DNA of 64,000 nt from Botrimarina mediterranea (GTDB taxonomy: Bacteria; Planctomycetota; Planctomycetia; Pirellulales; Lacipirellulaceae), in NCBI RefSeq assembly GCF_007753265.1, contig NZ_CP036349.1:1087363-1151362 (forward strand), written 5' to 3'. The notes under the pieces were generated by a model. That model had not been told where the DNA came from and searched no databases. It was given only the letters and a program-made list of their open reading frames with translations. Below are positions 1 through 64,000 of this stretch, in pieces (the first letter of the stretch is position 1; the number at the start of each line of letters is the position of its first letter). Both the position numbers and the translations under genes were made by a program.

Positions 1-1
1 C

Positions 2-2047
2 GACTCAGCGGCGGTCGATGGCGTCGTCACCGGCAAGCGGCTCGTCTCGGGCCTGCAGAGCGTCCTGCTCGACGGCCTCAACGGCGGGCAAGGCGTCGAC
101 GCGGGATCGATCTCGATCACCAACCGCGCCGGCGACCCGTCGGTCGAAGTCGATCTCTCCGCGGCCGAGACGCTCAACGACGTCATCGCGGCGCTCAACA
201 CGGCCGGCGAGGCGATCGGCGTCGCGGCGCGCGTCAACGACAACGGCACGGGCATCCTGCTCACCGACACAAGCGGGGGCTCGGGCGCGCTCGTGATCGC
301 CGAGGCAGGCGACACCACAACGGCCGCCGACCTTGGCCTGCTCGGCGAGCAGGCGACCGGGTCGTTCGACACCGGCACGCTCAACCGCCAATCCGTCGGC
401 CGCCAGACCCAGCTCAGCACGCTCCGCGGCGGGCAGGGCATCTCCCGTGGACAGGTCCGCATCACCGATTCGGATGGAAAGACCTCGACGGTCGACCTCC
501 GCTTCAACGGCGTCGATAACCCGACGCTTGGCGACGTGATCGACCGTATCAACGCTTCGGCGGTCGAGGTCACCGCGAGCCTCAACGAGGCCGGCGACGG
601 CATCCTCCTCACCGACGACGCCGGCGGAACGGAGAAGCTCAGCGTCGTCGATTTCGGTAGCGGCACGACCGCCAGTCAGCTGCGTCTGTTGGGCGACTCT
701 TCAACGACCGACAGCCAAGGCCGCCAGACGATCGACGGCACCGGCCGCCTCAGCATCGACCTGGAGTCGATCGAGTCGTCGGCCGGCGAGACACTGCTGA
801 CCTCGGTCAACAACGGGTCAGGCGTCCAGCGCGGGATCATGCAGATCACCGATACGAGCGGCGCCTCGGCGACGATCGACCTGTCGGCGGCCGTTACCGT
901 CCAAGACGTCATCGACGCGATCAACGGCGCCGGCGTGGGCGTCTCGGCGGAGATCAACACGGCCGGCACCGGCATCCAAGTCAACGACACGGCGGACGGC
1001 AGCGGGACGCTGGCGTTCAACGACATCACCGGGTCGTCGGCGGAAGACCTGCGGCTGACCCGCGCCGTCAGCACGACGGCGTCCGGCAAGCAGTCCATCA
1101 ACGGCGTCGGCCTCTTCGAGGACGGGACGCCCATCCAGCTGCTCGCCAAGAAGATCAACGACTTCGGCGGCGGCTTCAACGCGTCGGTCGTGTTCGACGG
1201 CGTTGGGTATCGACTCTCGATCGCCTCGGCGAAGACGGGCGCGGCCAACGAGATCGTCGTCACCAGCTCCGGCTCCAATATGGGGTTCACCGAGTCGAGC
1301 CGGGCCGCGGACGCGGTCGCCAGCTTCGGCCAGGGCGGCGGTGGCGGCGTGACCGTGACCAGCAAAGACGGGGCGTTCAACAACGTCGTCTCCGGCCTCA
1401 ACATCAACGTCAAACAAGCGACCGGCGAGCCGGTGCGCCTCGACGTCGCGCAGAACGACACGCCGCTCAGGAACGCGGTCCAAGACTTCATCACGTCGTA
1501 CAATTCGATCCGTGACGCCCTCGCCGCGGTCACCGACTTCGACCCCGACTCGTTGACCACAGGCATCCTGTTCGGCAGCAACGAGGCCGTCCGGGTCGAC
1601 TCGGAACTGTCGCGGATCGTCTCGGGGAGGTTCACGACCGGTTCGAACTTCACGTCGCTCGAATCGATCGGCGTCAGCCTCGATGACAAAGGGAAGCTCT
1701 CACTCAACCAAGCGAAGTTTGACGAGGCCCTCGCCTCGGACCGCGGCGCGGTGGAGCGGATGTTCCGCGACGACAAGAACGGCGTCGCCGCCAAGTTCAA
1801 GGAAGCGACCGACCGGCTCGCCGGCGACGAGAACTCACTGCTCTCGGCGCGGTCGATCTCGCTCACGAACACCATCGACGCCAACAACGACCGTATCACG
1901 CGGTTCGACGAGACGCTCACCCGTCAACGCGAGCGCATGCTCACCGAGTTCTATAAACTCGAAGAAGTCATCGCGATGATGCAGGCCAATCTCGACACCG
2001 TTAGCGGCATCCAGCCGATCTCTATCCAGTCTTACCGCAATAGCTAA
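2..2047 (+). CDS. fliD: Flagellar filament cap protein FliD (5' partial)
   Basis: The frame is open from the first bases of the window, so the N-terminus lies outside; 681 residues are visible. FliD caps the growing flagellar filament and helps flagellin fold outside the cell. The C-terminal third reads as a FliD C-terminal domain, with an acidic coiled-coil-prone stretch and the ending SIQSYRNS, and fliS follows 34 bp downstream, the usual pairing. The middle holds three successive copies of a flagellin hook IN-like unit (a DVI-x2-[IL]N core followed by GtGI-L-TD), around positions 110-300, 430-660 and 800-1020. The tandem copies make the protein longer than a typical FliD of about 450-500 residues. 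I am confident of the family; the exact N-terminus cannot be seen. Confidence 0.9.
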   Translation, partial: DSAAVDGVVTGKRLVSGLQSVLLDGLNGGQGVDAGSISITNRAGDPSVEVDLSAAETLNDVIAALNTAGEAIGVAARVNDNGTGILLTDTSGGSGALVIAEAGDTTTAADLGLLGEQATGSFDTGTLNRQSVGRQTQLSTLRGGQGISRGQVRITDSDGKTSTVDLRFNGVDNPTLGDVIDRINASAVEVTASLNEAGDGILLTDDAGGTEKLSVVDFGSGTTASQLRLLGDSSTTDSQGRQTIDGTGRLSIDLESIESSAGETLLTSVNNGSGVQRGIMQITDTSGASATIDLSAAVTVQDVIDAINGAGVGVSAEINTAGTGIQVNDTADGSGTLAFNDITGSSAEDLRLTRAVSTTASGKQSINGVGLFEDGTPIQLLAKKINDFGGGFNASVVFDGVGYRLSIASAKTGAANEIVVTSSGSNMGFTESSRAADAVASFGQGGGGGVTVTSKDGAFNNVVSGLNINVKQATGEPVRLDVAQNDTPLRNAVQDFITSYNSIRDALAAVTDFDPDSLTTGILFGSNEAVRVDSELSRIVSGRFTTGSNFTSLESIGVSLDDKGKLSLNQAKFDEALASDRGAVERMFRDDKNGVAAKFKEATDRLAGDENSLLSARSISLTNTIDANNDRITRFDETLTRQRERMLTEFYKLEEVIAMMQANLDTVSGIQPISIQSYRNS

Positions 2048-2081
2048 TCGCTACGCCTCCTAGCCCCCGACCCGCCGCGTC

Positions 2082-2582
2082 ATGACGACCGACAAGAACC
2101 GCGAGTACCTGGAAGCCCGCGTCCAGACCGCCAACTCCGCCCAGCTGCACATGATGCTGCTCGACGGCGCCCTGCGCTTCGCCCGTGAGGCGGAGAAGGG
2201 CGTGCTCCGCGGCGAGGAGCTGGCGTACCACACGCCGTTGATGCGGACGATGGACATCGTCGAGGAACTGCTCGCCGGCGTCCGCCACAGCGAGGACGAC
2301 CTCAACGAGAAGCTCGCCAGCCTCTACACGTTCGTCTACATGCGGCTGATGAGCGTCTACGTCAATGGCGACAAGCAGATGATGGCCGAGGCCCTGCGGG
2401 TGCTGGAGTTCCAGCGCGAGACCTGGCGCCAAGCGGTCGACAAGCTCGCCGCGGACACGACGGCCGAAGCGAAGACCGAGGCCCCCGCCGCCGCCGTCAA
2501 GAAAACCCCCTCGCCGAAGCCCCACCTGGGCGGCAACGCCATGGCGGATATCCCGGTCGGCGGGCTGTCGTTTGAGGCCTAG
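2082..2582 (+). CDS. fliS: Flagellar export chaperone FliS
   Basis: This 166-residue protein has the FliS pattern: an N-terminal YLEARVQTANSAQLHMMLLDGAL helix region, then a four-helix bundle to about residue 125. FliS binds the C-terminus of unexported flagellin in the cytoplasm and stops premature polymerisation. The last 40 residues are an Ala/Pro/Lys-rich tail not needed for the fold. The ATG lies 34 bp after fliD, so the two are probably co-transcribed. A palindromic CTAGAGGC-type repeat begins directly after the stop. Confidence 0.9.
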   Translation: MTTDKNREYLEARVQTANSAQLHMMLLDGALRFAREAEKGVLRGEELAYHTPLMRTMDIVEELLAGVRHSEDDLNEKLASLYTFVYMRLMSVYVNGDKQMMAEALRVLEFQRETWRQAVDKLAADTTAEAKTEAPAAAVKKTPSPKPHLGGNAMADIPVGGLSFEA

Positions 2583-2585
2583 GGG

Positions 2586-2746
2586 AGGGGCTAGAGGCGA
2601 GAGGCTAGAGGCTAGAAACTAGTGGGAAGTCGATCGCTGGGGTGAATTTCCGCAGCGGTCTACGGTTTTCACTCCGTGGCGTCCCCGGTGACGCGACAGC
2701 GACTAGTTTCAGTTTTTTGGCCTCTAGCATCCAACCTCTAGCCTCT
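2586..2746. repeat. Palindromic repeat element, CTAGAGGC type
   Basis: The left arm (about 2588-2624) has several GGCTAGA/GAGGCTAG units ending in AAACTAGT. The right arm (about 2702-2746) starts with ACTAGTTTC and carries GCCTCTAG units in the opposite sense. The loop is about 75 bp. The right arm ends at the start codon of the next gene at 2747. Confidence 0.75.
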
Positions 2747-3613
2747 ATGCCAGCTACCAAGCAGCTCATCCGGGTCGGCCACTCTCCCGACCCCGACGAC
2801 GCCTTCATGTTCTACGCCCTGGCGAAGGACCTCCTTCCCACCGGCGATTACCAGTTCACGCACGAGCTGGTGGACATCGAGACGCTAAACCAGCGGGCGT
2901 TCTCGGGCGAGCTCGAGCTGACCGCCGTTAGCATCCACGCCTACGCGTACTTGCAGGACCAGTACCTGCTGTGCAACTGTGGCGCGAGCATGGGGGACGG
3001 TTACGGCCCGATGGTCGTCGCCAAGGAAAAGTATTCGGTTGAGCAGCTGAAGGGGAAGCGGATCGCCATCCCCGGCAAGCTTACCAGCGCGACGCTCGCC
3101 TTGCGGCTCTTCTTGGGGCAGGACTTCGAGCACGTCCTCGTGCCGTTCGACCAGATCATCCCCGCCGTCGTCGCCGGCGAGTACGAGGGCCAGCCCCTCG
3201 ACGCGGGCCTCTTGATCCATGAAGGCCAGCTCACCTACGGCGATCAGAACCTGCAGCTGATCGTCGACCTCGGCGTCTGGTGGGGCGCGGAGACCGGCGG
3301 CCTGCCGCTGCCGCTCGGCGCGAACGCGATCCGCAAGAACCTCGGCCACGAGACGATCATCGAAGTCGAGAAGCTGCTCGCCCAGTCGATCAACTACGGC
3401 CTCGATCACCGCCAACCCGCGCTCGACTACGCCTTGCAGTATGGCCGCGACCTCGACAACGCGAAGGCGGACAAGTTCGTCGGCATGTACGTCAACGACT
3501 GGACCCGCGACTTCGGCGACAAAGGCCGCGAGTCGGTGCGGTTGTTCCTGGAACGCGGTTACAAGGCGGGCGTGCTGCCGAAGCTGGTGACGCCGGAGTT
3601 CGTGGGGCGATGA
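2747..3613 (+). CDS. mqnD: Menaquinone biosynthesis protein, MqnA/MqnD family (probably MqnD)
   Basis: The 288-residue product starts at an ATG giving MPATKQLIRVGHSPDPDDAF; the GHSPDPDDAFMFYAL block is the signature of the futalosine-pathway MqnA/MqnD family, which has a periplasmic-binding-protein-like fold. MqnD cleaves cyclic de-hypoxanthine futalosine to 1,4-dihydroxy-6-naphthoate; MqnA is chorismate dehydratase. The SPDPDD start and overall length favour MqnD, but the two are paralogous and the split was not tested with a tree. The reading frame continues upstream through the palindromic repeat, which I exclude. The last base of its codon region overlaps the next gene (ATGA). Confidence 0.8.
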   Translation: MPATKQLIRVGHSPDPDDAFMFYALAKDLLPTGDYQFTHELVDIETLNQRAFSGELELTAVSIHAYAYLQDQYLLCNCGASMGDGYGPMVVAKEKYSVEQLKGKRIAIPGKLTSATLALRLFLGQDFEHVLVPFDQIIPAVVAGEYEGQPLDAGLLIHEGQLTYGDQNLQLIVDLGVWWGAETGGLPLPLGANAIRKNLGHETIIEVEKLLAQSINYGLDHRQPALDYALQYGRDLDNAKADKFVGMYVNDWTRDFGDKGRESVRLFLERGYKAGVLPKLVTPEFVGR

Positions 3614-4116
3614 GCGCTCATCCGCCAAGCCAACCGGGGCGCTCACGCTGCGTTCGAGGATTGAATGACTATGAGTACTGTTTCTCGCTACATGTGGAGG
3701 GTGGCAGCTTTCCTCCAGAGGCAGTGACGAGCCTGGTGGGCATCGAACCCAGGTCGTCACACAGCCGCGGTGAGCGTCGTGTCAATCGGAGGGGTGAAGT
3801 GCGAGAAGGTGTGTGGCCGAGCCACTATTGGTCGGCGCCGATGCCAACAGTCCCAGACGCGTCGCTATCCGAATCAGTCCAAGCACTAGTTTCGCGGCTT
3901 AAGGCAAACTCGGATCCGTTTGCGAAGCTCTCCATGGAAGGAGCCCGGATTAGCTTGTTTGTTGGAATCTTCTCGAACCGACTCTGCGACGATGAGTTCC
4001 CCGCCACATTACTTGCTGAGCTTGGCCAATTGGGAATTGCGCTGCGGCTTGATTACTACGGCAACGAGAGCGTCACCCAGCTAGTTGAGGATGTGACGCA
4101 GCAAAGTAGGCCGTGA
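3610..4116 (+). CDS. DUF4279-like protein
   Basis: The 168-residue protein has the layout of DUF4279: an N-terminal beta strand (YEYCFSLHVEGG), then VTSLVGIEPRSSHSRGERR, a W-containing strand (GVWPSHYW), a helix, and a final strand pair (LRLDYYGN). The function of the family is unknown. An ATG at 3610 overlaps the upstream stop as ATGA, suggesting translational coupling; a TTG at 3661 would start right at the domain and is an alternative. Base composition is visibly lower in GC than the upstream gene, pointing to later acquisition. Confidence 0.6.
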   Translation: MSAHPPSQPGRSRCVRGLNDYEYCFSLHVEGGSFPPEAVTSLVGIEPRSSHSRGERRVNRRGEVREGVWPSHYWSAPMPTVPDASLSESVQALVSRLKANSDPFAKLSMEGARISLFVGIFSNRLCDDEFPATLLAELGQLGIALRLDYYGNESVTQLVEDVTQQSRP

Positions 4117-4237
4117 CTGTCGGGGTGCGCAGCACAGGAGGTGATACGGCGACGATCGCCTCCTGTCGCTATGCGACGTGCGACAGTCGTTCATATCAAG
4201 CCAATTCGTAAGCAACGTCTTCAGCTCACGACAGCAC

Positions 4238-4344
4238 GTAGGGTGCGATGGAATCGCACCTCCCCGGTTTGCAGCGGAAGGCTCACTGCGTTGAGTAAGG
4301 CGAGGCGGAGAGGTGCGATTCCGCTACGCTGCATCGCACCCTAC
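4238..4344. repeat. Palindromic repeat with GTAGGGTGCGAT arms
   Basis: The outer arms are GTAGGGTGCGAT at 4238 and ATCGCACCCTAC ending at 4344. Inner arms GGAATCGCACCTCC and GGAGAGGTGCGATTCC nest inside them. The right arm carries TCCGCTACGCTGC, also found in the element at 58427-58479. The rest of the gap from 4117 shows no gene I can support. Confidence 0.75.
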
Positions 4345-4385
4345 CAACTACAAACAGGGGCGGGGCTATAAGCGATGAGCCCCGT

Positions 4386-4464
4386 GAGCGGAACGGCGCT
4401 AGCCGCCGGTGCTGGTAGGGGTTTGTCACCTGGCAGTTCACCGGTGGCTAGCGCCATGCCGCTC
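4386..4464. repeat. Palindrome downstream of the 4477 gene, possible terminator
   Basis: The arms GGCGCTAGCCGCCGGTG (from about 4395) and CACCGGTGGCTAGCGCC (4439-4455), flanked by GAGCGG and CCGCTC, form a long imperfect stem. It starts 13 bp past the stop of the minus-strand gene, so it could end that transcript, but there is no clear T-tract. Confidence 0.6.
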
Positions 4465-4476
4465 CCCCTTCCGGCT

Positions 4477-6063
4477 TCAGCCCTCCACTAGGTGTGACGA
4501 CGATTGCCCCGGGGGCTTCATCCGGCGGAGCTCGACGTCGCTGAGGTGCATCCGGGCTGACTCGAGGTAGACGCCCATGAGGCCCTCTTTGAAGGTCGTG
4601 TCGGCGAGCGAGAGGATCACGCGGCCGTCGACCGAGAACTCCAGGTAGTCGCCAAAGGTGATCAATTGCACCTCGGCCTGGCCGGGGGTCTCGCTGCGCC
4701 AGTTGCCCCCTTGGAGGCTGCGGAACTGCATCATGTGCTCGCCGCTGCCGGGCGGGCCGGTCCGCCAGGCGCGGAGCTGGGCGAGGCCTTTTAAGAGGTC
4801 GAGCGACAGGTAGTAGCCGTCGTGGGTTTCGCGATCGACGTGGAAAACCAGCCCGCACTTGCCCAGACCTTGGAGTTCGATCTTCGCACGGAACCGGGCC
4901 GAGGCGATGGGGCCGTCGAAGACGAACGCCTCGAACCCCGCCTCGCAGCCGAGCGTGATCCGGCCGTCGTCAACCGAGCAGGTCTTCTTGCTGGGCCCTT
5001 CGCGGAGCGGCCAAACGCAACGGGTGTCGATCGACTCGTCGAGGAAGCGGTCGAAGCCCTCAAACGACTTGGCGCGGAGCATCCCATCGGCCGTGCGGAC
5101 CATCCGCTTGGGGGGCGGCATCACGTTGCGCGTGGTCCGGTCGTGCGCGTCGAGTGAGTAGAAGTTCCAGATCAACCAGCTCTGCGAGTCTTGGCAGAGC
5201 CGGGCCGCGTAGTTGCCTTGGGCGAGCAGCACGTTGTCGTAATAGCTCCGCCACGGGGAACCGATGCGGTCGGTGTGCCAGTAACGGATCTTGGCGTCTT
5301 CGCGAAGGCTCCCGATCAGGTAGTACTCATCGTTGAACCGGATCAGGTTGGGCACCTCGATGTCGTCGTACAGACCGGGATGATGCAGCGGGGGACGCGG
5401 CTCGAAGCGGTCGGGCTCTATTTCTTCAAAGACGCCGACGCAACCACGGCGGACCACCGGGCCCTCCTTGGTGCGAGCCGCCATGATCAGCCATCCCCGG
5501 CCCCCTTCGCGGTAGTAGTAGGGATCGCGGAAGCTGACCCACTCGCGCCCCTCGTCGAGCGACGCCTCGTAGAACTCGGCGGCGGCCTCCAGCGGCATGT
5601 CGCTCGACGCATCGAGGGGCGCCTGACGATCGCCCGAGACCTGTCGACCCGCAACCTCGCGCGCTTGGCGGACCCGTTCGGGATCGTTTGGACCGCGGTG
5701 ATCCGTCCAGTTCACCGAGGTCTTGCGCCAATGGAAGAGGTCCTCGCTGACCGCCATGCCGATCCGCTGGAGGCGTCCTTGCTCGCGGCGTGACAGGCCG
5801 GTGTAGAACATCCGCCATTGCCCGGGTCGATGCGGGTCGGGCGACACCGCCATCGTCCACAGCATCAGATCGTCCCACGAGCCGGGGTCGCCAATGAACA
5901 GCGCGTTGTTCACCCGCCGCCAGTGGATCGCGTCCGTGCTCACCGCATGGGCGATGAAGTCGTGATTCGGCAGCACCAGGTGGAACAGGTGGTAGAGGCC
6001 GTCGTGGTAGAGGACATCGACGTCGCCGATCGCTTTGCGGCTTCCTTCGGATTCGGTGTACAC
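4477..6063 (-). CDS. Glycoside hydrolase family 32/43-like beta-propeller protein
   Basis: The 528-residue product resembles five-bladed beta-propeller glycosidases of the GH32/GH43 type. The N-terminal half has repeated blade motifs ([61 protein letters not shown]). The last 150 residues form a beta-sandwich-like module ([35 protein letters not shown]). No signal peptide is apparent, so it may act in the cytoplasm or the start may be wrong. The WMNDPNG motif of classical GH32 invertases is absent, so substrate and activity are uncertain. It is divergent from the symporter gene at 6277. Confidence 0.65.
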
Positions 6064-6142
6064 GCGGCGTTGCTGAGAAAGGATACGGTTGTCAGAGGGT
6101 CTCGCATTTTAGGCCGCGTGGCGTGTTGAATCGATCGCCACT

Positions 6143-6226
6143 GGGTTTCCTGATGAAGAGTCGGGGTTTCCTGACGAAGGACTGGGGTTGGCTGGCGAAG
6201 GACCGGGGATGACCGGCGCATGAGAA
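6143..6226. repeat. Four degenerate 21-bp tandem repeats
   Basis: Four head-to-tail units start at 6143, 6164, 6185 and 6206. The first three share GGGTTxxCTGxxGAAG; the fourth is more diverged. They lie between the divergent 4477-6063 and 6277 genes, where promoters would be expected. Confidence 0.75.
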
Positions 6227-6276
6227 TTCGGCGATAAACTCACCAAGATCCTCCCGATTCCAACGAAGAGGCCCCC

Positions 6277-7554
6277 ATGAGCAACGCCACGAAGCCCGCC
6301 GGCCTCTTGGGCCGTTGGAACGCGATCCCGCTCTATTGGCGGATCCTCCTCGCCATGGTGGTTGGCGTGATGACGGGGCTCGTCCTCGGCAACCGGGCCG
6401 AAGTGCTCGAGATCCCTAGCAAGGTGATCCTCCAATTGCTCGGCGCCCTGGCCCCGCCGCTGATCTTGGTGGCGGTGACGCACGTCCTGATGACGACGGA
6501 GGTCCGCGGCCGACTCGCGGCTCGGCTCTTCTGGCTGCTAATCCTCAACACGACGGTCGCGATCGTCGTCGGCCTCACCGTCGCCAACGTGATGCGGCCG
6601 GGCGAGTGGTCGAAGCTCGACCCGCCGGCGGAAGCTGGCGCCGGCGCGGGGCACGAAGGGCCCGACCCGGTCGACCTGCTCGTGCAGAACGTCCCCAAGT
6701 CGATCCTCGGCCCGCTCGGCGACAAGCAGAACATTATCGGCGTGATCATCATCGCCGTGGCGTTCGGCATTGCGCTGCGTTCGGAGAAGGACCGGCCGCT
6801 GGCGAACGTCCGTGACTTCGTCGAGGTCGCTTACGCCGTGCTGCTCAAGATGCTGCACTGGATCATCCAACTCGTTCCGCTCGGCGTCTGGGCGATCGTC
6901 GCCAAGGTGATCGGCGTCGAGGGCTTCGCTCCGTTCGCAGCGATGGGCGCCTTTGTGCTGGCCGTATGCTTGGCGCTGCTGATCCAGTCGGTCTGGTACT
7001 TCACCAGGATCAAGCTTTTTAGCTGGGCCCGCCCGCTGGACGTGCTCCGCGGCGTGCGCGACGCGCTGGTGATGGCGTTCAGCACCGACAGCTCGACCGC
7101 GACGATGCCGGTCACTTACGCCTGCCTCAAGGACAACGTCGGCCTCCGCGAAGAGTCCGCCAGCATGGGCGCGCTGGTCGGCGCCAACTTCAACAACGAT
7201 GGCACCGCCCTCTACGAAGCGATGGCGGCGCTGTTCGTCGCGCAGCTGATCGGCCAGGACCTGACGCTCTCGCAACAGCTGATCGTCGTGTTGACGTCGA
7301 TCATCGCCTCGGTTGGCGCCGCGGGCATCCCCGAGGCGGGCCTCGTGACGATGACGCTCGTCTTCAGCGCCGTGGGCCTGCCGGTCAGCTACATCGCCCT
7401 GCTGCTCACCGTGGACTGGTTCCTCGACCGCTGTCGGACCACGATCAACGTGCTTGGCGACGTGAACGTCGCCTGCCTGCTCGACGGACCCACGCCGCCG
7501 ACGATACAAGCGACTTCGATACAAGCGGATGAGGGCAACAGAACCGGGGGCTAA
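6277..7554 (+). CDS. Dicarboxylate/amino acid:cation symporter (DAACS family)
   Basis: This 425-residue membrane protein has the GltP/DctA fold. The signature region is in the C-terminal half: AFSTDSSTATMPVTY (serine-rich hairpin loop), GANFNNDGTALYEA (the substrate/Na binding NxDG motif) and the second hairpin IIASVGAAGIPEAGLV. About eight hydrophobic segments are seen. It would import C4-dicarboxylates or acidic amino acids with protons or sodium. The start follows an AGAGG-like site. The last codons and the TAA stop lie in the arm of a palindromic repeat (7540-7618), so the NRTGG tail is repeat-derived. Confidence 0.88.
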   Translation: MSNATKPAGLLGRWNAIPLYWRILLAMVVGVMTGLVLGNRAEVLEIPSKVILQLLGALAPPLILVAVTHVLMTTEVRGRLAARLFWLLILNTTVAIVVGLTVANVMRPGEWSKLDPPAEAGAGAGHEGPDPVDLLVQNVPKSILGPLGDKQNIIGVIIIAVAFGIALRSEKDRPLANVRDFVEVAYAVLLKMLHWIIQLVPLGVWAIVAKVIGVEGFAPFAAMGAFVLAVCLALLIQSVWYFTRIKLFSWARPLDVLRGVRDALVMAFSTDSSTATMPVTYACLKDNVGLREESASMGALVGANFNNDGTALYEAMAALFVAQLIGQDLTLSQQLIVVLTSIIASVGAAGIPEAGLVTMTLVFSAVGLPVSYIALLLTVDWFLDRCRTTINVLGDVNVACLLDGPTPPTIQATSIQADEGNRTGG

Positions 7555-7618
7555 GGCCCCGCGGCTAATGCGTGCTAGCCACCAAGATCAGCCGGCACGC
7601 CTTAGCGTCCGGTTCTTC
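7540..7618. repeat. Palindromic repeat, GAACCGGGGGCTAAGG family, copy 1
   Basis: The left arm AGAACCGGGGGCTAAGGCCC faces a right arm ending in TAGCGTCCGGTTCTTCT. A second, inverted copy lies at 46647-46725 and matches closely over its full length. This copy supplies the stop codon of the symporter gene. Confidence 0.85.
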
Positions 7619-7642
7619 TGCTCTCCTGGTCCATCTATCGCT

Positions 7643-7730
7643 GCAAGGAGGCGTCTCCGACGCCGATTACGGTTACTTGGCTGAACACTGCATGGTGCGC
7701 GTAATCGGGGTCTGGAGACCCCTCCCACAG
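7643..7730. repeat. Palindromic repeat, GGCGTCTCCGACGCCGATTACG family, copy 1
   Basis: The left arm AAGGAGGCGTCTCCGACGCC and the right arm GGGGTCTGGAGACCCCTCCC enclose an inner CATGGTGCGCGTAATCGG segment shared with the copies at 9977, 12010, 15819 and 43640. Confidence 0.85.
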
Positions 7731-7751
7731 CGATGGATCATCGCCGTTCGA

Positions 7752-8456
7752 CTAACGGCGCCGTGTGACTAACAGCGACAGCGCACCGCCGGCGGCGAGC
7801 ATCAGGCAGCCCGGCTCGGGAATCGCCGAGGCGAACGTGATGTTATCGACGTGCACCACGGCGGTCGTTACGCCCGCGGCGTCGTTGTTGAGGCCGATGA
7901 AGAAGGTGCGGTAAGTGTCGGCGAGCGTCCACTCGGCGACGCCGTCGTTGCTGGTCCCCGCGCCCGCGACGATCGGGAACGTGACGGTCGTGGTCGCCGA
8001 GGCGCCGGGGGTGGTTGGCAACGTGACGCTGCTGGTTTCGGTGTGGAAGCCGCCGCCGTCGGAGTTCGACGTGAAGACCACCTCGAACCAACCCGGCGTG
8101 GCGGCGAGCACTTGGTCATCGGCGTTGACGGTGACGTCGAATGAGACGCTGCCGCCGTTGTTCAAGATCGAATTGATCTCCGCCATCACCGAGGCGTCCG
8201 ACGGCATGTCGCTAGCCGAGTTGTCCCAGAGGGTCCATTCGGCGACTTGTCCCGACCAGCCACCGCCGGCGGTGAGAGTGACGGCGCCGACGCCGTCGTG
8301 GGCGGCCGAGACGCCGTTGCCGCCGCAGCAAGTCGTGTAGGCGCCGCCCCCAGTATCGGTGTCGAAGGTGTAGGTGACAGCCGCCGAGGCCGGCAGGGCC
8401 AAGAGGCCCAACGCCAAGATCAGAGAGAAGAGGAGCCGAGCGTGTGTGAGAATCAT
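7752..8456 (-). CDS. Secreted PEP-CTERM protein
   Basis: The product (234 residues from the preferred ATG) has an N-terminal signal peptide (hydrophobic run LLFSLILALGLLALPASA), a beta-rich middle with no recognised enzyme motif, and a C-terminal PEP-CTERM tail: IPEPG, a hydrophobic helix and RRR. The tail directs exosortase-dependent sorting to the envelope. The start at 8456 has GGAG 9 nt upstream; an in-frame ATG at 8465 overlaps that site and is less likely. Two cysteines (TTCCGG) sit near the mature N-terminus. Function is unknown. Confidence 0.8.
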   Translation of the reverse strand: MILTHARLLFSLILALGLLALPASAAVTYTFDTDTGGGAYTTCCGGNGVSAAHDGVGAVTLTAGGGWSGQVAEWTLWDNSASDMPSDASVMAEINSILNNGGSVSFDVTVNADDQVLAATPGWFEVVFTSNSDGGGFHTETSSVTLPTTPGASATTTVTFPIVAGAGTSNDGVAEWTLADTYRTFFIGLNNDAAGVTTAVVHVDNITFASAIPEPGCLMLAAGGALSLLVTRRR

Positions 8457-8842
8457 TAGACGCATCTCCACAGGTGACTGACACGCCCGGAGGCGCTGCT
8501 AGCAGCCGCGATCGGGCCGCTTGCCGATGAGTAGGCGGGTGGCGCGGGGCCGACCCAATTGAACCCTAGTTGCCGGCTGTCCCCGTGGTCAACTAGTTGA
8601 GTTCCGTGATTCCGTCTTCCCATGCTGCGATTGCGCACGGAAGGCGCGTTGGGGCTTCTGCCGCTGAAAACTAACGGTTCCGGCGCCGCCATCGCAGGAG
8701 CCCCCAGGACGCAATCTACGGCGTTGTCGCACGGAGGTGGGCCCGATGTCCAAGACGAGCGCAAAAGCCTCGCAGACGGCGTCTCAGCGGCTTCTGGACG
8801 CATGTCCACGCCACTGGCCCGGCCGCCCCCTGCGGAATGCCT

Positions 8843-9181
8843 GAGCCGTGGGCGGTACAGGATTATGCAAGGGCTAGCAGTTCAAAGTTGGGCAGTAGAA
8901 GAAGCGTTAGCGCGTTGTGTCCCCCTCCTTCTTCAGAGGGAGGCCTCTTTCTCTCGTAAACGGGGGGAGGGTGCTGAAGCGGGTACCAGGGTTCCACCCC
9001 CTCCCCCCGTTTCCTCGATAAAGCGGCCTCCCCCGAAGGCGGTGGAGGGGGACACAAGGCGCTAACGCTTCTTGGATTTGGCCACCGATCCGACCTCACG
9101 CTGCTAGCGCTTGCATAATCCTGGGTAGCCCTCGGAGAGCAGCGGACTCGTAGTCCGCTCCGAGGGCATCGCCCACGGCTC
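8843..9181. repeat. Nested (Russian-doll) palindrome, 339 bp
   Basis: At least four concentric arm pairs can be read. (1) GAGCCGTGGGC at 8843 with GCCCACGGCTC ending at 9181. (2) GGATTATGCAAGGGCTAGCA at 8860 with its near-complement ending at 9121. (3) AAGAAGCGTTAGCG at 8899, followed by TTGTGTCCCCCTCC, with complements ending at 9073. (4) AAACGGGGGGAGGG near 8958 with CCCTCCCCCCGTTT near 9000. A further hairpin (CCCTCGGAG...CTCCGAGGG) sits at about 9129-9166. The remaining intergenic DNA from 8457 to 9292 shows no supportable gene. Confidence 0.8.
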
Positions 9182-9292
9182 TGACGGGTACCGAGGGGGC
9201 GCTGACTCCGGCGTCGCGTTTCCGGGGGTGACGCCGGTTGGGGATGTCGGGGATGATGGTGGTTGCCCCTGATCCGCCGTCTGGTTGTATCG

Positions 9293-9865
9293 ATGCCGTT
9301 TCTTGATTCGCTCCCTGTCTGGGGTCTCGCGCTCCTCATCTTCCTGTTCCGGATCGCCGACGTGTCGATGGGCACGTGCCGGACGCTCGCCGTCGTGCAG
9401 GGGCGGATCACGATGTCGGTGGCGCTCGGCTTTGTCGAAGTGCTGATCTGGATCACGACCGTTTCGGAAGTCTTCCAGAAGGCGTCGGGCAACCCCTGGC
9501 TGCTGCTGGCGTACGCCGGCGGCTTTGCCTGCGGCAACGGCGTCGGCATCGCACTTGAGCGTCGGTTGGCGATGGGGAGCGTCATCCTACGGATCGTCTC
9601 GCACGACGCCGGCGACGACCTCGCCGACGCCCTCCGCAAACACTGCCCCCGGGTGCTCACCTTCGAGGGGAGCGACGAGCAGCACGCCGTCACGCTGCTG
9701 TACGTCGCCGCGCGGCGACGACAGGTGCGTCGGCTGATCACCGTAGCACGAGAGGTAGACCCCGACCTCTATTACGCCGTGGACCCGCTCCGCGACTCCA
9801 ACTGGGTGCTCTCCCAACCGACGCCCGCCCCCACTGGTTGGCGCGCGGTGATGAAGAAGAAGTGA
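9293..9865 (+). CDS. UPF0316 family membrane protein (DUF5698/DUF2179)
   Basis: The 190-residue protein begins MPFLDSLPVWG, with three transmembrane segments in the first 90 residues, including the RIADVSMGTCRTLAVVQGR block characteristic of UPF0316/DUF5698. A soluble DUF2179-like beta-alpha domain follows (VILRIVSHDAGDDLADALR, VTLLYVAARRRQVRRLI). The biochemical role of the family is not established. An upstream in-frame TTG at 9263 is possible, but the ATG matches family length. It is flanked by repeat-rich DNA on both sides. Confidence 0.8.
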   Translation: MPFLDSLPVWGLALLIFLFRIADVSMGTCRTLAVVQGRITMSVALGFVEVLIWITTVSEVFQKASGNPWLLLAYAGGFACGNGVGIALERRLAMGSVILRIVSHDAGDDLADALRKHCPRVLTFEGSDEQHAVTLLYVAARRRQVRRLITVAREVDPDLYYAVDPLRDSNWVLSQPTPAPTGWRAVMKKK

Positions 9866-9976
9866 AGCCGATCCGCGGCGACCTTTGCACGTTGGGGCGC
9901 GTTGATTGCAAATGGTCGTAGGCGTCGAGCGCGTCGAGCTATAAAACAGTAAGGTCCTTTTCGTCGCCTACGCCTC

Positions 9977-10067
9977 CTTGTGGGACGGGTCTCCAGACCC
10001 CGATGACGCGCCCCACACCGAATACAGCTGGCGATCCGCAATCGGCGTCTGGAGACGCCTCCCACAG
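9977..10067. repeat. Palindromic repeat, TCTCC..GGAGA family, copy 2
   Basis: The left arm GTGGGACGGGTCTCCAGACC and the right arm GGCGTCTGGAGACGCCTCCC enclose CGATGACGCG. It lies 17 bp before the pectinesterase start at 10084, so it is in that gene's leader or promoter region. Confidence 0.8.
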
Positions 10068-10083
10068 TTCACGTGGCGCCATC

Positions 10084-11985
10084 ATGCCTCATCGCTTAGC
10101 TGTTTTCGCTGTCGTTCCAGTTCTCTTGTTGGCATATGTCAACGCCATCGCCTCCGACGCGATCCGCACCGTCACGGTTACCGGATCGATCCAAGAAGCG
10201 ATCGACACCATCCCCGCGGACAACCTCCAGCGCGTCGTCGTCCTCGTTCCCAACGGCGTCTACGACGAGCGCATCCGCATCGATCAGAACCGCGTCACGT
10301 TGCGCGGCGAGAGCCGCGAAGGCGTTATCATCCGCAAGAACTTCCCGCGGCCCGAGTACGACCGGCGCTATGACCGCATCGGGCCCGGAGTGCTGAACCT
10401 GTTCGGCGAGGATGGCGTCATCGAAAACCTCACCGTGGAGAACACATCCGGTCCCGGTGTCCATGCCTTCGCCGTTTATGGCCAACCCCAGCGGACGATC
10501 CTCGCCGACTGCACGTTCAACGGCGTCGGCGACACGGTGTCGCTGTGGAACACGGCCCACGGCATGTACTACCACACACGCTGCCACTTCCGCGGCGAGG
10601 TTGATTTCCTCTGTCCCCGTGGCTGGTGCTTCGTCCGCGACTCGACGTTCTACGAGGTCCGCGATACGGCCGCCATCTGGCACGACGGGCACATGGACCC
10701 CGAGCGGATGAAGTTCGTGCTCCGCGACTGCAAGTTCGACGGCGTTGAGAACTTCTGGCTCGGCCGCAACCATTACCCTTCGCAGTTCTACCTGCTGGGC
10801 TGCCAATTCTCCGAGCGGATGGCGGACAAGCCGATCGGCGTCGTGAAGGACCTCTCGACCGTCCCGCAAGCGGAGCACGCCCTCTACGAGCGCAAGTACT
10901 TCCACGACTGCCACCGCGACGGCGGCGACTACGCGTGGCACGCCGACAACCTCGACGAGGCCGCCAGCGCGCCAACGCCCGACGAGATCACGCCTGCCTG
11001 GACATTCGACGGCAAGTGGGACCCCGAAAGCACGGCGGCGCCGACCGTCGTCGAGGTGCAAACGGAGGATGATCGCGTCTACCTCCAGATGAGCGAACCC
11101 GTCGCCGGCGCGAAGTCGCTGAAGGTCGTTCGTGCCGATGGCAGCGTTGCTGCGTATGCGGAAGGGGACGGCACGCGGCGATTGGCATTTACCGGTGGCG
11201 CCGCCGATTCGACGCCCGAGCAACTCGAGCCCACGACACCGGAATCGGCTTACGGCGCGCTAGCGACGTTGGAGACGCGATATTTGCGATCGACAGCGCT
11301 GCCGAAGGCGACGGCGCGACGCGCGGTGACGTGGTTGGCGATTGGCGATTCGACGGTCGCGGACTACGCCGCCAACAGCCCGCTGCAAGGCTGGGCCTGG
11401 GGGCTGCGTGGATTGGTGGACGATCGCGTCACCGTCGTTAACGCCGCCAAGAACGGCCGCAGCTCGAAGAGCTTCCGCAACGAGGGCCTCTGGGACGGCG
11501 CGCTAAAGCAACTCGCAGCCGAGGGCAAGGAGCCCGACGTGGTCTTCATCCAGTTCGGGCACAACGACAACCTCGGCAAGGGCCCCGGCCGTGAGACCGA
11601 CCCCGCCGGCGAGTTCCGCGACAACCTCCGCCGCTACATCGCCGAAGCCAAGCAAGCGGGCGCAACGCCGATCCTCCTCACGCCGCCGCAGCGACGCCAG
11701 TTCGACGGCAACGGCCGATCGGTCGCCGACCCCGGGAACGAGCCCTACGCGGAAGCCACCCGCGCTGTCGCTGCCGAAGAGGGCGTCGCGCTGGTGGACC
11801 TCAGCGCGTTGACGCTCCGCCTGTTCGACGGCCTCGGCCAATCGTCGAGCGACTCGCTACAAACCGCCGGCGACACCACGCACTTCAGCCCCAGCGGCGC
11901 ACGCAGATTAGCTGCGATGGTGCTCAATGACCTCGTTGAGCAAGGCTCGACGCTGAAGAGCTATGTCCTGGTGGACAAACTCTAA
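10084..11985 (+). CDS. Secreted pectinesterase fused to an SGNH rhamnogalacturonan acetylesterase
   Basis: The 633-residue protein has a signal peptide (to about residue 24), a right-handed beta-helix pectin methylesterase domain (about 28-300), a short linker, and an SGNH/GDSL domain (about 415-630). In the first domain GDT (D150) and VDFLCPRG (D174) align with the two catalytic aspartates of pectinesterases. In the second, GDSTVADY (S423), FGHND (N494) and DTTH (D597, H600) are the four SGNH blocks, closest to rhamnogalacturonan acetylesterases. Together it would remove methyl and acetyl esters from pectin. The frame extends upstream through a repeat; the ATG at 10084 precedes the signal peptide. 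Confidence 0.82.
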   Translation: MPHRLAVFAVVPVLLLAYVNAIASDAIRTVTVTGSIQEAIDTIPADNLQRVVVLVPNGVYDERIRIDQNRVTLRGESREGVIIRKNFPRPEYDRRYDRIGPGVLNLFGEDGVIENLTVENTSGPGVHAFAVYGQPQRTILADCTFNGVGDTVSLWNTAHGMYYHTRCHFRGEVDFLCPRGWCFVRDSTFYEVRDTAAIWHDGHMDPERMKFVLRDCKFDGVENFWLGRNHYPSQFYLLGCQFSERMADKPIGVVKDLSTVPQAEHALYERKYFHDCHRDGGDYAWHADNLDEAASAPTPDEITPAWTFDGKWDPESTAAPTVVEVQTEDDRVYLQMSEPVAGAKSLKVVRADGSVAAYAEGDGTRRLAFTGGAADSTPEQLEPTTPESAYGALATLETRYLRSTALPKATARRAVTWLAIGDSTVADYAANSPLQGWAWGLRGLVDDRVTVVNAAKNGRSSKSFRNEGLWDGALKQLAAEGKEPDVVFIQFGHNDNLGKGPGRETDPAGEFRDNLRRYIAEAKQAGATPILLTPPQRRQFDGNGRSVADPGNEPYAEATRAVAAEEGVALVDLSALTLRLFDGLGQSSSDSLQTAGDTTHFSPSGARRLAAMVLNDLVEQGSTLKSYVLVDKL

Positions 11986-12009
11986 GGTCCGTAGTCGCTG
12001 AACGCGAAG

Positions 12010-12096
12010 GTGGGAGGGGTCTCCCGACCCCGATGACGCGCACCACGCCGAATCAGAATCGAGACCGTAATCGGGGTCTAGAGACCCCTCCTACAA
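12010..12096. repeat. Palindromic repeat, TCTCC..GGAGA family, copy 3
   Basis: The left arm GTGGGAGGGGTCTCCCGACC and the right arm GGGGTCTAGAGACCCCTCCT are separated by CGATGACGCGCACCACGCCG. It lies between convergent genes, 6 bp past the flagellin-like stop at 12102. Confidence 0.85.
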
Positions 12097-12101
12097 CTTT
12101 G

Positions 12102-12848
12102 CTACCGCTTCAGATCAATCCGGTCGAGCAACTCGCTGATCGCCTCAGCGTGCGACTGCTGCGCGTATTGCAGCGCTGCGTTCGACGCTTGGGCCAGCAC
12201 TTGGCCCTGCAGGAGGCTGGACGCCTCTGCGGCGAAGTCGGCGTCCTCGACCATGCTCAGCGTCTCGGTCGCGATAACGATCTGATCCTCGAGCAGCCGC
12301 TGCTCGTAGTCGCTGTAGCGCGCGTCCGCCGCCACCGTGGCCCGACCTATCAGCGTGCTGCGGTTGGCGTCGTCGATGATCTGCTGCGCGAGCAGTGAAT
12401 CGCCATCGACGAGATTAGCGGCGCCCCCATTGGCAAGCTCGTAAAGCCCGCCCAGCGCCACGCCGGGCGCCAAGCGATTGAAGGAGTTAATCGTCGCCTC
12501 CGCGGATTGTTGCAGCGCTTGCCTCTGCAACTCGTTGGCCAAGGTCCCGGCCGACTCGATGACGGCGCCGCCGAGGTCGTTGAGGCCGCGCTGCACGAGT
12601 GACAGCCGTGATTCGCGTTCCCAGAACGCGAACTGCTCGTACTGACTGACTTTGAGCAACGCCTTCTTGTCGGTGATCTCGCCGCGGAGTTGCTCCGCCG
12701 CGATCAGCCCGGCCGGGTCGTCTTTGGCGTGGTTGATCCGCTTGCCGGTCGATAGACGCTCGAGCGACACCGACATCTGGTTCATGTTCCGCCGCCGCTG
12801 ATGCATCAGCGAAGTCGAGAGACCGGCGCTAGGCGAGACCGAGAGCAT
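12102..12848 (-). CDS. Short flagellin-like protein (FliC/FlgL superfamily)
   Basis: The 248-residue product carries the flagellin N-terminal signature: SLERLSTGKRINHAKDDPAG at about residues 28-47. The C-terminal helix has the usual pattern (ETLSMVEDADFAAEASSLLQ, then ASNAALQYAQQ). This leaves little room for surface domains D2/D3, so it is a minimal flagellin or a hook-filament junction-like protein. The start at 12848 gives MLSVSPSAGLSTSL; an upstream in-frame extension is rejected because it does not match flagellins. It stands apart from the fliD-fliS pair. Confidence 0.75.
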   Translation of the reverse strand: MLSVSPSAGLSTSLMHQRRRNMNQMSVSLERLSTGKRINHAKDDPAGLIAAEQLRGEITDKKALLKVSQYEQFAFWERESRLSLVQRGLNDLGGAVIESAGTLANELQRQALQQSAEATINSFNRLAPGVALGGLYELANGGAANLVDGDSLLAQQIIDDANRSTLIGRATVAADARYSDYEQRLLEDQIVIATETLSMVEDADFAAEASSLLQGQVLAQASNAALQYAQQSHAEAISELLDRIDLKR

Positions 12849-13048
12849 CCGCGCACCGCCGGACCAAGGGAAGGAACACGCCGCATCGGAAGGATACGTC
12901 GGCCAATCGCCCGACCGACGTGCGTCGGCGACTGGCCGGTCCAAATGGCGCCGTCGGCGCGGTGTAGTCGCGACGGCTGGAGTAGCTATAGCGACGGCGC
13001 CGTCGGACGGTTGGGCTATTCCATCGAAACGCGACAGCCCGTAGCTTC

Positions 13049-13918
13049 ATGAATCCTCTCTTGAGAAGCCCCGCCGCCCCGCCAATGGTCCGACAGAAAA
13101 TACAACGCATCTTGTTCAGCCGCACCCTTCGGCACATCGCCGTGCTGGCGGCGTTGGCGGGCGTTTACGCGGCCGTCTGTGTTTGGCTCGAGCTGCTCAT
13201 CGCTCCGCGGTTCAGCGGCCGAACTCCGAACTTCCACACGACCCTGTCGCTCGTGCTGGGTCTGCTCTTGGTCTTCCGCACCAACGCCGCGTACGCCCGC
13301 TGGTGGGAGGCTCGCATCCTCTGGGGCGGCCTCGTGAATGCGTCGCGCAACTTGGCGGTGAAGATCGTCACGATCCCCGCGACGGCGCCGAGAGAGGAGA
13401 TCGAAGCGGCCGGTCAGCTCGTCCTCGTCTTCCCCTACGCCTTGCGTGATCGGCTCCGCAGTGTGGAATCCGATGACGTGCCTGACGAGTTCAAGGACTT
13501 CGCCCACAAGCCCAGCGCTATCGTCAAGCGGCTCTACGAGCGATTCACCGCGTGGCGCCGCGAAGGCCACATCGACGGCATGGACCTGCGGGTCCTCGAC
13601 GCCGAAGCGACGAAGCTCCTCGAGATCTGCGGCGCCTGCGAACGGATCCTCGGCACCCGCATGACGCGTTCGTACCGCCGGTTCGCGCGGCAGTGTATCG
13701 TGTTGTTCCTGTTGATCTTGCCGTGGGAGATGGCCGTGACTCTCGAATGGTGGGCGGCGCCGATGGTCGTGGTGATCGCGTACTTCATGATCGGGTTAGA
13801 AGTCGTCGCCGAGCACGTCGAAGAGCCCTTCGGCCACGACGAAGACGACCTCGACCTCGACGGCCTCTGCGCGACGATCCACCGCACGGCGGGAGAGGTT
13901 CTCAGCGACAAGCAATAG
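13049..13918 (+). CDS. Bestrophin-like membrane channel protein
   Basis: The 289-residue protein matches the bacterial bestrophin (RFP-TM, UPF0187) family. Two transmembrane helices lie in the first 75 residues, followed by the hallmark FRTNAAYARWWEAR. Two more hydrophobic segments lie near residues 215-255. The C-terminal EPFGHDEDDLDLDGLC block corresponds to the acidic cluster of bestrophins. Characterised family members are pentameric ion channels; selectivity here cannot be read. A second ATG at residue 13 (MVRQK) is an alternative start. Confidence 0.85.
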   Translation: MNPLLRSPAAPPMVRQKIQRILFSRTLRHIAVLAALAGVYAAVCVWLELLIAPRFSGRTPNFHTTLSLVLGLLLVFRTNAAYARWWEARILWGGLVNASRNLAVKIVTIPATAPREEIEAAGQLVLVFPYALRDRLRSVESDDVPDEFKDFAHKPSAIVKRLYERFTAWRREGHIDGMDLRVLDAEATKLLEICGACERILGTRMTRSYRRFARQCIVLFLLILPWEMAVTLEWWAAPMVVVIAYFMIGLEVVAEHVEEPFGHDEDDLDLDGLCATIHRTAGEVLSDKQ

Positions 13919-14058
13919 CCGGGATCGCTGCCGACGCAGACGCGTGCGCGCGGCTGCCTGTTTAGAATCCGGCGAACCGGCGGCGCCGCGAGCCGTGGCT
14001 GGGGTTATGCTGATGGGCCGAGGCATCACCGGTTCTAGCCAATCGAGGACCAACTCTT

Positions 14059-15120
14059 ATGGATTGCCGCTTTTCGACGCTCTTTGCTGCTTCACTGGTT
14101 TTCGTGAACCTCGTTGTTTCTGCGACACTCTCTTCATCACAACCGCTAGCGCCAACCCATAACGACGTTGTGTATGGCGCCATCGAGCCGGATGACGGTG
14201 GCAGGCGGGCGCTGCATATTGACCTGTGGCTCCCGCAAGCGAGCGACCCAACGCCTCTCGTCGTGTGGATCCACGGCGGCGCGTGGATGGGGGGAAGCTA
14301 CAACGCTCCGCCGATCGGTTTGAAGCAGTTGCTCGACCGCGGCTTTGCGGTGGCGTCGGTCGAATACCGACTGAGCGGCGAGGCGATCGCGCCGGCGCAG
14401 ATTCACGACGTGAAGGGGGCAGTGCGATACTTGCGCGCTAACGCCGAAGAATACAACCTCGACCCCGACGCCTTCGCCGCGTGGGGGAGCTCCGCCGGCG
14501 GTCACCTGACGGCCCTCTTGGCGACGAGCGGCGGCGTCGCCGATGCCGAGGGGGATATCGGTGGCAACCTTGATCACTCCAGCGTCATTCAAGCGGCGGT
14601 AAACTACTTCGGCCCGACGGACCTGTTGCAGATGAACGCGGATGTTCGCACGCCGCCGGGAAGCGGAATCGACCACGACGCCCCCAATTCGCCAGAGTCG
14701 CGTTTGATTGGATTCGACGGGCCGGGCGAAGGCATCGGCGTCCTCCGCGACAACCTGTTCAACCCTGCCACGCCCTTCCCCGAGAAGGCTTCGCTAGTGC
14801 GTTTGATGAATCCCATCGAGCACGTCACCGCCGACGACGCGCCGATCTTTATCGCCCATGGCGACCAGGACAGCAGCGTTCCAATCCTGCAGAGCGTACG
14901 GCTCGACCAGGCGTTGAGAATTGCCGGAGTCGAGCACGAGTTCCATCGGGTTGTCGGAGAAGGTCACGGCGGACCGCTCTTCCAACCTTACACGCTCGCT
15001 GCGATCGACTTCCTCTCCGCCCAGTTGCAAACCGTTCCGGAACCCTCGGCGGGAGTTTTGATGGCGATAGCCGCCCTCATGACTTCGGCAACCAGGCGGA
15101 TTGACGGCCAATTGCATTGA
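14059..15120 (+). CDS. Secreted alpha/beta-hydrolase (esterase) with PEP-CTERM tail
   Basis: The 353-residue protein has a signal peptide, then an alpha/beta-hydrolase of the BD-FAE/carboxylesterase type. It shows the oxyanion motif HGGAW (H72-W76), the nucleophile elbow GSSAG (S145), an acid in HGDQDSSVP and a histidine in GEGHGG. The last 30 residues are VPEPS, a hydrophobic segment and a basic stretch, the PEP-CTERM layout. This would anchor or sort an esterase, perhaps one deacylating polysaccharides, in the envelope. The substrate cannot be read. The combination of esterase and sorting tail is less common than PEP-CTERM on non-enzymatic beta-rich proteins. Confidence 0.82.
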   Translation: MDCRFSTLFAASLVFVNLVVSATLSSSQPLAPTHNDVVYGAIEPDDGGRRALHIDLWLPQASDPTPLVVWIHGGAWMGGSYNAPPIGLKQLLDRGFAVASVEYRLSGEAIAPAQIHDVKGAVRYLRANAEEYNLDPDAFAAWGSSAGGHLTALLATSGGVADAEGDIGGNLDHSSVIQAAVNYFGPTDLLQMNADVRTPPGSGIDHDAPNSPESRLIGFDGPGEGIGVLRDNLFNPATPFPEKASLVRLMNPIEHVTADDAPIFIAHGDQDSSVPILQSVRLDQALRIAGVEHEFHRVVGEGHGGPLFQPYTLAAIDFLSAQLQTVPEPSAGVLMAIAALMTSATRRIDGQLH

Positions 15121-15204
15121 GGGCGCCGGTTTTGATGGCGCCGCAAGACGACTGCGTGGCCTAGACTTGTGGCAATTGTCGGAACAATCGCCCCTGGAGC
15201 ACCG

Positions 15205-15774
15205 ATGGCCATTGCCAACAGCGCCGCCGAGCCCGTCGCCGCGCTGACGCCTGCGCAGCGTCACGAGCTCGAGGAAGCCGGGCGTCGCGCTAAGAAGATC
15301 CGCCGCGCCGCCACGGTCGCCGCCTTCAACGGCTGGTCGATGGCGATCCTGGCCGTCTTGTCGGCGCCCTTCGCGATCGGCAGCCTCGTTGGCCTGGTGA
15401 TCGCGGCCGGATTGGGCGCCCTCGCTTGGAACGAGTTGCGCGGCCGCAGCCGCTTGCTGCAGTTCGACCCGCTGGCGCCCGCGCTGCTGGGTTGGAATCA
15501 ACTAGGTCTGCTCGCGCTGGTGAGCGGCTACTGCGTGTGGCAGATCCTCACGACCTTGTTTGGCGGCAGCGCGATCGCTGCGGAGATCCAAGCGAACCCC
15601 GAATTACGCGAGCTGCTGGGCTCGGGCGAAGAGTTCGAGGCGTTTCTACGCCCGCGCGTTGTGATGTTCTATGGCTTGGTCATCGCGCTGAGCGTCGCGG
15701 CCCAGGGCGTCAACGCCTGGTACTACTTCAGCCGCCGCAAGCACGTCGAGGCGTACTTGCGAGAGACCCCCTAG
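15205..15774 (+). CDS. Predicted integral membrane protein
   Basis: The 189-residue protein begins MAIANSAAEPVAALTPAQRH, followed by a basic stretch (RRAKKIRRAA), a pair of hydrophobic helices (about 40-80), another near 110-130 and a last one near 160-180. I do not recognise a named family; similar proteins with an N-terminal HELEEAGRRAKKIR-like helix are seen in planctomycetes. An in-frame GTG at 15169 is a less likely start. Confidence 0.7.
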   Translation: MAIANSAAEPVAALTPAQRHELEEAGRRAKKIRRAATVAAFNGWSMAILAVLSAPFAIGSLVGLVIAAGLGALAWNELRGRSRLLQFDPLAPALLGWNQLGLLALVSGYCVWQILTTLFGGSAIAAEIQANPELRELLGSGEEFEAFLRPRVVMFYGLVIALSVAAQGVNAWYYFSRRKHVEAYLRETP

Positions 15775-15818
15775 TGGGTTGTCGAACTAAAGCGCGTCGC
15801 CGGCCGCGATTAGAGCTT

Positions 15819-15909
15819 CTTTGTAGGAGGCGTCTCCGACGCCGATTACGGCATCCATTCCGAAACGGCATGGTGCGCAAAATCGGCGTCGGAGGCGCCT
15901 CCTACAAAG
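15819..15909. repeat. Palindromic repeat, TCTCC..GGAGA family, copy 4
   Basis: The perfect 14-bp outer arms are CTTTGTAGGAGGCG and CGCCTCCTACAAAG, with inner TCTCCGACGCCGATT and a CGGCATGGTGCGC segment. The right arm ends 2 bp before the sulfatase stop at 15911. Confidence 0.9.
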
Positions 15910-15910
15910 C

Positions 15911-17341
15911 TTAAGCAGCTGGCCGGTTGGCCGCTTTACGCTTGGGTAGATTGGGCTGTCCAGCGGGTTCGGAAAGCAGGTTGGGCTTGCCGTAGACCCT
16001 ACGCTGATCGCCCTGGCTCTCCATCCACGCTTCGAGCTTGGCTTGCATCGCCGCGACACGGTCGGCGTGTTCGGCATCGTCGGCGAGGTTGGTCCGTTCG
16101 TGCGGGTCCTTCTCCACGTCGTAGAACTCGACGGCCGGACGCTCCTGATAACGGCGGACCTTCTCGGCCGCGTCCTCGTCGCCGCGCTCGGCCTTGTTGA
16201 CCCAGCTGCGCCAGTAGCCGCCGTCCTTTTCGACGAGCGTCACGTGCGATTGGAAGCGGAACTCGGGGTGGAGATTGAAGATCAGCTTGTAACGCTCGTC
16301 GCGCACGCTGCGCGACGGGTAGACATTGAAGTTGCCGTCGCCGCTGTGCGTGGTGAAGATCATGTCGCGATGGGTATCGGTCTCGCCCTTCAGCACGGGG
16401 AGGAACGACTCGCCGTCGAGCCGTTGCGCTGTCTCGTCTCCGGGCGCCTCGCCGCCGGCCGCTTCGATCAGCGTTGGCAGGATATCGACCCACGAGACCA
16501 TCGCGTCCGTCCGTACGCCCTCGGCGATGCGTCCCTTCCACGACACGATCAGCGGCGTGCGGATGCCGTCGTCGTAGAGCGTCCACTTGCCGAACGGCCA
16601 CTGCGCGCCGTGGTCGCTGGTGTGGACGAACAGCGTGTCGTCGCCCAGCTTCGCCAACGCCGTGTCGTAGACCGTGCCGAGGTCGTTGTCCATCCGGCGG
16701 ACGGCTTGCAGGTACTTCGCACGGGCCTGGCGGGTCTTCGGCGTTTCGACGTGCCAGTCGGGGACCTGCGTGTCTTGCGGCTTGAACTCGGATTCCTTCG
16801 GCCACGGCACGTGCGGCCAGTTCGTGCCGACAAACAGGCAGAGCGGCTTGTCGCTGTCGCGGGCCTCGAGCCACTTCACTGCCTCGGCGACGCACTTGTC
16901 TTCGTGGTAGTTAAAGAACTCGGCGACATCGAAGCCGTACTCGAGCACCTGGTTGTAGTGAGCGACCTTGCCGAACGAAACGACCTCGTAGCCCAGCTGC
17001 TGGAAGTAAGCCGGCAGCCGCTTGATGTCCTTCCGCGGCCGCGAGTGGTTCGGCTCGGCGCCATTCCGTGCGGGCATCAGCCCCGTGAGCAACGCCGCGC
17101 GGCTCGGCGCACAAGCGGGCGACGCGACGAACGCCCGATCGAACGTCATCCCCGCCGCCGCCAGCCGCTCCATGTTCGGTGTGCTGATCTCCGTCGATCC
17201 GTAGACCGACGAATCGAGCAGCGTGTGGTCGTCCGAAAGGAACACCACGATCGGCGGCCGCGCGGGCTCCGCGGCAGAGGCCGCGACGGAGGCGACGGCG
17301 ATCAAGAAAACTACCGCCAGCGACCGGAGCGTTATGTCCAT
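15911..17341 (-). CDS. Secreted sulfatase (Cys-type, iduronate/heparan sulfatase-like)
   Basis: The 476-residue protein has a signal peptide (to about residue 24). The mature protein opens with the metal-binding aspartates (IVVFLSDDH, D37-D38). The formylglycine site is C77-A-P-S-R; the CxPSR cysteine is converted by formylglycine-generating enzyme. Further sulfatase landmarks include FGKVAHYN, a late metal-site region (TLFVHTSDHGAQWPFGKW) and the C-terminal YDVEKDPHERTNLADD signature. It would hydrolyse sulfate esters of exported or environmental polysaccharides. The ATG at 17341 is chosen because it directly precedes the signal peptide; the frame stays open to 17416. Confidence 0.9.
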   Translation of the reverse strand: MDITLRSLAVVFLIAVASVAASAAEPARPPIVVFLSDDHTLLDSSVYGSTEISTPNMERLAAAGMTFDRAFVASPACAPSRAALLTGLMPARNGAEPNHSRPRKDIKRLPAYFQQLGYEVVSFGKVAHYNQVLEYGFDVAEFFNYHEDKCVAEAVKWLEARDSDKPLCLFVGTNWPHVPWPKESEFKPQDTQVPDWHVETPKTRQARAKYLQAVRRMDNDLGTVYDTALAKLGDDTLFVHTSDHGAQWPFGKWTLYDDGIRTPLIVSWKGRIAEGVRTDAMVSWVDILPTLIEAAGGEAPGDETAQRLDGESFLPVLKGETDTHRDMIFTTHSGDGNFNVYPSRSVRDERYKLIFNLHPEFRFQSHVTLVEKDGGYWRSWVNKAERGDEDAAEKVRRYQERPAVEFYDVEKDPHERTNLADDAEHADRVAAMQAKLEAWMESQGDQRRVYGKPNLLSEPAGQPNLPKRKAANRPAA

Positions 17342-17514
17342 GGCGGGGTGCAAGCGGAAAAGCATAGCTTCGAAGGAGACGGTTCGAGTGAGGGTGGAGA
17401 GAAGCGAAGGATTCACCCATTAAACCACAGGCGCTGGCTAAATCTGAGTCAAAACCCGCCTGCCTCAGCGAGATCTCTCACCACGCGCGGCGCCTCGCCA
17501 TCCCATCAAATAAT

Positions 17515-17543
17515 AGAAGCCGCCGGCGCATTGCCGGCGGCTT
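17515..17543 (-). terminator. Rho-independent terminator-like hairpin
   Basis: A perfect 12-bp stem (GAAGCCGCCGGC / GCCGGCGGCTTC) with a 5-nt loop lies 37 bp past the stop of the minus-strand PEP-CTERM gene. On that strand it is followed by TATTATTTG. Confidence 0.65.
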
Positions 17544-17579
17544 CCGAAGTTTGGGGTTAGCTAACCGAACGGCCTTCGC

Positions 17580-18452
17580 TTACTTGCGACGCCGCATCCC
17601 GGTCAGCAGGCAACCGGCGGCGGCGAGCACGGCGCTCGTCGGCTCGGGGATCGCCTGGAAGTCGAACGTCGTTGCAAGTCCGCCGGGGATGTCGATGCTG
17701 ACGTTGTCGAAGTAGCCGATCTGGCCCTGGTTGTAGGTGCCGACGCCCATCGCGAGGCTCACGACACGGGCGTTGGCGAAGTCCGTCGGGTCGGCCGTGG
17801 CGAAGGCGGTCGCCCATTCGGCGAGCGAACGGATCGGCGGGCCGCCAGCGCCGTTCGGCAGCTCAAAGCCGCCCGTCCAGAACCAACCGCCCGAGGGGTC
17901 GGCGCCGGCGCCCGTGTTCGCGTCGATGCTCACCGACTGCCAAGCGTCGGCGGGGGGGGCCTGCGAACCGCCGCCGGGCTGGTTCCAGTTCGGCTCGAAG
18001 ACCAGTTGGCCGTAGTTGTCACCCGTGCCGCCCTGCGCCAGGATGCCGATCTTGAACGAAGGGGCCGCGAACGCGTTGCCGCCGGCGACGGTTTGCTTGT
18101 AGTAGTCGAAGCCGAAGAGCGCCGTGTTGAGCACGGTTGTCGCGTCGCCGTAGTCGGCGTAGGTCGCGACCTCGGCCTTGTCGTTGTTCGCCATGCCGGT
18201 GGTCAGCATCGCGGCGCCATTGGGGAGGGGCTGGTTCGACTCGAGGTCGCCGCCCATGCCGGTGAGATCGACCACCGAGGCGGTCCCGCCATCACGGATG
18301 TCGGCGGCGTACCACGCGCCGGCGACCGGCATGGCTACCGGGGATTCGAAGCCGTTGACGACAACCGTCGCCGCCGAAGCGCCAGCAGCAAGGACGACGT
18401 AACCCAACGCCGCCGCAACACCGGCGAGAAAACGCGAGACAGAAAGCTTCAT
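17580..18452 (-). CDS. Secreted PEP-CTERM protein
   Basis: The 290-residue protein begins MKLSVSRFLAGVAAALGYVV, a signal peptide ending near AGASA. A beta-rich middle (VVNGFESPVAMPVAGAWYAAD, WQSVSIDANTGAGADPSGGW) resembles secreted carbohydrate-binding-like PEP-CTERM proteins. It ends IPEPTSAVLAAAGCLLTGMRRRK, the PEP-CTERM sorting motif. No catalytic motif is seen. The frame is open much further upstream, but the start at 18452 is fixed by the signal peptide. Confidence 0.82.
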   Translation of the reverse strand: MKLSVSRFLAGVAAALGYVVLAAGASAATVVVNGFESPVAMPVAGAWYAADIRDGGTASVVDLTGMGGDLESNQPLPNGAAMLTTGMANNDKAEVATYADYGDATTVLNTALFGFDYYKQTVAGGNAFAAPSFKIGILAQGGTGDNYGQLVFEPNWNQPGGGSQAPPADAWQSVSIDANTGAGADPSGGWFWTGGFELPNGAGGPPIRSLAEWATAFATADPTDFANARVVSLAMGVGTYNQGQIGYFDNVSIDIPGGLATTFDFQAIPEPTSAVLAAAGCLLTGMRRRK

Positions 18453-18677
18453 TAGGTGCAACTCACAGCTGAGGGAGAAAGGATCGGCAACCGCCAGAGG
18501 AAGGACGCCCCGTCGAGGGTAGGCGGTCGCCCCAAACAACAATCTCCACGCTAATCGGGCAGCCCCCTCTGACAACGAAAAGGAGGGGGCCCAATCGAAG
18601 TTGTGTGTGAAGATGTAGCGGTTGTCGCGGTCGTAGCGATTGCGCGGGCGAGAGCGAGTTATCCGCGCAGAGACCAA

Positions 18678-18870
18678 AGCCCCGGAGGGGCGAAAGCGCG
18701 TAGCCAGGGGCGCAAGCCCCTGGGAACGAGCGCTAAAAGTGAGAAGCCCCGGAGGGGCGACAGCAACGTGGCGAGTCGAGTTGCTGTCGCCCCTCCGGGG
18801 CTCTGTCCGATGGACGAGGGTTCCCAGGGGCTCGCGCCCCTGGCTACGCGCTGCCGCCCCTGCCGGGGCT
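18678..18870. repeat. Nested palindrome, GCCCCGGAGGGGCG family
   Basis: The outer arms contain AGCCCCGGAGGGGCG, GCGCGTAGCCAGGGGCGC and AAGCCCCTGGGAAC, with complements GTTCCCAGGGGCT, GCGCCCCTGGCTACGCGC and CCGCCCCTGCCGGGGCT. A second palindrome (18745-18802: AGCCCCGGAGGGGCGACAGC / GCTGTCGCCCCTCCGGGGCT) sits in the loop and repeats the outer arm sequence. The flanking DNA from 18453 to 18970 holds no supportable gene. Confidence 0.85.
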
Positions 18871-18972
18871 AACTGACTGCTGCGCTGAGCGGGATTGCGA
18901 GTGAAGGCGACAGGATTTGACCATTGCGGTAACACCGACTGGGCGAAAGCGCCGGAATGCGAATGTGCCGGG

Positions 18973-19044
18973 CTGGGGATTAGGTACTTGAACCCCGACT
19001 AACGGTTTCAGAATCGATTGTATTGCCGATTACACCAATCCCCA
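18973..19044 (-). tRNA. Degenerate tRNA-Gln(CUG)-like sequence
   Basis: Read on the minus strand it is 72 nt, with a perfect 7-bp acceptor stem (TGGGGAT / ATCCCCA), discriminator G, a 4-bp D stem (one G-T pair), the anticodon loop TTCTGAA (anticodon CUG) and a T loop TTCAAGT. The anticodon stem has two mismatches, and the T stem lacks the near-universal G53-C61 pair. No CCA is encoded. It may be a decayed tRNA gene or an unusual tRNA. Confidence 0.55.
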
Positions 19045-19064
19045 GTTTCCGGAGACGGGTGAAG

Positions 19065-19137
19065 TACCCCGTAGGGGAGTCGAATTCCTGACTCCGCTCC
19101 GAGAGGGCGGTGTCCAAGGCCACTAGACGGGCGGGGC
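19065..19137 (-). tRNA. Degenerate tRNA-Glu(CUC)-like sequence
   Basis: The 73-nt sequence on the minus strand contains GTCTAGTGGCCTTGGACA, nearly the bacterial tRNA-Glu D arm, then CCGCC-CTCTCGG-AGCGG (anticodon CUC, one stem mismatch), T loop TTCGACT and acceptor GCCCCGC / ACGGGGT (one wobble, one mismatch). The two inner T-stem pairs are lost, including 53-61. Position 8 is C instead of the usual U. It lies 20 bp upstream of the Gln-like sequence. Confidence 0.55.
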
Positions 19138-19193
19138 GGGGCGTACGAAGTCTTGTCCAAGTCGCAATCGACGTAAGTCCCTTAAACGCGACC

Positions 19194-20033
19194 CTACGAA
19201 AGCTGAATAGCTAGGTCGTAGTCACGGGTTCCGAAATTAGTGAATACACGAAGTGTGATAGACGTTGAACCTTTGCTCTGGTCATTGCTATATCGAAGTC
19301 CAAACTCGCAAGAAGTAAAGGCTTGAGGGAAGAGGGTGTCGAATACGGGCAGCATATGGAAATAGCCACCATCTGGCATGCGGCACGTATCCATATTCTG
19401 CATCTGCCCCGTGGGCAATTCGCAATATGGGAACTCGCCGGAGCGGGTGACTACTGCTAGTCGTAGTTCACCAGGCTCGAATGTGCGAAACGATCGATTG
19501 GCAAGTGTTAGCTCGGGCCATGGGTAGTATCCAGGCTTCGGGGAGCACGATGCTTTGCCAGAAGATACATCTACACCGTCTTGGTAAAGCTCGATCTCAA
19601 CAGTTTGCTTCGGATTTGTAGCGAGTGGGTTCTCAATAAACCAAGCGATTTTTGTCGCAAGGTTCTGCCGGAGAACGGTCAGCTGTTCTCCATAGACGAT
19701 GTGTGGGAAGTGCTTGAGATCAAAGGGGATGTCCGCCGCATCTTTTGTCAGAAGTATGGTTGGTTTGTTGAGGGCATGTGCGTACCCTACCTCGTAAAAG
19801 ACATTTGCATTTCGTCCGGACATGTCGGCAATGATCATGTCTGCTTTTGCGATCTGATTGTAGATGCGATCAAGGATACGCTCGTGAAATATCTGCTCGT
19901 CTACTCGCTCGCAGTATGCCCCGGCCTTCTCGCAAGACTCTTTGATGCCGATATGATAGACATCATCGAAGTCGGAACTAAACGGCATCAGCACAAAGCA
20001 AAAGGGCTTTGGACCTGTGCTTGTGGTATCCAA
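19194..20033 (-). CDS. TIR-like / nucleoside deoxyribosyltransferase-like protein, candidate defence effector
   Basis: The 279-residue protein opens with FCFVLMPFSSDFDDVY (11-26), followed by IAKADMIIADMSGRNANVFYEVGYAHALNKPTI (61-93). The D-x-[ST]-G-x-N-x-NVFYE-x-G-x-AHA pattern with E81 is typical of a TIR/nucleoside 2-deoxyribosyltransferase-like nucleotide-binding fold found in many bacterial defence genes. Residues 140-279 are beta-rich and unrecognised. Translation appears to start at TTG (20033). The gene is clearly lower in GC than its neighbours and sits beside the two tRNA-like sequences, suggesting transfer. A defence role is inference. Confidence 0.65.
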   Translation of the reverse strand: MDTTSTGPKPFCFVLMPFSSDFDDVYHIGIKESCEKAGAYCERVDEQIFHERILDRIYNQIAKADMIIADMSGRNANVFYEVGYAHALNKPTILLTKDAADIPFDLKHFPHIVYGEQLTVLRQNLATKIAWFIENPLATNPKQTVEIELYQDGVDVSSGKASCSPKPGYYPWPELTLANRSFRTFEPGELRLAVVTRSGEFPYCELPTGQMQNMDTCRMPDGGYFHMLPVFDTLFPQAFTSCEFGLRYSNDQSKGSTSITLRVFTNFGTRDYDLAIQLS

Positions 20034-20092
20034 GATGGCTTTATTCCAGTGATAGGGCGAGGCAGGGGTAAGCTAAGCGAAGGATACAAAAA

Positions 20093-20118
20093 AAGCCGCC
20101 GGCTTTCGCCGGCGGCTT
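20093..20118 (-). terminator. Rho-independent terminator of groES-groEL
   Basis: An 11-bp perfect stem AAGCCGCCGGC / GCCGGCGGCTT with a 4-nt loop is followed on the minus strand by seven T residues. It lies about 70 bp past the groEL stop. Tandem TGACCCCTGACCCCTG-like repeats (about 20130-20166) lie between them. Confidence 0.8.
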
Positions 20119-20186
20119 CGTCGTTTGCTGATCCCTGACGCCTGACTCCTGACCCCTGACCCCTGTCGAGTCCGTCAGGCCCGGTC

Positions 20187-21875
<1,689 letters not shown>

Positions 21876-21895
21876 GGGGAGATCACTCAAAGAGC

Positions 21896-22213
21896 TCACT
21901 CAACCACGGCGAGGATGTCGCTCTCGCTCATGAGGAGGAACTCCTCGTCGTCGATCTCGATGGTTTCGGGGGCGTAGGTCGTGAAGAGGACCTCGTCGCC
22001 GACCTTCACCTGCAGGGGGCCGCGCTTGCCGTCATCGAGCAGCTTGCCGGGACCGACGGCGACGATCTTGCCGCGGTTGGGCTTTTCCTTCGACGAGTCG
22101 GGCAGAAAGATGCCGCCGGCGGTCTTGTCGGACGATTCGACGCGCTCGACGACGACCTTGTCGCCCATCGGCTCGAGCTTGACCTTTGACTTCTTTTTGG
22201 CAGCGGTCGCCAT
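21896..22213 (-). CDS. groES: Co-chaperonin GroES
   Basis: The 105-residue protein has the Cpn10 fold markers: LEPMGDKVVVERVE, the mobile loop region with KTAGGIFLPDSSKEKPNRGKI, VGDEVLFTTYAPETIEIDDEEFLLMSESDILAVVE. It caps GroEL. A lysine-rich N-terminal extension (MATAAKKKSKVK) makes it slightly longer than the usual 95-97 residues. The ATG at 22213 is preferred over an upstream in-frame codon at 22228. No CIRCE element (TTAGCACTC-N9-GAGTGCTAA) is visible upstream; a different 10-bp inverted repeat is. Confidence 0.96.
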   Translation of the reverse strand: MATAAKKKSKVKLEPMGDKVVVERVESSDKTAGGIFLPDSSKEKPNRGKIVAVGPGKLLDDGKRGPLQVKVGDEVLFTTYAPETIEIDDEEFLLMSESDILAVVE

Positions 22214-22343
22214 CGGCGAACTCCTCACGACTAGGGTGGAAGATGTGACTTATGGATGAACGATCGGGTGGAGACGTATCGCCAACCCGGTAAAGACAGC
22301 CTCGACAGCCCGCATCACGGCGCAACGGTGACGCAGTCGGAAC

Positions 22344-22398
22344 GCTAGAAAGCAAGTCGGGCGCCAATGCCTGTGGAAGCTTGTAAGTGCTTTCTAGC
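22344..22398. promoter_or_regulatory. Inverted repeat upstream of groES, possible regulatory site
   Basis: Perfect 10-bp arms GCTAGAAAGC (22344-22353) and GCTTTCTAGC (22389-22398) are separated by 35 bp, about 130-185 bp upstream of groES. It could be an operator or leader hairpin. The rest of the gap to 22741 shows no gene. Confidence 0.4.
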
Positions 22399-22741
22399 AG
22401 GCATCTTACGGCGATAGGTATAGTCTCGTGCTCCGAGATCGGCCTGTCATTCTGGCCAAATGCCAGCGTTCTCCTCCTGAGAGTTGAGAATCGCCTGCCA
22501 GTTTGGCGGCCCCGTCGCGAGCCCCGTAATGCGGACTCGCAAGACACCACCCCTCGGAGGGGGTTGTCGTGGACGAGGGGGTGCGATTCGCTACGCCGGC
22601 CGTCGGGGTGGTCGCGTATCGACCACCTCCTGTTCGCGTACACGATCGATGCAAGCTAACCTTCCGGCTGTGTGCCAACGCGGCACGGGAAGGCCAGCTA
22701 CCGCTCTCTAACCGCCTGCAACGACCCCACAAGGCTCCCAA

Positions 22742-22972
22742 ATGATCTCGACTAACAAACGCCCTGGAGCCGCCCTCCTGGCTCTCCTAGCGATCGGTTT
22801 TGCCCTGCCGGAGTCGGCTGAAGCCCGTCGCTATCGTCCCGTGATTCGCAGGGCGCCGGCCGTGTATGGGCGCCGACCGGTGGTGGTCAACACACCGTTT
22901 GTCGGCGTCCGCGTCGGCGCTGGTCGGGTCCGCGTCGCCGCTCCGGGGGTTGGTGTCTTTGTCGGCTGGTGA
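22742..22972 (+). CDS. Small secreted basic protein, GVGV-type
   Basis: The 76-residue protein has a signal peptide ending near ESAEA, then a short mature part rich in Arg, Val and Pro (RRYRPVIRRAPAVYGRRPV). It ends APGVGVFVGW. The C-terminus matches that of the neighbour at 23213 (APGVGVSIGW), so the two are paralogous or share a C-terminal motif. Function is unknown; a surface or matrix role is only a guess. Confidence 0.65.
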   Translation: MISTNKRPGAALLALLAIGFALPESAEARRYRPVIRRAPAVYGRRPVVVNTPFVGVRVGAGRVRVAAPGVGVFVGW

Positions 22973-23212
22973 AGTTAATCAGCCCGTTTCGATAACGATG
23001 GCTAGCACGGGCCGTCCCGGGGATAACCGGGGCGGCCCGGCCCGTTTGGCACGCGGCGTGCATTGGTAAGGGTCGGTGGTGATTCGACGACTAATTCGTC
23101 CCGCTGCCTCCGTACAAGTGCGCACAAGCATCGGCTCCGCACAGCTAACTGGCCGACCGAAGAAAGTGGCCGGCCGTCCTAATCCCTGCTAGCTATCGAG
23201 AGGAGAAGCAAC

Positions 23213-23503
23213 ATGCTCCGCAAACGTGGATTGTCCCTCGCCGCCACCGCCCTCGGCGCTGTCGCCATGCTGTTCATCACCGCCGGCGACGCCCAAGCCC
23301 GACGCGGCTTCTATCGCGGTCCCGTCCGTGGCTACTACACCCCTTACGCCCGCGGCCGCGCCTACTACAGGCCGCGCGCTTATCGCTCCGGCTATCGTGG
23401 CTACAGTCGTGGATATTACGGCGGTCGCTACGGTGGCTACTACGGCGGCCGCGGTGGTGTCGTGATCGGCGCGCCAGGGGTCGGCGTCTCGATTGGCTGG
23501 TAA
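23213..23503 (+). CDS. Small secreted Tyr/Gly/Arg-rich protein, GVGV-type
   Basis: The 96-residue protein has a signal peptide ending around GDAQA and a mature region of RGYY/GGYYGGR-type repeats with very high Tyr, Gly and Arg. It ends APGVGVSIGW. A good AGGAG site precedes the ATG (GAGAGGAGAAGCAACATG). The composition resembles structural or adhesive low-complexity proteins. The first gene in the pair lacks the Tyr/Gly block. Confidence 0.7.
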   Translation: MLRKRGLSLAATALGAVAMLFITAGDAQARRGFYRGPVRGYYTPYARGRAYYRPRAYRSGYRGYSRGYYGGRYGGYYGGRGGVVIGAPGVGVSIGW

Positions 23504-23637
23504 CTCCCGGCGCTCACCAGATTGCCTAGCTTCAATGGGCGGGCGTCTCGAATCGGTCTAGGGCCAAACACGGCAGAAAGAGTAGGGTTCTTCCTCTCTT
23601 GCACCGTAAAGCCCGACCCCGCTGCGAGGCGCCTGCC

Positions 23638-24471
23638 GTGAAGTTACGCGAGTTCGTTTACCTCTTCGGACTGAAACCGAGCCCGCGTACGTACGGCTAC
23701 GACGTCCGCACCGCGGACCTTGGTCCTGATGGCGTCGTTTCCTACGCGCAGTGGCTGCACCCGAAAGCTTATCGCTGTGAGGTGACTGCGGCTCTCATCG
23801 CCGAGCACCGACAGTTCGTGCGCCCAGGCGACTTCTGTATCGATGTCGGCGCACACAGCGGCGACACCAGCCTGCCGCTGGGTATCGCCGCCGGCGTTGA
23901 GGGGTGTGTGCTCGCAATGGAGCCCAACCGCTACGTCTTCCCGACGCTGCAGGCGAACGCCGACCTCAATCGCAAGATCGCCAACATCGTCCCCGTAATG
24001 GCTGCCGCAACGCCCGAGGACGGCGCGTTCACTTTCAGCTATGGCGACCCCGGATTCTGCAACGGCGGCGACGCCGCCGACCAGTCGTGGCTACGCCGTC
24101 GGCGGATGCTGACGCTCGAAGTGCAGGGGCTCAATCTCAACGAACTCTTGCACCGCGACTTTGCCGACCGGATCGACCGCTTGCGGTTTGTGAAGACCGA
24201 CACCGAGGGTCACGACCTGGAAGTGCTCGAATCGATCGCCGACCTCATCCGCAAGAAACGTCCGTACCTCCACTGCGAGGTCTTCAAGCACTCACCCTCC
24301 GAGCGACGCCGCGACCTACACGCCTTCCTCGTCGCGATGGGCTACGACGTTCACCTCGTGTCCGATGACGGCGGCTTCCGCGGTCGGAAAGTCAGCGAAG
24401 ATGACCTCTGCGCCGTCGACCACTGCGACATCCTCGCCGCGCCGAAGAAGGGCGTCGCGCTGGCTGCCTAA
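23638..24471 (+). CDS. FkbM family methyltransferase
   Basis: The 277-residue protein has the FkbM pattern: PGDFCIDVGAHSGDTSLPLG (SAM-binding motif I), VLAMEPNRYVFPTLQAN (motif II), LRFVKTDTEGHDLEVLES (the D-TEGxD-xVLxG-like motif) and HCEVFKHSPSE. Family members methylate sugars or small-molecule hydroxyls. GTG at 23638 gives MKLREFVYLFGL and is preferred over a TTG at 23599. The convergent DoxX gene lies beyond a palindrome at 24490-24587. Confidence 0.85.
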   Translation: MKLREFVYLFGLKPSPRTYGYDVRTADLGPDGVVSYAQWLHPKAYRCEVTAALIAEHRQFVRPGDFCIDVGAHSGDTSLPLGIAAGVEGCVLAMEPNRYVFPTLQANADLNRKIANIVPVMAAATPEDGAFTFSYGDPGFCNGGDAADQSWLRRRRMLTLEVQGLNLNELLHRDFADRIDRLRFVKTDTEGHDLEVLESIADLIRKKRPYLHCEVFKHSPSERRRDLHAFLVAMGYDVHLVSDDGGFRGRKVSEDDLCAVDHCDILAAPKKGVALAA

Positions 24472-24489
24472 TCTATTGTGTTTAAGGGA

Positions 24490-24587
24490 TTCACCACGAC
24501 GGACACGAAGAACACGACGGCTTGTTTGTCGGACTGATATTGTCCCTGAGAACGTTCGTCGTGCTCGTCGTGTCCGTCGTGGTGCAA
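24490..24587. repeat. Palindromic repeat, TTCACCACGACGGACACGA family
   Basis: The left arm TTCACCACGACGGACACGA (24490) and the right arm TCGTGTCCGTCGTGGTG with inner AACACGACG / CGTCGTG segments fill the gap between the convergent genes. A diverged half copy is seen near 42254 (TCACCACGACGGGCACGAAG). Confidence 0.8.
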
Positions 24588-24594
24588 TTTTTCC

Positions 24595-25008
24595 TCAAAC
24601 GTCTTTCGCTTGCGGATCGGCGACGCACTTGTCGTAGCCGAAGGCGAGCTGGAAGACATCGGGCTTGCGCAGCCCCAGCGCGATCCACACGACGACGCCC
24701 ATGATGATCGGCATGTAGAAGGGGTCTTCGATACGCACGTGCGTCGCGGTCGCGCCGCCGAGGTAGGCGGTGAGCAAGATGGCGCCGATGAACGCCGTTT
24801 GCGGGATGAGGAACAGGATGGTTACCGCGATCTCGACCATGCCGATCCACTTCATCACGTCGTCGGGATAGCCGAACTTTCCCATGATCTCGGCCTTGTT
24901 AGGGAAGTCCATGAACTTACCCGACGCGCTCAGACCGCAGAGAAACACGGTGAGTAACACACTCAACACCCAACCGGCGATGAAGGAGGCTTTGGAAGGT
25001 TGGGTCAT
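24595..25008 (-). CDS. DoxX-like membrane protein
   Basis: The 137-residue protein has four hydrophobic segments and the DoxX-like pattern: a first helix, then SASGKFMDFPNKAEIMGKFGYPDDVMKWIGMVEI, then two more helices and GVVVWIALGLR. DoxX-like proteins are small four-helix membrane proteins of unclear role, sometimes linked to redox stress. The ATG at 25008 is chosen over an upstream in-frame codon inside a palindromic repeat. Confidence 0.75.
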   Translation of the reverse strand: MTQPSKASFIAGWVLSVLLTVFLCGLSASGKFMDFPNKAEIMGKFGYPDDVMKWIGMVEIAVTILFLIPQTAFIGAILLTAYLGGATATHVRIEDPFYMPIIMGVVVWIALGLRKPDVFQLAFGYDKCVADPQAKDV

Positions 25009-25053
25009 GGCAGTGCCGCGATGGTTTGACTGGACTGAACCGCAAAAGAATAA

Positions 25054-25128
25054 GAACCACAAAGGAACGAAGTGAACAAAGGAAGCCTTCGGAGATACAG
25101 CCTTGGTTCCTTAGTTCCTTTGTGGTTC
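25054..25128. repeat. Palindromic repeat, ACCACAAAGGAACGAAG family, copy 1
   Basis: GAACCACAAAGGAACGAAG and its complement (TTAGTTCCTTTGTGGTTC) flank a short loop. Related copies lie at 26814, 32511 and 56673. Confidence 0.85.
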
Positions 25129-25145
25129 ACTCGTGAGCTGTGAGA

Positions 25146-26078
25146 TCACTCTTCTGCGGCGGGGCTGACCCACTCTTGGAACGCCTCTTCCATGAAGCCT
25201 TCGCCGTGGATCATCTCGCCGCCGAGGTGGCCTTCCCAGGCGACGGCCAGTGCTAGGCCGATCAGCCCCAACCGCCAGAACGCGCCGAGTCCCTTGCTCT
25301 GCCGCGCTTGGCTGATTAGGGCGATGATCGACAGCACGATCGACGCGGCGGCGAGGCCGAAGCCGTACCAGCGGTGCCGCACGAGGTGCTCGGACCAGTC
25401 GCCGAAGCCATCGCCCCACGCCCACGGCGCGCCGTAGTCGAACTCGGCGTACCACCAGCCGCTGGCGACCGCCGCCACCGACGTCAGCGCGCCGCCGACA
25501 AGGCACGCCAGCGGGATCTGCGTCCGCCACGACGGAATCACGACGCCGATCACGACGAACAACGCGCCGAACACCCACAGCGCAATCGGCAGGTGGACCA
25601 CGGCGTGGTGCGTCTTGGCGAAGAACGCCGGGGCGCGCTCGATGATCCCGCCCCAATCGGTCGCGGCGGCTTCGGGCTCCTCGGCCTCGGCTTCTTCCAT
25701 CGCCTCGTCTTCCATCGCCTCGTCTTCGGCGACCTCCGCGCCATCCGCGGCTTCGTCTTCGAGTTCTTCGACGGCTTCCTCAACCGCGGGTTCGCTCTCA
25801 TCGAGCGGGGCCGGCTCTTCGGGCTCGATCGCCGCGGGTTCTTCCGCCATCTCTGTTTCGGCTTCGGCGGCGTCTTCTACGGGCTCTTCGGGCGTCGCCG
25901 CCTCCCCGTCCACCATGGGCTCTTCGGTCTCCGCAGCGGGTTCCTCGGCTTCGGAGGTTGCTTCTTGCGACTCTGACGTTGGAACGTCAAGCACCTCGTC
26001 GACCGGGTCTTGCGCCACGGCGACACTCGACCAAAGGGCTAATGCGAGAAGTCCAGACACGAGGCCAATGCGTCGCAA
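25146..26078 (-). CDS. Membrane protein with acidic extracytoplasmic domain and DUF2231-like region
   Basis: The 310-residue protein has a signal peptide (MRRIGLVSGLLALALWSSVA), then about 115 residues dominated by Glu, Ala, Asp and Pro. The C-terminal half has four transmembrane helices starting at AKTHHAVVHLPIALWVFGALF, which resembles DUF2231, where paired histidines may hold a metal or heme. GDWSEHLVRHRWYG and EGHLGGEMIHGEGF add further histidines. The long acidic stretch is probably disordered and periplasmic. Function is unknown. Confidence 0.7.
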   Translation of the reverse strand: MRRIGLVSGLLALALWSSVAVAQDPVDEVLDVPTSESQEATSEAEEPAAETEEPMVDGEAATPEEPVEDAAEAETEMAEEPAAIEPEEPAPLDESEPAVEEAVEELEDEAADGAEVAEDEAMEDEAMEEAEAEEPEAAATDWGGIIERAPAFFAKTHHAVVHLPIALWVFGALFVVIGVVIPSWRTQIPLACLVGGALTSVAAVASGWWYAEFDYGAPWAWGDGFGDWSEHLVRHRWYGFGLAAASIVLSIIALISQARQSKGLGAFWRLGLIGLALAVAWEGHLGGEMIHGEGFMEEAFQEWVSPAAEE

Positions 26079-26214
26079 GGTATTGCTCTCCGCCGAAAGT
26101 GAGGTCCTAGGAGCCGCGTCGCGGCAGACCGCATTCTAACCCGCGGCGCCGACGATTGGCAGACGAAGCCGGCCCGCCCGTTGGACTTCGCTGTGGGCCG
26201 GGTATTCTTGGAGG

Positions 26215-26811
26215 GTGAACGCTCCTGAAACACCGAGCCCTGCGGGCCCCGACGAAGCGACGCTCCTCGTCGCCCAAGCTGGCCAGGCGGCCGCCGCGGC
26301 GGCGGGGCTCGAATGCGTCCTCGAACTGTCTCCGCACAGCGAGTCGCGCTACCTCCACGTCCTGCGCGGCGACGCCTGGTACGGCATCCGCGTCTCTTGC
26401 CACGAGGCGGTCTACGACTGCTGCCGCGACTACACGCAGCTGCGGGTCGGAGAGCCGCCAACGCCGGAAGTTGTCGCCGCTGCTAGTGCAGCCGCCGAGC
26501 AACTGGTCCTCAGCGGCGGTGAAGTTGTCGCCGACCCGGCGGCGGTCGCCGTCGCCATCGACAAGATCGCTGCGGTGCTCTGCGACGGCCGCACCTACCG
26601 CGACGACGACGGCCTCCGCTGGCGCTGGGTCGCGGACGAAGAGCGCTGGGACCTGGCGTGCCGCTACTGGGGCGACGAGTCCGTGCTGACGCCCCCCACG
26701 CACCGCCCCAGCACCGTGGTCACGGCCCGCATCCGCTGCCAAGTCCGCCACACCCAAAACGTCACCGCGCGCTGGGCCGCCGAAGCCGGCAGTGAATCTG
26801 ATTCAAAGTAG
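26215..26811 (+). CDS. Hypothetical protein
   Basis: The 198-residue protein starts at GTG after a TTGGAGG site. It has an Ala-rich N-terminus, a beta-alpha core (CVLELSPHSESRYLHVLRGDAWYGIRVSCHEAVYDCCRDY) and a Trp-rich region (GLRWRWVADEERWDLACRYWG). I do not recognise the family. There is no signal peptide or membrane segment. Codon use matches the surrounding high-GC genes. A palindromic repeat begins just after the stop. Confidence 0.6.
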   Translation: MNAPETPSPAGPDEATLLVAQAGQAAAAAAGLECVLELSPHSESRYLHVLRGDAWYGIRVSCHEAVYDCCRDYTQLRVGEPPTPEVVAAASAAAEQLVLSGGEVVADPAAVAVAIDKIAAVLCDGRTYRDDDGLRWRWVADEERWDLACRYWGDESVLTPPTHRPSTVVTARIRCQVRHTQNVTARWAAEAGSESDSK

Positions 26812-26813
26812 TT

Positions 26814-26899
26814 AACCACAAAGGAACAAAGGAACGACGGAAGCAGAGCGCACGATTGCCTTCAGCAAAATCTCTTTGTTCCTTCGTTCCTTTGTGGTG
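26814..26899. repeat. Palindromic repeat, ACCACAAAGGAACGAAG family, copy 2
   Basis: AACCACAAAGGAACAAAGGAACGA is matched by TCTTTGTTCCTTCGTTCCTTTGTGGT at the other end. It starts 3 bp after the stop of the upstream gene. Confidence 0.88.
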
Positions 26900-27042
26900 A
26901 ATCCTCTTGGAACCACCATCGCCGTGCTAGCAGCGGTTCCTTTTGCCTAACCGGCAGATTCTCTCAGGCGCCGCGGGCGTTTTAGTCGATCAATCTCGAC
27001 GAAGCGCCGGAGTTTTCGCCGCGACTTGTCGAGGTCTGCCAA

Positions 27043-28047
27043 GTGCCTGCAATCACCACCCCCACCGGCCTGCACAAGGCCGCCGTCGTGCTGATGAGCC
27101 TGCCCGAGGAGCAGGCGTCGGAGGTGATGAAGCGCTTCTCACCGCGCGAGATCGAGCAGGTGTCGATCGAGATCGCCCGGCTCGAACGCGTCAGCGTCGA
27201 GGAGCAAGAAGAGGCGATCCGTGAGTTTGCCGAAACCAACCCCGTCAATGGCGACGGCGGCGGCCTCGAGTTCGCCAAGAAGCTCGTCAAAGGCGCGCTC
27301 GGCCATGAAGCCACCGACACCATCGACAAGCTCCGCCAGTCGATCGAAGCGCTGCCGTTCGGCTTCTTGCGGAACGTCGATACACAGAACATCGCGACCT
27401 ACCTCGTCGATGAGCATCCTCAAACGATCGCCCTGATCCTGGCGCACCTGCCGGCGTCGTTCAGTGCGGCGATCCTCGGCGGCTTGCCTCCGGACCGCCA
27501 GCTCGCTGTCGTACGCCGGATGGCAACGATGGGGCAGACCAATCCCGAGATCGTCCGCGAAGTTGAGTCGGGGCTCGAACGCCGCATGTCGAGCGTTATG
27601 AGCCAGAGCTTCCAGGTCGCCGGCGGCGTCGAGGCGGTGGCCGCGATGCTCAACGTTATCGACCGCGCGACCGAGCGTTCGCTGCTCGACGGCATCGCGA
27701 CCGACGATCCCGACCTAGTGGAAGAGATCCGCCACCTGATGTTCGTCTTCGACGACATCGGCAAGCTCGGCCAGAAGGACATCCAGCAGGTCCTCAAGTC
27801 GGTCGAGACCTCGCAGTGGGCGCTGGCGCTGAAGGGCGCGAGTCCCGAGCTGAAGGACAAGATCCTCAGCAACATCTCTCAACGCGCCGGCGACATGCTC
27901 CGCGAAGAGATGGAGTTCCTCGGCGCGGTGAAGGTCTCCGCGGTCGAAGAGGTACAGCAGAAGATTGTCGACATCGTCCGCGGCCTCGAAGACTCTGGCG
28001 TGATTGAGCTCAACGCGTCGGGCGAAGAAGAGCAGTTGGTGCAGTAG
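27043..28047 (+). CDS. fliG: Flagellar motor switch protein FliG
   Basis: The 334-residue protein has the three FliG regions: N-terminal GLHKAAVVLMSLPEEQASEVMKRF, the middle EHPQTIALILAHL block (the EHPQ motif), and the C-terminal MFVFDDIGKLGQKDIQQVLKSV torque-generating domain. FliG sits between the MS ring and the C ring and transmits force from the stator. It starts at GTG. No other flagellar gene adjoins, so flagellar genes are dispersed in this genome. Confidence 0.93.
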   Translation: MPAITTPTGLHKAAVVLMSLPEEQASEVMKRFSPREIEQVSIEIARLERVSVEEQEEAIREFAETNPVNGDGGGLEFAKKLVKGALGHEATDTIDKLRQSIEALPFGFLRNVDTQNIATYLVDEHPQTIALILAHLPASFSAAILGGLPPDRQLAVVRRMATMGQTNPEIVREVESGLERRMSSVMSQSFQVAGGVEAVAAMLNVIDRATERSLLDGIATDDPDLVEEIRHLMFVFDDIGKLGQKDIQQVLKSVETSQWALALKGASPELKDKILSNISQRAGDMLREEMEFLGAVKVSAVEEVQQKIVDIVRGLEDSGVIELNASGEEEQLVQ

Positions 28048-28153
28048 CGGGAGGGACGAGGGGTTAGGGGCGGGGGACGAGGGCTTCTTGGGGAGTCCTC
28101 AGCGCCAGCGCCGCGAGTGCAGCGAGGCCTGCTCGCTGCGCGAGTAGGCTTGA

Positions 28154-28207
28154 GACTTGAGGGCTGGTGCGCCAAGCTTTTCGCTTCACCAGCCGAGTCC
28201 TCAAGTC
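28154..28207. repeat. Palindrome immediately upstream of mutS
   Basis: GACTTGAGG (28154-28162) and CTGGTG pair with CACCAG and CCTCAAGTC (28199-28207). A half-copy of the GGGACGAGGG repeat lies just before it (28052-28080). The mutS ATG is 11 bp downstream. Confidence 0.7.
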
Positions 28208-28217
28208 GCACACCTCA

Positions 28218-30902
28218 ATGTCGCAACTCTCCCCCATGATGCAGCAGTACCACGAGGCCAAGGCGGTCTCGGGGGACGCGTTGCTCTTGTTCCGCATGGG
28301 GGACTTTTACGAGCTGTTCTACGAGGACGCGAAGGAAGCGGCGCGGCTGCTGGGCATCACCGTCACGACGCGCGACAAAGACAAGGGCGCGAAGGCCGTG
28401 CCGATGGCGGGGTTCCCGCACCACCAGCTCGACGCCTATCTGGCGAAGATTCTGCGTTGCGGCCGGCGGGCGGCGGTGTGCGATCAGATGGAGAGCCCTG
28501 CCGAGGCAAAAGGGATCGTCCGTCGTGAAGTGACGCGGATCGTCTCCGCCGGCACCGTCATTGATGACCAGCTCCTCGATCCGCAGGCGAGCAATTACCT
28601 CGCCGCCGTCGCGTTCGACGGCCAAGCGCCGAAGGGCAATCACCGGCCGCTTGTCGGCTTGGCGTGGATCGAAGTCTCGACGGGCGAGTTCACCGCCACT
28701 GCGATCGACGAACGCCGCCTCGCCGACGAACTGTCGCGCCTCGAACCGGCCGAGTGTCTCGTCGCCGAGGGTAGCGACGCCCTGTTGCCGCCCGAGGCGT
28801 CCGACCGCGCCGCCATCACGCGCCGGCCGACGTGGTCCTTCGGCGTGCAGATGGCGATGGAGTCGCTCCGCAAACACTTTGGGACCCAGTCACTCGAAGG
28901 CTTTGGATTCGATTCGTCGTCGCACGCCGACGCGTTGGCGCTGTCGGCAGCGGGGGCGATCCTTGGGTACCTGTACGAGACGCAAAAGGCGTCGCTCGCC
29001 CACGTCGATCGCTTGAAGCCGTTCCAAGCCGACTCGTCGCTGCAGATCGACGCCGCCACATGGCGCAGCCTCGAGGTGACGCACACGCTGCGCGACGGCC
29101 GGCGCGACGGCGCGCTCCTCGGCGTGATCGACCGCACCGTGACCGGCGCCGGCGCGCGGTTGTTGGCCGACTGGCTACGGCGACCGTTGACGAGCGTTGA
29201 TGCGATCACGCACCGACAGAGCGCCGTCGCCGAACTGGTGGAGAACGCATCGCTCACGTCAACGCTCCGCGAAGAGCTACGCGGCGTGTACGACTTGCAC
29301 CGTCTCGTCGCCCGCGCAACGACTGGCAGAGCGAGTCCGCGCGACTTGGCGAGCGTCGGCCGCACGCTCGGCGCGTTGCCACGCCTCAAAGCAAAGCTCG
29401 CCGGTCGCAAGAGCGAGCGATTGCAACGGCTCGAAGAACGCATCGACCTCTGCGGCGATCTGCGTGAGCAACTGACGGCGGCGCTGGTGGACGACTGCCC
29501 GCTCTCGCCGCGCGAGGGGGGCTTCATCCGCGAAGGCTACTCGGCCGACCTCGACGAGTGCCGCGAGCTGATGGCGGGCGGCAAGCAATGGATGGCGGCT
29601 TATCAGGCGAAGATCGCCGCCGAGTCCGACATCCCGTCGATCAAGGTCGGCTTCAACAAGGTCTTCGGCTACTACCTCGAAGTCACGCACGCCCACCAAG
29701 GCAAGGTCCCCGCGGAGTTCATCCGCAAACAGACGCTCAAGAACGCCGAGCGCTACATCACGTCCGAGCTGAAGGAGTACGAAGAAAAGGTCCTCACCGC
29801 CGAGGACCGCGCGTTCACGCTCGAGTACGACCTCTTCTCACAACTGCGCGAAGCGACCGCCGACGCGGGCAAGCGCCTGCTCGCCACCGCCGAGGCGCTC
29901 GCCGAGATCGACGCGTTAGCGAGCCTCGCCGAGCTCGCCCGTTCGCGCGGTTACTGCCGCCCCGAAGTCGTCGATAGGCCGGTGCTCGAGATCGTAGCCG
30001 GCCGCCACCCGGTGCTGGACCTGACCGAGCCGGAGGGAACATTCGTGCCGAACGGGGTGCGCTGCGCGGGGACGAGGGACGAGGGACGAGGGACGGGGGA
30101 AGAACGGCAGCCCTCGTCCCCCGTCCCTAGCCCCTCGTCCCTCTTGCTCCTTACCGGCCCCAACATGGCCGGCAAGAGCACCTACATCCGGCAGACGGCG
30201 TTGATCACGCTGCTTGCGCAGATCGGTAGCTTTGTGCCGGCGACGAAGGCGACCATCGGTGTGGCGGATCGGTTGTTTGCGCGCGTTGGCGCCAGCGACG
30301 ATGTGTCGCGCGGGCAGAGTACCTTCATGGTCGAGATGACCGAGACCGCGCGCATCCTCAACACAGCGACGCCGCGGTCGCTGGTGATCCTCGACGAGAT
30401 CGGTCGCGGCACGAGCACTTACGATGGCCTGTCGATCGCTTGGGCGATCGTCGAGCACCTGCACGACGTGGTCGGTTGCCGGACGCTGTTCGCCACGCAC
30501 TACCACGAGCTGACGCAGCTCGCCGGCCGCCTGCCGGGCGTGGGGAACCTCAGCGTCGCGGTCCGCGAGCACGACGGCCGCGTGGTCTTCCTGCACCAGA
30601 TCGTCGAAGGCCCGGCGGACAAGAGCTACGGCATCCACGTCGCCCAACTCGCCGGCGTCCCACGCAGCGTCAACGAACGCGCTGCCGCCATCCTAGAAGA
30701 GCTCGAAGCTCAAAAAGCCGACAGCCGACAGCCGATAGCCGACAGTTCGCGCAGCGCCGTTGGCATCCAGATGACGCTGTTCGAAACCGCGGATCATCCG
30801 CTACTCGATGAGATCCGCGCGCTCGATATCGATCGGTTGGCGCCGATGGACGCTTTCGAGCGCCTTCGCACGTGGCGGCAACGTCTGCTCGCTGAGCGCT
30901 AA
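28218..30902 (+). CDS. mutS: DNA mismatch repair protein MutS
   Basis: The 894-residue protein begins MSQLSPMMQQYHEAKAVSGD; GDFYELFYED carries the Phe-x-Glu mismatch-reading motif. Domains follow the normal order: mismatch-binding, connector, lever (FNKVFGYYLEVTHAH), clamp and the ATPase with Walker A GPNMAGKST (647-655), SQSTFMVEM-like signature, Walker B LVILDEIGRGTST and the TLFATHYHEL loop. Just before Walker A about 25 extra residues (618-642) are encoded by a GC-rich palindrome; a second short repeat-derived stretch lies near 833-843. The frame is open upstream to 28167, but the ATG at 28218 matches family starts. Confidence 0.95.
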   Translation: MSQLSPMMQQYHEAKAVSGDALLLFRMGDFYELFYEDAKEAARLLGITVTTRDKDKGAKAVPMAGFPHHQLDAYLAKILRCGRRAAVCDQMESPAEAKGIVRREVTRIVSAGTVIDDQLLDPQASNYLAAVAFDGQAPKGNHRPLVGLAWIEVSTGEFTATAIDERRLADELSRLEPAECLVAEGSDALLPPEASDRAAITRRPTWSFGVQMAMESLRKHFGTQSLEGFGFDSSSHADALALSAAGAILGYLYETQKASLAHVDRLKPFQADSSLQIDAATWRSLEVTHTLRDGRRDGALLGVIDRTVTGAGARLLADWLRRPLTSVDAITHRQSAVAELVENASLTSTLREELRGVYDLHRLVARATTGRASPRDLASVGRTLGALPRLKAKLAGRKSERLQRLEERIDLCGDLREQLTAALVDDCPLSPREGGFIREGYSADLDECRELMAGGKQWMAAYQAKIAAESDIPSIKVGFNKVFGYYLEVTHAHQGKVPAEFIRKQTLKNAERYITSELKEYEEKVLTAEDRAFTLEYDLFSQLREATADAGKRLLATAEALAEIDALASLAELARSRGYCRPEVVDRPVLEIVAGRHPVLDLTEPEGTFVPNGVRCAGTRDEGRGTGEERQPSSPVPSPSSLLLLTGPNMAGKSTYIRQTALITLLAQIGSFVPATKATIGVADRLFARVGASDDVSRGQSTFMVEMTETARILNTATPRSLVILDEIGRGTSTYDGLSIAWAIVEHLHDVVGCRTLFATHYHELTQLAGRLPGVGNLSVAVREHDGRVVFLHQIVEGPADKSYGIHVAQLAGVPRSVNERAAAILEELEAQKADSRQPIADSSRSAVGIQMTLFETADHPLLDEIRALDIDRLAPMDAFERLRTWRQRLLAER
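30068..30146. repeat. In-frame palindromic element inside mutS
   Basis: GGGACGAGGG units on the left and CCCTCGTCCC-type units on the right form an imperfect palindrome within the coding frame. The same units occur outside coding sequence at 28052-28080. Confidence 0.85.
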
Positions 30903-30930
30903 GCCACTTCTAAGAATGGGACGCGGATGA

Positions 30931-31010
30931 CGCGGATTACAAAGGATGAACGCGGATCTCTTCTAAGAAAAGGATCCGCGATAACCCATTTCGATCCCTT
31001 TAAATCCGCG
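30931..31010. repeat. Palindrome between mutS and the redoxin gene
   Basis: CGCGGATTACAAAGGAT / ATCCCTTTAAATCCGCG outer arms and CGCGGATC / GATCCGCG inner arms fold on each other between convergent genes. It may end both transcripts. Confidence 0.7.
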
Positions 31011-31021
31011 GCCAATTCTTC

Positions 31022-31471
31022 TCACTTGCCGGTCAGCTCATCGAGCGCCGCGTGCAACTCGCGGTGGGTCGATAGCGAGTACTCGATGTCGAACCACGCC
31101 ACCTTGCCGTCTGCGTCGAGGACGTAGACGCGGGGGCCGCGGCCTTCGCCGAGGGTGTTGTTGAGCTTCGTCGGGTCGATCGAGAGCGACGCGACTTTGT
31201 CGCCCAGCCGTGGGCCGGCGAGCGTCACGAACTTGACGCCCGCGTCAGCGTACTTTGGCGCGAAGTCGTCCTTGATATCGCCGGTGAACATCTCGTTCAT
31301 CCACTCCGGCCCGCCGGGGACTCCGATGACGGTCGCTTTGGCGCCTTGGTTGTCGGCGACGCCTTCGAGAGAGGGGAAGGCGTCCCCCACGGCCACTTGG
31401 GTCATGGCCTTGTGATCCGCCGAGAGGATGACGGCGGGGATCGCAAGCAGCAGGAGGGCGGCCTTCAGCAT
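31022..31471 (-). CDS. Secreted redoxin-like protein lacking cysteines
   Basis: The 149-residue protein has a signal peptide (MLKAALLLLAIPAVILSA) and an AhpC/redoxin-type thioredoxin fold: VAVGDAFPSLEGVADNQGAKATVIGVPGGPEWMNEMF, then ASLSIDPTKL, then PRVYVLDADGKVAWFDIEYS. The position where peroxiredoxins and TlpA proteins carry catalytic cysteine reads PGGPEWMNE, and no cysteine occurs in the protein. It is therefore unlikely to be a classical peroxidase or thiol oxidoreductase. An upstream in-frame extension is rejected. Confidence 0.7.
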   Translation of the reverse strand: MLKAALLLLAIPAVILSADHKAMTQVAVGDAFPSLEGVADNQGAKATVIGVPGGPEWMNEMFTGDIKDDFAPKYADAGVKFVTLAGPRLGDKVASLSIDPTKLNNTLGEGRGPRVYVLDADGKVAWFDIEYSLSTHRELHAALDELTGK

Positions 31472-31690
31472 CTGAAACCTCGATCGCAGTACGGGATACC
31501 GAACACCTCCTATTGGACGCCGCCGGTCTCTCCGGGTCAACGCGGCCCTACAACCGGCCTAGCTTGCCGAAGACGGCGAGCCGGGTGGCGTCAGCCCCCG
31601 GAGTGCAGCGGGGTTCGCTTACCAGACTATTCACCACAACCCTCCGAGGACTAACGTCCCCGGCTCGCCGCCGTTACGCTACTGGGCCTT

Positions 31691-32512
31691 ATGCAGCGGC
31701 TTCCCGATTGGCGACTCCCCCCCGGCGTGCCGCGTGGCGCGTGGGACTACACGCAGCTGCGGTCGATCGCCGATGACTACGACGCCTACCACGCCGATAA
31801 CCCCCTCTTTGCGTTCGAAGAGAGCGTACTCGCAGAGACCTTTGGCGAGCCCCCAACGTTAGTTGGGGGAGTTTCTAGCAGTGGAGTAATCGCCGACCTC
31901 GGTTGCGGCAGCGGCCGGGCGCTGCTGCCGCTCGTGCGTCGTGGCTGGCGGGGCCTGGCGATCGACCTCTCCGACGCGATGCTCGACGTGGTGCGCGCGA
32001 AGGCCGATGCCGAATCGCTGCCGGTCGAGTGTGTCTGCGCGAACCTCGTCGAGATGACTCCGGACCTCGTCGCCGATGAATCGGCCGACCACGCCATGTG
32101 CCTGTTCAGCACCCTGGGCATGATCCGCGGCCGCGAGCACCGCCTCACCGCGCTGCGGCACATGCGGCGTATCCTGAAGCCGGACGGCAAGCTCGTGCTG
32201 CACGTCCACAACTTCTGGTTCAACTTGCGCGACCCCGGCGGCCCCTGGTGGGCGCTGCGTAGTTTGGCGAAGGGCGCCGTCGGGAAGGGCGGCTACGAAA
32301 CGGGCGACAAGACTTATCCGTACCGCGGCGTTCCCAACTTCTTCCTGCACGTCTTCCGCGAGCGCGAGTTGCGGCGAGACCTCTGCGAAGCGAACCTCAA
32401 GGTGCTGCGCTGGCTCTCTCTCGACGTCGCCCGACGCCACGCGCTCCCACGGCCTTGGTTGTTCCCATCGCTACGGACGAACGGGTGGATCATTGTTTGT
32501 CAGAAGGAATGA
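31691..32512 (+). CDS. Class I SAM-dependent methyltransferase
   Basis: The 273-residue protein has the methyltransferase core: VIADLGCGSGRALLPL (motif I), GLAIDLSDAMLDVVRAKA (motif II), DHAMCLFSTLGMI and HMRRILKPDGKLVLHVHN. The substrate is unknown. Between residues 53 and 64 the sequence PPTLVGGVSSSG is encoded by a perfect palindrome (CCCCCAAC GTTA GTTGGGGG, 31850-31869), probably an in-frame repeat insertion in a loop before motif I. The last bases of the stop codon overlap the next palindromic repeat. Confidence 0.85.
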   Translation: MQRLPDWRLPPGVPRGAWDYTQLRSIADDYDAYHADNPLFAFEESVLAETFGEPPTLVGGVSSSGVIADLGCGSGRALLPLVRRGWRGLAIDLSDAMLDVVRAKADAESLPVECVCANLVEMTPDLVADESADHAMCLFSTLGMIRGREHRLTALRHMRRILKPDGKLVLHVHNFWFNLRDPGGPWWALRSLAKGAVGKGGYETGDKTYPYRGVPNFFLHVFRERELRRDLCEANLKVLRWLSLDVARRHALPRPWLFPSLRTNGWIIVCQKE

Positions 32513-32582
32513 ACCACAAAGGAACGAAGGAACAAAGGCTTGATGCGAAGTCCTTCTTTGTTCCTTCGTTCCTTTGTGGTTC
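32511..32582. repeat. Palindromic repeat, ACCACAAAGGAACGAAG family, copy 3
   Basis: GAACCACAAAGGAACGAAGG and its complement CCTTCGTTCCTTTGTGGTTC bound a short loop. The first two bases belong to the methyltransferase stop codon. It lies 54 bp before panB. Confidence 0.9.
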
Positions 32583-32636
32583 AAGTCTTTTGTTTCCCCT
32601 TTGATTTCACTAAGAGCCGAGCTGACAATAGGCCCC

Positions 32637-33425
32637 ATGACTCAGATCACCGCCCCGCAGTTCACCGCCCGGAAGGGCGCCGCCGAGAAGCTGGTCGTTC
32701 TTACCGCGTACGACTACACGACGGCGCAGCTCATCGATGAGGCTGGCGTCGACGCCATTCTCATCGGCGACAGCCTCGGCATGGTCGTGCAGGGACGCGG
32801 CAGCACGCTGGGCGTCACGCTCGATCAGATGATCTACCACGCCGAGATGGTCGGCCGCGCGGTCACCAAGGCGCTGACGGTGGTCGACCTGCCGTTCCCG
32901 ATCAACCACTACGACACGGGCGCCGCGATCGACGCGGCCGCGCGGATCCTCAAGGAGACGGGCTGCCAGAGCGTCAAGCTCGAAGGGGGGGAGGCCCAGG
33001 CCGACACGATCCACGCCCTGGTGACGGCGGGCATCCCCGTGATGGCCCACGTCGGCCTGCGTCCGCAGAGCGTCCACCAATTAGGCGGCTACAAGGTGCA
33101 GCGAGACGAACAACGCCTGCTCGCCGACGCCCGCGCCGCCAGCGAAGCCGGCGCGTACGGCATGGTGATCGAGTGCGTGCCGAGCGAGATCGCCAAGTCG
33201 ATCACCGCCGCGGTCCCGATCCCCACCATTGGCATCGGCGCCGGCCCCGACTGCGACGGCCAAGTCCTCGTGATCCACGACGTGCTCGGCATGACGACGG
33301 GTTACGTCCCACGTTTCGTGCGGAGCTACGCGAAAGTCGGCGAGACGATCAAGGAAGCGACCGCGGCGTTTGCGAAGGACGTGCGCGGGGGGGAGTTTCC
33401 GGGGCCGGGCGAGGCGTTTAAGTGA
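32637..33425 (+). CDS. panB: 3-methyl-2-oxobutanoate hydroxymethyltransferase
   Basis: The 262-residue protein matches PanB: LTAYDYTTAQLIDEAGVDAILIGDSLGMV, MIYHAEMVGRA, VVDLPF, VKLEGG, HVGLRPQSVHQLGGYKVQ and the IGIGAGPDCDGQVLVIHDVLG block. It makes ketopantoate from alpha-ketoisovalerate in pantothenate/CoA synthesis. The ATG at 32637 is standard for the family; the open frame before it runs into the repeat. A lower-GC gene starts 6 bp after the stop. Confidence 0.95.
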   Translation: MTQITAPQFTARKGAAEKLVVLTAYDYTTAQLIDEAGVDAILIGDSLGMVVQGRGSTLGVTLDQMIYHAEMVGRAVTKALTVVDLPFPINHYDTGAAIDAAARILKETGCQSVKLEGGEAQADTIHALVTAGIPVMAHVGLRPQSVHQLGGYKVQRDEQRLLADARAASEAGAYGMVIECVPSEIAKSITAAVPIPTIGIGAGPDCDGQVLVIHDVLGMTTGYVPRFVRSYAKVGETIKEATAAFAKDVRGGEFPGPGEAFK

Positions 33426-33431
33426 TTCTGA

Positions 33432-34367
33432 ATGACTGAGCAATTGTGCATATTCAACCTCGATTTCCCAAGCCATCGTGACACGATGGTAGTCGAGTCT
33501 TATTCCATCCAGAAAGTGCCAGAATACGTCGATCGGCTAAAGTCTTTGCAGCACTTGGTGGATATCACGACCGACGAACATCGTGTGACTAGGAATACAG
33601 GAACGCATGCGATAACAGCGACGGCGACGCTAGTCGGTGACAAAATGCCATCCGCGTTGCCGTGGGACCAAGTTATCGATTCGATCGATGACATTTGCGT
33701 CCTGTTGTCTCTGTTCTCATCACGCTGTGTCTTTGCAGCTGACAAAGCCATCGTTGAGAATCCTGACCATGTAATCCTCCAAGACTCCAGGGAATGGCCT
33801 TGGGGTGGGACCATTCGTTGTTCAGCAAAGTACGAGACGGCAGAGTCGCCGCAGCCGGGGCATAAATGGTGCGGAGATGTCAGCCTCGAAAAAGCAGTTG
33901 GAACTGCTATGAAGGTGATTCGAAGGCAAGACTGGAGAGATCGATACGACTGTGGCTATCCGCTCATTTCTGCATATTGGGCCTTCCAGCAACGCACGAT
34001 CAATTCGGCTTTTGTCCAATGCTGGACACTTCTAGAAATGCTTTTTGCGTTGGACAACCGTTCTTGGATGAGTTCGGATGCGATTAGGAAGTGCAGCGCT
34101 TCAGAAAAGGTAGCGTTTTTGCTCGTGCGTTATGCGTTGCGTTCTTCGTTAACGGATTCGGAAAAGAGGCGAGTAAATGAACTGGCCTCAGTCAGAAACC
34201 GACTCGTCCATTTCGGCAGATTGCCAGATACGGAGCGAGCACGCGAGCACGCAGTTATGTTGATCCGTATCACGGAGTGGATAGTAGCCGCAATACTAGA
34301 GCTGACTCCTTCCCATGTTTTCAACACAGTAGATCGACTGGAAGAATTCTTAACATCGAGACGGTAG
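33432..34367 (+). CDS. HEPN-domain-like protein, candidate defence gene
   Basis: The 311-residue protein has a beta-rich N-terminal half (to about residue 150) and a helical C-terminal half. The latter includes SEKVAFLLVRYAL and ASVRNRLVHFGRLPD, giving an Rx4H motif at R255-H260, the catalytic motif of HEPN RNases. The layout recalls ApeA-type and related HEPN anti-phage proteins. GC is obviously lower than in panB or the next gene, which points to horizontal acquisition. It begins 6 bp after panB and may share its transcript. Enzymatic and defence roles are inferred from the motif only. Confidence 0.6.
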   Translation: MTEQLCIFNLDFPSHRDTMVVESYSIQKVPEYVDRLKSLQHLVDITTDEHRVTRNTGTHAITATATLVGDKMPSALPWDQVIDSIDDICVLLSLFSSRCVFAADKAIVENPDHVILQDSREWPWGGTIRCSAKYETAESPQPGHKWCGDVSLEKAVGTAMKVIRRQDWRDRYDCGYPLISAYWAFQQRTINSAFVQCWTLLEMLFALDNRSWMSSDAIRKCSASEKVAFLLVRYALRSSLTDSEKRRVNELASVRNRLVHFGRLPDTERAREHAVMLIRITEWIVAAILELTPSHVFNTVDRLEEFLTSRR

Positions 34368-34747
34368 GTCTGCTTTGAGACTTCGCAAGTCATCAAGACG
34401 CCCCAACCACTTGCCGGCGTCGTCTCGATCTGGGGGACAGTGACGACGACGGACGAATGGCGGGGCTCGGCGCATCGGGCGCGTCGCTCGCGCGGCTCCT
34501 TCTAGCGATAGTCCCCGCCGGCGTTGCGTCAAAGCTACGGGCGCCGTTTGCGTACCTCCCACACCGCAGCGGGGTGGCGATCCCTCCGCCAGGGTCGGTC
34601 GACTACGGCTTCGGCGACGGTAAGCGGTCGCACCTAGTCGGCGATTATCCTCGTGCTGCGGCGCCGATTGCTTGGCGGCGTGGCGAGTTTGGCAATAATC
34701 GAACGCTTCCTGTGCCGAATCCTCTGTGTCTACCTCGGGATAATGCC

Positions 34748-35842
34748 ATGCGGGCTCAACTCTGCGCTCTGCTGTTCTCGGCCCTAGCGCCGGCGTTCGC
34801 CTTTGCTCAAGTAGCCGACACCGAGAAGCTCCTGCCGCAACGGCTGTTGCAGCTGGTGCATACGCCCGAGGTGCAGGCCGAGCTCAAGCTCACGCCCGGC
34901 AAGCAAGCGGCGCTTGAAAAACTGCTCACGAAGTTGGACGCGGTTTGGCTGCCGTCGCGGAACTTGTCGCCCGACGAGATGCGGACGACGGTCGCCGGCC
35001 TCGAGGAGCAGGTCCGACAATGGGTCGTCGCGAACCTTTCCAAGCAGCAAGCGCGCCGGCTCCATCAACTCGAGTGCCAGGCGCAGGGCGTGCGCGCGAT
35101 GCTCCGCGAAGCGATGGGCAAGCGACTTGAGTTATCGCCCGAGCAAATCAACGGCTTTCTGACGCGGGCCCAAGCCACCGAAGCGGTCCAGGAAGAGTTG
35201 CGGCAGGCACAGCAAAGCGGATCGCCGACCGAGGAAATACAGACACGTCTCAAGGAAACCGTCGCGGCGGAACAAGCGGCGCTCGCTGAGGCGCTGACGC
35301 CTCAGCAACACGAGGCGATGTGGAAGCTGCTCGGCGAACCATTCGACACGTCGAAGCTCACGCGTATTTATCCGCTTGCGCCGGAGTTCGTGCGCGTAGA
35401 CGACTGGATCAACTCGAAGCCGCTGACGCTCAAGTCGTTCCGTGGAAAGGTGGTGCTGGTCCACTTCTACGCGTTCCAGTGCCACAACTGCCATGCGAAC
35501 TTCGACATCTACAAGCGTTGGCACGACGAACTGGCGGAGAAGGGCGTGGTGCTGATTGGCATCCAAACGCCGGAGACTTCGAGCGAACGCGACCCCAAGC
35601 TGGTGAAGGCGGCGGCCGCCGAACGTGGACTCGAGTTCCCGATCCTCGTGGACCTGGAGAGCAAGAACTGGGCGGCGTGGGGCAACACGATGTGGCCGAC
35701 CGTGTATGTCGTCGACAAGAACGGTTACATCCGCTCGTGGTGGATGGGCGAGCTGAACTGGCAAGGCGCGACGGGGGACAAGTCGATCGAAGAGATGGTC
35801 GAGGTGGCGCTGGCGGAAGCGGGGCCTGAAGAGAAGTCGTAG
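34748..35842 (+). CDS. Secreted TlpA/thioredoxin-fold protein with helical N-terminal domain
   Basis: The 364-residue protein has a signal peptide (MRAQLCALLFSALAPAFAFA), a helical region of about 180 residues rich in Gln, Glu and Leu, and a TlpA-like redoxin domain. The latter has FRGKVVLVHFYAFQCHNCHANFD (C245-x-x-C248) and TMWPTVYVVDKNGYIRSWWMGE, with the usual cis-Pro region. It probably reduces or oxidises thiols in the periplasm. The frame is open far upstream, but the signal peptide fixes the start. The gap 34368-34747 shows no other gene. Confidence 0.8.
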   Translation: MRAQLCALLFSALAPAFAFAQVADTEKLLPQRLLQLVHTPEVQAELKLTPGKQAALEKLLTKLDAVWLPSRNLSPDEMRTTVAGLEEQVRQWVVANLSKQQARRLHQLECQAQGVRAMLREAMGKRLELSPEQINGFLTRAQATEAVQEELRQAQQSGSPTEEIQTRLKETVAAEQAALAEALTPQQHEAMWKLLGEPFDTSKLTRIYPLAPEFVRVDDWINSKPLTLKSFRGKVVLVHFYAFQCHNCHANFDIYKRWHDELAEKGVVLIGIQTPETSSERDPKLVKAAAAERGLEFPILVDLESKNWAAWGNTMWPTVYVVDKNGYIRSWWMGELNWQGATGDKSIEEMVEVALAEAGPEEKS

Positions 35843-35932
35843 CGCGCTTGTCCCCCTCCCTGAAAGCGAGGGGGGATGTGACGAGACACCGACACGGCGC
35901 ATGGGACCTCTTTTATGGGGCCATCCAATAAC

Positions 35933-35968
35933 GAAGCGGGCGGGAACGACATCGTTCCCGCCCGCTTC
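35933..35968. terminator. Bidirectional hairpin between convergent genes
   Basis: GAAGCGGGCGGGAACGA and TCGTTCCCGCCCGCTTC form a 17-bp perfect stem with almost no loop. It lies between the TlpA-like gene (+) and the PfpI gene (-) and could terminate both. T-tracts are weak. Confidence 0.6.
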
Positions 35969-35993
35969 GGTTGTTAATCCAAGTTGCATCGAC

Positions 35994-36569
35994 TCACGCC
36001 GTCTGCCCGGCGTGCTTGCCCTCGGCGATCTCATCGACGAGCTTCGCGCAGAAGGCGTTGAGGTCGGCGGGCGTGCGGCTGGTGACGAGGCCCTCGTCGC
36101 AGACGCACTCTTCATCGACCCAGTTCGCGCCGGCGTTGATGAGGTCAGTCCTGACGCTTGGGTAGGAAGTCACCTTGCGGCCTTCGACCACGTCGGCCTC
36201 GACGAGCAGCCACGGCCCGTGGCAGATCGCGGCGACCGGCTTGTGCTGCTTGAAGAACTCGGTGACGAAACGCACGGCGTCGGCGTCTTGGCGCAGGGTG
36301 TCGGGGTTCTTGAGACCGCCGGGCAAGATCAAGGCGTCGAACTCGTCGGCGCTCGATTCGCTAACGATGCGATCGACGGGGATCTTGTCGCCGAGTTGAT
36401 CGTGATGCTTGCCTTGGATCTCGCCCATCTCGAGCGAGACGACGAAGGCTTCACCGCCCGAGTCGATGACGGCGTCGCGGGGTTGGGTAAGCTCGTCCTG
36501 CTCGAAGCCGTCGGTGGCGAGCACCGCGACCTTCTTCCCTTTGAGTTGATCGGCGTCGTACTTGTTCAT
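35994..36569 (-). CDS. DJ-1/PfpI family protein (type 1 glutamine amidotransferase-like)
   Basis: The 191-residue protein matches the PfpI/YhbO branch: KKVAVLATDGFEQDEL, DALILPGGLKNPD, the nucleophile elbow AICHGPW (C116) and VTSYPSVRTDLINAGANWVDEE. Members act as stress-related deglycases or hydrolases in the cytoplasm. It lies 55 bp after a small desulforedoxin-like gene on the same strand, suggesting a stress operon. Confidence 0.88.
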   Translation of the reverse strand: MNKYDADQLKGKKVAVLATDGFEQDELTQPRDAVIDSGGEAFVVSLEMGEIQGKHHDQLGDKIPVDRIVSESSADEFDALILPGGLKNPDTLRQDADAVRFVTEFFKQHKPVAAICHGPWLLVEADVVEGRKVTSYPSVRTDLINAGANWVDEECVCDEGLVTSRTPADLNAFCAKLVDEIAEGKHAGQTA

Positions 36570-36624
36570 TTGTTATCGCTCGGTTGTTGGTGTTGTCGTT
36601 TGTTTATTGATCGCCCGCTCGTGG

Positions 36625-36789
36625 TTAACCGTGCTCGACGTTGACCGTCGCGGGCTTCAGCTTCTCCATCGGCTGACCACAGCAGGTGAAGGTCGGCTCA
36701 CCGGTTTCGCAGTGGCAGGGCGTTTTGATTTCGATCTGCATCTTGCAATGGCTGCACTGGTAAGCGTCGCCAACGAGGGGCTTGGACAT
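36625..36789 (-). CDS. Small desulforedoxin-like metal-binding protein
   Basis: The 54-residue protein begins MSKPLVGDAYQCSHCKMQ and continues to TFTCCGQPMEKLKP. The C-x2-C followed by CCGxPM is the desulforedoxin/desulfoferrodoxin N-terminal pattern for an Fe(SCys)4 site. An extra CHC lies between the two halves. A role as a small electron carrier or metal-site protein in oxidative stress fits the PfpI neighbour but is inferred. Confidence 0.7.
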   Translation of the reverse strand: MSKPLVGDAYQCSHCKMQIEIKTPCHCETGEPTFTCCGQPMEKLKPATVNVEHG

Positions 36790-37051
36790 GGTCGCACTCC
36801 TGACGAGGGGTGAACGCCGCCGTGGGTCCGCGTTCGCTAGACGCGGCAGCCGGGCGGCATCGCTTGCAACACTGCTGGTGCAATCGCCATGCCTACGACG
36901 AGACGACGACTGGCCGTGCGCCAGCTGGGGTGACGCCGCTGCTTCCGCTGACAGTCTGGGCGCAACGCGACCATTGAGGCCGTGGGCCAATCAATACTCA
37001 GATTGAGCAAAGTAGTGGCTAAAACGATTTCTGCCGGTTCGAGCGATCGCT

Positions 37052-37057
37052 TATAAT
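37052..37057 (+). promoter_or_regulatory. Candidate -10 box for the 37092 gene
   Basis: TATAAT lies 35 bp before the GTG start, in a locally AT-richer stretch; TTCTGC about 17 bp upstream could be a weak -35. The rest of the gap 36790-37091 shows nothing else I can name. Confidence 0.4.
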
Positions 37058-37091
37058 GCTCGCATTGTGGGGAGTCGGTTCGGTTTAGGAG

Positions 37092-38783
37092 GTGGGGTGG
37101 GTGGACGAGATCGAGCAAAGCGTTGACGCGGCCCGGCAGCGGTTGGTGCTCCGGCAATGGGCGGGGCGTCTCGCGCTCTGCCTGACGATCGCGTTCGGTG
37201 TCGCTTTCGTGGCGATTCTGGCGCCCAAGGTGGTCGTACTGCCGAACCTGCCCGCGAGTTGGGCCACGCTCTGGCTTGCCGGAGCGGTGCTGGCGGGCGT
37301 TGTGGCGGCGAGCGTCTGGACAGCCTTGCGTCGCAAGACGCGGGTCGAGGCGGCGGTCGAGATCGACCAGCGTTACAACCTCCGCGAGCGGATCGCCAGC
37401 AGCCTGACGCTCAGCGAAGAGGACTTGGCCACGCCCGCTGGCGCCGCGCTGCTGCGCGACGCCCGGCGGGCGATCGCGAAGGTCGAGGTCGCCGAGCGGT
37501 TCAAGCTGGGGCTCGACCGGGGCGTTTGGCGGCCGCTCGCCCCGGCGCTGGCCGCGCTGCTGATCGCGACGCTGGTCGGGAACCGCACAGCGCAGGCGAC
37601 CGTCGAGCCGTCGCCAACCGAGCAGGTCGCGGCCGACGAGGCGAAGAAGGCCGCCGAGGAGGCCCGCAAGCAGCTGGCGAAGCGCCGCCAGGAGGCCGAG
37701 GAGAAGGGGCTCGCCGACGCCTCGGCGCTGCTCAAGAAGGTCGAAGAGGGGACGGCCGAGCTGGCGAAGAAAGAAGCCAAGGACCCCGCCAAGGCGGCCG
37801 TCAAGCTCAACGACCTGTCACGAGAACTCGCCGAGCGACGCGACAAGCTCGGTGGGGGCGACGAGCTGCGCAACCAGCTCAACCGCATGAAAGACATTGG
37901 TAAGGGCCCCGCCGACAAGGCCGCCGACGCCATGAAGCAGGGCGATTGGCAGAAAGCGATGGACGAGATCGCCAAGGTCCGCGAGCAGCTCGCAGGCGGG
38001 GACCTCCCGCAGGAGAAAAAGGACCAACTCGCCGCGCAGCTCGGCAAGATGCAGCAGCAACTGGGCGAGGCGACTCAACAGCACCAACAGCAGAAGCAGG
38101 ACCTTGAGCGGCAGCTCGCCGAGGCCCAGCGACAGGGCGACCTCAACCAGGCCGGCAAGCTCCAGCAGAAGCTCGACCAGCTCGGCATGAAGCAGCCGCA
38201 GATGGAACGCTTGCAGCAGCTAGCGCAGCAGATGCAGCAGGCGAAAGAGGCGATGGAAGCGGGCGATCCGCAGCAGGCTGCCAACGCGATGCAGCAGATG
38301 GCCCAGCAGATGGACCAGATGGCGCGCGAGGATCAGGAGATGCGGATGCTCGACGCTGCGATGGCCGACATCATGGGCGCCAAAGAAGCGATGGGAATGG
38401 AAGCGGGCGACAAGCCCGGCGACCAAGCCGGCCAAATGGCGGGCAATCAGCCCGGGATGGGGCAGGAGGGCCAAGGCCAGAACCAGCCCGGCGCGAATGG
38501 CCGCGGAATGGGCCGGGGACGCGGCGATGGCTCGCGCAACACCGAGAAAGACAACGTCTCCTACCGCGACACCCAGGTCCGCCAAGACGTGGGCCGCGGC
38601 TCGAGCACGTTCGGTGGCCTCGTCGATGGCCCGACGGTGAAGGGGGACGTCGTCGAGTCGATCAAGACGCCGCTCAACGCTTCCGACGCTCAGCCGGCCG
38701 ACCCACTCACCAGCGAGCGGCTCCCGAAGTCACGCCGCGAGCACGCCGAGGAGTACTTCCGCGGCCTGCGGGACAAGCTTTGA
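37092..38783 (+). CDS. Membrane-anchored coiled-coil protein
   Basis: The 563-residue protein has two or three N-terminal transmembrane helices (about 25-80 and 145-165), then a long Gln/Lys/Glu/Met-rich coiled coil (about 175-430) full of QQMQQ and QAMxxGD units. A Gly/Asn-rich linker (GQMAGNQPGMGQEGQGQNQP) and a C-terminal region ending SRREHAEEYFRGLRDKL follow. It resembles the DUF4175-type large membrane proteins of planctomycetes and proteobacteria. It starts at GTG after TTAGGAGG. The DUF4175 link is tentative. Confidence 0.65.
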   Translation: MGWVDEIEQSVDAARQRLVLRQWAGRLALCLTIAFGVAFVAILAPKVVVLPNLPASWATLWLAGAVLAGVVAASVWTALRRKTRVEAAVEIDQRYNLRERIASSLTLSEEDLATPAGAALLRDARRAIAKVEVAERFKLGLDRGVWRPLAPALAALLIATLVGNRTAQATVEPSPTEQVAADEAKKAAEEARKQLAKRRQEAEEKGLADASALLKKVEEGTAELAKKEAKDPAKAAVKLNDLSRELAERRDKLGGGDELRNQLNRMKDIGKGPADKAADAMKQGDWQKAMDEIAKVREQLAGGDLPQEKKDQLAAQLGKMQQQLGEATQQHQQQKQDLERQLAEAQRQGDLNQAGKLQQKLDQLGMKQPQMERLQQLAQQMQQAKEAMEAGDPQQAANAMQQMAQQMDQMAREDQEMRMLDAAMADIMGAKEAMGMEAGDKPGDQAGQMAGNQPGMGQEGQGQNQPGANGRGMGRGRGDGSRNTEKDNVSYRDTQVRQDVGRGSSTFGGLVDGPTVKGDVVESIKTPLNASDAQPADPLTSERLPKSRREHAEEYFRGLRDKL

Positions 38784-38896
38784 GCTCGTTTCGGTTTGCT
38801 AGCTTCCTGGACGGCACGCCCCTTGCCAGCCTAGATTGCCCAGATGGCTGCCCAGCAGGGGCCGGCCCGCTAGCGTTAATCCCCCAGGCCTTCCTG

Positions 38897-40765
38897 ATGT
38901 TCCTGATCCGCAATCTGACGCTCGCCCTAAGCGTCGTTATCGCCCCCGCCACGGTTTCGCTCGCTCAAGACTATCGGTCGCTCGCCGACGCGGCCAAGTC
39001 TTCGTTCCAGCCGCTCACGGCCGAGGACTTGGCCGCGTCGCGTGGCCGGCTCGCGGAGCAGGTCTACGCCGTCGAGCGACTGGTGAACCCCGAATCGGAG
39101 TTCGGCCGCCGCTGGCTGTCGTTCCTGGCGTGGGAGGGCGTGCAGAAGCAACTCGCCCCCGACGCCGAGCCAGACCTGGCCGCCGCGCGGGAGACGCTCC
39201 GCCGGCTCGGCTCGGGCGCGGACGGTCTCGACCGGCCGGAGCTCCAGGCGGTCGCCGATGCACTGGAGGACTACATCGTCGTGGCGTCGTTCGCCCCGGC
39301 GCCGGCCGAGCGGCAGAAGCAGTCCTTCGAGGCGACCGTCGATGGCGTCGCCGAACGGCTCGCCGACGAGGCGGCGCTGAAGTCGGCCCGCGGCAGCCAC
39401 GAGGTCGAACGCCGGCTGGCGCTGCTCGCCGGGCTCGATTCGCTCGATAGGGACGATTCGCTCGCGGCGCAGGTGCGGGGCGAGTTCGGCGCGCCGAACG
39501 CCTACGTCGAGGTCGACACGCCGACGCTCAACAAACTCGCCGGCCGCGCGATCAACGATTGCGGACCGCTCACCGATTGCATCCTCGGCACCAGCATCCG
39601 CGGCACGGGTCTGACGAACGGCGTGGTGAGTGTCTCGACGCTTCCATCTGACGGCCGCGCGCGACTGTTGTTCACTCTGACGGGTTCGACCCGCTCCAAC
39701 ACGGTGGGCGTCAACGGCCCGGTGCAGATCCGCAGCGTGGGGACCACAACGTTTGCGGCGTCGAAGCTCGTGACGCTCAGCGACGAGCGTTTCGACCTCT
39801 CGCCGGCGAGCGCCAACGCGACGACCCGCACCAGGACGCAAGGCGTCTCGAAGATCGGCGGCGGGCTCGGCAGCCGATTGATCGAGCGGATCGCCCGCCA
39901 GCGTGTTGCAGAGCAGAAGGCCCGCGCCGATGCGATCGCTTCAGACCACGCCGAGGTCCGTGTCAGGAACCGGCTCAACGAAGAGCTCGGCCTGCGCATC
40001 ACGGAGGCCCGCGGCGACTACGACGCCCGCGTCACCCGCCAACTCCGCCAGCGCCGGGCCACGCCACGGAGCATCGTTTACCACACGACATCGCACTCGC
40101 TGACGCTCGACGCCGTGATGGCCGGCGAGAGCCAATTGGCCGCCTGGGGCGAGCCGCCGGCGCCGCTGCCCGCGCCGATCAGCGCGCGGCTGCACCAGAC
40201 CGCGATCAACAACCTCCTGGATTCCTACCTCGGCGGCGCGACGTTGCGGCGCGAATCGGTTGAGGAGCCGACGCGGATCAACATCGTCACGCCCTCGTGG
40301 CTCGAACTGAAGGCCGACCAGCCCGCCGAGGGCGAGGAGTTCCAGGCTTGGTCGATGCGGCTGCGGGCCGACCGGCCGATCTCGGTCGAACTGCACGAGG
40401 GGAGGATCAAAGCGATCATCCACACCGAGCAGATCCGCGTCGAAGACAAGAGCTATGACAACTGGGACCTCGTGGCGGTCTTCGAACCGCAACAGGTCGA
40501 GGGCCGTTGGCAGCTCGTCCGCCAGGGGGACGTGGACGTCCTGCCGACGCGTTTCGACCCCGCGTCGGGCGGGCAGCTCTCGAGCTCCGAGGTCGGGCTA
40601 CGCACCAACCTCTCGGACGCCATCAACAAGGGCAATCGTATCCCGCAGACCGTGGACATCGATCCGATCGATCTCACGAAGCGCGAAGGCCCGGTGGAGA
40701 ACCTTCACATGGAGGGGATCGAGATCCACGATGGCTGGGTTGTGGTGGGGTGGCGAGCGGAATGA
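38897..40765 (+). CDS. Large secreted protein of unknown function
   Basis: The 622-residue protein has a signal peptide (MFLIRNLTLALSVVIAPATVSLA) and no recognised enzyme domain. The N-terminal half is helical. Middle and C-terminal parts are beta-rich, with VNGPVQIRSVGTTTFAASK and SVELHEGRIKAIIHTEQIRVEDKSYDNWDLVAVFEPQQVEGRWQLVRQG. The start directly before the signal peptide is chosen over an open-frame extension. The gap to the upstream coiled-coil gene is only 113 bp, so co-transcription is possible. Confidence 0.65.
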   Translation: MFLIRNLTLALSVVIAPATVSLAQDYRSLADAAKSSFQPLTAEDLAASRGRLAEQVYAVERLVNPESEFGRRWLSFLAWEGVQKQLAPDAEPDLAAARETLRRLGSGADGLDRPELQAVADALEDYIVVASFAPAPAERQKQSFEATVDGVAERLADEAALKSARGSHEVERRLALLAGLDSLDRDDSLAAQVRGEFGAPNAYVEVDTPTLNKLAGRAINDCGPLTDCILGTSIRGTGLTNGVVSVSTLPSDGRARLLFTLTGSTRSNTVGVNGPVQIRSVGTTTFAASKLVTLSDERFDLSPASANATTRTRTQGVSKIGGGLGSRLIERIARQRVAEQKARADAIASDHAEVRVRNRLNEELGLRITEARGDYDARVTRQLRQRRATPRSIVYHTTSHSLTLDAVMAGESQLAAWGEPPAPLPAPISARLHQTAINNLLDSYLGGATLRRESVEEPTRINIVTPSWLELKADQPAEGEEFQAWSMRLRADRPISVELHEGRIKAIIHTEQIRVEDKSYDNWDLVAVFEPQQVEGRWQLVRQGDVDVLPTRFDPASGGQLSSSEVGLRTNLSDAINKGNRIPQTVDIDPIDLTKREGPVENLHMEGIEIHDGWVVVGWRAE

Positions 40766-40810
40766 TGAGAGGTCTCCTGTAGGTTATTTAACGGGCGGCG
40801 CCGTCCACAG

Positions 40811-41218
40811 CTATCCAAGCGGCAAGTTGCTGCGCGTCACTCGTCCGCCGCTCTCGTATCGCCCGGGGCCGACGAAACGACACCAGCGGAGCGTCACATC
40901 GATCTGTAGCCCGCCTAGCCCGATTTCTTCGAGACGCGGGTCGGCCGCCCGCATCCGCACGCGGCGGTAGGGGAGGGCCTCGGTGTGCTCCAGCCCGATG
41001 CCCCGCGCGCTTACATCGCGGCCGACAACGTAAGTGGGTTCTGCGTCCGCTGCCGGTTTGCCCGTCGCCTCGTTGATCGGCGTCAACGCCAAGCGGTAAC
41101 TGAACTCACGACGATCGGCGCCCCGCCTCTCGTGGGCGCAGGTTCCCAAGAGTTCGCATTCCGCCTGTTGCCTGAAAGCTTCGGGGGGAGCGTCAATTTG
41201 AGGCGCGCAGTCACCCAT
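40811..41218 (-). CDS. PilZ domain-like protein
   Basis: The 135-residue protein has RRGADRREFSYRLALTPI followed by VVGRDVSARGIGLEHTEALPYRRVRM, which matches the PilZ RxxxR...(D/N)xSxxG layout for c-di-GMP binding. A short Cys-containing N-terminal stretch precedes it. An upstream in-frame TTG at 41275 would add 19 residues. Single-domain PilZ proteins commonly couple c-di-GMP to motility or secretion, but no neighbour fixes a target. Confidence 0.65.
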   Translation of the reverse strand: MGDCAPQIDAPPEAFRQQAECELLGTCAHERRGADRREFSYRLALTPINEATGKPAADAEPTYVVGRDVSARGIGLEHTEALPYRRVRMRAADPRLEEIGLGGLQIDVTLRWCRFVGPGRYESGGRVTRSNLPLG

Positions 41219-41513
41219 GGGATCGGGACCCTCCGAGACCGGAATTCGGCGCCGACGGTTCAGCCGCGGAGCCAATGCAGAGTGGGCTTAGACGAGGAGC
41301 GGGCCGAGGCGTCCGCCATCTGAAAAGTACGTCGCGGATTCGCAACTAGCGGGGCTAGCGGCCGGAAGTTGAGATTTCTCTTGCCGGCGCCGCCGGACTA
41401 ACCGGACCCCGTGCGGGGATCGCCGATTGTATCGCTAAAGCCCAAGGCGGCGGCTCCGCGGCTGATGTATGGCGCCGTCCGGCAGACCGAGGCGTCCGGA
41501 TTTTGAGCCCCGC

Positions 41514-41960
41514 TCAGAGAGCCAGCATCCCCAGGCACCAGAAGGCCGCTGCTGCGATGGCGAGGGTCGCGAGCATCGAAAGGGCTTCGGCCATGGTGGC
41601 CGTCCGTGGGCGCGGCGCCAGGAGGAACGATGCGACTTGTGACTCGACGCCTCCAACGGAGAACTGCCGCCGCCAGTCGCTAGCCGCGGGGCGGCCGGGG
41701 TTTCCCGCCATCGCCACGCCGTTGGGCGACACGGCCGCCATGGTCGTCACCGGCCGACTCACGCCCCGGTAGCGTGGCAAAGCCGCTCGCTCCCGTGCGG
41801 TCAGCGCCTCGTGCGTCTGCTCGTCGTACGGCCGTAGCGCCTCGGCGATGCGGCGGCACTCCGCGCAGGCCATCAGGTGGCGATTGACGGCGGCGTCGCT
41901 CGGACGGCCCGCTGGGAAGGGGCCCGCCGTCAGGACGACAAAGACGTGATCGCATTCCAT
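41514..41960 (-). CDS. Zinc-finger anti-sigma-like membrane protein
   Basis: The 148-residue protein begins MECDHVFVVL. It has NRHLMACAECRRIAEAL, an H-x3-C-x2-C motif like the anti-sigma ZAS/zf-HC2 fold, and a single C-terminal transmembrane helix (LSMLATLAIAAAAFWCLGM). The layout fits an anti-sigma factor or related membrane regulator, but no sigma factor gene adjoins. The gaps 41219-41513 and 41961-42357 show no further gene. Confidence 0.6.
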   Translation of the reverse strand: MECDHVFVVLTAGPFPAGRPSDAAVNRHLMACAECRRIAEALRPYDEQTHEALTARERAALPRYRGVSRPVTTMAAVSPNGVAMAGNPGRPAASDWRRQFSVGGVESQVASFLLAPRPRTATMAEALSMLATLAIAAAAFWCLGMLAL

Positions 41961-42357
41961 CGCGCATCTCCGAAGAGCAGGCGACAAGCCCTTCGCCTGG
42001 GGCGAAAGCGTCGCGGCAGCCGTTCCGCCAGCCGGCCGCGGGTGACAAGCAGGAAGATTTCAGACGAGGTGCAGATCGAGTCGGTTCCTAAAGATTATTT
42101 CGTCGCGGCGCCGGCTCGCTAGTGCATTTCACCCGGGGGTTTACCGAAAAAAAGGGCGGATGCCCCCGCCATCGGGTGGAACCCATCGAGACGCAGCCAA
42201 CCGTGCATGGTTTCGCGCAGTCTCAGCCGGTTGCTAGCTGCAATACAAGGCATCTCACCACGACGGGCACGAAGGTCGCGACGAGCTGTTCACGAGGCGT
42301 CGTGAACCTCTGGAGCAACCTTTGTGACGCCAAAAACCTGTTCCGCCGAAAGTTTTC

Positions 42358-42855
42358 TCAGGAGTTGGCCTTCAGCTCCGCTAGCGCATTGAGCACTTGC
42401 TCGTCGTGGCCGTCGACGCTGACGCGCTTCCACACCTTCGCTACTTTGCCATCGGCGTCGATCAGGAATGTGCTCCGCTGGATGCCCATCGACTTCTTGC
42501 CGTACATGTTTTTCTCACGCCAGGCGCCGTACTTGTCGGCCACCTTGTGGTCGGGGTCGGCAAGGAGCGGGAAGTTGAGCGAGTACTTGTCGCGGAACTT
42601 CTCGTGGCTGGCGACATCGTCGGGGCTGACGCCGAGGACCACCGCCTCGCTCCCCGCGAGCTTCGCCTGGGCGTCGCGGAACGCGCAGGCCTCCTTGGTG
42701 CAGCCAGGGGTGTCGTCCGCGGGGTAAAAATAAAGCACCACTGGCCGGCCTTTGAGGTCGGAGAGCCGAACCTTCTGGCCGTCGTCGGCTGTCAGGGTGA
42801 AGGCGGGCGCTTTGGCGCCGGCTTCGATCCAGGTGGGGGCGTCTTCGGTTGCCAT
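42358..42855 (-). CDS. bcp: Thioredoxin-dependent peroxiredoxin Bcp/PrxQ
   Basis: The 165-residue protein has the PrxQ signature YFYPADDTPGCTKEACAF, with peroxidatic C52 and resolving C57 five residues later. VSPDDVASHEKF, FPLLADPDHKVADKYGAW and RSTFLIDADGKVAKVW complete the family pattern. It reduces hydroperoxides in the cytoplasm. The ATG at 42855 is family-typical; an upstream open extension is rejected. Confidence 0.93.
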   Translation of the reverse strand: MATEDAPTWIEAGAKAPAFTLTADDGQKVRLSDLKGRPVVLYFYPADDTPGCTKEACAFRDAQAKLAGSEAVVLGVSPDDVASHEKFRDKYSLNFPLLADPDHKVADKYGAWREKNMYGKKSMGIQRSTFLIDADGKVAKVWKRVSVDGHDEQVLNALAELKANS

Positions 42856-43125
42856 GTCTCGGGCGGGGCTTTGAGGGCTCAACGGAACGGGAAATCGCGG
42901 CGAGCCGCGGCCGTCCCGTGAAGAACCGCCGAGCCCTGCGCGAAGAGTGTAGGAAATCAGGGCTAGAGGGCCACCCGGGGCCAATCCGCTGTCGACCTAC
43001 CGCCTGCCTCGGTCCGATCATGCGCTCCGGAGGGCAACTCCGGGGTCAAAAGGCCCGGCGCCAGGGCGTCGCCCCTTGGCGAAGGGTCGATTACAATCAA
43101 CTACCGACGAGGAGAATCGTCACCC

Positions 43126-43572
43126 ATGCCTGCTAGCCTTCTGGAGCCTGCGATCACCCACGAGACCGAAACCGCGACCGACGCCTCCGCCATCAAGCGG
43201 GGAGAGGCCACCAGCCTCCAGCTGGCGCTGGCCGCCGCGCGGATCGCCGCCGACAACCGCGGTGAGAACATCACGGTCCTCGACCTGCGCGAAGTCACGC
43301 CGGTCTTCGACTACTTCGTCATCGCCACCGGCACCAACCGTCGGCAGCTGCACGCGATCAGCGAAGAGATCGATCACTGCCTCGAGGACGACCTTGGCGA
43401 ACCCCGGATGGGGATCGAAGGCTACGCCGAGAGCCGCTGGATCCTGCTGGACTACGGCTCGATCGTCGTGCACCTGTTCGACGCCGAAACGCGCGATTTC
43501 TACGCGCTGGAGGACCTGTGGACCGACGCAGTCAAAGTCCCGCTGCCGTCGGATCCCGCGCCAGAGGCTTAA
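43126..43572 (+). CDS. rsfS: Ribosomal silencing factor RsfS
   Basis: The 148-residue protein matches RsfS (DUF143): ITVLDLREVTPVFDYFVIATGTNRRQL, GIEGYAESRWILLDYGSIVVHLFDAETRDFYALEDLW. RsfS binds ribosomal protein L14 and blocks subunit joining under starvation. The first 30 residues are a low-complexity extension (PASLLEPAITHETET). A GAGGAG site precedes the ATG. Confidence 0.93.
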   Translation: MPASLLEPAITHETETATDASAIKRGEATSLQLALAAARIAADNRGENITVLDLREVTPVFDYFVIATGTNRRQLHAISEEIDHCLEDDLGEPRMGIEGYAESRWILLDYGSIVVHLFDAETRDFYALEDLWTDAVKVPLPSDPAPEA

Positions 43573-43576
43573 GGTG

Positions 43577-43817
43577 TCGCGCAGAGACGCTCCAGACGCA
43601 GAGTCCTGGGCCGTTATGTCTCGCGCATAGTAAGGCAAATTGTAGGAGGCGTCTCCAGACGCCGATTACGCGCACCATGCCGTTGCGGTGTGGACACCGT
43701 AATCGGGGTCTGGAGACCCCTCCCACATTCCTTGTAGGAGCGACATCAGCTTCGCTCCTTTGCGCCTTTGCGTGAGTCCACCCGCACACCCCTCTGCGTC
43801 TCCGCGTCTCTGCGCGA
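43577..43817. repeat. Palindrome TCGCGCAGAGACGC enclosing a second palindromic repeat
   Basis: The outer arms are TCGCGCAGAGACGCTCCAGA-type sequence at 43577-43603 and its complement (CTCTGCGTCTCCGCGTCTCT) at 43792-43817. Inside, at 43640-43727, sits copy 5 of the GGCGTCTCC..GGAGACCCC family. The left arm begins 5 bp after the rsfS stop. Confidence 0.85.
43640..43727. repeat. Palindromic repeat, TCTCC..GGAGA family, copy 5
   Basis: The left arm TTGTAGGAGGCGTCTCCAGA, the core CGATTACGCGCACCATGCCG and the right arm GGGGTCTGGAGACCCCTCCC match copies 1-4. Confidence 0.9.
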
Positions 43818-43864
43818 GACCTGCCCGCCTTGCAGCCCAGCAGCCCCCCAGCCATTCTCTTGGC

Positions 43865-45832
43865 ATGAACGCCCTCGCTGAGCTCCGCCGCCGATTTACT
43901 GCCGCTCTCTCTGGCCTCGCCGAAGACCCTGCCAAGCTGTCCGAGATGGTCCTCCCGAGCCAGGACCCAAAGTTCGGCGACTACCAAGCCAACTGCGCGA
44001 TGCCCCTGGGGAAGCAGCTCGGCAAGGCGCCGCGCGACGTGGCTGCCCAGATCGTCCAGCGGCTGAGCGAGCAAGACGGCTTCGCCGCGATGTGCGAGCC
44101 GCCCGAGATCGCCGGCCCGGGGTTTATCAACCTGCGACTCCAGGACGCGTGGCTGACCAAACAGCTAACCGCCGCGTTGACCGACGAGCACCTCGGCGTT
44201 GCGCCCACGGCGACGCCGCGCAAGTACGTCATCGACTACTCGAGCCCCAACGTCGCTAAGCCGATGCACGTCGGGCACATCCGCTCGACCGTCATCGGCG
44301 ACGCGCTGACGAACGTCCTGCGTTACCTGGGCAACGAGGTGATCACCGACAACCACATCGGCGACTGGGGCACCCAGTTTGGCATGATCATCTACGGCTA
44401 CAAAAACTTCCGCGACGAGGTCGCGCTCGCAGCGGCGCCCGTCGCGGAGCTGGGCCGGCTCTACAAGCTTGTGAATCAGATCGGCGACTACCAAGCCACG
44501 GTCGCCGAGACGTTGCCGACGCTGGCTGAGAAGCTCGCAGCGGCCGAAGAGCGGGTCGAGGACCTCAAGGCCGCAGGACCGAGCGGCGACGCCAAGGAGG
44601 ACAAGGCGATCGCCAAGAAGCTGCGTCAGGCGGAAGGCGCCGTTGTCGAGCTGCGGAAAGAGATCGAAGCCACCGAGGCGAAGGTCGCCGCGTTCGAGGC
44701 CGACCCGGTTCTCTCGAAGCTCAGCAGCGAGCACCCGGCGATCGGTGCGTCGGCGCTGGCGGAGACGGCGAAGCTGCACTCCGGTGACGCGGAGAACGTC
44801 GGTCTCTGGGAGAGGTTCCTGCCGGCGTGTCTCGCCGAGTTGCAACTGACTTACGACCGCCTCGGCGTGTCGTTCGACCACACGCTCGGCGAGAGCTTTT
44901 ATCACGACCGCTTGGCGCCTGTTGTCGATGATCTCAAAGCGAAGGGTCTCGCCCGCGAGTCGGACGGCGCGCAGTGCGTCTTCCTTGAGGGCTACGAGGC
45001 GCCCTTAATCGTGCAGAAGAAGGATGGCGCCTTCCTTTACGCGACGACCGACCTGGCGACGATCGAGTATCGCGCCAAGGAGTGGGCGCCCGACGCGGTG
45101 CTGTACGTCGTTGATCACCGTCAGTCGCTCCACTTCGAGCAACTCGTCGCCGCCGCCAGGCTGTGGGGCTACGACCAAGAGCTGACGCACGTGTCGTTCG
45201 GCACCGTGCTCGGCGAAGACGGCAGGCCCTACAAGACGCGCAGCGGCTCGGCCGTCGGGTTGATGGGCCTCCTTGATGAGGCCGTCGAGTGCGCCCGCGC
45301 GATTGCCGACAAGAGCAGCATCCTCGAGACCGACGCTGAGCGTGCTGAGGTCGCCGAGCGGATCGGCATCGGCGCCATCAAGTACGCCGACCTCGCCCAC
45401 AACCGCACCAGCGACTACGTCTTCAGCTACGACAAGATGCTCGCGATGACCGGCAACACGGCCGCGTACATGCAGTACAGCGTCGCGCGTGTGAAGAGCA
45501 TCTTTGGTAAGAGCGGCATCGATCCTACCGCCCTCCGGTCTTCCGACGCGGAGCTAAGACTGACCGAACCCGCCGAGCGCGCGTTGGGCATCGAGTTGCT
45601 ACGGTTCAGCGAAGCCCTCGAACGCGTCGCTGCCGAGTACCGCCCCCACTACCTGACGGGCTACCTGTTCGACGTCGCCGGCCGCTTCGCGGAGTTCTTC
45701 GAGCAATGCCCCGTGCTGAAGGCCGAGGACGAAGCGACCAAGAAGAGCCGGCTGCTGCTGTGCGACCTTGTGGCGCGGACACTGGAGACGGGGCTCGCGC
45801 TGCTGGGGATCCGCGTCGTCGAACGGATGTAA
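43865..45832 (+). CDS. argS: Arginyl-tRNA synthetase
   Basis: The 655-residue protein has the ArgS N-terminal domain (FGDYQANCAMPLGKQL), the class I HIGH motif as HVGH (H135-H138) within SSPNVAKPMHVGHIRSTVIGD, the GDWGTQFGM block, VVDHRQSLHFEQL and a C-terminal anticodon-binding helix bundle. The KMSKS site reads GRPYKTRSG, as is normal for many ArgS. An inserted coiled-coil stretch of about 70 residues (EERVEDLKAAGPSGDAKEDK) lengthens it over a typical 550-590. The ATG at 43865 gives MNALAELRRR. Confidence 0.95.
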   Translation: MNALAELRRRFTAALSGLAEDPAKLSEMVLPSQDPKFGDYQANCAMPLGKQLGKAPRDVAAQIVQRLSEQDGFAAMCEPPEIAGPGFINLRLQDAWLTKQLTAALTDEHLGVAPTATPRKYVIDYSSPNVAKPMHVGHIRSTVIGDALTNVLRYLGNEVITDNHIGDWGTQFGMIIYGYKNFRDEVALAAAPVAELGRLYKLVNQIGDYQATVAETLPTLAEKLAAAEERVEDLKAAGPSGDAKEDKAIAKKLRQAEGAVVELRKEIEATEAKVAAFEADPVLSKLSSEHPAIGASALAETAKLHSGDAENVGLWERFLPACLAELQLTYDRLGVSFDHTLGESFYHDRLAPVVDDLKAKGLARESDGAQCVFLEGYEAPLIVQKKDGAFLYATTDLATIEYRAKEWAPDAVLYVVDHRQSLHFEQLVAAARLWGYDQELTHVSFGTVLGEDGRPYKTRSGSAVGLMGLLDEAVECARAIADKSSILETDAERAEVAERIGIGAIKYADLAHNRTSDYVFSYDKMLAMTGNTAAYMQYSVARVKSIFGKSGIDPTALRSSDAELRLTEPAERALGIELLRFSEALERVAAEYRPHYLTGYLFDVAGRFAEFFEQCPVLKAEDEATKKSRLLLCDLVARTLETGLALLGIRVVERM

Positions 45833-45984
45833 TCGACCGGCTCGCAGCGAGTGTCGTCGGCGGTTAGACGTCTCTGGTGCTCTTCACGCCCATTGCGTTT
45901 CCATTCTTGGGACCGGCACGCACGGCCGAAGGCTCCGGTTGCCGATATCGATTATGGGACGCCCTCTCAAATCGAGGTTTCGGC

Positions 45985-46632
45985 ATGGAACGCCAAGACG
46001 CTAGCGACGCCATCCACTTCTGCTCGCACTGCGGGCGCCGCGCGCAGGGCAACTTCTGCTCTGGCTGTGGGCATTCGCTCCGGTTTGGGGCGGAAGTCGC
46101 CGAAGTCGAGTTCCTCGATGTCGATTGGCGGAGCGCCATCAGCTACGAAGTGATTGCTAGCGTCCCGGAGGTGAAGCAGCGCGTTGCGCAGGCAGCGGCT
46201 CAGGCCAAGAAGGGGCTCAGCGGGGAGCAGATTCTTTCGCTGGCGGAGAACCTGACGCCCGGCGTGCCGATGGAGAAGCTGGCTGGCGTTGTCCAGCCGC
46301 TTTATGCCTCGTGGGGCGTGAAGACCGGGAAGGAGCGTAGCGATACGGTCGCCACTCCCGTGGGCGAGGCGATCGTGCGGGTGCTGTGCTCGCTGGCGCG
46401 GCGCGGGCAGGAGGTGCTTGGCGTCGAGCAGCACGACGATGGTTGCACCATCACCGCGACGCTGCCATCGGACGTGTGGGCGCTCGGCGGGAAGATGATT
46501 GTTGCGGTGCGTCGTGACGCTCGCGGCGCTCGGATCGACGCCGCCACCCTGATTGAGGGGCAGTGGATCGATTGGGGGAAGAGCAAGCGGCGGTTGGAGC
46601 TGCTGCTCAGCGATGTTCGCGCGGCGGCGTGA
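45985..46632 (+). CDS. Zinc-ribbon protein of unknown function
   Basis: The 215-residue protein has an N-terminal zinc ribbon (FCSHCGRRAQGNFCSGCGHSL, CxxC...CxxC), then a helical and beta mixed region (EQILSLAENLTPGVPMEKLAG, CTITATLPSDVWALGGKMIVAV). No catalytic motif is recognised and no membrane segment is seen. The start at 45985 is preferred over an open-frame extension to 45877. Confidence 0.65.
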   Translation: MERQDASDAIHFCSHCGRRAQGNFCSGCGHSLRFGAEVAEVEFLDVDWRSAISYEVIASVPEVKQRVAQAAAQAKKGLSGEQILSLAENLTPGVPMEKLAGVVQPLYASWGVKTGKERSDTVATPVGEAIVRVLCSLARRGQEVLGVEQHDDGCTITATLPSDVWALGGKMIVAVRRDARGARIDAATLIEGQWIDWGKSKRRLELLLSDVRAAA

Positions 46633-46646
46633 GCGCGACGTGCCGC

Positions 46647-46725
46647 GAAGAACCGGACGCTAAGCCGTGCCGGCTGATGATGGCGGTTAACCCATCAGCC
46701 GCGGGGCCTTAGCCCCCGGTTCTTG
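46647..46725. repeat. Palindromic repeat, GAACCGGGGGCTAAGG family, copy 2
   Basis: The reverse complement of this segment matches copy 1 (7540-7618) in both arms (AACCGGGGGCTAAGGCCCCG and CAGCCGGCAC...TAGCGTCCGGTTCTTC) and differs mainly in the loop. It lies between the convergent zinc-ribbon and GH2 genes. Confidence 0.88.
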
Positions 46726-46786
46726 CGGTGTGAGCGTTTGCAACGCAAGCCGTATCATCGTGCTACCCGCGGCTAGCGCCGACGGC

Positions 46787-48613
46787 TCATTCTTTCTCTT
46801 TGCTGAAGAGCGACCCTTCGGCGATCTCCGCCAGTTCCTTCGCCGGGATCTTGGTGACGCGGCGGTCGTACGTCAGCAGGCCGTTGATCTCGCCTTCGAC
46901 GTCGGTCGTTTGCGTGTAAACGCCCGCGGCGATGCCCTTGCTGCGGAGTTCGCCTAGCTTGCGGAGCGACTCGCGGTAACGGTCGAGGTACTCGGCCTCG
47001 TCCTTAGGCAGACCGCCGTAGCCCCAGTTGTGGCTGCCCGGGCGCCAGAGGTGACCCTCGACGGGGAAGCCGTGGCCGCCGAACTCGCCGACGACCTTCA
47101 CAAAGCCATCGAAGCGACCCTCTTTGCCGCGGTTAAACGGGAAGTCGGGGTGCGGGTAGGCGTGGTGGTCAACGATGTGACCGGCGGGCCAGAAGTTGCC
47201 GCCGCTGGCGACGTTGACGATCCGCGACGGGTCGCGCTTCACGAGCCACTCGCCGACCTCGACGGTGCGGTGCTGGCCCCAGGCTTCGTTGAACGGCACC
47301 CAGACGACGATCGACGGGTGGCTGTCGAGCTCGTCGATCATGCGCTCGAGCTCAAGCATCCACTGATCGTGGCGCGCGTCCGGCCAGTTGGCGTCCTCGG
47401 GGTCCGGCGCGAGGCGCGTCCACTTGGGGCTCGGGCCGCCGCTCACTTGGTCCTGCCAGAGCATCATGCCGAGGCGGTCGCAGTGGTAGTAGTAGCGGCG
47501 CGGCTCGACCTTGATGTGCTTGCGGATCATGTTGAAACCCGCGTCGCGGAGGTACTCCACGTCGGAGAGCATCGCCTCGTCCGAAGGGGGCGTCAGCAAG
47601 CCGTCCGGCCACCAGCCCTGGTCGAGCGGGCCCCAGTGGAAGATCGGCTCGCCGTTGAGCGTGAGGACGAGGTGGCCGTCCTTGTCCTTGGTCGTGCCTA
47701 CCGAGCGAATACCGGCGTAGGACTTCACCTTGTCGATGACGTCGCCATCGGGCGTCGTGAGCGTCAACTCAAGTTCGTAGAGGTGCGGGCTCTTCGGCGA
47801 CCAGAGCTTGGCGTCGGGGACGGTCAGCGTGACTTCGTCGCCGCTTGCCGTGTTCGCAACGACTTCCTTCCCGTCCTCCAGCACGCGCGCGGTGAACTTG
47901 TAGTCGTCGTCGCCTTCGACATCGGCCTTGATCTTGATCGTGCCCTCGTCGGCGTCGGTCGTCATGTCGAGGTCGGCGATCCAAGCCTCGTCGACTTCTT
48001 CGAGCCATACCGTCTGCCAGATGCCCGAGACGCGTGTGTACCAGATGCCGTTGGGACGGCGGACTTGCTTGCCGCGGAGCTGCCAGTCCTCGGTGGCGTC
48101 AATGACGCGGACCGTCAATTCGTTCTCGCCGTACTTCAAAGCATCGGTCACGTCGAACCAGAACGGCGTGTTGCCGCCGCGGTGCGTGCCGACCGACTTG
48201 CCGTTAACCCACACCTGGCAGGCGTAGTCGACGGCTTCGAAGTTGAGCAGCGTGCGCTTGCCCCCGGTCTTCTTGGCGTCGAACGTCCGGCGGTACCACA
48301 GGGCCTCGTCGCTCTGCAGCTCACGCTTCACGCCACCGAGGTGCGACTCAAGGCAGAACGGCACCAGGATCTCGCCGTCCCACTCTTCTGGCGTGGTGAC
48401 CGACTCGCTCGGCGTGACGGCGTAGGACCACTTGCCGTTGAGGTTGGTCCAGTCGCTCCGCTCGAGTTGCGGGCGGGGGTACTCCTGCCAGACGTTGTCG
48501 GCAGTGACCTTGTCGCCCCAGGTGGTCGTCATCGGTTCACGCCGCGGCTCATCGGCCAGCGAAGCGGCGGCGGGGAAGAGACACAGAGCAACAGCGAGAG
48601 CTTGCTTAAACAT
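46787..48613 (-). CDS. Secreted glycoside hydrolase family 2 enzyme
   Basis: The 608-residue protein has a signal peptide (MFKQALAVALCLFPAAASLA) and the GH2 domain order: sugar-binding jelly roll (LNGKWSYAVTP, LWYRRTFDAKK, WVNGKSVGTHRGGNTPFWFDVT), immunoglobulin-like domain (about 210-310) and a TIM barrel (GFNMIRKHIKVEPRRYYYHCDRLGMMLWQD). VWVPFNEAWGQH contains the acid/base E443. It would cleave beta-galactosides, -mannosides or -glucuronides outside the cytoplasm; the exact sugar is not readable. Confidence 0.9.
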   Translation of the reverse strand: MFKQALAVALCLFPAAASLADEPRREPMTTTWGDKVTADNVWQEYPRPQLERSDWTNLNGKWSYAVTPSESVTTPEEWDGEILVPFCLESHLGGVKRELQSDEALWYRRTFDAKKTGGKRTLLNFEAVDYACQVWVNGKSVGTHRGGNTPFWFDVTDALKYGENELTVRVIDATEDWQLRGKQVRRPNGIWYTRVSGIWQTVWLEEVDEAWIADLDMTTDADEGTIKIKADVEGDDDYKFTARVLEDGKEVVANTASGDEVTLTVPDAKLWSPKSPHLYELELTLTTPDGDVIDKVKSYAGIRSVGTTKDKDGHLVLTLNGEPIFHWGPLDQGWWPDGLLTPPSDEAMLSDVEYLRDAGFNMIRKHIKVEPRRYYYHCDRLGMMLWQDQVSGGPSPKWTRLAPDPEDANWPDARHDQWMLELERMIDELDSHPSIVVWVPFNEAWGQHRTVEVGEWLVKRDPSRIVNVASGGNFWPAGHIVDHHAYPHPDFPFNRGKEGRFDGFVKVVGEFGGHGFPVEGHLWRPGSHNWGYGGLPKDEAEYLDRYRESLRKLGELRSKGIAAGVYTQTTDVEGEINGLLTYDRRVTKIPAKELAEIAEGSLFSKEKE

Positions 48614-48699
48614 GCGGTCGATCGAAGGAGAGTTAGCAGAGAAGCGGCTCGAGAGCCGGCAGAGTTGTAACTTTAGATGGCAGCGCGGGGCCTCTAACT

Positions 48700-48763
48700 T
48701 AATCCCGAATCGGAGCGGATTTTTTCAGAAAAAACTCCAGATCCGTTACGCAATTCGGGATTA
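48700..48763. repeat. Inverted repeat upstream of the GH2 gene
   Basis: Perfect 11-bp arms TAATCCCGAAT (48700-48710) and ATTCGGGATTA (48753-48763) enclose an inner TTTTTTCAGAAAAAA palindrome. ATCCGTTACG within it is matched by CGTAACGGAT at 48784-48793. The gap 48614-48888 shows no gene; the repeat may be an operator or an element remnant. Confidence 0.5.
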
Positions 48764-48888
48764 GAGCGCGGAAGGTCATGGCTCGTAACGGATTGCGGTC
48801 CTCGACGCCGCCGAAACGGGAGCCGACCCGATCCAGCAGTTTAACCCCGCTCCCCGCGTCGGGGGGGGTAGTTGACCTTCAAGGGGCC

Positions 48889-49488
48889 CTACTGGGCTAG
48901 CCGCTCGCGCAGCTCCGCCATCGAGATTCCCAACTCCCGGGCGAGGGGGCCGAGCCGCTCCTCCTCACTCACCCCGCCAGGCAGGCCGATCTGAGCCTCT
49001 AAATCGACAAAACTCTTGCCGAGAACCCCGGCCGCCTCGCCGACGGTCATCCGCCCATTGAGTGAAAGGCGCCCCGCTTCGTGATCAACGGATAGCGCCG
49101 ACTCGGCCTGCGGCCCGTGTCCCCGGGCCGCCTGCTGCCGGACCTCGATGGGCGCGATGAACGGCGACGCTGCGGCGAACAACACGGCGCCAAGCGTGAC
49201 GAGTCCGGCCAACTGACGGCGTCGCTTTGTCGCCGTGTCCTGCCCGGAGAGGACGCAGACGATCCACTTCCAGTGCAGCGCGAGATGCACAAGGAGGGTC
49301 ACGACCATCGCCATCGCGACCCAGGCGTGGAGGTCGCCCCATTGATGACGGTCGAGTGACCATACGGTTGTTGAATGGCCTGTGCCGGGCGGCAAACGCC
49401 ACCAGATCAGCAGCCCCGTCGAGAGCAGCACCATCGCTTCGACGGCTGCAAGGGCATCGACCACCGCGTTGACGTTCGTGCGCTTCAT
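48889..49488 (-). CDS. DUF4405-type membrane protein with C-terminal soluble helices
   Basis: The 199-residue protein has three transmembrane helices in the first 130 residues. They have the DUF4405 pattern MKRTNVNAVVDALAAVEAMVLLSTGLL and HAWVAMAMVVTLLVHLALHWKWIV, with paired histidines that could ligate heme. The C-terminal 70 residues are soluble (GRMTVGEAAGVLGKSFVDLEAQIGLP) and resemble a small helical module. A redox role is suggested by the histidines but not proven. The start at 49488 fits the first helix. Confidence 0.7.
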   Translation of the reverse strand: MKRTNVNAVVDALAAVEAMVLLSTGLLIWWRLPPGTGHSTTVWSLDRHQWGDLHAWVAMAMVVTLLVHLALHWKWIVCVLSGQDTATKRRRQLAGLVTLGAVLFAAASPFIAPIEVRQQAARGHGPQAESALSVDHEAGRLSLNGRMTVGEAAGVLGKSFVDLEAQIGLPGGVSEEERLGPLARELGISMAELRERLAQ

Positions 49489-49609
49489 GGCTCGAGCCTC
49501 CCGGGCGAGGTAGGACGAGCCGACGGCATGCGGCCCGTCAGCCCCTATCCTCTCGCGCCGTAGGTCGGCGTCCATGTGGCAAACGGACGCGGCTCAAGCC
49601 CGATCCGGA

Positions 49610-50266
49610 TCAGCCCTCGGCCGTGTAGGCGTCCCACAGCTCGTCGAGAGTCTTGCCGGTCGCTTCCTCGAATAGCTCGGGCTTGTACTCACCTTCGCGG
49701 AGAGCGCGGTTGAGCTTGTTGACGATTCCCGGGCCGTCGTTCGACTCGATCCACAGCAGGAAGCCGCCGGCCACGCGGTAGCCCTGCTTGTAGCCGCCTT
49801 CTTCCTTGGGCCGCTGGAACCAGTCCTGCTCCTTCCCTTCATAAATGGCCCAGCGGATGTAGTCGGCAATCCCCTCGCAAATCCAGAACTCGGCCCCGTT
49901 CGGGTAATCCTGGATCACGTGGACCAACTCGTGGACCATCAGGCCGATGTCCTCGGGGTGCTTCTCGATCCAGTGCGACGAGACGTAGATCTTGCCGTTG
50001 GCGGTGCCGGCGACGCCTTCGTCGGTCTTCCGCATGACGATCTCCGCCGAGGTGGGCGCCTCGAACCCCGGCGACGACAGCAGGTTCACCAGCCGCGGCT
50101 TCCACTTCAGCAGCAGTTCTTTCGACTCCTCGGCCCACTCCTTGAGGTGCGGCGTCTCGGCGGCGTTGACGGTGATCTCGAAGTCGGCGGCAATCGAAAT
50201 CGAGGCGCCGACGGCGAGGAGGTTTATTGCTGCCGCGGCGATCACAGATGGGGCGTGGAGGCGCAT
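49610..50266 (-). CDS. Basic secretory protein family metallopeptidase-like protein
   Basis: The 218-residue protein has a signal peptide (to about residue 27). Then come ITVNAAETPHLKEWAEESKELLLKW, VMVHELVHVIQDY with a zinc HELVH motif (H112-H116), GAEFWICEGIADYIRW and YRVAGGFLLWIE, the pattern of the plant/bacterial basic secretory protein family (BSP). These are probably zinc peptidases. It would act in the periplasm or outside. The family is clear; activity is inferred from the HExxH motif. Confidence 0.85.
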   Translation of the reverse strand: MRLHAPSVIAAAAINLLAVGASISIAADFEITVNAAETPHLKEWAEESKELLLKWKPRLVNLLSSPGFEAPTSAEIVMRKTDEGVAGTANGKIYVSSHWIEKHPEDIGLMVHELVHVIQDYPNGAEFWICEGIADYIRWAIYEGKEQDWFQRPKEEGGYKQGYRVAGGFLLWIESNDGPGIVNKLNRALREGEYKPELFEEATGKTLDELWDAYTAEG

Positions 50267-50469
50267 GGAGGCTCGGGAGTTGCGGGGAGCGAGTGAGAAC
50301 TTGCTTCCCTAAATACCGCGGGAAGCCGAAGGGTTAACCCACTTCTTCTCGCTTCTCGGGGTGAAATGCCCACTGGTTGCCCCCCCAGCGGCGCGGGCCG
50401 TAGACTATCGGGTTCGCCCGATCCGTTGTTACGACCTGCTCCGATCGCCACAAACCCTTCCCAGGACAC

Positions 50470-51948
50470 ATGTTCGACGCCCTCCAAGAAAACCTCGGCG
50501 CCGCGTTCAAGACGCTCCGCGGTCAGGGGAAGCTGACCGAGTCGAACATGCGGGAGGGGCTGAAGCTCGTCGAGAAGGCCCTGCTGGAGGCCGACGTCAG
50601 CTACGACGTAGTCGGCGCCTTCATGAAGCGGGTCAGCGAGCAATCGCTCGGCGAAAAGGTCCTGTCGTCGCTGCGGCCCAACGAACAGGTGATGGGCATC
50701 ATCTATCAGGAACTAGTGAACCTGATGGGCCCGGTGGACCACTCGCTCCACCTGAAGGGGAAGGGCGAGGTCACGGTCCTGATGATGTGCGGCCTGCAGG
50801 GCTCGGGCAAGACCACGACCTGCGGCAAGCTTGGCAAGATGCTCAAGGAGAACGGCCGGCGGCCCCTCCTGGTGGCCGCCGACCTCCAGCGTCCCGCGGC
50901 GATCGACCAGCTGCACGTCCTCGGCGAGCAGCTCGATATCCCGGTTTACAGCGACCGCACGACGCAGGACCCGGTCAAAGTCACCGCCAACGCCGTCGAG
51001 CGCGCCAAGAAGCTCGAGGCGGACGTGGTGATCCTCGACACGGCGGGCCGGCTGCACATCGACGACGAGTTGATGCAGCAGCTGCGGCAGATCGACCAGC
51101 GTTGCCACCCCGATCAGGTTTACCTAGTCGTGGACGGCATGACGGGCCAAGACGCCGTCAACAGCGCCAAAGCGTTCAACGAAGCGCTTGAGCTCGACGG
51201 CGTCATCATGACGAAGCTCGACGGCGACGCCCGTGGCGGCGCGGCGATCAGCGTCAAAGAGGTCACGGGCGTCCCGCTGAAGTTCATGGGAACGGGCGAG
51301 CACCTCGAGAACCTCGAACCGTTCCACCCGGAGCGGATGGCGGGCCGCATCCTCGGCCAGGGCGACATCATGTCGCTCGTCGAGAAGGCGCAGCAGGAGT
51401 TCGACGAGGACGAGGCCAAGCGGCTCGAAGAGCAGCTCGCCAAGGGCGAGTTCACGCTCGACGATTTCTTGAAGCAGATGCAGCAGATCAAGCGGCTGGG
51501 TCCGCTGAAGAAGGTCCTGGGGATGATCCCCGGCATGGGCTCGATGCTCGGCCAGCTCGACGACCTAGACGCCGAAGGGGACCTCCGCCGGCTGCAAGGC
51601 ATCATCCACTCGATGACCATGGCCGAGCGCCGCAAGCCGAAGGTGATCGACCAGAGCCGCCGCCGCCGCATCGCCGCCGGCGCCGGGGTCGAGCCCTCGG
51701 CGGTGAACGACCTCGTGAAGCAGTTCGACACGATCGCCCCGATCATGACGATGATGGCCGGCAAGGGCGTCGGCGACCGGATGAAGATGATGCGCGAGGT
51801 CCAAGCCCAGATGGCGGGCGGCGGCGGGGGCATGATGGGCAAGAAGAAGCAATCGACCGGTAAGCGTCTGTCCACCAAGGACAAAGCCCTGGCTCAGAAG
51901 GAACGCCAGAAACGGCTCAAGCAGCTCAAGAAGCAGCGAAAGAAATAG
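50470..51948 (+). CDS. ffh: Signal recognition particle protein Ffh
   Basis: The 492-residue protein has the N domain, the GTPase with [15 protein letters not shown] (G111-x-x-G-K-T), [13 protein letters not shown] and [10 protein letters not shown], and a methionine-rich M domain ([42 protein letters not shown]). It targets membrane and secreted proteins co-translationally with SRP RNA. The C-terminus has a Gly/Met and a Lys-rich tail. A palindrome-free gap of 234 bp separates it from the inserted PEP-CTERM gene. Confidence 0.95.
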
Positions 51949-52182
51949 CGTCGCGCGGCGGCTCTCGGCTGGCCCACGACGTAGGTCGTGCGACCAGCTG
52001 AGCAAGTCCATCGCGGTCATGGGAGTGCTCACGACGCCCGTCGTGTGAGTCGCTAAACGCCCCCGTTTTGCGACACCATCACCCCGCTCTAAGCGAGCGG
52101 TTGATAGGGTGCAGAGACCAGCGTCATCACCTAACGATGACGTCGTGCTTGTCTTGCGTCTCATCTCCCGGAGAGTCCCCCG

Positions 52183-54291
52183 ATGCGCACCGTCGCGCTT
52201 GCCACGTTGCTGCTCTGCCCGCTAGCCGCCGACGCCCAGGAGACCTTCATTTTCGTCGGGCCCGCCGGCGCGCCGGCGTGGACGAATCCTTCCAACTGGT
52301 CCGGCGGCAGCGGCTCGTTCAGCGCGTGGCCCGGCGAGGCGCCCCAGCCCGGCACGCGCGACAGCGCCACCATCACGGGGTCCTGGGCCACGGCCAACAC
52401 GATGGACCTTGGCGCGACGAGCGTCGCCCTCGACGTGTTACGGATGGGCTCTAGCAGCGTCGGCGAAACCGTCATCGCGGGCTCGGGTGGCGCAACGCTC
52501 ACGGCCAATCGGATCGAGCCCGCCGGCGGCGTCTTTAGCAGCAATCGCTTGACGGTCGATCTGTTGCTCGACGGTTCACTCGAGCTCACCAACGCCACCT
52601 CTTCGCTCGTGCTCGACGGTGACCTTATCAACGGCAGCCCCGACGCCTTCCAACGCACCGTCACCAACAACACCGACCGCACCCTCAGCATCAACGGCCC
52701 GGTGCTCCTCTCCGACACGCCTGGCGCGCCGGGCGACCTCCGCTTCGTCAACGGCGGCGTCTCGCAGGTGGTGCTCAACGGCTCGATCTCCGACGGCGCC
52801 GCCCCGGGAGGACGCGTCATCTTCGCCCGTGGCGACTTCGACCACGTCGCTCCGAACACCAACACCGGCGTCACCCAACTCGGCGACAACGACCCCAACG
52901 TGGGCTCGACGCACACCATCCACACCGACACGTCACTGGGCCTGGGCCGGATCGTCATCAGCGGCGGCAACGAACTAAAGGTGATCCGCAGCGCCGACGG
53001 CAAGGGGACACGAAACCTCGCCAACGAGATTCAGATCGCCCGCGACGTGGTCTTCTCGGGGTCCAACGCCATCGTGCTCGACGGCACGGTGTTCCAGTCC
53101 AACGGTCGCAGTGTCATCAACCAGATGAGCGCGAGCACAACCCTCACGTTCAACGGTCCGATCTACGCCTCTAGCACGACCGATGTCCGCGAATGGACGT
53201 TCGACGGCGTCGGCCGAACGGTCGTCAACGGCGTGATTGACGACTCGCTCACCGCGCCGCAGCTGACCGGAGCGTCAGTCGCTAAACGCGGCGCGGGTCG
53301 CACGATCTTCACCAACCCCGCCGTCGCCGCTTACAGCGGCGCCACGCGCGTCATCGATGGCGTGCTACAGATCGGCGCCGGTGGCGACGCGGTTGGCCTT
53401 AACGGAGACGTGGTAAACGGCTCGGCGACGCTCGAGGTCAACCACTCCGGCTCGCTTGACTTCGACACGCTCGTCGCTGGATCGCTGACGTTCCGCCACA
53501 CCGGCCCGGGAGTCACGACGCTGTCACGCAATAACACTTCGACGGGACCCTATGTGGTCACCAGCGGGACGCTGCTGGTGAGCGGCAGCGCCGGAGCGGT
53601 CACCGTCTCGCTCGCCGAGTTAGGCGGGACCGGCTCGGTCGGCGCCGTCACCGCTCAGAACTTGGGCGTCATTGCGCCGGGGCTCGGGGGTATCGGCTCA
53701 CTATCGGCGGCTTCACTCAGCTTGCAGAGGGGCGGTCGCCTGGAGATCGAGATCGGTTCTTCCTCGCACGATCTGCTCAGCGTTGCCGGCGACGTGTCAC
53801 TCGATGGGCAGTTGTCCCTGGCGCTGGCCGCGTTTCCCGCCGATCCGTTGGCGGAGCTGACGGTGCTCACTGCCGGAGCGCTCTCGGGGTCGTTCTCGAA
53901 CATCGCCAGCGGCGCCCGTCTGGCGACGGTTGACGGCCTTGGGTCGTACGTCGTCACGGTCGATACCGCGGCCGGCGAGCTGCGGCTCTCGGACTTCGAG
54001 TCCGCCGTGCTGCCGGGCGACTTCAACGACGACGGCTCGGTCGACGCCGCCGACTACACGGTCTGGCGGGATAACTTCGGCCAACCCGTCGGCATGCTGC
54101 CGAACGACGTGGATGGCGTCCTCGAGGGGGGCGTCGTCGGCTCGGCCCAGTACGACCGCTGGGCGGCCAACTACGGGGCGACGGCTGCTGTGCCCGCCTC
54201 CGCCATCCCCGAGCCCGCCGCCGCGGCCCTGGCGGCCCTGGCGGCCGTCTGCGTCGCTCACCGGCCCCGCGCAGTTGAGTGCACGATCTGA
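52183..54291 (+). CDS. Secreted autotransporter-like beta-solenoid protein with dockerin and PEP-CTERM tail
   Basis: The 702-residue protein has a signal peptide, then a repetitive beta-helix of the autotransporter-adhesin type (VAKRGAGRTIFTNPAVAAYSGATRVIDGVLQIG, HTGPGVTTLSRNNTSTG). A dockerin type I-like calcium motif follows (PGDFNDDGSVDAADYTVWRDNF, then YDRWAANYG). It ends IPEPAAAALAALAAVCVAHRPR, a PEP-CTERM tail. This is a characteristic planctomycete surface protein design. It separates ffh from rpsP, which are usually adjacent. Function is unknown. Confidence 0.85.
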   Translation: MRTVALATLLLCPLAADAQETFIFVGPAGAPAWTNPSNWSGGSGSFSAWPGEAPQPGTRDSATITGSWATANTMDLGATSVALDVLRMGSSSVGETVIAGSGGATLTANRIEPAGGVFSSNRLTVDLLLDGSLELTNATSSLVLDGDLINGSPDAFQRTVTNNTDRTLSINGPVLLSDTPGAPGDLRFVNGGVSQVVLNGSISDGAAPGGRVIFARGDFDHVAPNTNTGVTQLGDNDPNVGSTHTIHTDTSLGLGRIVISGGNELKVIRSADGKGTRNLANEIQIARDVVFSGSNAIVLDGTVFQSNGRSVINQMSASTTLTFNGPIYASSTTDVREWTFDGVGRTVVNGVIDDSLTAPQLTGASVAKRGAGRTIFTNPAVAAYSGATRVIDGVLQIGAGGDAVGLNGDVVNGSATLEVNHSGSLDFDTLVAGSLTFRHTGPGVTTLSRNNTSTGPYVVTSGTLLVSGSAGAVTVSLAELGGTGSVGAVTAQNLGVIAPGLGGIGSLSAASLSLQRGGRLEIEIGSSSHDLLSVAGDVSLDGQLSLALAAFPADPLAELTVLTAGALSGSFSNIASGARLATVDGLGSYVVTVDTAAGELRLSDFESAVLPGDFNDDGSVDAADYTVWRDNFGQPVGMLPNDVDGVLEGGVVGSAQYDRWAANYGATAAVPASAIPEPAAAALAALAAVCVAHRPRAVECTI

Positions 54292-54297
54292 GCTGTA

Positions 54298-54373
54298 GGC
54301 GAGCCGGGAGCGTCAGCGACCGGAGGGCGGCGGGTACCAGGGTTCCTCCGGTCGCCGACGCTCCCGACTCGCC
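54298..54373. repeat. Palindromic repeat, GGCGAGCCGGGAGCGTCAGC family, copy 1
   Basis: GGCGAGCCGGGAGCGTCAGC at the left and GCCGACGCTCCCGACTCGCC at the right bound a GGTACCAGGGTTCC-containing loop. Copies 2 and 3 are at 61171-61242 and 63320-63395. Confidence 0.9.
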
Positions 54374-54553
54374 CGATACTTTGGCCCCGGGAAAACCCCC
54401 GCTAGCTTCAAGCTCAACAGGGGTTGTGCGATCCCCCCCGGGATCGCCATACTTGCGGATTCCCAGAACACCCCTTGGCCCCAGTAATGGCACCGCAGGG
54501 CAGCGAGCGAACCACGCTCCCCCCGCCCGTGGCCCCGCAGGAGAAAAGCGAAC

Positions 54554-54976
54554 GTGGCAGTCGTTATCCGCATGAAGAAGATGGGCCGCGCCCACCGGCA
54601 CTTCTTCCGTATCTGCGCCACCGACAAGCGGGCTCCCCGTGACGGTCGCGTTCTCGAAGAGCTCGGCACCTACGACCCAATGGTCCCCGACGCCGACGCC
54701 CGCGTCGTGCTCAAGAACGAGCGCGTCGATCACTGGCTGAGCGTCGGCGCGCTGCCGTCGGAGAAGGTCGCCATCCTACTCAAGAAGTACGGCACCAACG
54801 GCACCCACGTCGACGCCCAGAGGGCGGCCGTGGAGAAGCTTTCGATGCCTTACACGATCCCCGACGCGGGCGAGCCGGCCTCCAAGCCCAAGGCCGACGA
54901 GCCCGCCGCGGAAGAGGCGAGCGCCGAGGCCCCGGCCGCCGAAGAGGCGCCCGCCGAACCCGCCGCCGCTGAGTGA
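54554..54976 (+). CDS. rpsP: 30S ribosomal protein S16 with Ala/Glu-rich tail
   Basis: The 140-residue protein starts at GTG: VAVVIRMKKMGRAHRHFFRICATD, RDGRVLEELGTYDP, LKNERVDHWLSVGALPSEKVAILLKK, the S16 core (about 1-90). The last 50 residues are an Ala/Pro/Glu/Lys tail (KADEPAAEEASAEAPAAEEA), absent from the usual 80-90-residue S16. The repeat at 54298 lies between it and the PEP-CTERM gene. trmD follows without rimM. Confidence 0.93.
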   Translation: MAVVIRMKKMGRAHRHFFRICATDKRAPRDGRVLEELGTYDPMVPDADARVVLKNERVDHWLSVGALPSEKVAILLKKYGTNGTHVDAQRAAVEKLSMPYTIPDAGEPASKPKADEPAAEEASAEAPAAEEAPAEPAAAE

Positions 54977-55034
54977 GCTACTATTGAAGTCGCGGCCTCC
55001 GCAGCCGCTTGAGGCTTAGCGAACGGACAGCGCC

Positions 55035-55739
55035 ATGCGTTTCGACGTGCTGACGCTCTTCCCGGAGATCTTCTCCGGGTACTTGACGCAAAGCCTGCTC
55101 AAGCTGGCGATCGACCGCGGCCTGACATCGGTCCACCTGCACAACGTGCGGGACTGGGCCACGGGGAAGCACCGACAAGTTGACGACAAACCCTTCGGCG
55201 GCGGCCCCGGCATGCTGCTGATGCCCGGCCCCGTGGTCGAGGCGGTCGAGGCGGTCCAAGCGATCGATGGCGCACCAGGTTCTCAATGCGGACCGGGTCG
55301 CCTCTTGCTGATGACCCCTCAAGGCCGCCGGCTCGACCAGCCGTTTGTCGAAGACCTGGCGACTTCCAAGCGAATCGTGATGCTGTGCGGCCGCTACGAG
55401 GGCTTCGACCAACGCGTCGTGGACCTGTTGCAGCCCGAAGAGGTGTCGATCGGCGATTACGTCCTCAACGGGGGCGAGGTCGCCTCGATGACGATCATCG
55501 ACGCGGTCGTCCGGCTGGTGCCGGGCGTCCTCGGCGACGAAACCAGCAGCCAAGAAGACTCGTTCAGCCGCGCCGGCCGGACCCTCGAATACGCCCAGTA
55601 CACGCGACCCCGTGAGTACCGCGGCCTCGAGGTTCCCGAGGTGCTGCTGAGCGGAAACCACCCCGAGATCGCCGCCTGGCGCGAACGGGATGCGAAAGCT
55701 AGAACGAACAAGAGACGAGGAGAGAGTAGCTGCGGCTAG
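55035..55739 (+). CDS. trmD: tRNA (guanine-N1)-methyltransferase TrmD
   Basis: The 234-residue protein matches TrmD: MRFDVLTLFPEIFSGYLTQSL, KPFGGGPGMLLM, the trefoil-knot SAM site CGRYEGFDQRV and GDYVLNGGEVASMTIIDAVVRL, and YTRPREYRGLEVPEVLLSGNH. It methylates G37 of tRNAs reading CNN/GGN-type codons to prevent frameshifting. Codon use and GC fit neighbours up to the last residues, after which a lower-GC gene starts 27 bp downstream. Confidence 0.95.
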   Translation: MRFDVLTLFPEIFSGYLTQSLLKLAIDRGLTSVHLHNVRDWATGKHRQVDDKPFGGGPGMLLMPGPVVEAVEAVQAIDGAPGSQCGPGRLLLMTPQGRRLDQPFVEDLATSKRIVMLCGRYEGFDQRVVDLLQPEEVSIGDYVLNGGEVASMTIIDAVVRLVPGVLGDETSSQEDSFSRAGRTLEYAQYTRPREYRGLEVPEVLLSGNHPEIAAWRERDAKARTNKRRGESSCG

Positions 55740-55766
55740 ATCCGAGTAAGAGAAGGTTGAGATAGC

Positions 55767-56096
55767 ATGAGCAAACCTATGCTAGGAGTGCTCATCTGTA
55801 TTTCAGTCGTCGCCGTCCCGGTGTTTCTCTATCTAGCCGTGGGCTACTGGCTCAGGATTCGACGAGGCATCTGTCCTGCATGTGGTCAAAAGCGGCTGAA
55901 GATGGTGAACTTCGTAAGGGCCACCATTGAGGTCGATGGAGAACGTGCTCCTGACGCTTGGTCTTATCACGAATGCGAACACTGCAATAAGCGATTTAAG
56001 CAACACCGCGGCAGATTCACCACCGCGAGCGAACATGAATCACGACACTTCGACATTTCGCGAAAGTTAGCCACGAATCGCCGCAACTTCGCTTAA
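55767..56096 (+). CDS. Small membrane protein with a zinc-binding-like domain
   Basis: The 109-residue protein has one N-terminal transmembrane helix (MLGVLICISVVAVPVFLYLAVGYWL) followed by CPACG and later HECEHCNK, two CxxC pairs that could bind one zinc. The C-terminal part is basic. GC is visibly lower than in trmD and rplS. It sits in the normally tight trmD-rplS interval, so it is probably a later insertion. Family unknown. Confidence 0.65.
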   Translation: MSKPMLGVLICISVVAVPVFLYLAVGYWLRIRRGICPACGQKRLKMVNFVRATIEVDGERAPDAWSYHECEHCNKRFKQHRGRFTTASEHESRHFDISRKLATNRRNFA

Positions 56097-56129
56097 GTAA
56101 AAAAACTACCCTATCCACCAAGCAAAGCC

Positions 56130-56510
56130 ATGTCCGCCCACCCGCTCCTCGACATCGTCGAAAAGACCTCCCTCAAGTCCGCGGACGTGCCGCAGTTTGA
56201 AGTCGGCGACACCGTCGATGTGCACACCCGGATCCTGGAAGGCAACAAGGAACGCATCCAGGTCTTCTCCGGCGTGGTGATCGCCCGCAGCGGCGCCGGC
56301 GTCAAGGAGATGTTCACGGTCCGTCGGATCGTCAACAACGAGGGCGTCGAGCGCAAGTTCCCGATCCACTCGCCGAAGATCGCCAAGGTCGAAGTGACCC
56401 GCTCGGCCGTCGTCCGCCGCGCGAAGCTCTACTACCTGCGCGACCGCGTCGGCAAGGCGACCCGCCTCCGCGAACGCCGCCGCGACATCGCCAAGGGCGC
56501 CAAGGGCTAA
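56130..56510 (+). CDS. rplS: 50S ribosomal protein L19
   Basis: The 126-residue protein matches L19: [82 protein letters not shown]. It lies at the 30S-50S interface. A strong terminator follows 30 bp after the stop. Confidence 0.95.
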
Positions 56511-56541
56511 AGCCGCTCGCGGCTTAGCGGTCAGCATTCAG

Positions 56542-56590
56542 CGATCAGCTTTTGGCCCTCGGGCTGAAAGCTGATCGTTTTTTTCTTTTT
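56542..56590 (+). terminator. Rho-independent terminator after rplS
   Basis: CGATCAGCTTT (56542-56552) pairs with AAAGCTGATCG (56567-56577), then TTTTTTTC. The inner GGCCCTCGGGCT is also partly self-complementary. It ends the trmD-rplS transcript. Confidence 0.85.
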
Positions 56591-56672
56591 CCCCCTCCTC
56601 TCTTGTGGGGAGGCCTTTTTCTTTGGGAAACGGGGGGAGGGGGGCGCCCCGGGTACCCGCTCCCAACGAAGC

Positions 56673-56731
56673 GAACCACCAAGGAACGAAGGAACGAAGT
56701 TTTCCTTTGTTCCTTCGTTCCTTTGTGGTTC
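56673..56731. repeat. Palindromic repeat, ACCACAAAGGAACGAAG family, copy 4
   Basis: GAACCACCAAGGAACGAAGG and CCTTCGTTCCTTTGTGGTTC bound a short loop, 12 bp before the yraN start. GGGAAACGGGGGGAGG sequence at 56616-56660 resembles an arm of the nested palindrome at 8843-9181. Confidence 0.85.
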
Positions 56732-56743
56732 AACTGTGGAACC

Positions 56744-57136
56744 ATGAGTTGGTTCCAATCTCTTCAACGCCCGATACCTCTCGGTCAGCGCGGCGAGCGC
56801 TTCGCCGCCCGCCTCTTGCGGCGTAAGGGCCACCGCGTGCTGCTCGCCGGCGAACGCAACCGCTTTGGCGAGTTCGACCTCGTGACAATCGACGAGCGGA
56901 CGCCCGAACGGCGGCTGGTCTTCGTCGAAGTCAAAACACGCCGCAACGAACACGCCGGCGCCCCCGCCGAAGCCGTCACGCCAGAGAAGCAGCGTCGCCT
57001 CACCCGCGCCGCGTGGTCGTTCCTCCGCACACACGACCTGGAAGACCACCCGCTACGCTTCGACGTGGTGGGGATCGTCTGGCCGGTGGAAGCGAAGCGG
57101 CCGGTGAAGGTGGTGCATATCGAAGGGGCGTTTTGA
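56744..57136 (+). CDS. UPF0102 (YraN) family nuclease-like protein
   Basis: The 130-residue protein has the YraN pattern: GQRGERFAARLLRRKGHRVL, GEFDLVTIDE and LVFVEVKTRR, the D...ExK layout of restriction-endonuclease-like folds, then AVTPEKQRRLTRAAWSFL and LRFDVVGIVW. The biological role is not settled. yraN often follows rplS/rnhB in other bacteria, so the neighbourhood supports the call. The ATG at 56744 follows a palindromic repeat. Confidence 0.88.
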   Translation: MSWFQSLQRPIPLGQRGERFAARLLRRKGHRVLLAGERNRFGEFDLVTIDERTPERRLVFVEVKTRRNEHAGAPAEAVTPEKQRRLTRAAWSFLRTHDLEDHPLRFDVVGIVWPVEAKRPVKVVHIEGAF

Positions 57137-57305
57137 ACGCCGGTATCGAAGCATCTGAATAATCGCTCTAGACGTTCCATTCGGACGTAATGACGCAGAA
57201 CTCCGACTTTCTTTGAACGGCTAATCCCGCGGACGCCAGACAGTAAGCAATCCTTGCGGCGCGTATTTGCTTGGGAGGAAATCGTAGGCCAGCAAGGAGG
57301 GCCCT

Positions 57306-57905
57306 ATGCGACTCGGCATATTTCTAGCCAGCATACTGTTAATTCAGTTTGCGGGGTGCCGGCTGATGCAGCCTAAAATAGTGTCGCCACCCACCGTTTA
57401 CGTACCCGTTCGTGTACCGGTGCCAGTCCCGGTTTACGTTGATGCTGGGCGCTTCGGGAGCAAGCAAGCCTATGCAAATGATCTAGCGACAGTGGATGGC
57501 CAGCCATTTGCTCCCTATAGAAATACCCAATCTACTGTTAGCGCAGTTCGAGTTGGACGTGCGGCTGATGTGTTTGACGCGAAGAAAATCCAGTCTGTTA
57601 CGGCGGGAGTAAACGCAGACTCACTGCGCCGGGCTATTATGTCACGACTTGAGGTGATAGGTTCTGTAGAGTCGGTTCCTGTAGTCGAACCCAACTCTTT
57701 ACAAATCGTGATTAGAGAGAACGACGGTGACAAGTTCTATCAACACGTAGTGCGAGCAGCGAACTTGGAAACGGACAGCATTGCTGTCTCTGTCGAGTCT
57801 CGACTTTTCGCACGGCAGGCTGGGGGTAGGATAGTCGAGGTTGATGCAGGTGATGAAAAGGCGGTAGATGTGTTGGAAGCTGTTAGAGTAGCATTGCCTC
57901 AGTAG
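57306..57905 (+). CDS. Putative lipoprotein
   Basis: The 199-residue protein has a lipoprotein signal sequence: MRLGIFLASILLIQFAGC, with a lipobox-like FAGC. The mature part begins with a Val/Pro repeat (VYVPVRVPVPVPVYV), then a mixed domain with repeated VESVPVVEP and AVSVESRL strands. No family recognised. GC is lower than the translation cluster. It is 4 bp from the next gene, so they form a pair. A GGAGG site precedes the ATG. Confidence 0.65.
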   Translation: MRLGIFLASILLIQFAGCRLMQPKIVSPPTVYVPVRVPVPVPVYVDAGRFGSKQAYANDLATVDGQPFAPYRNTQSTVSAVRVGRAADVFDAKKIQSVTAGVNADSLRRAIMSRLEVIGSVESVPVVEPNSLQIVIRENDGDKFYQHVVRAANLETDSIAVSVESRLFARQAGGRIVEVDAGDEKAVDVLEAVRVALPQ

Positions 57906-57909
57906 TTGT

Positions 57910-58395
57910 ATGACCGCTTGGTATAGCAGACGTGTAAACGAGCGGCCTTACAAGGCAGTGGGTACGATAGCGGTGGCGTTTGCTACTTTGCTATCGACAG
58001 GCGCGCTCGTTTTCGGGGCGATCTTCCCCCGAGAGGATGCCCAAGCAGTTAGTTACTTGGTTGCACTGTTGTATTTTGCGTGTAGCTACTTGGCCAATGC
58101 AGTTGTGTTTACCGCGTTCAATTTGTCGAGATCGGGTTGGCGTAACACTCGAAGTACTGTTTATCTGTGGCAAGGTTGGGTTTTCTCTGGATGCGTCATT
58201 GCTTCGTCGATGGTGACGATTTCAGCGTCAGCGTATGTACTCTTGTTCGCTGACTTCCTGCCTGAGGAGGGCGGGGTGAAGCTCTACGGACAGTCAACAA
58301 CGCCTGCCGATCTGTTTAGTATTGCAATGCTTTTTGCCGGGCCTTTGCTTTCCGTCGCGCTCGCAATCCAGATTTGGGCCAACTCATCAGATTGA
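57910..58395 (+). CDS. Integral membrane protein, partner of the lipoprotein gene
   Basis: The 161-residue protein has four hydrophobic helices (about 18-38, 48-68, 88-112, 132-155). No conserved motif is recognised. It starts 4 bp after the putative lipoprotein and has the same lower-GC character. A short palindrome GATGACAGTGTCATC straddles its stop. Confidence 0.6.
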   Translation: MTAWYSRRVNERPYKAVGTIAVAFATLLSTGALVFGAIFPREDAQAVSYLVALLYFACSYLANAVVFTAFNLSRSGWRNTRSTVYLWQGWVFSGCVIASSMVTISASAYVLLFADFLPEEGGVKLYGQSTTPADLFSIAMLFAGPLLSVALAIQIWANSSD

Positions 58396-58426
58396 TGACA
58401 GTGTCATCCAAATTCGGAAGCGGCGG

Positions 58427-58479
58427 GTGGCCGGGGTCATGAGGCTCCGGGGGCTCCGCTACGCTGCGACCCCGGCCAC
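58427..58479. repeat. Palindromic repeat GTGGCCGGGGTC
   Basis: Perfect 12-bp arms GTGGCCGGGGTC (58427-58438) and GACCCCGGCCAC (58468-58479). The right part contains TCCGCTACGCTGC, shared with the element at 4238-4344. The remaining intergenic DNA to 58996 has open frames without recognisable features, which I do not call. Confidence 0.75.
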
Positions 58480-58996
58480 ACCATTAAGGGCGGCGGTCTT
58501 CGCTGCTGCCGATGCTCTCGAACCAGCGGTAGCTCCGTCGCTCTCTTACCAACCCACCGATCTCCTTTCCGAAACCCAGTCGAACCGCCCAGGACCCCGT
58601 CGAGTCCTGTGGCCAAGAGCAACGGGAAAGTACGGCAAAAACCGGGAAAAGGGGGCCTCGTCGCTAGAGCCGCTAGGAGGCCATTTGGCGCGTTATTGGC
58701 GCGAGGTGGACCTTTGGGCGCTGGGAGGGATTTGGACGCTGCCTCGTGCATCCTGGAGCGTTCTAGAAGGGTCCTGTGACCTCGGTCTGGCGACAGGAGG
58801 TTGGAGGTCGCGGGGGCCCCTCTTTGGTGGGGTTTTTGCGGGATTTGGCAGTTCCGGCTTCGCGATCACCAGCCTGCCGCCCTTCTTATGCTTTCCGTTG
58901 CCGTGAGTTCGGGTCGGCGGCGGCTTGGCATGGACGTTGCCGCCGTTGGCGTTGGTTCACACGGAACCCCCTCAACTTCACCCCAAGGAGGACCCG

Positions 58997-59323
58997 ATGG
59001 CGACCGCGACCGCGAACTACAAAGAATGCATCAACGCCTGTAACGACTGCCTCGCCGATTGTTTGGCGTGTGCGGCGGAGATGATCGGCGAGGAGACGAC
59101 GAACGATTGCCCCAAGTGCTGTCTCGAATGCGCCGCGATCTGTCGGGCGTGCGTCGAAGTGATGGCGATCGGCGGCGAGCACGCCGCGGCGCTCTGTCAG
59201 CTTTGCTCGGAGGTGTGCCAGTACTGCGCCGAGCAGTGCAGCGCTCACAAGCACAAGCATTGCCAACAATGCGCCAAGAGCTGCCGCCACTGCGCGGACA
59301 CGTGCCAGGCTGTTGCCGCTTGA
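58997..59323 (+). CDS. Cys-rich four-helix-bundle copper-storage-like protein (Csp3 type)
   Basis: The 108-residue protein contains 21 cysteines spaced along helices (ECINACNDCLADCLACAAEM, CPKCCLECAAICRACVEVM, CQLCSEVCQYCAEQC, CQQCAKSCRHCADTC). This is the pattern of Csp copper-storage four-helix bundles (DUF326). There is no signal peptide, so it would be the cytosolic Csp3 type. The ATG at 58997 follows AAGGAGG. It would bind many Cu(I) ions. Confidence 0.88.
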   Translation: MATATANYKECINACNDCLADCLACAAEMIGEETTNDCPKCCLECAAICRACVEVMAIGGEHAAALCQLCSEVCQYCAEQCSAHKHKHCQQCAKSCRHCADTCQAVAA

Positions 59324-59339
59324 GGCAGGTTGGACGACG

Positions 59340-59380
59340 ATCGAGCGGGCGTCGTTGGGCGCTCGCTCGATTTCGTTCTT
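59340..59380 (+). terminator. Terminator-like hairpin after the Csp gene
   Basis: ATCGAGCGGGCG (59340-59351) pairs with CGCTCGCTCGAT (59360-59371) with an 8-nt loop, followed by TTCGTTCTTG. It is 17 bp past the stop codon. Confidence 0.6.
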
Positions 59381-59446
59381 GTCGATCGGATGTTGATATC
59401 GGAAGAGCCGCAACACCGACCACTAACGTGGCCGGCTCGCCACGAC

Positions 59447-59884
59447 TCAATACATCTCTTGCATCCACTGCCCGCCGTGCGCGGGGTTGCCGATGAGTTT
59501 TTGGTTTCGCATGTCGATCACCCAATCCATCAACTCAAGCGGAACCTGACCGATCAGCACGGGGCAGCCTTCCGGCAATTCGGTCACGTCGATCGGGCAA
59601 TCACGTCCATTGATCGTTAGTCGTACGGCGCTGAACAGGCGGACAACGCTCTTTCCTGCGGCAGTCATTGTCGTGGCGCTTCGATGCTCGGTGAGACCCA
59701 ACTGCGCAACGAGGTTAGCCGGTATCGCCAGTCGAGTTGCTCCCGTATCCACCAGCGCGTCGTCGATCACCACCGTGCGGACTTGGTCGGGAGAAAGTTG
59801 CCCGGCCTCGACCATGTGCAGGTCGGAGAGGTTTTCAATCTTCGCGGTGACAAGGACGCGCCCCATCTCGGCGGTCTCAGACAT
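59447..59884 (-). CDS. Retropepsin-like aspartic protease
   Basis: The 145-residue protein has the retropepsin flap and catalytic layout: ALVDTGATRLAIP (catalytic D46), then TMTAAGKSVVRLFSAVRLTI, VTELPEGCPVLIGQVPLELMDWVID. The VLIGxxxLExxD motif is typical of bacterial clan AA single-domain proteases, which dimerise. No signal peptide or membrane helix is seen. It shares its strand with nadA but is downstream of it. Confidence 0.82.
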   Translation of the reverse strand: MSETAEMGRVLVTAKIENLSDLHMVEAGQLSPDQVRTVVIDDALVDTGATRLAIPANLVAQLGLTEHRSATTMTAAGKSVVRLFSAVRLTINGRDCPIDVTELPEGCPVLIGQVPLELMDWVIDMRNQKLIGNPAHGGQWMQEMY

Positions 59885-59911
59885 GGCGATCGCTCCGTCG
59901 TGGGTGGGGGG

Positions 59912-61075
59912 TTACTTTACTTCCAGCATACGCTCGAGCGCGATCAGACTCCACTTCGCGGTCTCTTCATCGACTTCGATCGTGTTGATCGGGGTGCCGG
60001 CGGCGAAGTTTTCTAAGGTCCAGCAGAGGTGCGCCAGGTCGATGCGGTACATCGTCGCGCACATGCAGACTACCGGCGAGAGGAAGTGGATCTCTTGCTC
60101 GGGGTGTTCTTGCTTGAGGCGGTTCACCAGGTGCAGCTCGGTGCCGATCGCCCACTTCGATCCCGGCGCCGCTTCGCGGACCGCCTTGATGATCGCGCCG
60201 GTGCTGCCGTACTCGTCGGCGAGGTCGAACACGTCCTGCGGGCACTCGGGGTGGACGAGGATCTTGATGCCCGGGTGGTTCTTGCGGAACAGCTCGACGT
60301 GCTCGGGCTTGAACATCTGGTGGACGCTGCAGTGGCCGCGCCAGAGGATCACCTTCGACGCGGTGATCGCCTCTTCGGTGTTGCCGCCGAGTTCGGGCTC
60401 GTGCGGGTTCCAGACCGGCATGACGGCATTACTGACGCCCATACCACGCGCCGTGTTGCGGCCGAGGTGCTGGTCGGGGAAGAACATGACGCGATCCCCC
60501 CCCTTGCCGCCGTTGGACTTGTTGAAGGCCCACTCGATGGCGGCCTTCGCATTCGAGCTCGTGCAGACGATGCCGCCGTGGCGGCCGACGAAGGCTTTGA
60601 GGCTCGCGGCCGAGTTGATGTAGGTGACGGGGATCAGCCGCGTGGTGTCGATGACCTCGGAGAGCTGGTCCCAGGCGTCCTCGATCTGGTCGATCGCGGC
60701 CATGTCGGCCATCGAACAGCCCGCCGCCAGGTCGGGGAGGGTGACGGTGACGCGACGGCCGCCACGCTCGGCGAGCTTCTCGGGCCGGTTGGCGAGGATG
60801 TCGGCCGTTTCGGCCATGAAGTGGACGCCGCAGAAGGCGATCATCCGGCAGTCGGAGCTGTCGGCGGCCATCTGGCTGAGCTGGTAGCTGTCCCCCCGCA
60901 GGTCGGCCAGGTCGATCACCTCGTCCTGCTGGTAGTGGTGCCCGAGGATCAGCAGCCGCGGCCCCAACTCGTCCCGCACCGCCTGGATGCGGGCGTGCAG
61001 CTCGTCGTTCGAGAGCGATTTGTAAGGCTTAACGCCGTCGAGCGGGGGCTGAACAGCGGTTACGGCGGTGGTCAT
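59912..61075 (-). CDS. nadA: Quinolinate synthase NadA
   Basis: The 387-residue protein matches NadA: RLLILGHHYQQDEVIDLADLRGDSYQLSQMA, IAFCGVHFMAETADIL (C82), VTYINSAASLKAFVGRHGGIVCTSSNA, FFPDQHLGRNTARGMG, VHPECPQDVFDLADE and VCMCATMYRIDL. The cysteines hold the [4Fe-4S] cluster that condenses iminoaspartate with DHAP to quinolinate in NAD synthesis. The aspartate oxidase partner is not in the window. Confidence 0.96.
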   Translation of the reverse strand: MTTAVTAVQPPLDGVKPYKSLSNDELHARIQAVRDELGPRLLILGHHYQQDEVIDLADLRGDSYQLSQMAADSSDCRMIAFCGVHFMAETADILANRPEKLAERGGRRVTVTLPDLAAGCSMADMAAIDQIEDAWDQLSEVIDTTRLIPVTYINSAASLKAFVGRHGGIVCTSSNAKAAIEWAFNKSNGGKGGDRVMFFPDQHLGRNTARGMGVSNAVMPVWNPHEPELGGNTEEAITASKVILWRGHCSVHQMFKPEHVELFRKNHPGIKILVHPECPQDVFDLADEYGSTGAIIKAVREAAPGSKWAIGTELHLVNRLKQEHPEQEIHFLSPVVCMCATMYRIDLAHLCWTLENFAAGTPINTIEVDEETAKWSLIALERMLEVK

Positions 61076-61130
61076 GGAGAGAGCAGGGGAGCGAGAGAGT
61101 CGGATATCCGAGACCCGATTGTAGGCAGGT

Positions 61131-61290
61131 CCAGTAGCCAGGGGTCAGTCGTCAGTTAATTCGGAGGGCAGGCGAGCCGGGAGCGTCAGCGACCTGTGGT
61201 TGGAACCCGCAGCACTCCGGTCGCTGACGCTCCCGGCTCGCCGCCAATCCTCCTGGCGACGGATCCCTGACCCCTGACCCCTGACACCTA
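61131..61290. repeat. GACCCCTGACCCCTGA-type palindrome enclosing another palindromic repeat
   Basis: The left part has AGGGGTCAGTCGTCAG; the right part has CCCTGACCCCTGACCCCTGA in the opposite sense. Between them sits copy 2 of the GGCGAGCCGGGAGCG family (61171-61242). The rest of the gap 61076-61481 shows no gene. Confidence 0.75.
61171..61242. repeat. Palindromic repeat, GGCGAGCCGGGAGCGTCAGC family, copy 2
   Basis: GGCGAGCCGGGAGCGTCAGC pairs with GCTGACGCTCCCGGCTCGCC at the ends; the loop differs from copies 1 and 3. Confidence 0.9.
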
Positions 61291-61481
61291 GCGTAAGCCA
61301 CACAGACTAGGCGAAAGGCGTCCCGATTAAATGCCGGAACTCCGCTAGCGGCAAGTTGCATGCGCCTATCGGCCCCGGGTACACTCCCGGGCTATAGAGG
61401 GCCGCGATCGGGCGGTCGCTCGGTTTACTAGCGGGGCGCGTCTTCGACGACGCGTCCGAACTGTTCGAGGCTGCGAGCGGG

Positions 61482-63236
61482 ATGAACAACGAGACCAGCG
61501 TGGCGCCGTCGTCGCAAGAAGCGACGCAAAGCCAGGACCCCGTCACGGATGTCGCCCCTGCCCGCGAGACGCCACCGGCAGTCGCCGAGACGCCGCCCGT
61601 CGGTCCCGACGTTGCAACGGCGCAAGTGGAAGAGATCGCCGCCACGAGCGGCGACACGGCCCAAGCCGTTCCCGAACAAGCCGAGAGTCCAACGACCGGC
61701 GACGTCTCAACGGGCGACGTAGTGAAGGGCGACGTGGCGACGGGCGAGCGGCCCAGCGAGCGACTCCGTGTCGGCACGCAGCGCACCGAGGCCGACGCCG
61801 AGGCGCCCGCCGCCGACCTGCGTCCCAATCCGGTGAACCGGGTGACGGAAGGCGAGCCTCAGCCCAAGTCGTCGGGCAAGCACTACCCGCCGCCGAACGT
61901 CCGCTCCGCTCCGACGGCCGAAGAAGAAGCCGAGCTGGCCTCGCTGATGGAGGGGACGTCGGTCGATCAGGTCCTCGACTCCGAGACCGCCGCCGCGCCG
62001 CAAGAGCTCCCCGAGGGCTCCAAGCACAAGGCGAAGATCACCCGCATCACGGGCGACACGGTGTTCGTCGAACTGGGCCAACACCTGCAAGGCGCCGTGC
62101 CGCTGAAGCAATTCGAGGCGAAGCCCTCGCAAGCCGCCGCTGCCGCCACCGCGCCGGCGTCGGACGCGGCGCTCCAAGCGAGCGAAGGCAAGCCGGAAAC
62201 GGCCGAGGCGGAAGCCACCGACGTTTCGCATCTGCCGATCGAAGGGGACGAGATCGAAGTCCTCGTCATCAGCTACGACTCCGACGAAGGGACGTACGAG
62301 CTATCCCTGCCGAGCGCTCCACAAGACATCGGCAACTGGGACGAGGTCGAGGCGGGCAAGATCGTCGAGGTGACGATCACCGGCAAGAACAAGGGCGGCC
62401 TCGAGTGCAAGGTCGCCGGCATCCGCGGCTTTATGCCGACCGGACAGATCTCGATCTACCGCGTCGAGAACATCGAAGAGTATGTCGGCCAGCGCCTCAC
62501 CGCCGTCATCACCGAGGCCAACCGCGCCCGCAAGAACGTGATCCTCAGCCATCGCGCCGTGATGGAGCGCGAGCGGGCCGAGCAGAAGGACAAGCTGCTA
62601 GCGGAGCTGGCGCCGGGGCAGCTGCGCGACGGCGTCGTCCGCTCGCTGCGCGACTTCGGCGCGTTCGTCGATCTCGGCGGCGTCGATGGACTGATCCACG
62701 TCTCGAAGCTGTCGTGGGACCGTATCGGCCACCCGCGCGAGGTCCTCAGCGAGGGCCAAGCCGTCAAGGTGAAGGTCGAGAAGATCGACCCCGAGACCGG
62801 CAAGATCGCGTTGTCCTACCGCGAGACGGCCGCCAACCCCTGGGACTCGGCCGAGGCGGAGTTCCCGGTTGGCTCGACGGTGAAGGGCAAGGTCACCAAG
62901 ACGATGGACTTCGGCGCCTTTGTGCGGCTCAAGGCCGGCGTCGAGGGGATGATCCACGTCTCGGAGCTCGACTACAAACGCGTCCACCGCGTTACCGACG
63001 TGCTCAAAGAGGGCCAAGAGGTCGAGGCGAAGGTCCTGTCGGTCGATCGCGGCAAGCAACGCATCGCCCTCTCAGTGAAGGCCCTGATGGCCGCCCCTGC
63101 GAAGCCCGAGTCCGCGGCCCGCGATGCGGAAGCCAACGAGCCCGAAGCCCCCAAGCCCGAACGCAAGAAGTTCAAGAACCTCAAGGGCGGCATCGGCACG
63201 CCCACGGGCGGCGAACAGTTCGGCCTCAAGTGGTGA
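61482..63236 (+). CDS. S1 RNA-binding-domain protein (ribosomal protein S1-like)
   Basis: The 584-residue protein has a disordered N-terminal region of about 180 residues (Ala, Thr, Pro, Glu; TGDV repeats), then four S1 domains. Domain 1 starts GSKHKAKITRITGDTVFVEL and carries an inserted Ala-rich stretch of about 45 residues. Domain 2 starts GKIVEVTITGKNKGGLECKV; domain 3 GQLRDGVVRSLRDFGAFVDL; domain 4 GSTVKGKVTKTMDFGAFVRL. A basic tail ends the protein. It probably serves as the S1 translation factor, but I leave the symbol blank because several S1-repeat proteins exist per genome. Confidence 0.88.
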   Translation: MNNETSVAPSSQEATQSQDPVTDVAPARETPPAVAETPPVGPDVATAQVEEIAATSGDTAQAVPEQAESPTTGDVSTGDVVKGDVATGERPSERLRVGTQRTEADAEAPAADLRPNPVNRVTEGEPQPKSSGKHYPPPNVRSAPTAEEEAELASLMEGTSVDQVLDSETAAAPQELPEGSKHKAKITRITGDTVFVELGQHLQGAVPLKQFEAKPSQAAAAATAPASDAALQASEGKPETAEAEATDVSHLPIEGDEIEVLVISYDSDEGTYELSLPSAPQDIGNWDEVEAGKIVEVTITGKNKGGLECKVAGIRGFMPTGQISIYRVENIEEYVGQRLTAVITEANRARKNVILSHRAVMERERAEQKDKLLAELAPGQLRDGVVRSLRDFGAFVDLGGVDGLIHVSKLSWDRIGHPREVLSEGQAVKVKVEKIDPETGKIALSYRETAANPWDSAEAEFPVGSTVKGKVTKTMDFGAFVRLKAGVEGMIHVSELDYKRVHRVTDVLKEGQEVEAKVLSVDRGKQRIALSVKALMAAPAKPESAARDAEANEPEAPKPERKKFKNLKGGIGTPTGGEQFGLKW

Positions 63237-63319
63237 GCTGAGGATTCGCGCGGAGACGCGGAGACGCGGAGAGCCAACAGGCGACGGCGAGCCCACGACG
63301 TGAGTCGTCGGTGTTTTCC

Positions 63320-63395
63320 GGCGAGCCGGGAGCGTCAGCGACCGGAGGACGCCAGGTACCCGCTTCGCTCCGGTCGCTGACGCTCCCGGCTCGCC
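63320..63395. repeat. Palindromic repeat, GGCGAGCCGGGAGCGTCAGC family, copy 3
   Basis: GGCGAGCCGGGAGCGTCAGC and GCTGACGCTCCCGGCTCGCC bound a loop containing GGTACC, as in copy 1. It lies 22 bp before the sulfatase start. A GGAGACGCGGAGACGCGGAG half-repeat precedes it at about 63250. Confidence 0.9.
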
Positions 63396-63417
63396 TCTTC
63401 TCTAACGTCACGTTCGA

Positions 63418-64000
63418 ATGCGACTTCTCGCTCTCGCGCTGCTGTTCTGCTCCTTCGCCTCCATCAACGTCGCTGCTGACCGCCTGCCGAACATCGTGTT
63501 CGTCTTGGCGGACGACCTCGGTTATGGCGACCTCAGCTGTTTTGGCCAGCAGCGGTTCACGACGCCGCGGCTCGACGAGCTCGCCGCGCGTGGCATGAAG
63601 TTGACGCAGCACTACGCGGGGAGCACCGTGTGCGCGCCGTCGCGTTGCGCGCTGATGACGGGGCTGCACACGGGACACTGCGCCGTGCGTGGGAACCGCG
63701 AGCGTCAGCCCGAGGGCCAAGAGCCGATGCCCGGCGATGCCGTGACGATGGCCGACCTGCTGAAGCGGGCGGGCTACGCCACCGGCGCGTTCGGTAAGTG
63801 GGGCCTCGGCTATCCCGGCTCCGAGAGCGACCCGCTCCGCAGCGGCTTCGACGAGTTCTTCGGCTACAACTGCCAGCGCCACGCCCACCGCTACTACACC
63901 GACTACCTATGGGACGGCGACCGGCGCATCGACATCGAATCCGATGTCTACACGCACGACCTGATCTTCGATCGCGCTCTCGATTTCATCCGCGATCACC
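63418..64000 (+). CDS. Secreted arylsulfatase, Cys-type (3' partial)
   Basis: The frame starts at an ATG giving MRLLALALLFCSFASINVAA, a signal peptide, and runs off the window with 194 residues visible. The mature start LPNIVFVLADDLGYGDLSCFG holds the metal-binding D32-D33. The formylglycine site is C72-A-P-S-R, followed by ALMTGLHTGHCAVRGN and GAFGKWGLG. It is a group S1 arylsulfatase, most like arylsulfatase A-type. It is separate from the sulfatase at 15911, with different spacing of landmarks. Confidence 0.9.
   Translation, partial: MRLLALALLFCSFASINVAADRLPNIVFVLADDLGYGDLSCFGQQRFTTPRLDELAARGMKLTQHYAGSTVCAPSRCALMTGLHTGHCAVRGNRERQPEGQEPMPGDAVTMADLLKRAGYATGAFGKWGLGYPGSESDPLRSGFDEFFGYNCQRHAHRYYTDYLWDGDRRIDIESDVYTHDLIFDRALDFIRDH

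Follow-up and report, generated by a model that had tools for sequence, protein, structure and literature searches.

The mutS gene of Botrimarina mediterranea encodes a long segment directly before its ATP-binding motif, and the DNA of this segment is a palindrome. This raises the question of how a repeat of this kind came to be translated within a housekeeping enzyme and to what class of element it belongs. The window, i.e. the whole stretch of 64,000 nucleotides analyzed here, is part of a 5.87-Mb genome (G000). The mutS coding sequence occupies positions 28218–30902 on the forward strand and encodes 894 amino acids from the ATG at 28218 (the listed open reading frame begins at a GTG at 28167). 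Pfam domains MutS_I to MutS_V are all found, and domain V begins at residue 644, just past the insert.

The insert lies at positions 30068–30146 on the forward strand (residues about 617–643), and translation shows that the frame is open throughout. Its 5′ arm at 30069–30099 consists of tandem GGGACGA units on the forward strand, with four mismatches to the 31-mer arm consensus. The 3′ arm at 30111–30141 is in the opposite orientation, and between the two paired arms is an 11-nt loop at 30100–30110 that has no gene inside. The arms are 87% complementary. When 30060–30152 is folded as single-stranded DNA, the energy is −33.7 kcal/mol (z −4.56) and none of 200 shuffles is as good. The lag-7 score of the 5′ arm is 22, a value reached by none of 74 control windows of the same gene. 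An earlier note on this DNA had described an in-frame palindrome before the Walker A motif, and this description holds; the 10-base repeat unit that it proposed does not, as the tandem unit is 7 bases long, GGGACGA with the variants GGGACGG and GGGGYTA. Directly 3′ of the insert are the codons for GPNMAGKST (30156–30182, forward strand, located from sequence and residue numbering), which presumably represent the Walker A motif.

An AlphaFold2 model of the protein has a mean pLDDT of 85.3, and among PDB entries it best matches structures of E. coli MutS. Residues 620–637 fall below a pLDDT of 50, and the strands at 612–617 and 642–646 on either side of them are retained. A second heptamer array, of four AGCCGAC-type units in frame on the forward strand, is found at 30716–30742 in the C-terminal part of the gene, where residues 836–857 are disordered in the model. 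The insert is likeliest a tolerated flexible loop, and would be expected to have little effect on ATPase activity or mutation rate.

The same repeat is dispersed in the genome. The pattern GGGACGAGGG has 106 matches in G000 (54 and 52 by strand) versus 7 (2 and 5) for the reversed pattern. Sixty of these places were sampled, 58 elsewhere in the genome and two in the window; 38 have arrays of three or more units and the other 22 have none, the latter being mostly single chance matches. The unit variants of the arm follow a fixed order, GGGACGAGGGGYTAGGGACGGGGGACGAGGG. This 31-mer has 50 matches in the sampled stretches when up to 6 mismatches are allowed, 7 of them exact, and none in the reversed sequence. 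A longer 15-mer of the family is rare even in G000 (7 matches), because unit order varies. Upstream of mutS, a single arm with one mismatch to the 31-mer is found at 28053–28083 on the forward strand, 5 nt past the stop codon of the preceding gene, and thus the repeat does occur outside of coding sequence before mutS, as the earlier note had it.

Of the 38 array places, 28 are called intergenic, and 23 of these, as a raw count, are between genes of the same direction. The intergenic arrays are often nearly flush with the neighboring genes, e.g. with gaps of 8/9 at L153, 8/7 at L166 and 3/14 at L004. Automatic calling places the other ten arrays within genes. Two of these (L148 and L185) have the array before the Pfam domain, at residues about 15–21 and 33–42, and are not counted here because they probably abut the true start codon. 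The remaining eight are in open frame in the genes for MutS, LipA, KdtA, a MoxR-type ATPase, RsmD, RlmKL, IleRS and an AMP-binding enzyme; the names LipA, KdtA, MoxR, RsmD and IleRS are our assignments from motifs and are consistent with the Pfam matches. Arrays of this family are thus present inside other genes of the genome, and the GGGACGA array is translated in different frames in different genes. Loops of this kind in other genes leave a special role of mutS as a target unsupported.

Other repeats are present in the window and elsewhere in the genome. A palindrome of another heptamer family (GAGACTTGAGGGCTGG ... CCAGCCGAGTCCTCAAGTC) at 28143–28216 occupies the rest of the gap before mutS, and a long hairpin with 24-nt arms that are 92% complementary and have AAAGGAAC units is located between two genes at 26812–26901. 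Additional heptamer arrays of the CCCTGAC and AGAGGCT types are at 20134–20165, 61265–61285 and 2593–2616 of the window. A palindrome with GGCGAGCCGGGAGCGTCAGCGACC arms, at about 61170–61263, adjoins a CCCTGAC array, and GGCGAGCCGGGAGCGTCAGCGACC is also found beside or inside GGGACGA elements at L149, L165 and L195. The isoleucyl-tRNA synthetase of G000 (L160) displays three separate repeat-derived inserts.

MutS proteins of related genomes were compared by the spacing from FVPN to TGPNM, a measurement which required both motifs in one frame. Matches were found in 55 of 59 genomes; two genomes with no match, G037 and G046, are given as 99% complete. Within family f1, 33 of 36 genomes were measured (G011 and G026 have no match, and the motifs of G010, L017, are not in one frame). 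Outside of f1, 16 of the 21 genomes with a match were measured, G038, G041, G043, G054 and G058 being left out. The spacing is 33 aa in the window and 20–63 aa across the 33 f1 proteins, versus 14 aa in 14 of the 16 proteins outside of f1, where the other two have 43 and 100. The longest of these (L057, G042) has a 100-residue loop at the same place that is made of a 15-base tandem repeat. The loop is therefore longer than usual, as had been noticed from the window alone, but the expectation that relatives simply lack the insert is not borne out, as the measured f1 proteins have 20–63 residues there, many of them derived from other heptamers.

In 19 of the 33 f1 mutS genes, no control window from the same gene has a heptamer score as high as that of the loop; in the remaining 14 this is not so. 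The heptamers themselves differ, i.e. GGAAGTS in the nearest relative (G001), GGAGTCA in G028, GTCGCGA in G017, GGCGGAA in G034, and others. Sisters at supported nodes have different heptamers in the cases of G000/G001, G028 versus G017 and G024, G034/G025 and G014/G022; the pair G018/G005 likewise differs, but the arrays are weak. Pattern counts over 40 f1 genomes, with reversed controls, fit genome-specific heptamer families. GGAAGTSGGAAGT has 52 matches in G001, 30 in G000 and at most 2 elsewhere (its reversed control reaches 8 in one genome), GGAGTCAGGAGTCAG has 21 in G028 and at most 2 in other f1 genomes, and GTYGCGAGTYGCGAG has 84 in G059, 43 in G017, 27 in G022 and few in many others. 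GGCGGAA was dropped as an informative pattern, its reversed control being that very heptamer in a shifted phase. In these counts the exact pattern of the G034 mutS array had no match outside of that gene, thus membership of the mutS array in an abundant repeat family is not true of every genome.

Six further genes were aligned with their orthologues in G001, G003, G002, G007 and G020. In the loop of the MoxR-type ATPase, G000 has GGGACGA, G001 has an array of the ATTCCGC type and G007 has one of the GAGGTCGG type. In IleRS, the arrays of one loop differ among G000, G001 and G007, and this loop is short in G003 (14 residues) and G020 (10 residues). Since the same loops carry other heptamers in related genomes, they appear to be re-occupied or overwritten quickly. 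Nested palindromes seen by eye at L193 and L149 suggest that some insertions occurred into older loops. A single-insertion model for mutS is rejected because sister genomes have different heptamers at the same codons. The earlier proposal that a palindromic element entered mutS at a tolerated loop thus stands as to a dispersed element, in frame, in a loop of pLDDT below 50 between retained strands; it does not stand as to one entry event. The contrary case that the earlier note had set out, in which all relatives share one insert at the protein level with no similarity to intergenic repeats, is not what is found: the DNA differs between relatives, and the arrays of G000, G001 and G028, though not that of G034, are abundant repeat families in their own genomes.

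A clue to the origin of the palindromes comes from one larger copy. The GGGACGA palindrome at G000:C1:2997003-2997472 (L170, L238) encloses a minus-strand gene with a match to PF05635 (1.4e-38), i.e. S23p/IVP, the 23S rRNA-intervening sequence protein, a four-helix bundle. Its arm is identical to the reverse complement of the mutS 3′ arm at all 31 positions. Only one of the 38 GGGACGA-family array places has such a gene. Since a larger form of the hairpin family carries a PF05635 gene, the encoded protein is a candidate for the mover of the hairpins.

Every PF05635 match in four f1 genomes (G000, G001, G028 and G017) was inspected, 17 genes in all when the broken gene that gave two matches (L244, L248) is counted once. 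Inverted arms scoring at least 15 within about 260 nt of the gene flank 14 of the 17. Arms of this score are absent at L244 (the broken gene, whose flanks are badly set), L237 and L235. Among the best matches in other planctomycetes, arms were found at 10 of 23 testable loci and not at 13, the weakest family matches failing; in a mixed set of 20 genomes (Bacteroidota, Verrucomicrobia, Acidobacteria-like, other records and some planctomycetes), the best matches have arms at 17 of 28 testable loci and lack them at 11. Five cut loci in the former set and two in the latter were excluded as untestable. Arms of score 15 were found at none of 250 and none of 180 random placements, none of 56 and none of 88 shifted placements in the same loci, and none of 62 small genes. 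The best period is 7 in 34 of the 41 arms that pass. A PF05635 match is present in 14 of the 20 mixed-set genomes and in 25 of the 59 sampled planctomycetes.

Similarity of the IVP proteins is correlated with similarity of their arms (Mantel r 0.356, 0/5000), also between genomes only (r 0.254, 0/5000). The correlation leans on a trio with CGAATGA arms, and without this trio r is 0.115 (16/5000). Heptamers common to similar proteins are seen at separate places and across genera, e.g. L246 in G000 and L249 and L251 in G017. Among the four f1 genomes searched, a link between the mutS heptamer and an IVP arm inside one genome is seen only in G000 and G017; none of the IVP arms seen in G001 and G028 matches the heptamer family of its own mutS.

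These data point to the mutS insert being a gene-less copy of an IVP-linked mobile palindrome with arms of 7-base repeats, a reading to which a probability of roughly 0.7 is assigned. The heptamer palindromes would be either the ends of an IVP element or its non-autonomous forms, and solo palindromes, including the mutS copy, would be its non-autonomous products. Their movement would be in trans, perhaps by way of a hairpin in single-stranded DNA or RNA, and would depend on IVP-type proteins, which would recognize the heptamer hairpin and assist in its copying, or on some other factor that copies the IVP element. Insertions may persist where they are nearly harmless, i.e. in short intergenic gaps, older palindrome loops and disordered in-frame loops. 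A broader proposal is more tentative and is given somewhat less than an even chance: PF05635 proteins may be mobility factors or sequence-specific partners of widespread 7-base-repeat palindromes, such that IVP binds its own heptamer hairpin and promotes the spread of copies to new sites, protein genes among them. If this is true, the rRNA intervening sequences and the mutS insert are two outcomes of one system, one analogous to RAYT/REP except that its protein family is not known to have a catalytic site; we know of no catalytic activity of IVP.

Local simple-sequence evolution is the strongest of the alternatives, possible although unlikely. Slippage would expand the heptamers and template switching would form the palindromes with no dedicated mobility factor, and the PF05635 elements would be passengers that entered existing hairpin loops. 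Slippage typically yields tandem arrays of 7, and the heptamers change from genome to genome. According to excerpts of PMC4679880, a survey cited there has heptanucleotide repeats as the most abundant class in most genomes, and a portion of PMC4990558 describes heptamer numbers that differ among Coxiella strains. However, the same order of unit variants in the 31-nt arm recurs at many unlinked places, with 7 exact copies, and this counts against slippage because slippage alone does not produce it. The heptamers common to similar IVP proteins across places and genera (L246; L249, L251) also do not favor it.

A mutator switch is very improbable. Gain or loss of one 7-base unit, which is not divisible by 3, would shift the mutS frame before the ATP-binding motif and make the array a contingency locus by which mutation rate is switched reversibly. 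By its lag-7 score of 22, the 5′ arm is fairly regular as a tandem run, the site has been occupied repeatedly in family f1, and a comparable 6-base case occurs in mutL; strain variation in heptamer number has also been described in another element of this type (PMC4990558, in part). However, all 33 measured f1 mutS genes, from one genome per species, are in frame through the loop, a result in which an off state would have been missed because the measurement required in-frame motifs. In addition, inserts of this kind are present in several other genes, and mutS is thus no special case.

Still more doubtful is movement of the palindromes by a RAYT (REP-associated tyrosine transposase, Y1_Tnp), as for REP sequences. 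G000 does have five Y1_Tnp matches, three of which (L140, L141 and L142) are flanked by inverted repeats with scores of 33, 22 and 25, but these are other sequences and are non-heptameric (lag-7 identity 0.16, 0.33 and 0.33), and none of the five loci has a GGGACGA array. RAYT movement is thus unsupported. The palindromes flanking the Y1 transposase genes at L140 and L142 resemble REP sequences. The least credible alternative, an ordinary lineage-specific MutS insertion kept for protein function with an accidental repeat appearance, can draw on the fact that all 33 measured f1 loops are at least 20 aa versus the usual 14 aa outside, so that a longer loop may be ancestral in f1, but runs against the DNA-level match to a dispersed repeat, the hairpin fold of the insert DNA, the different repeat in the nearest relative (G001) and the predicted disorder of the loop.

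With the gene-less IVP-linked palindrome as the preferred reading, the dispersed heptamer palindromes of these genomes gain a candidate partner in the PF05635 protein. That protein family is spread over many bacteria and is without known function (PMC4990558, in the portion available), and frequent heptameric inverted arms give it a testable role. The heptamer repeats also reshape loops of housekeeping enzymes (MutS, IleRS, LipA and the MoxR-type ATPase) and change identity between sister species. A literature search of titles and abstracts, with most subscription journals outside of its scope, yielded no report of a link between heptamer palindromes and PF05635 outside of rRNA and none of fast heptamer exchange at fixed protein loops. 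Heptameric simple repeats as such are known, e.g. the STRR of cyanobacteria. Heptamer repeats have been described from several bacteria (excerpts of PMC4679880 and PMC6749651).

Among the known systems, the TAACTGA repeats of Beggiatoaceae are likewise tandem heptamers at many intergenic places; these sets, however, are direct repeats before start codons in almost every case, with one inverted, as presented in excerpts of PMC4679880, whereas the inverted arms here enclose a loop or a PF05635 gene. Terminal inverted repeats, as in MITEs, are present in the mutS hairpin and in two-armed copies elsewhere, and the family has shown no link to a classical transposase. The family resembles REP/RAYT in having many solo palindromes and few copies that flank a small gene. 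Unlike that system, the GGGACGA palindromes are not at Y1 genes, and the REPs of this genome (around L140 and L142) are non-heptameric and belong to the Y1 genes.

The earlier note had likened the insert to Rickettsia palindromic elements. In-frame palindromes are already known from Rickettsia, where such elements occur in many copies and within unrelated housekeeping genes (PMC10969869, in part, citing Ogata et al. 2000 and 2002), and palindromes in frame in protein genes are found here also. The Rickettsia elements are about 150 bp and have a conserved peptide; by contrast, and by description only, the heptamer arrays are read in several frames, are replaced between sister species and are linked with PF05635. 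Thus the resemblance in form stands, but the class is linked with PF05635 and not with anything shown to be related to the Rickettsia elements.

The closest comparison is the 23S rRNA intervening sequence of Coxiella burnetii, a hairpin-type insert described in the accessible part of PMC4990558. Its complete form has the S23p gene in the loop, and this gene follows tandem heptameric repeats that differ in number from strain to strain. The same source describes it as a selfish element and gives an old proposal that its open reading frame serves mobility. An S23p/IVP gene within an inverted-repeat stem loop is found here at L170/L238 and at 14 of the 17 f1 PF05635 genes, and the stem repeats are heptameric as in the Coxiella example (period 7 in 34 of 41 arms). 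The copies here differ in that they are many, mostly gene-less, and located within protein genes or in the gaps between them. In mutS, the copy is read through in frame as part of the protein, whereas the intervening sequence is cut from the rRNA by RNase III. By location and translation the mutS insert is therefore not an rRNA intervening sequence in the strict sense; since the Coxiella intervening sequence has the same parts, the two probably represent a single kind of element at different locations.
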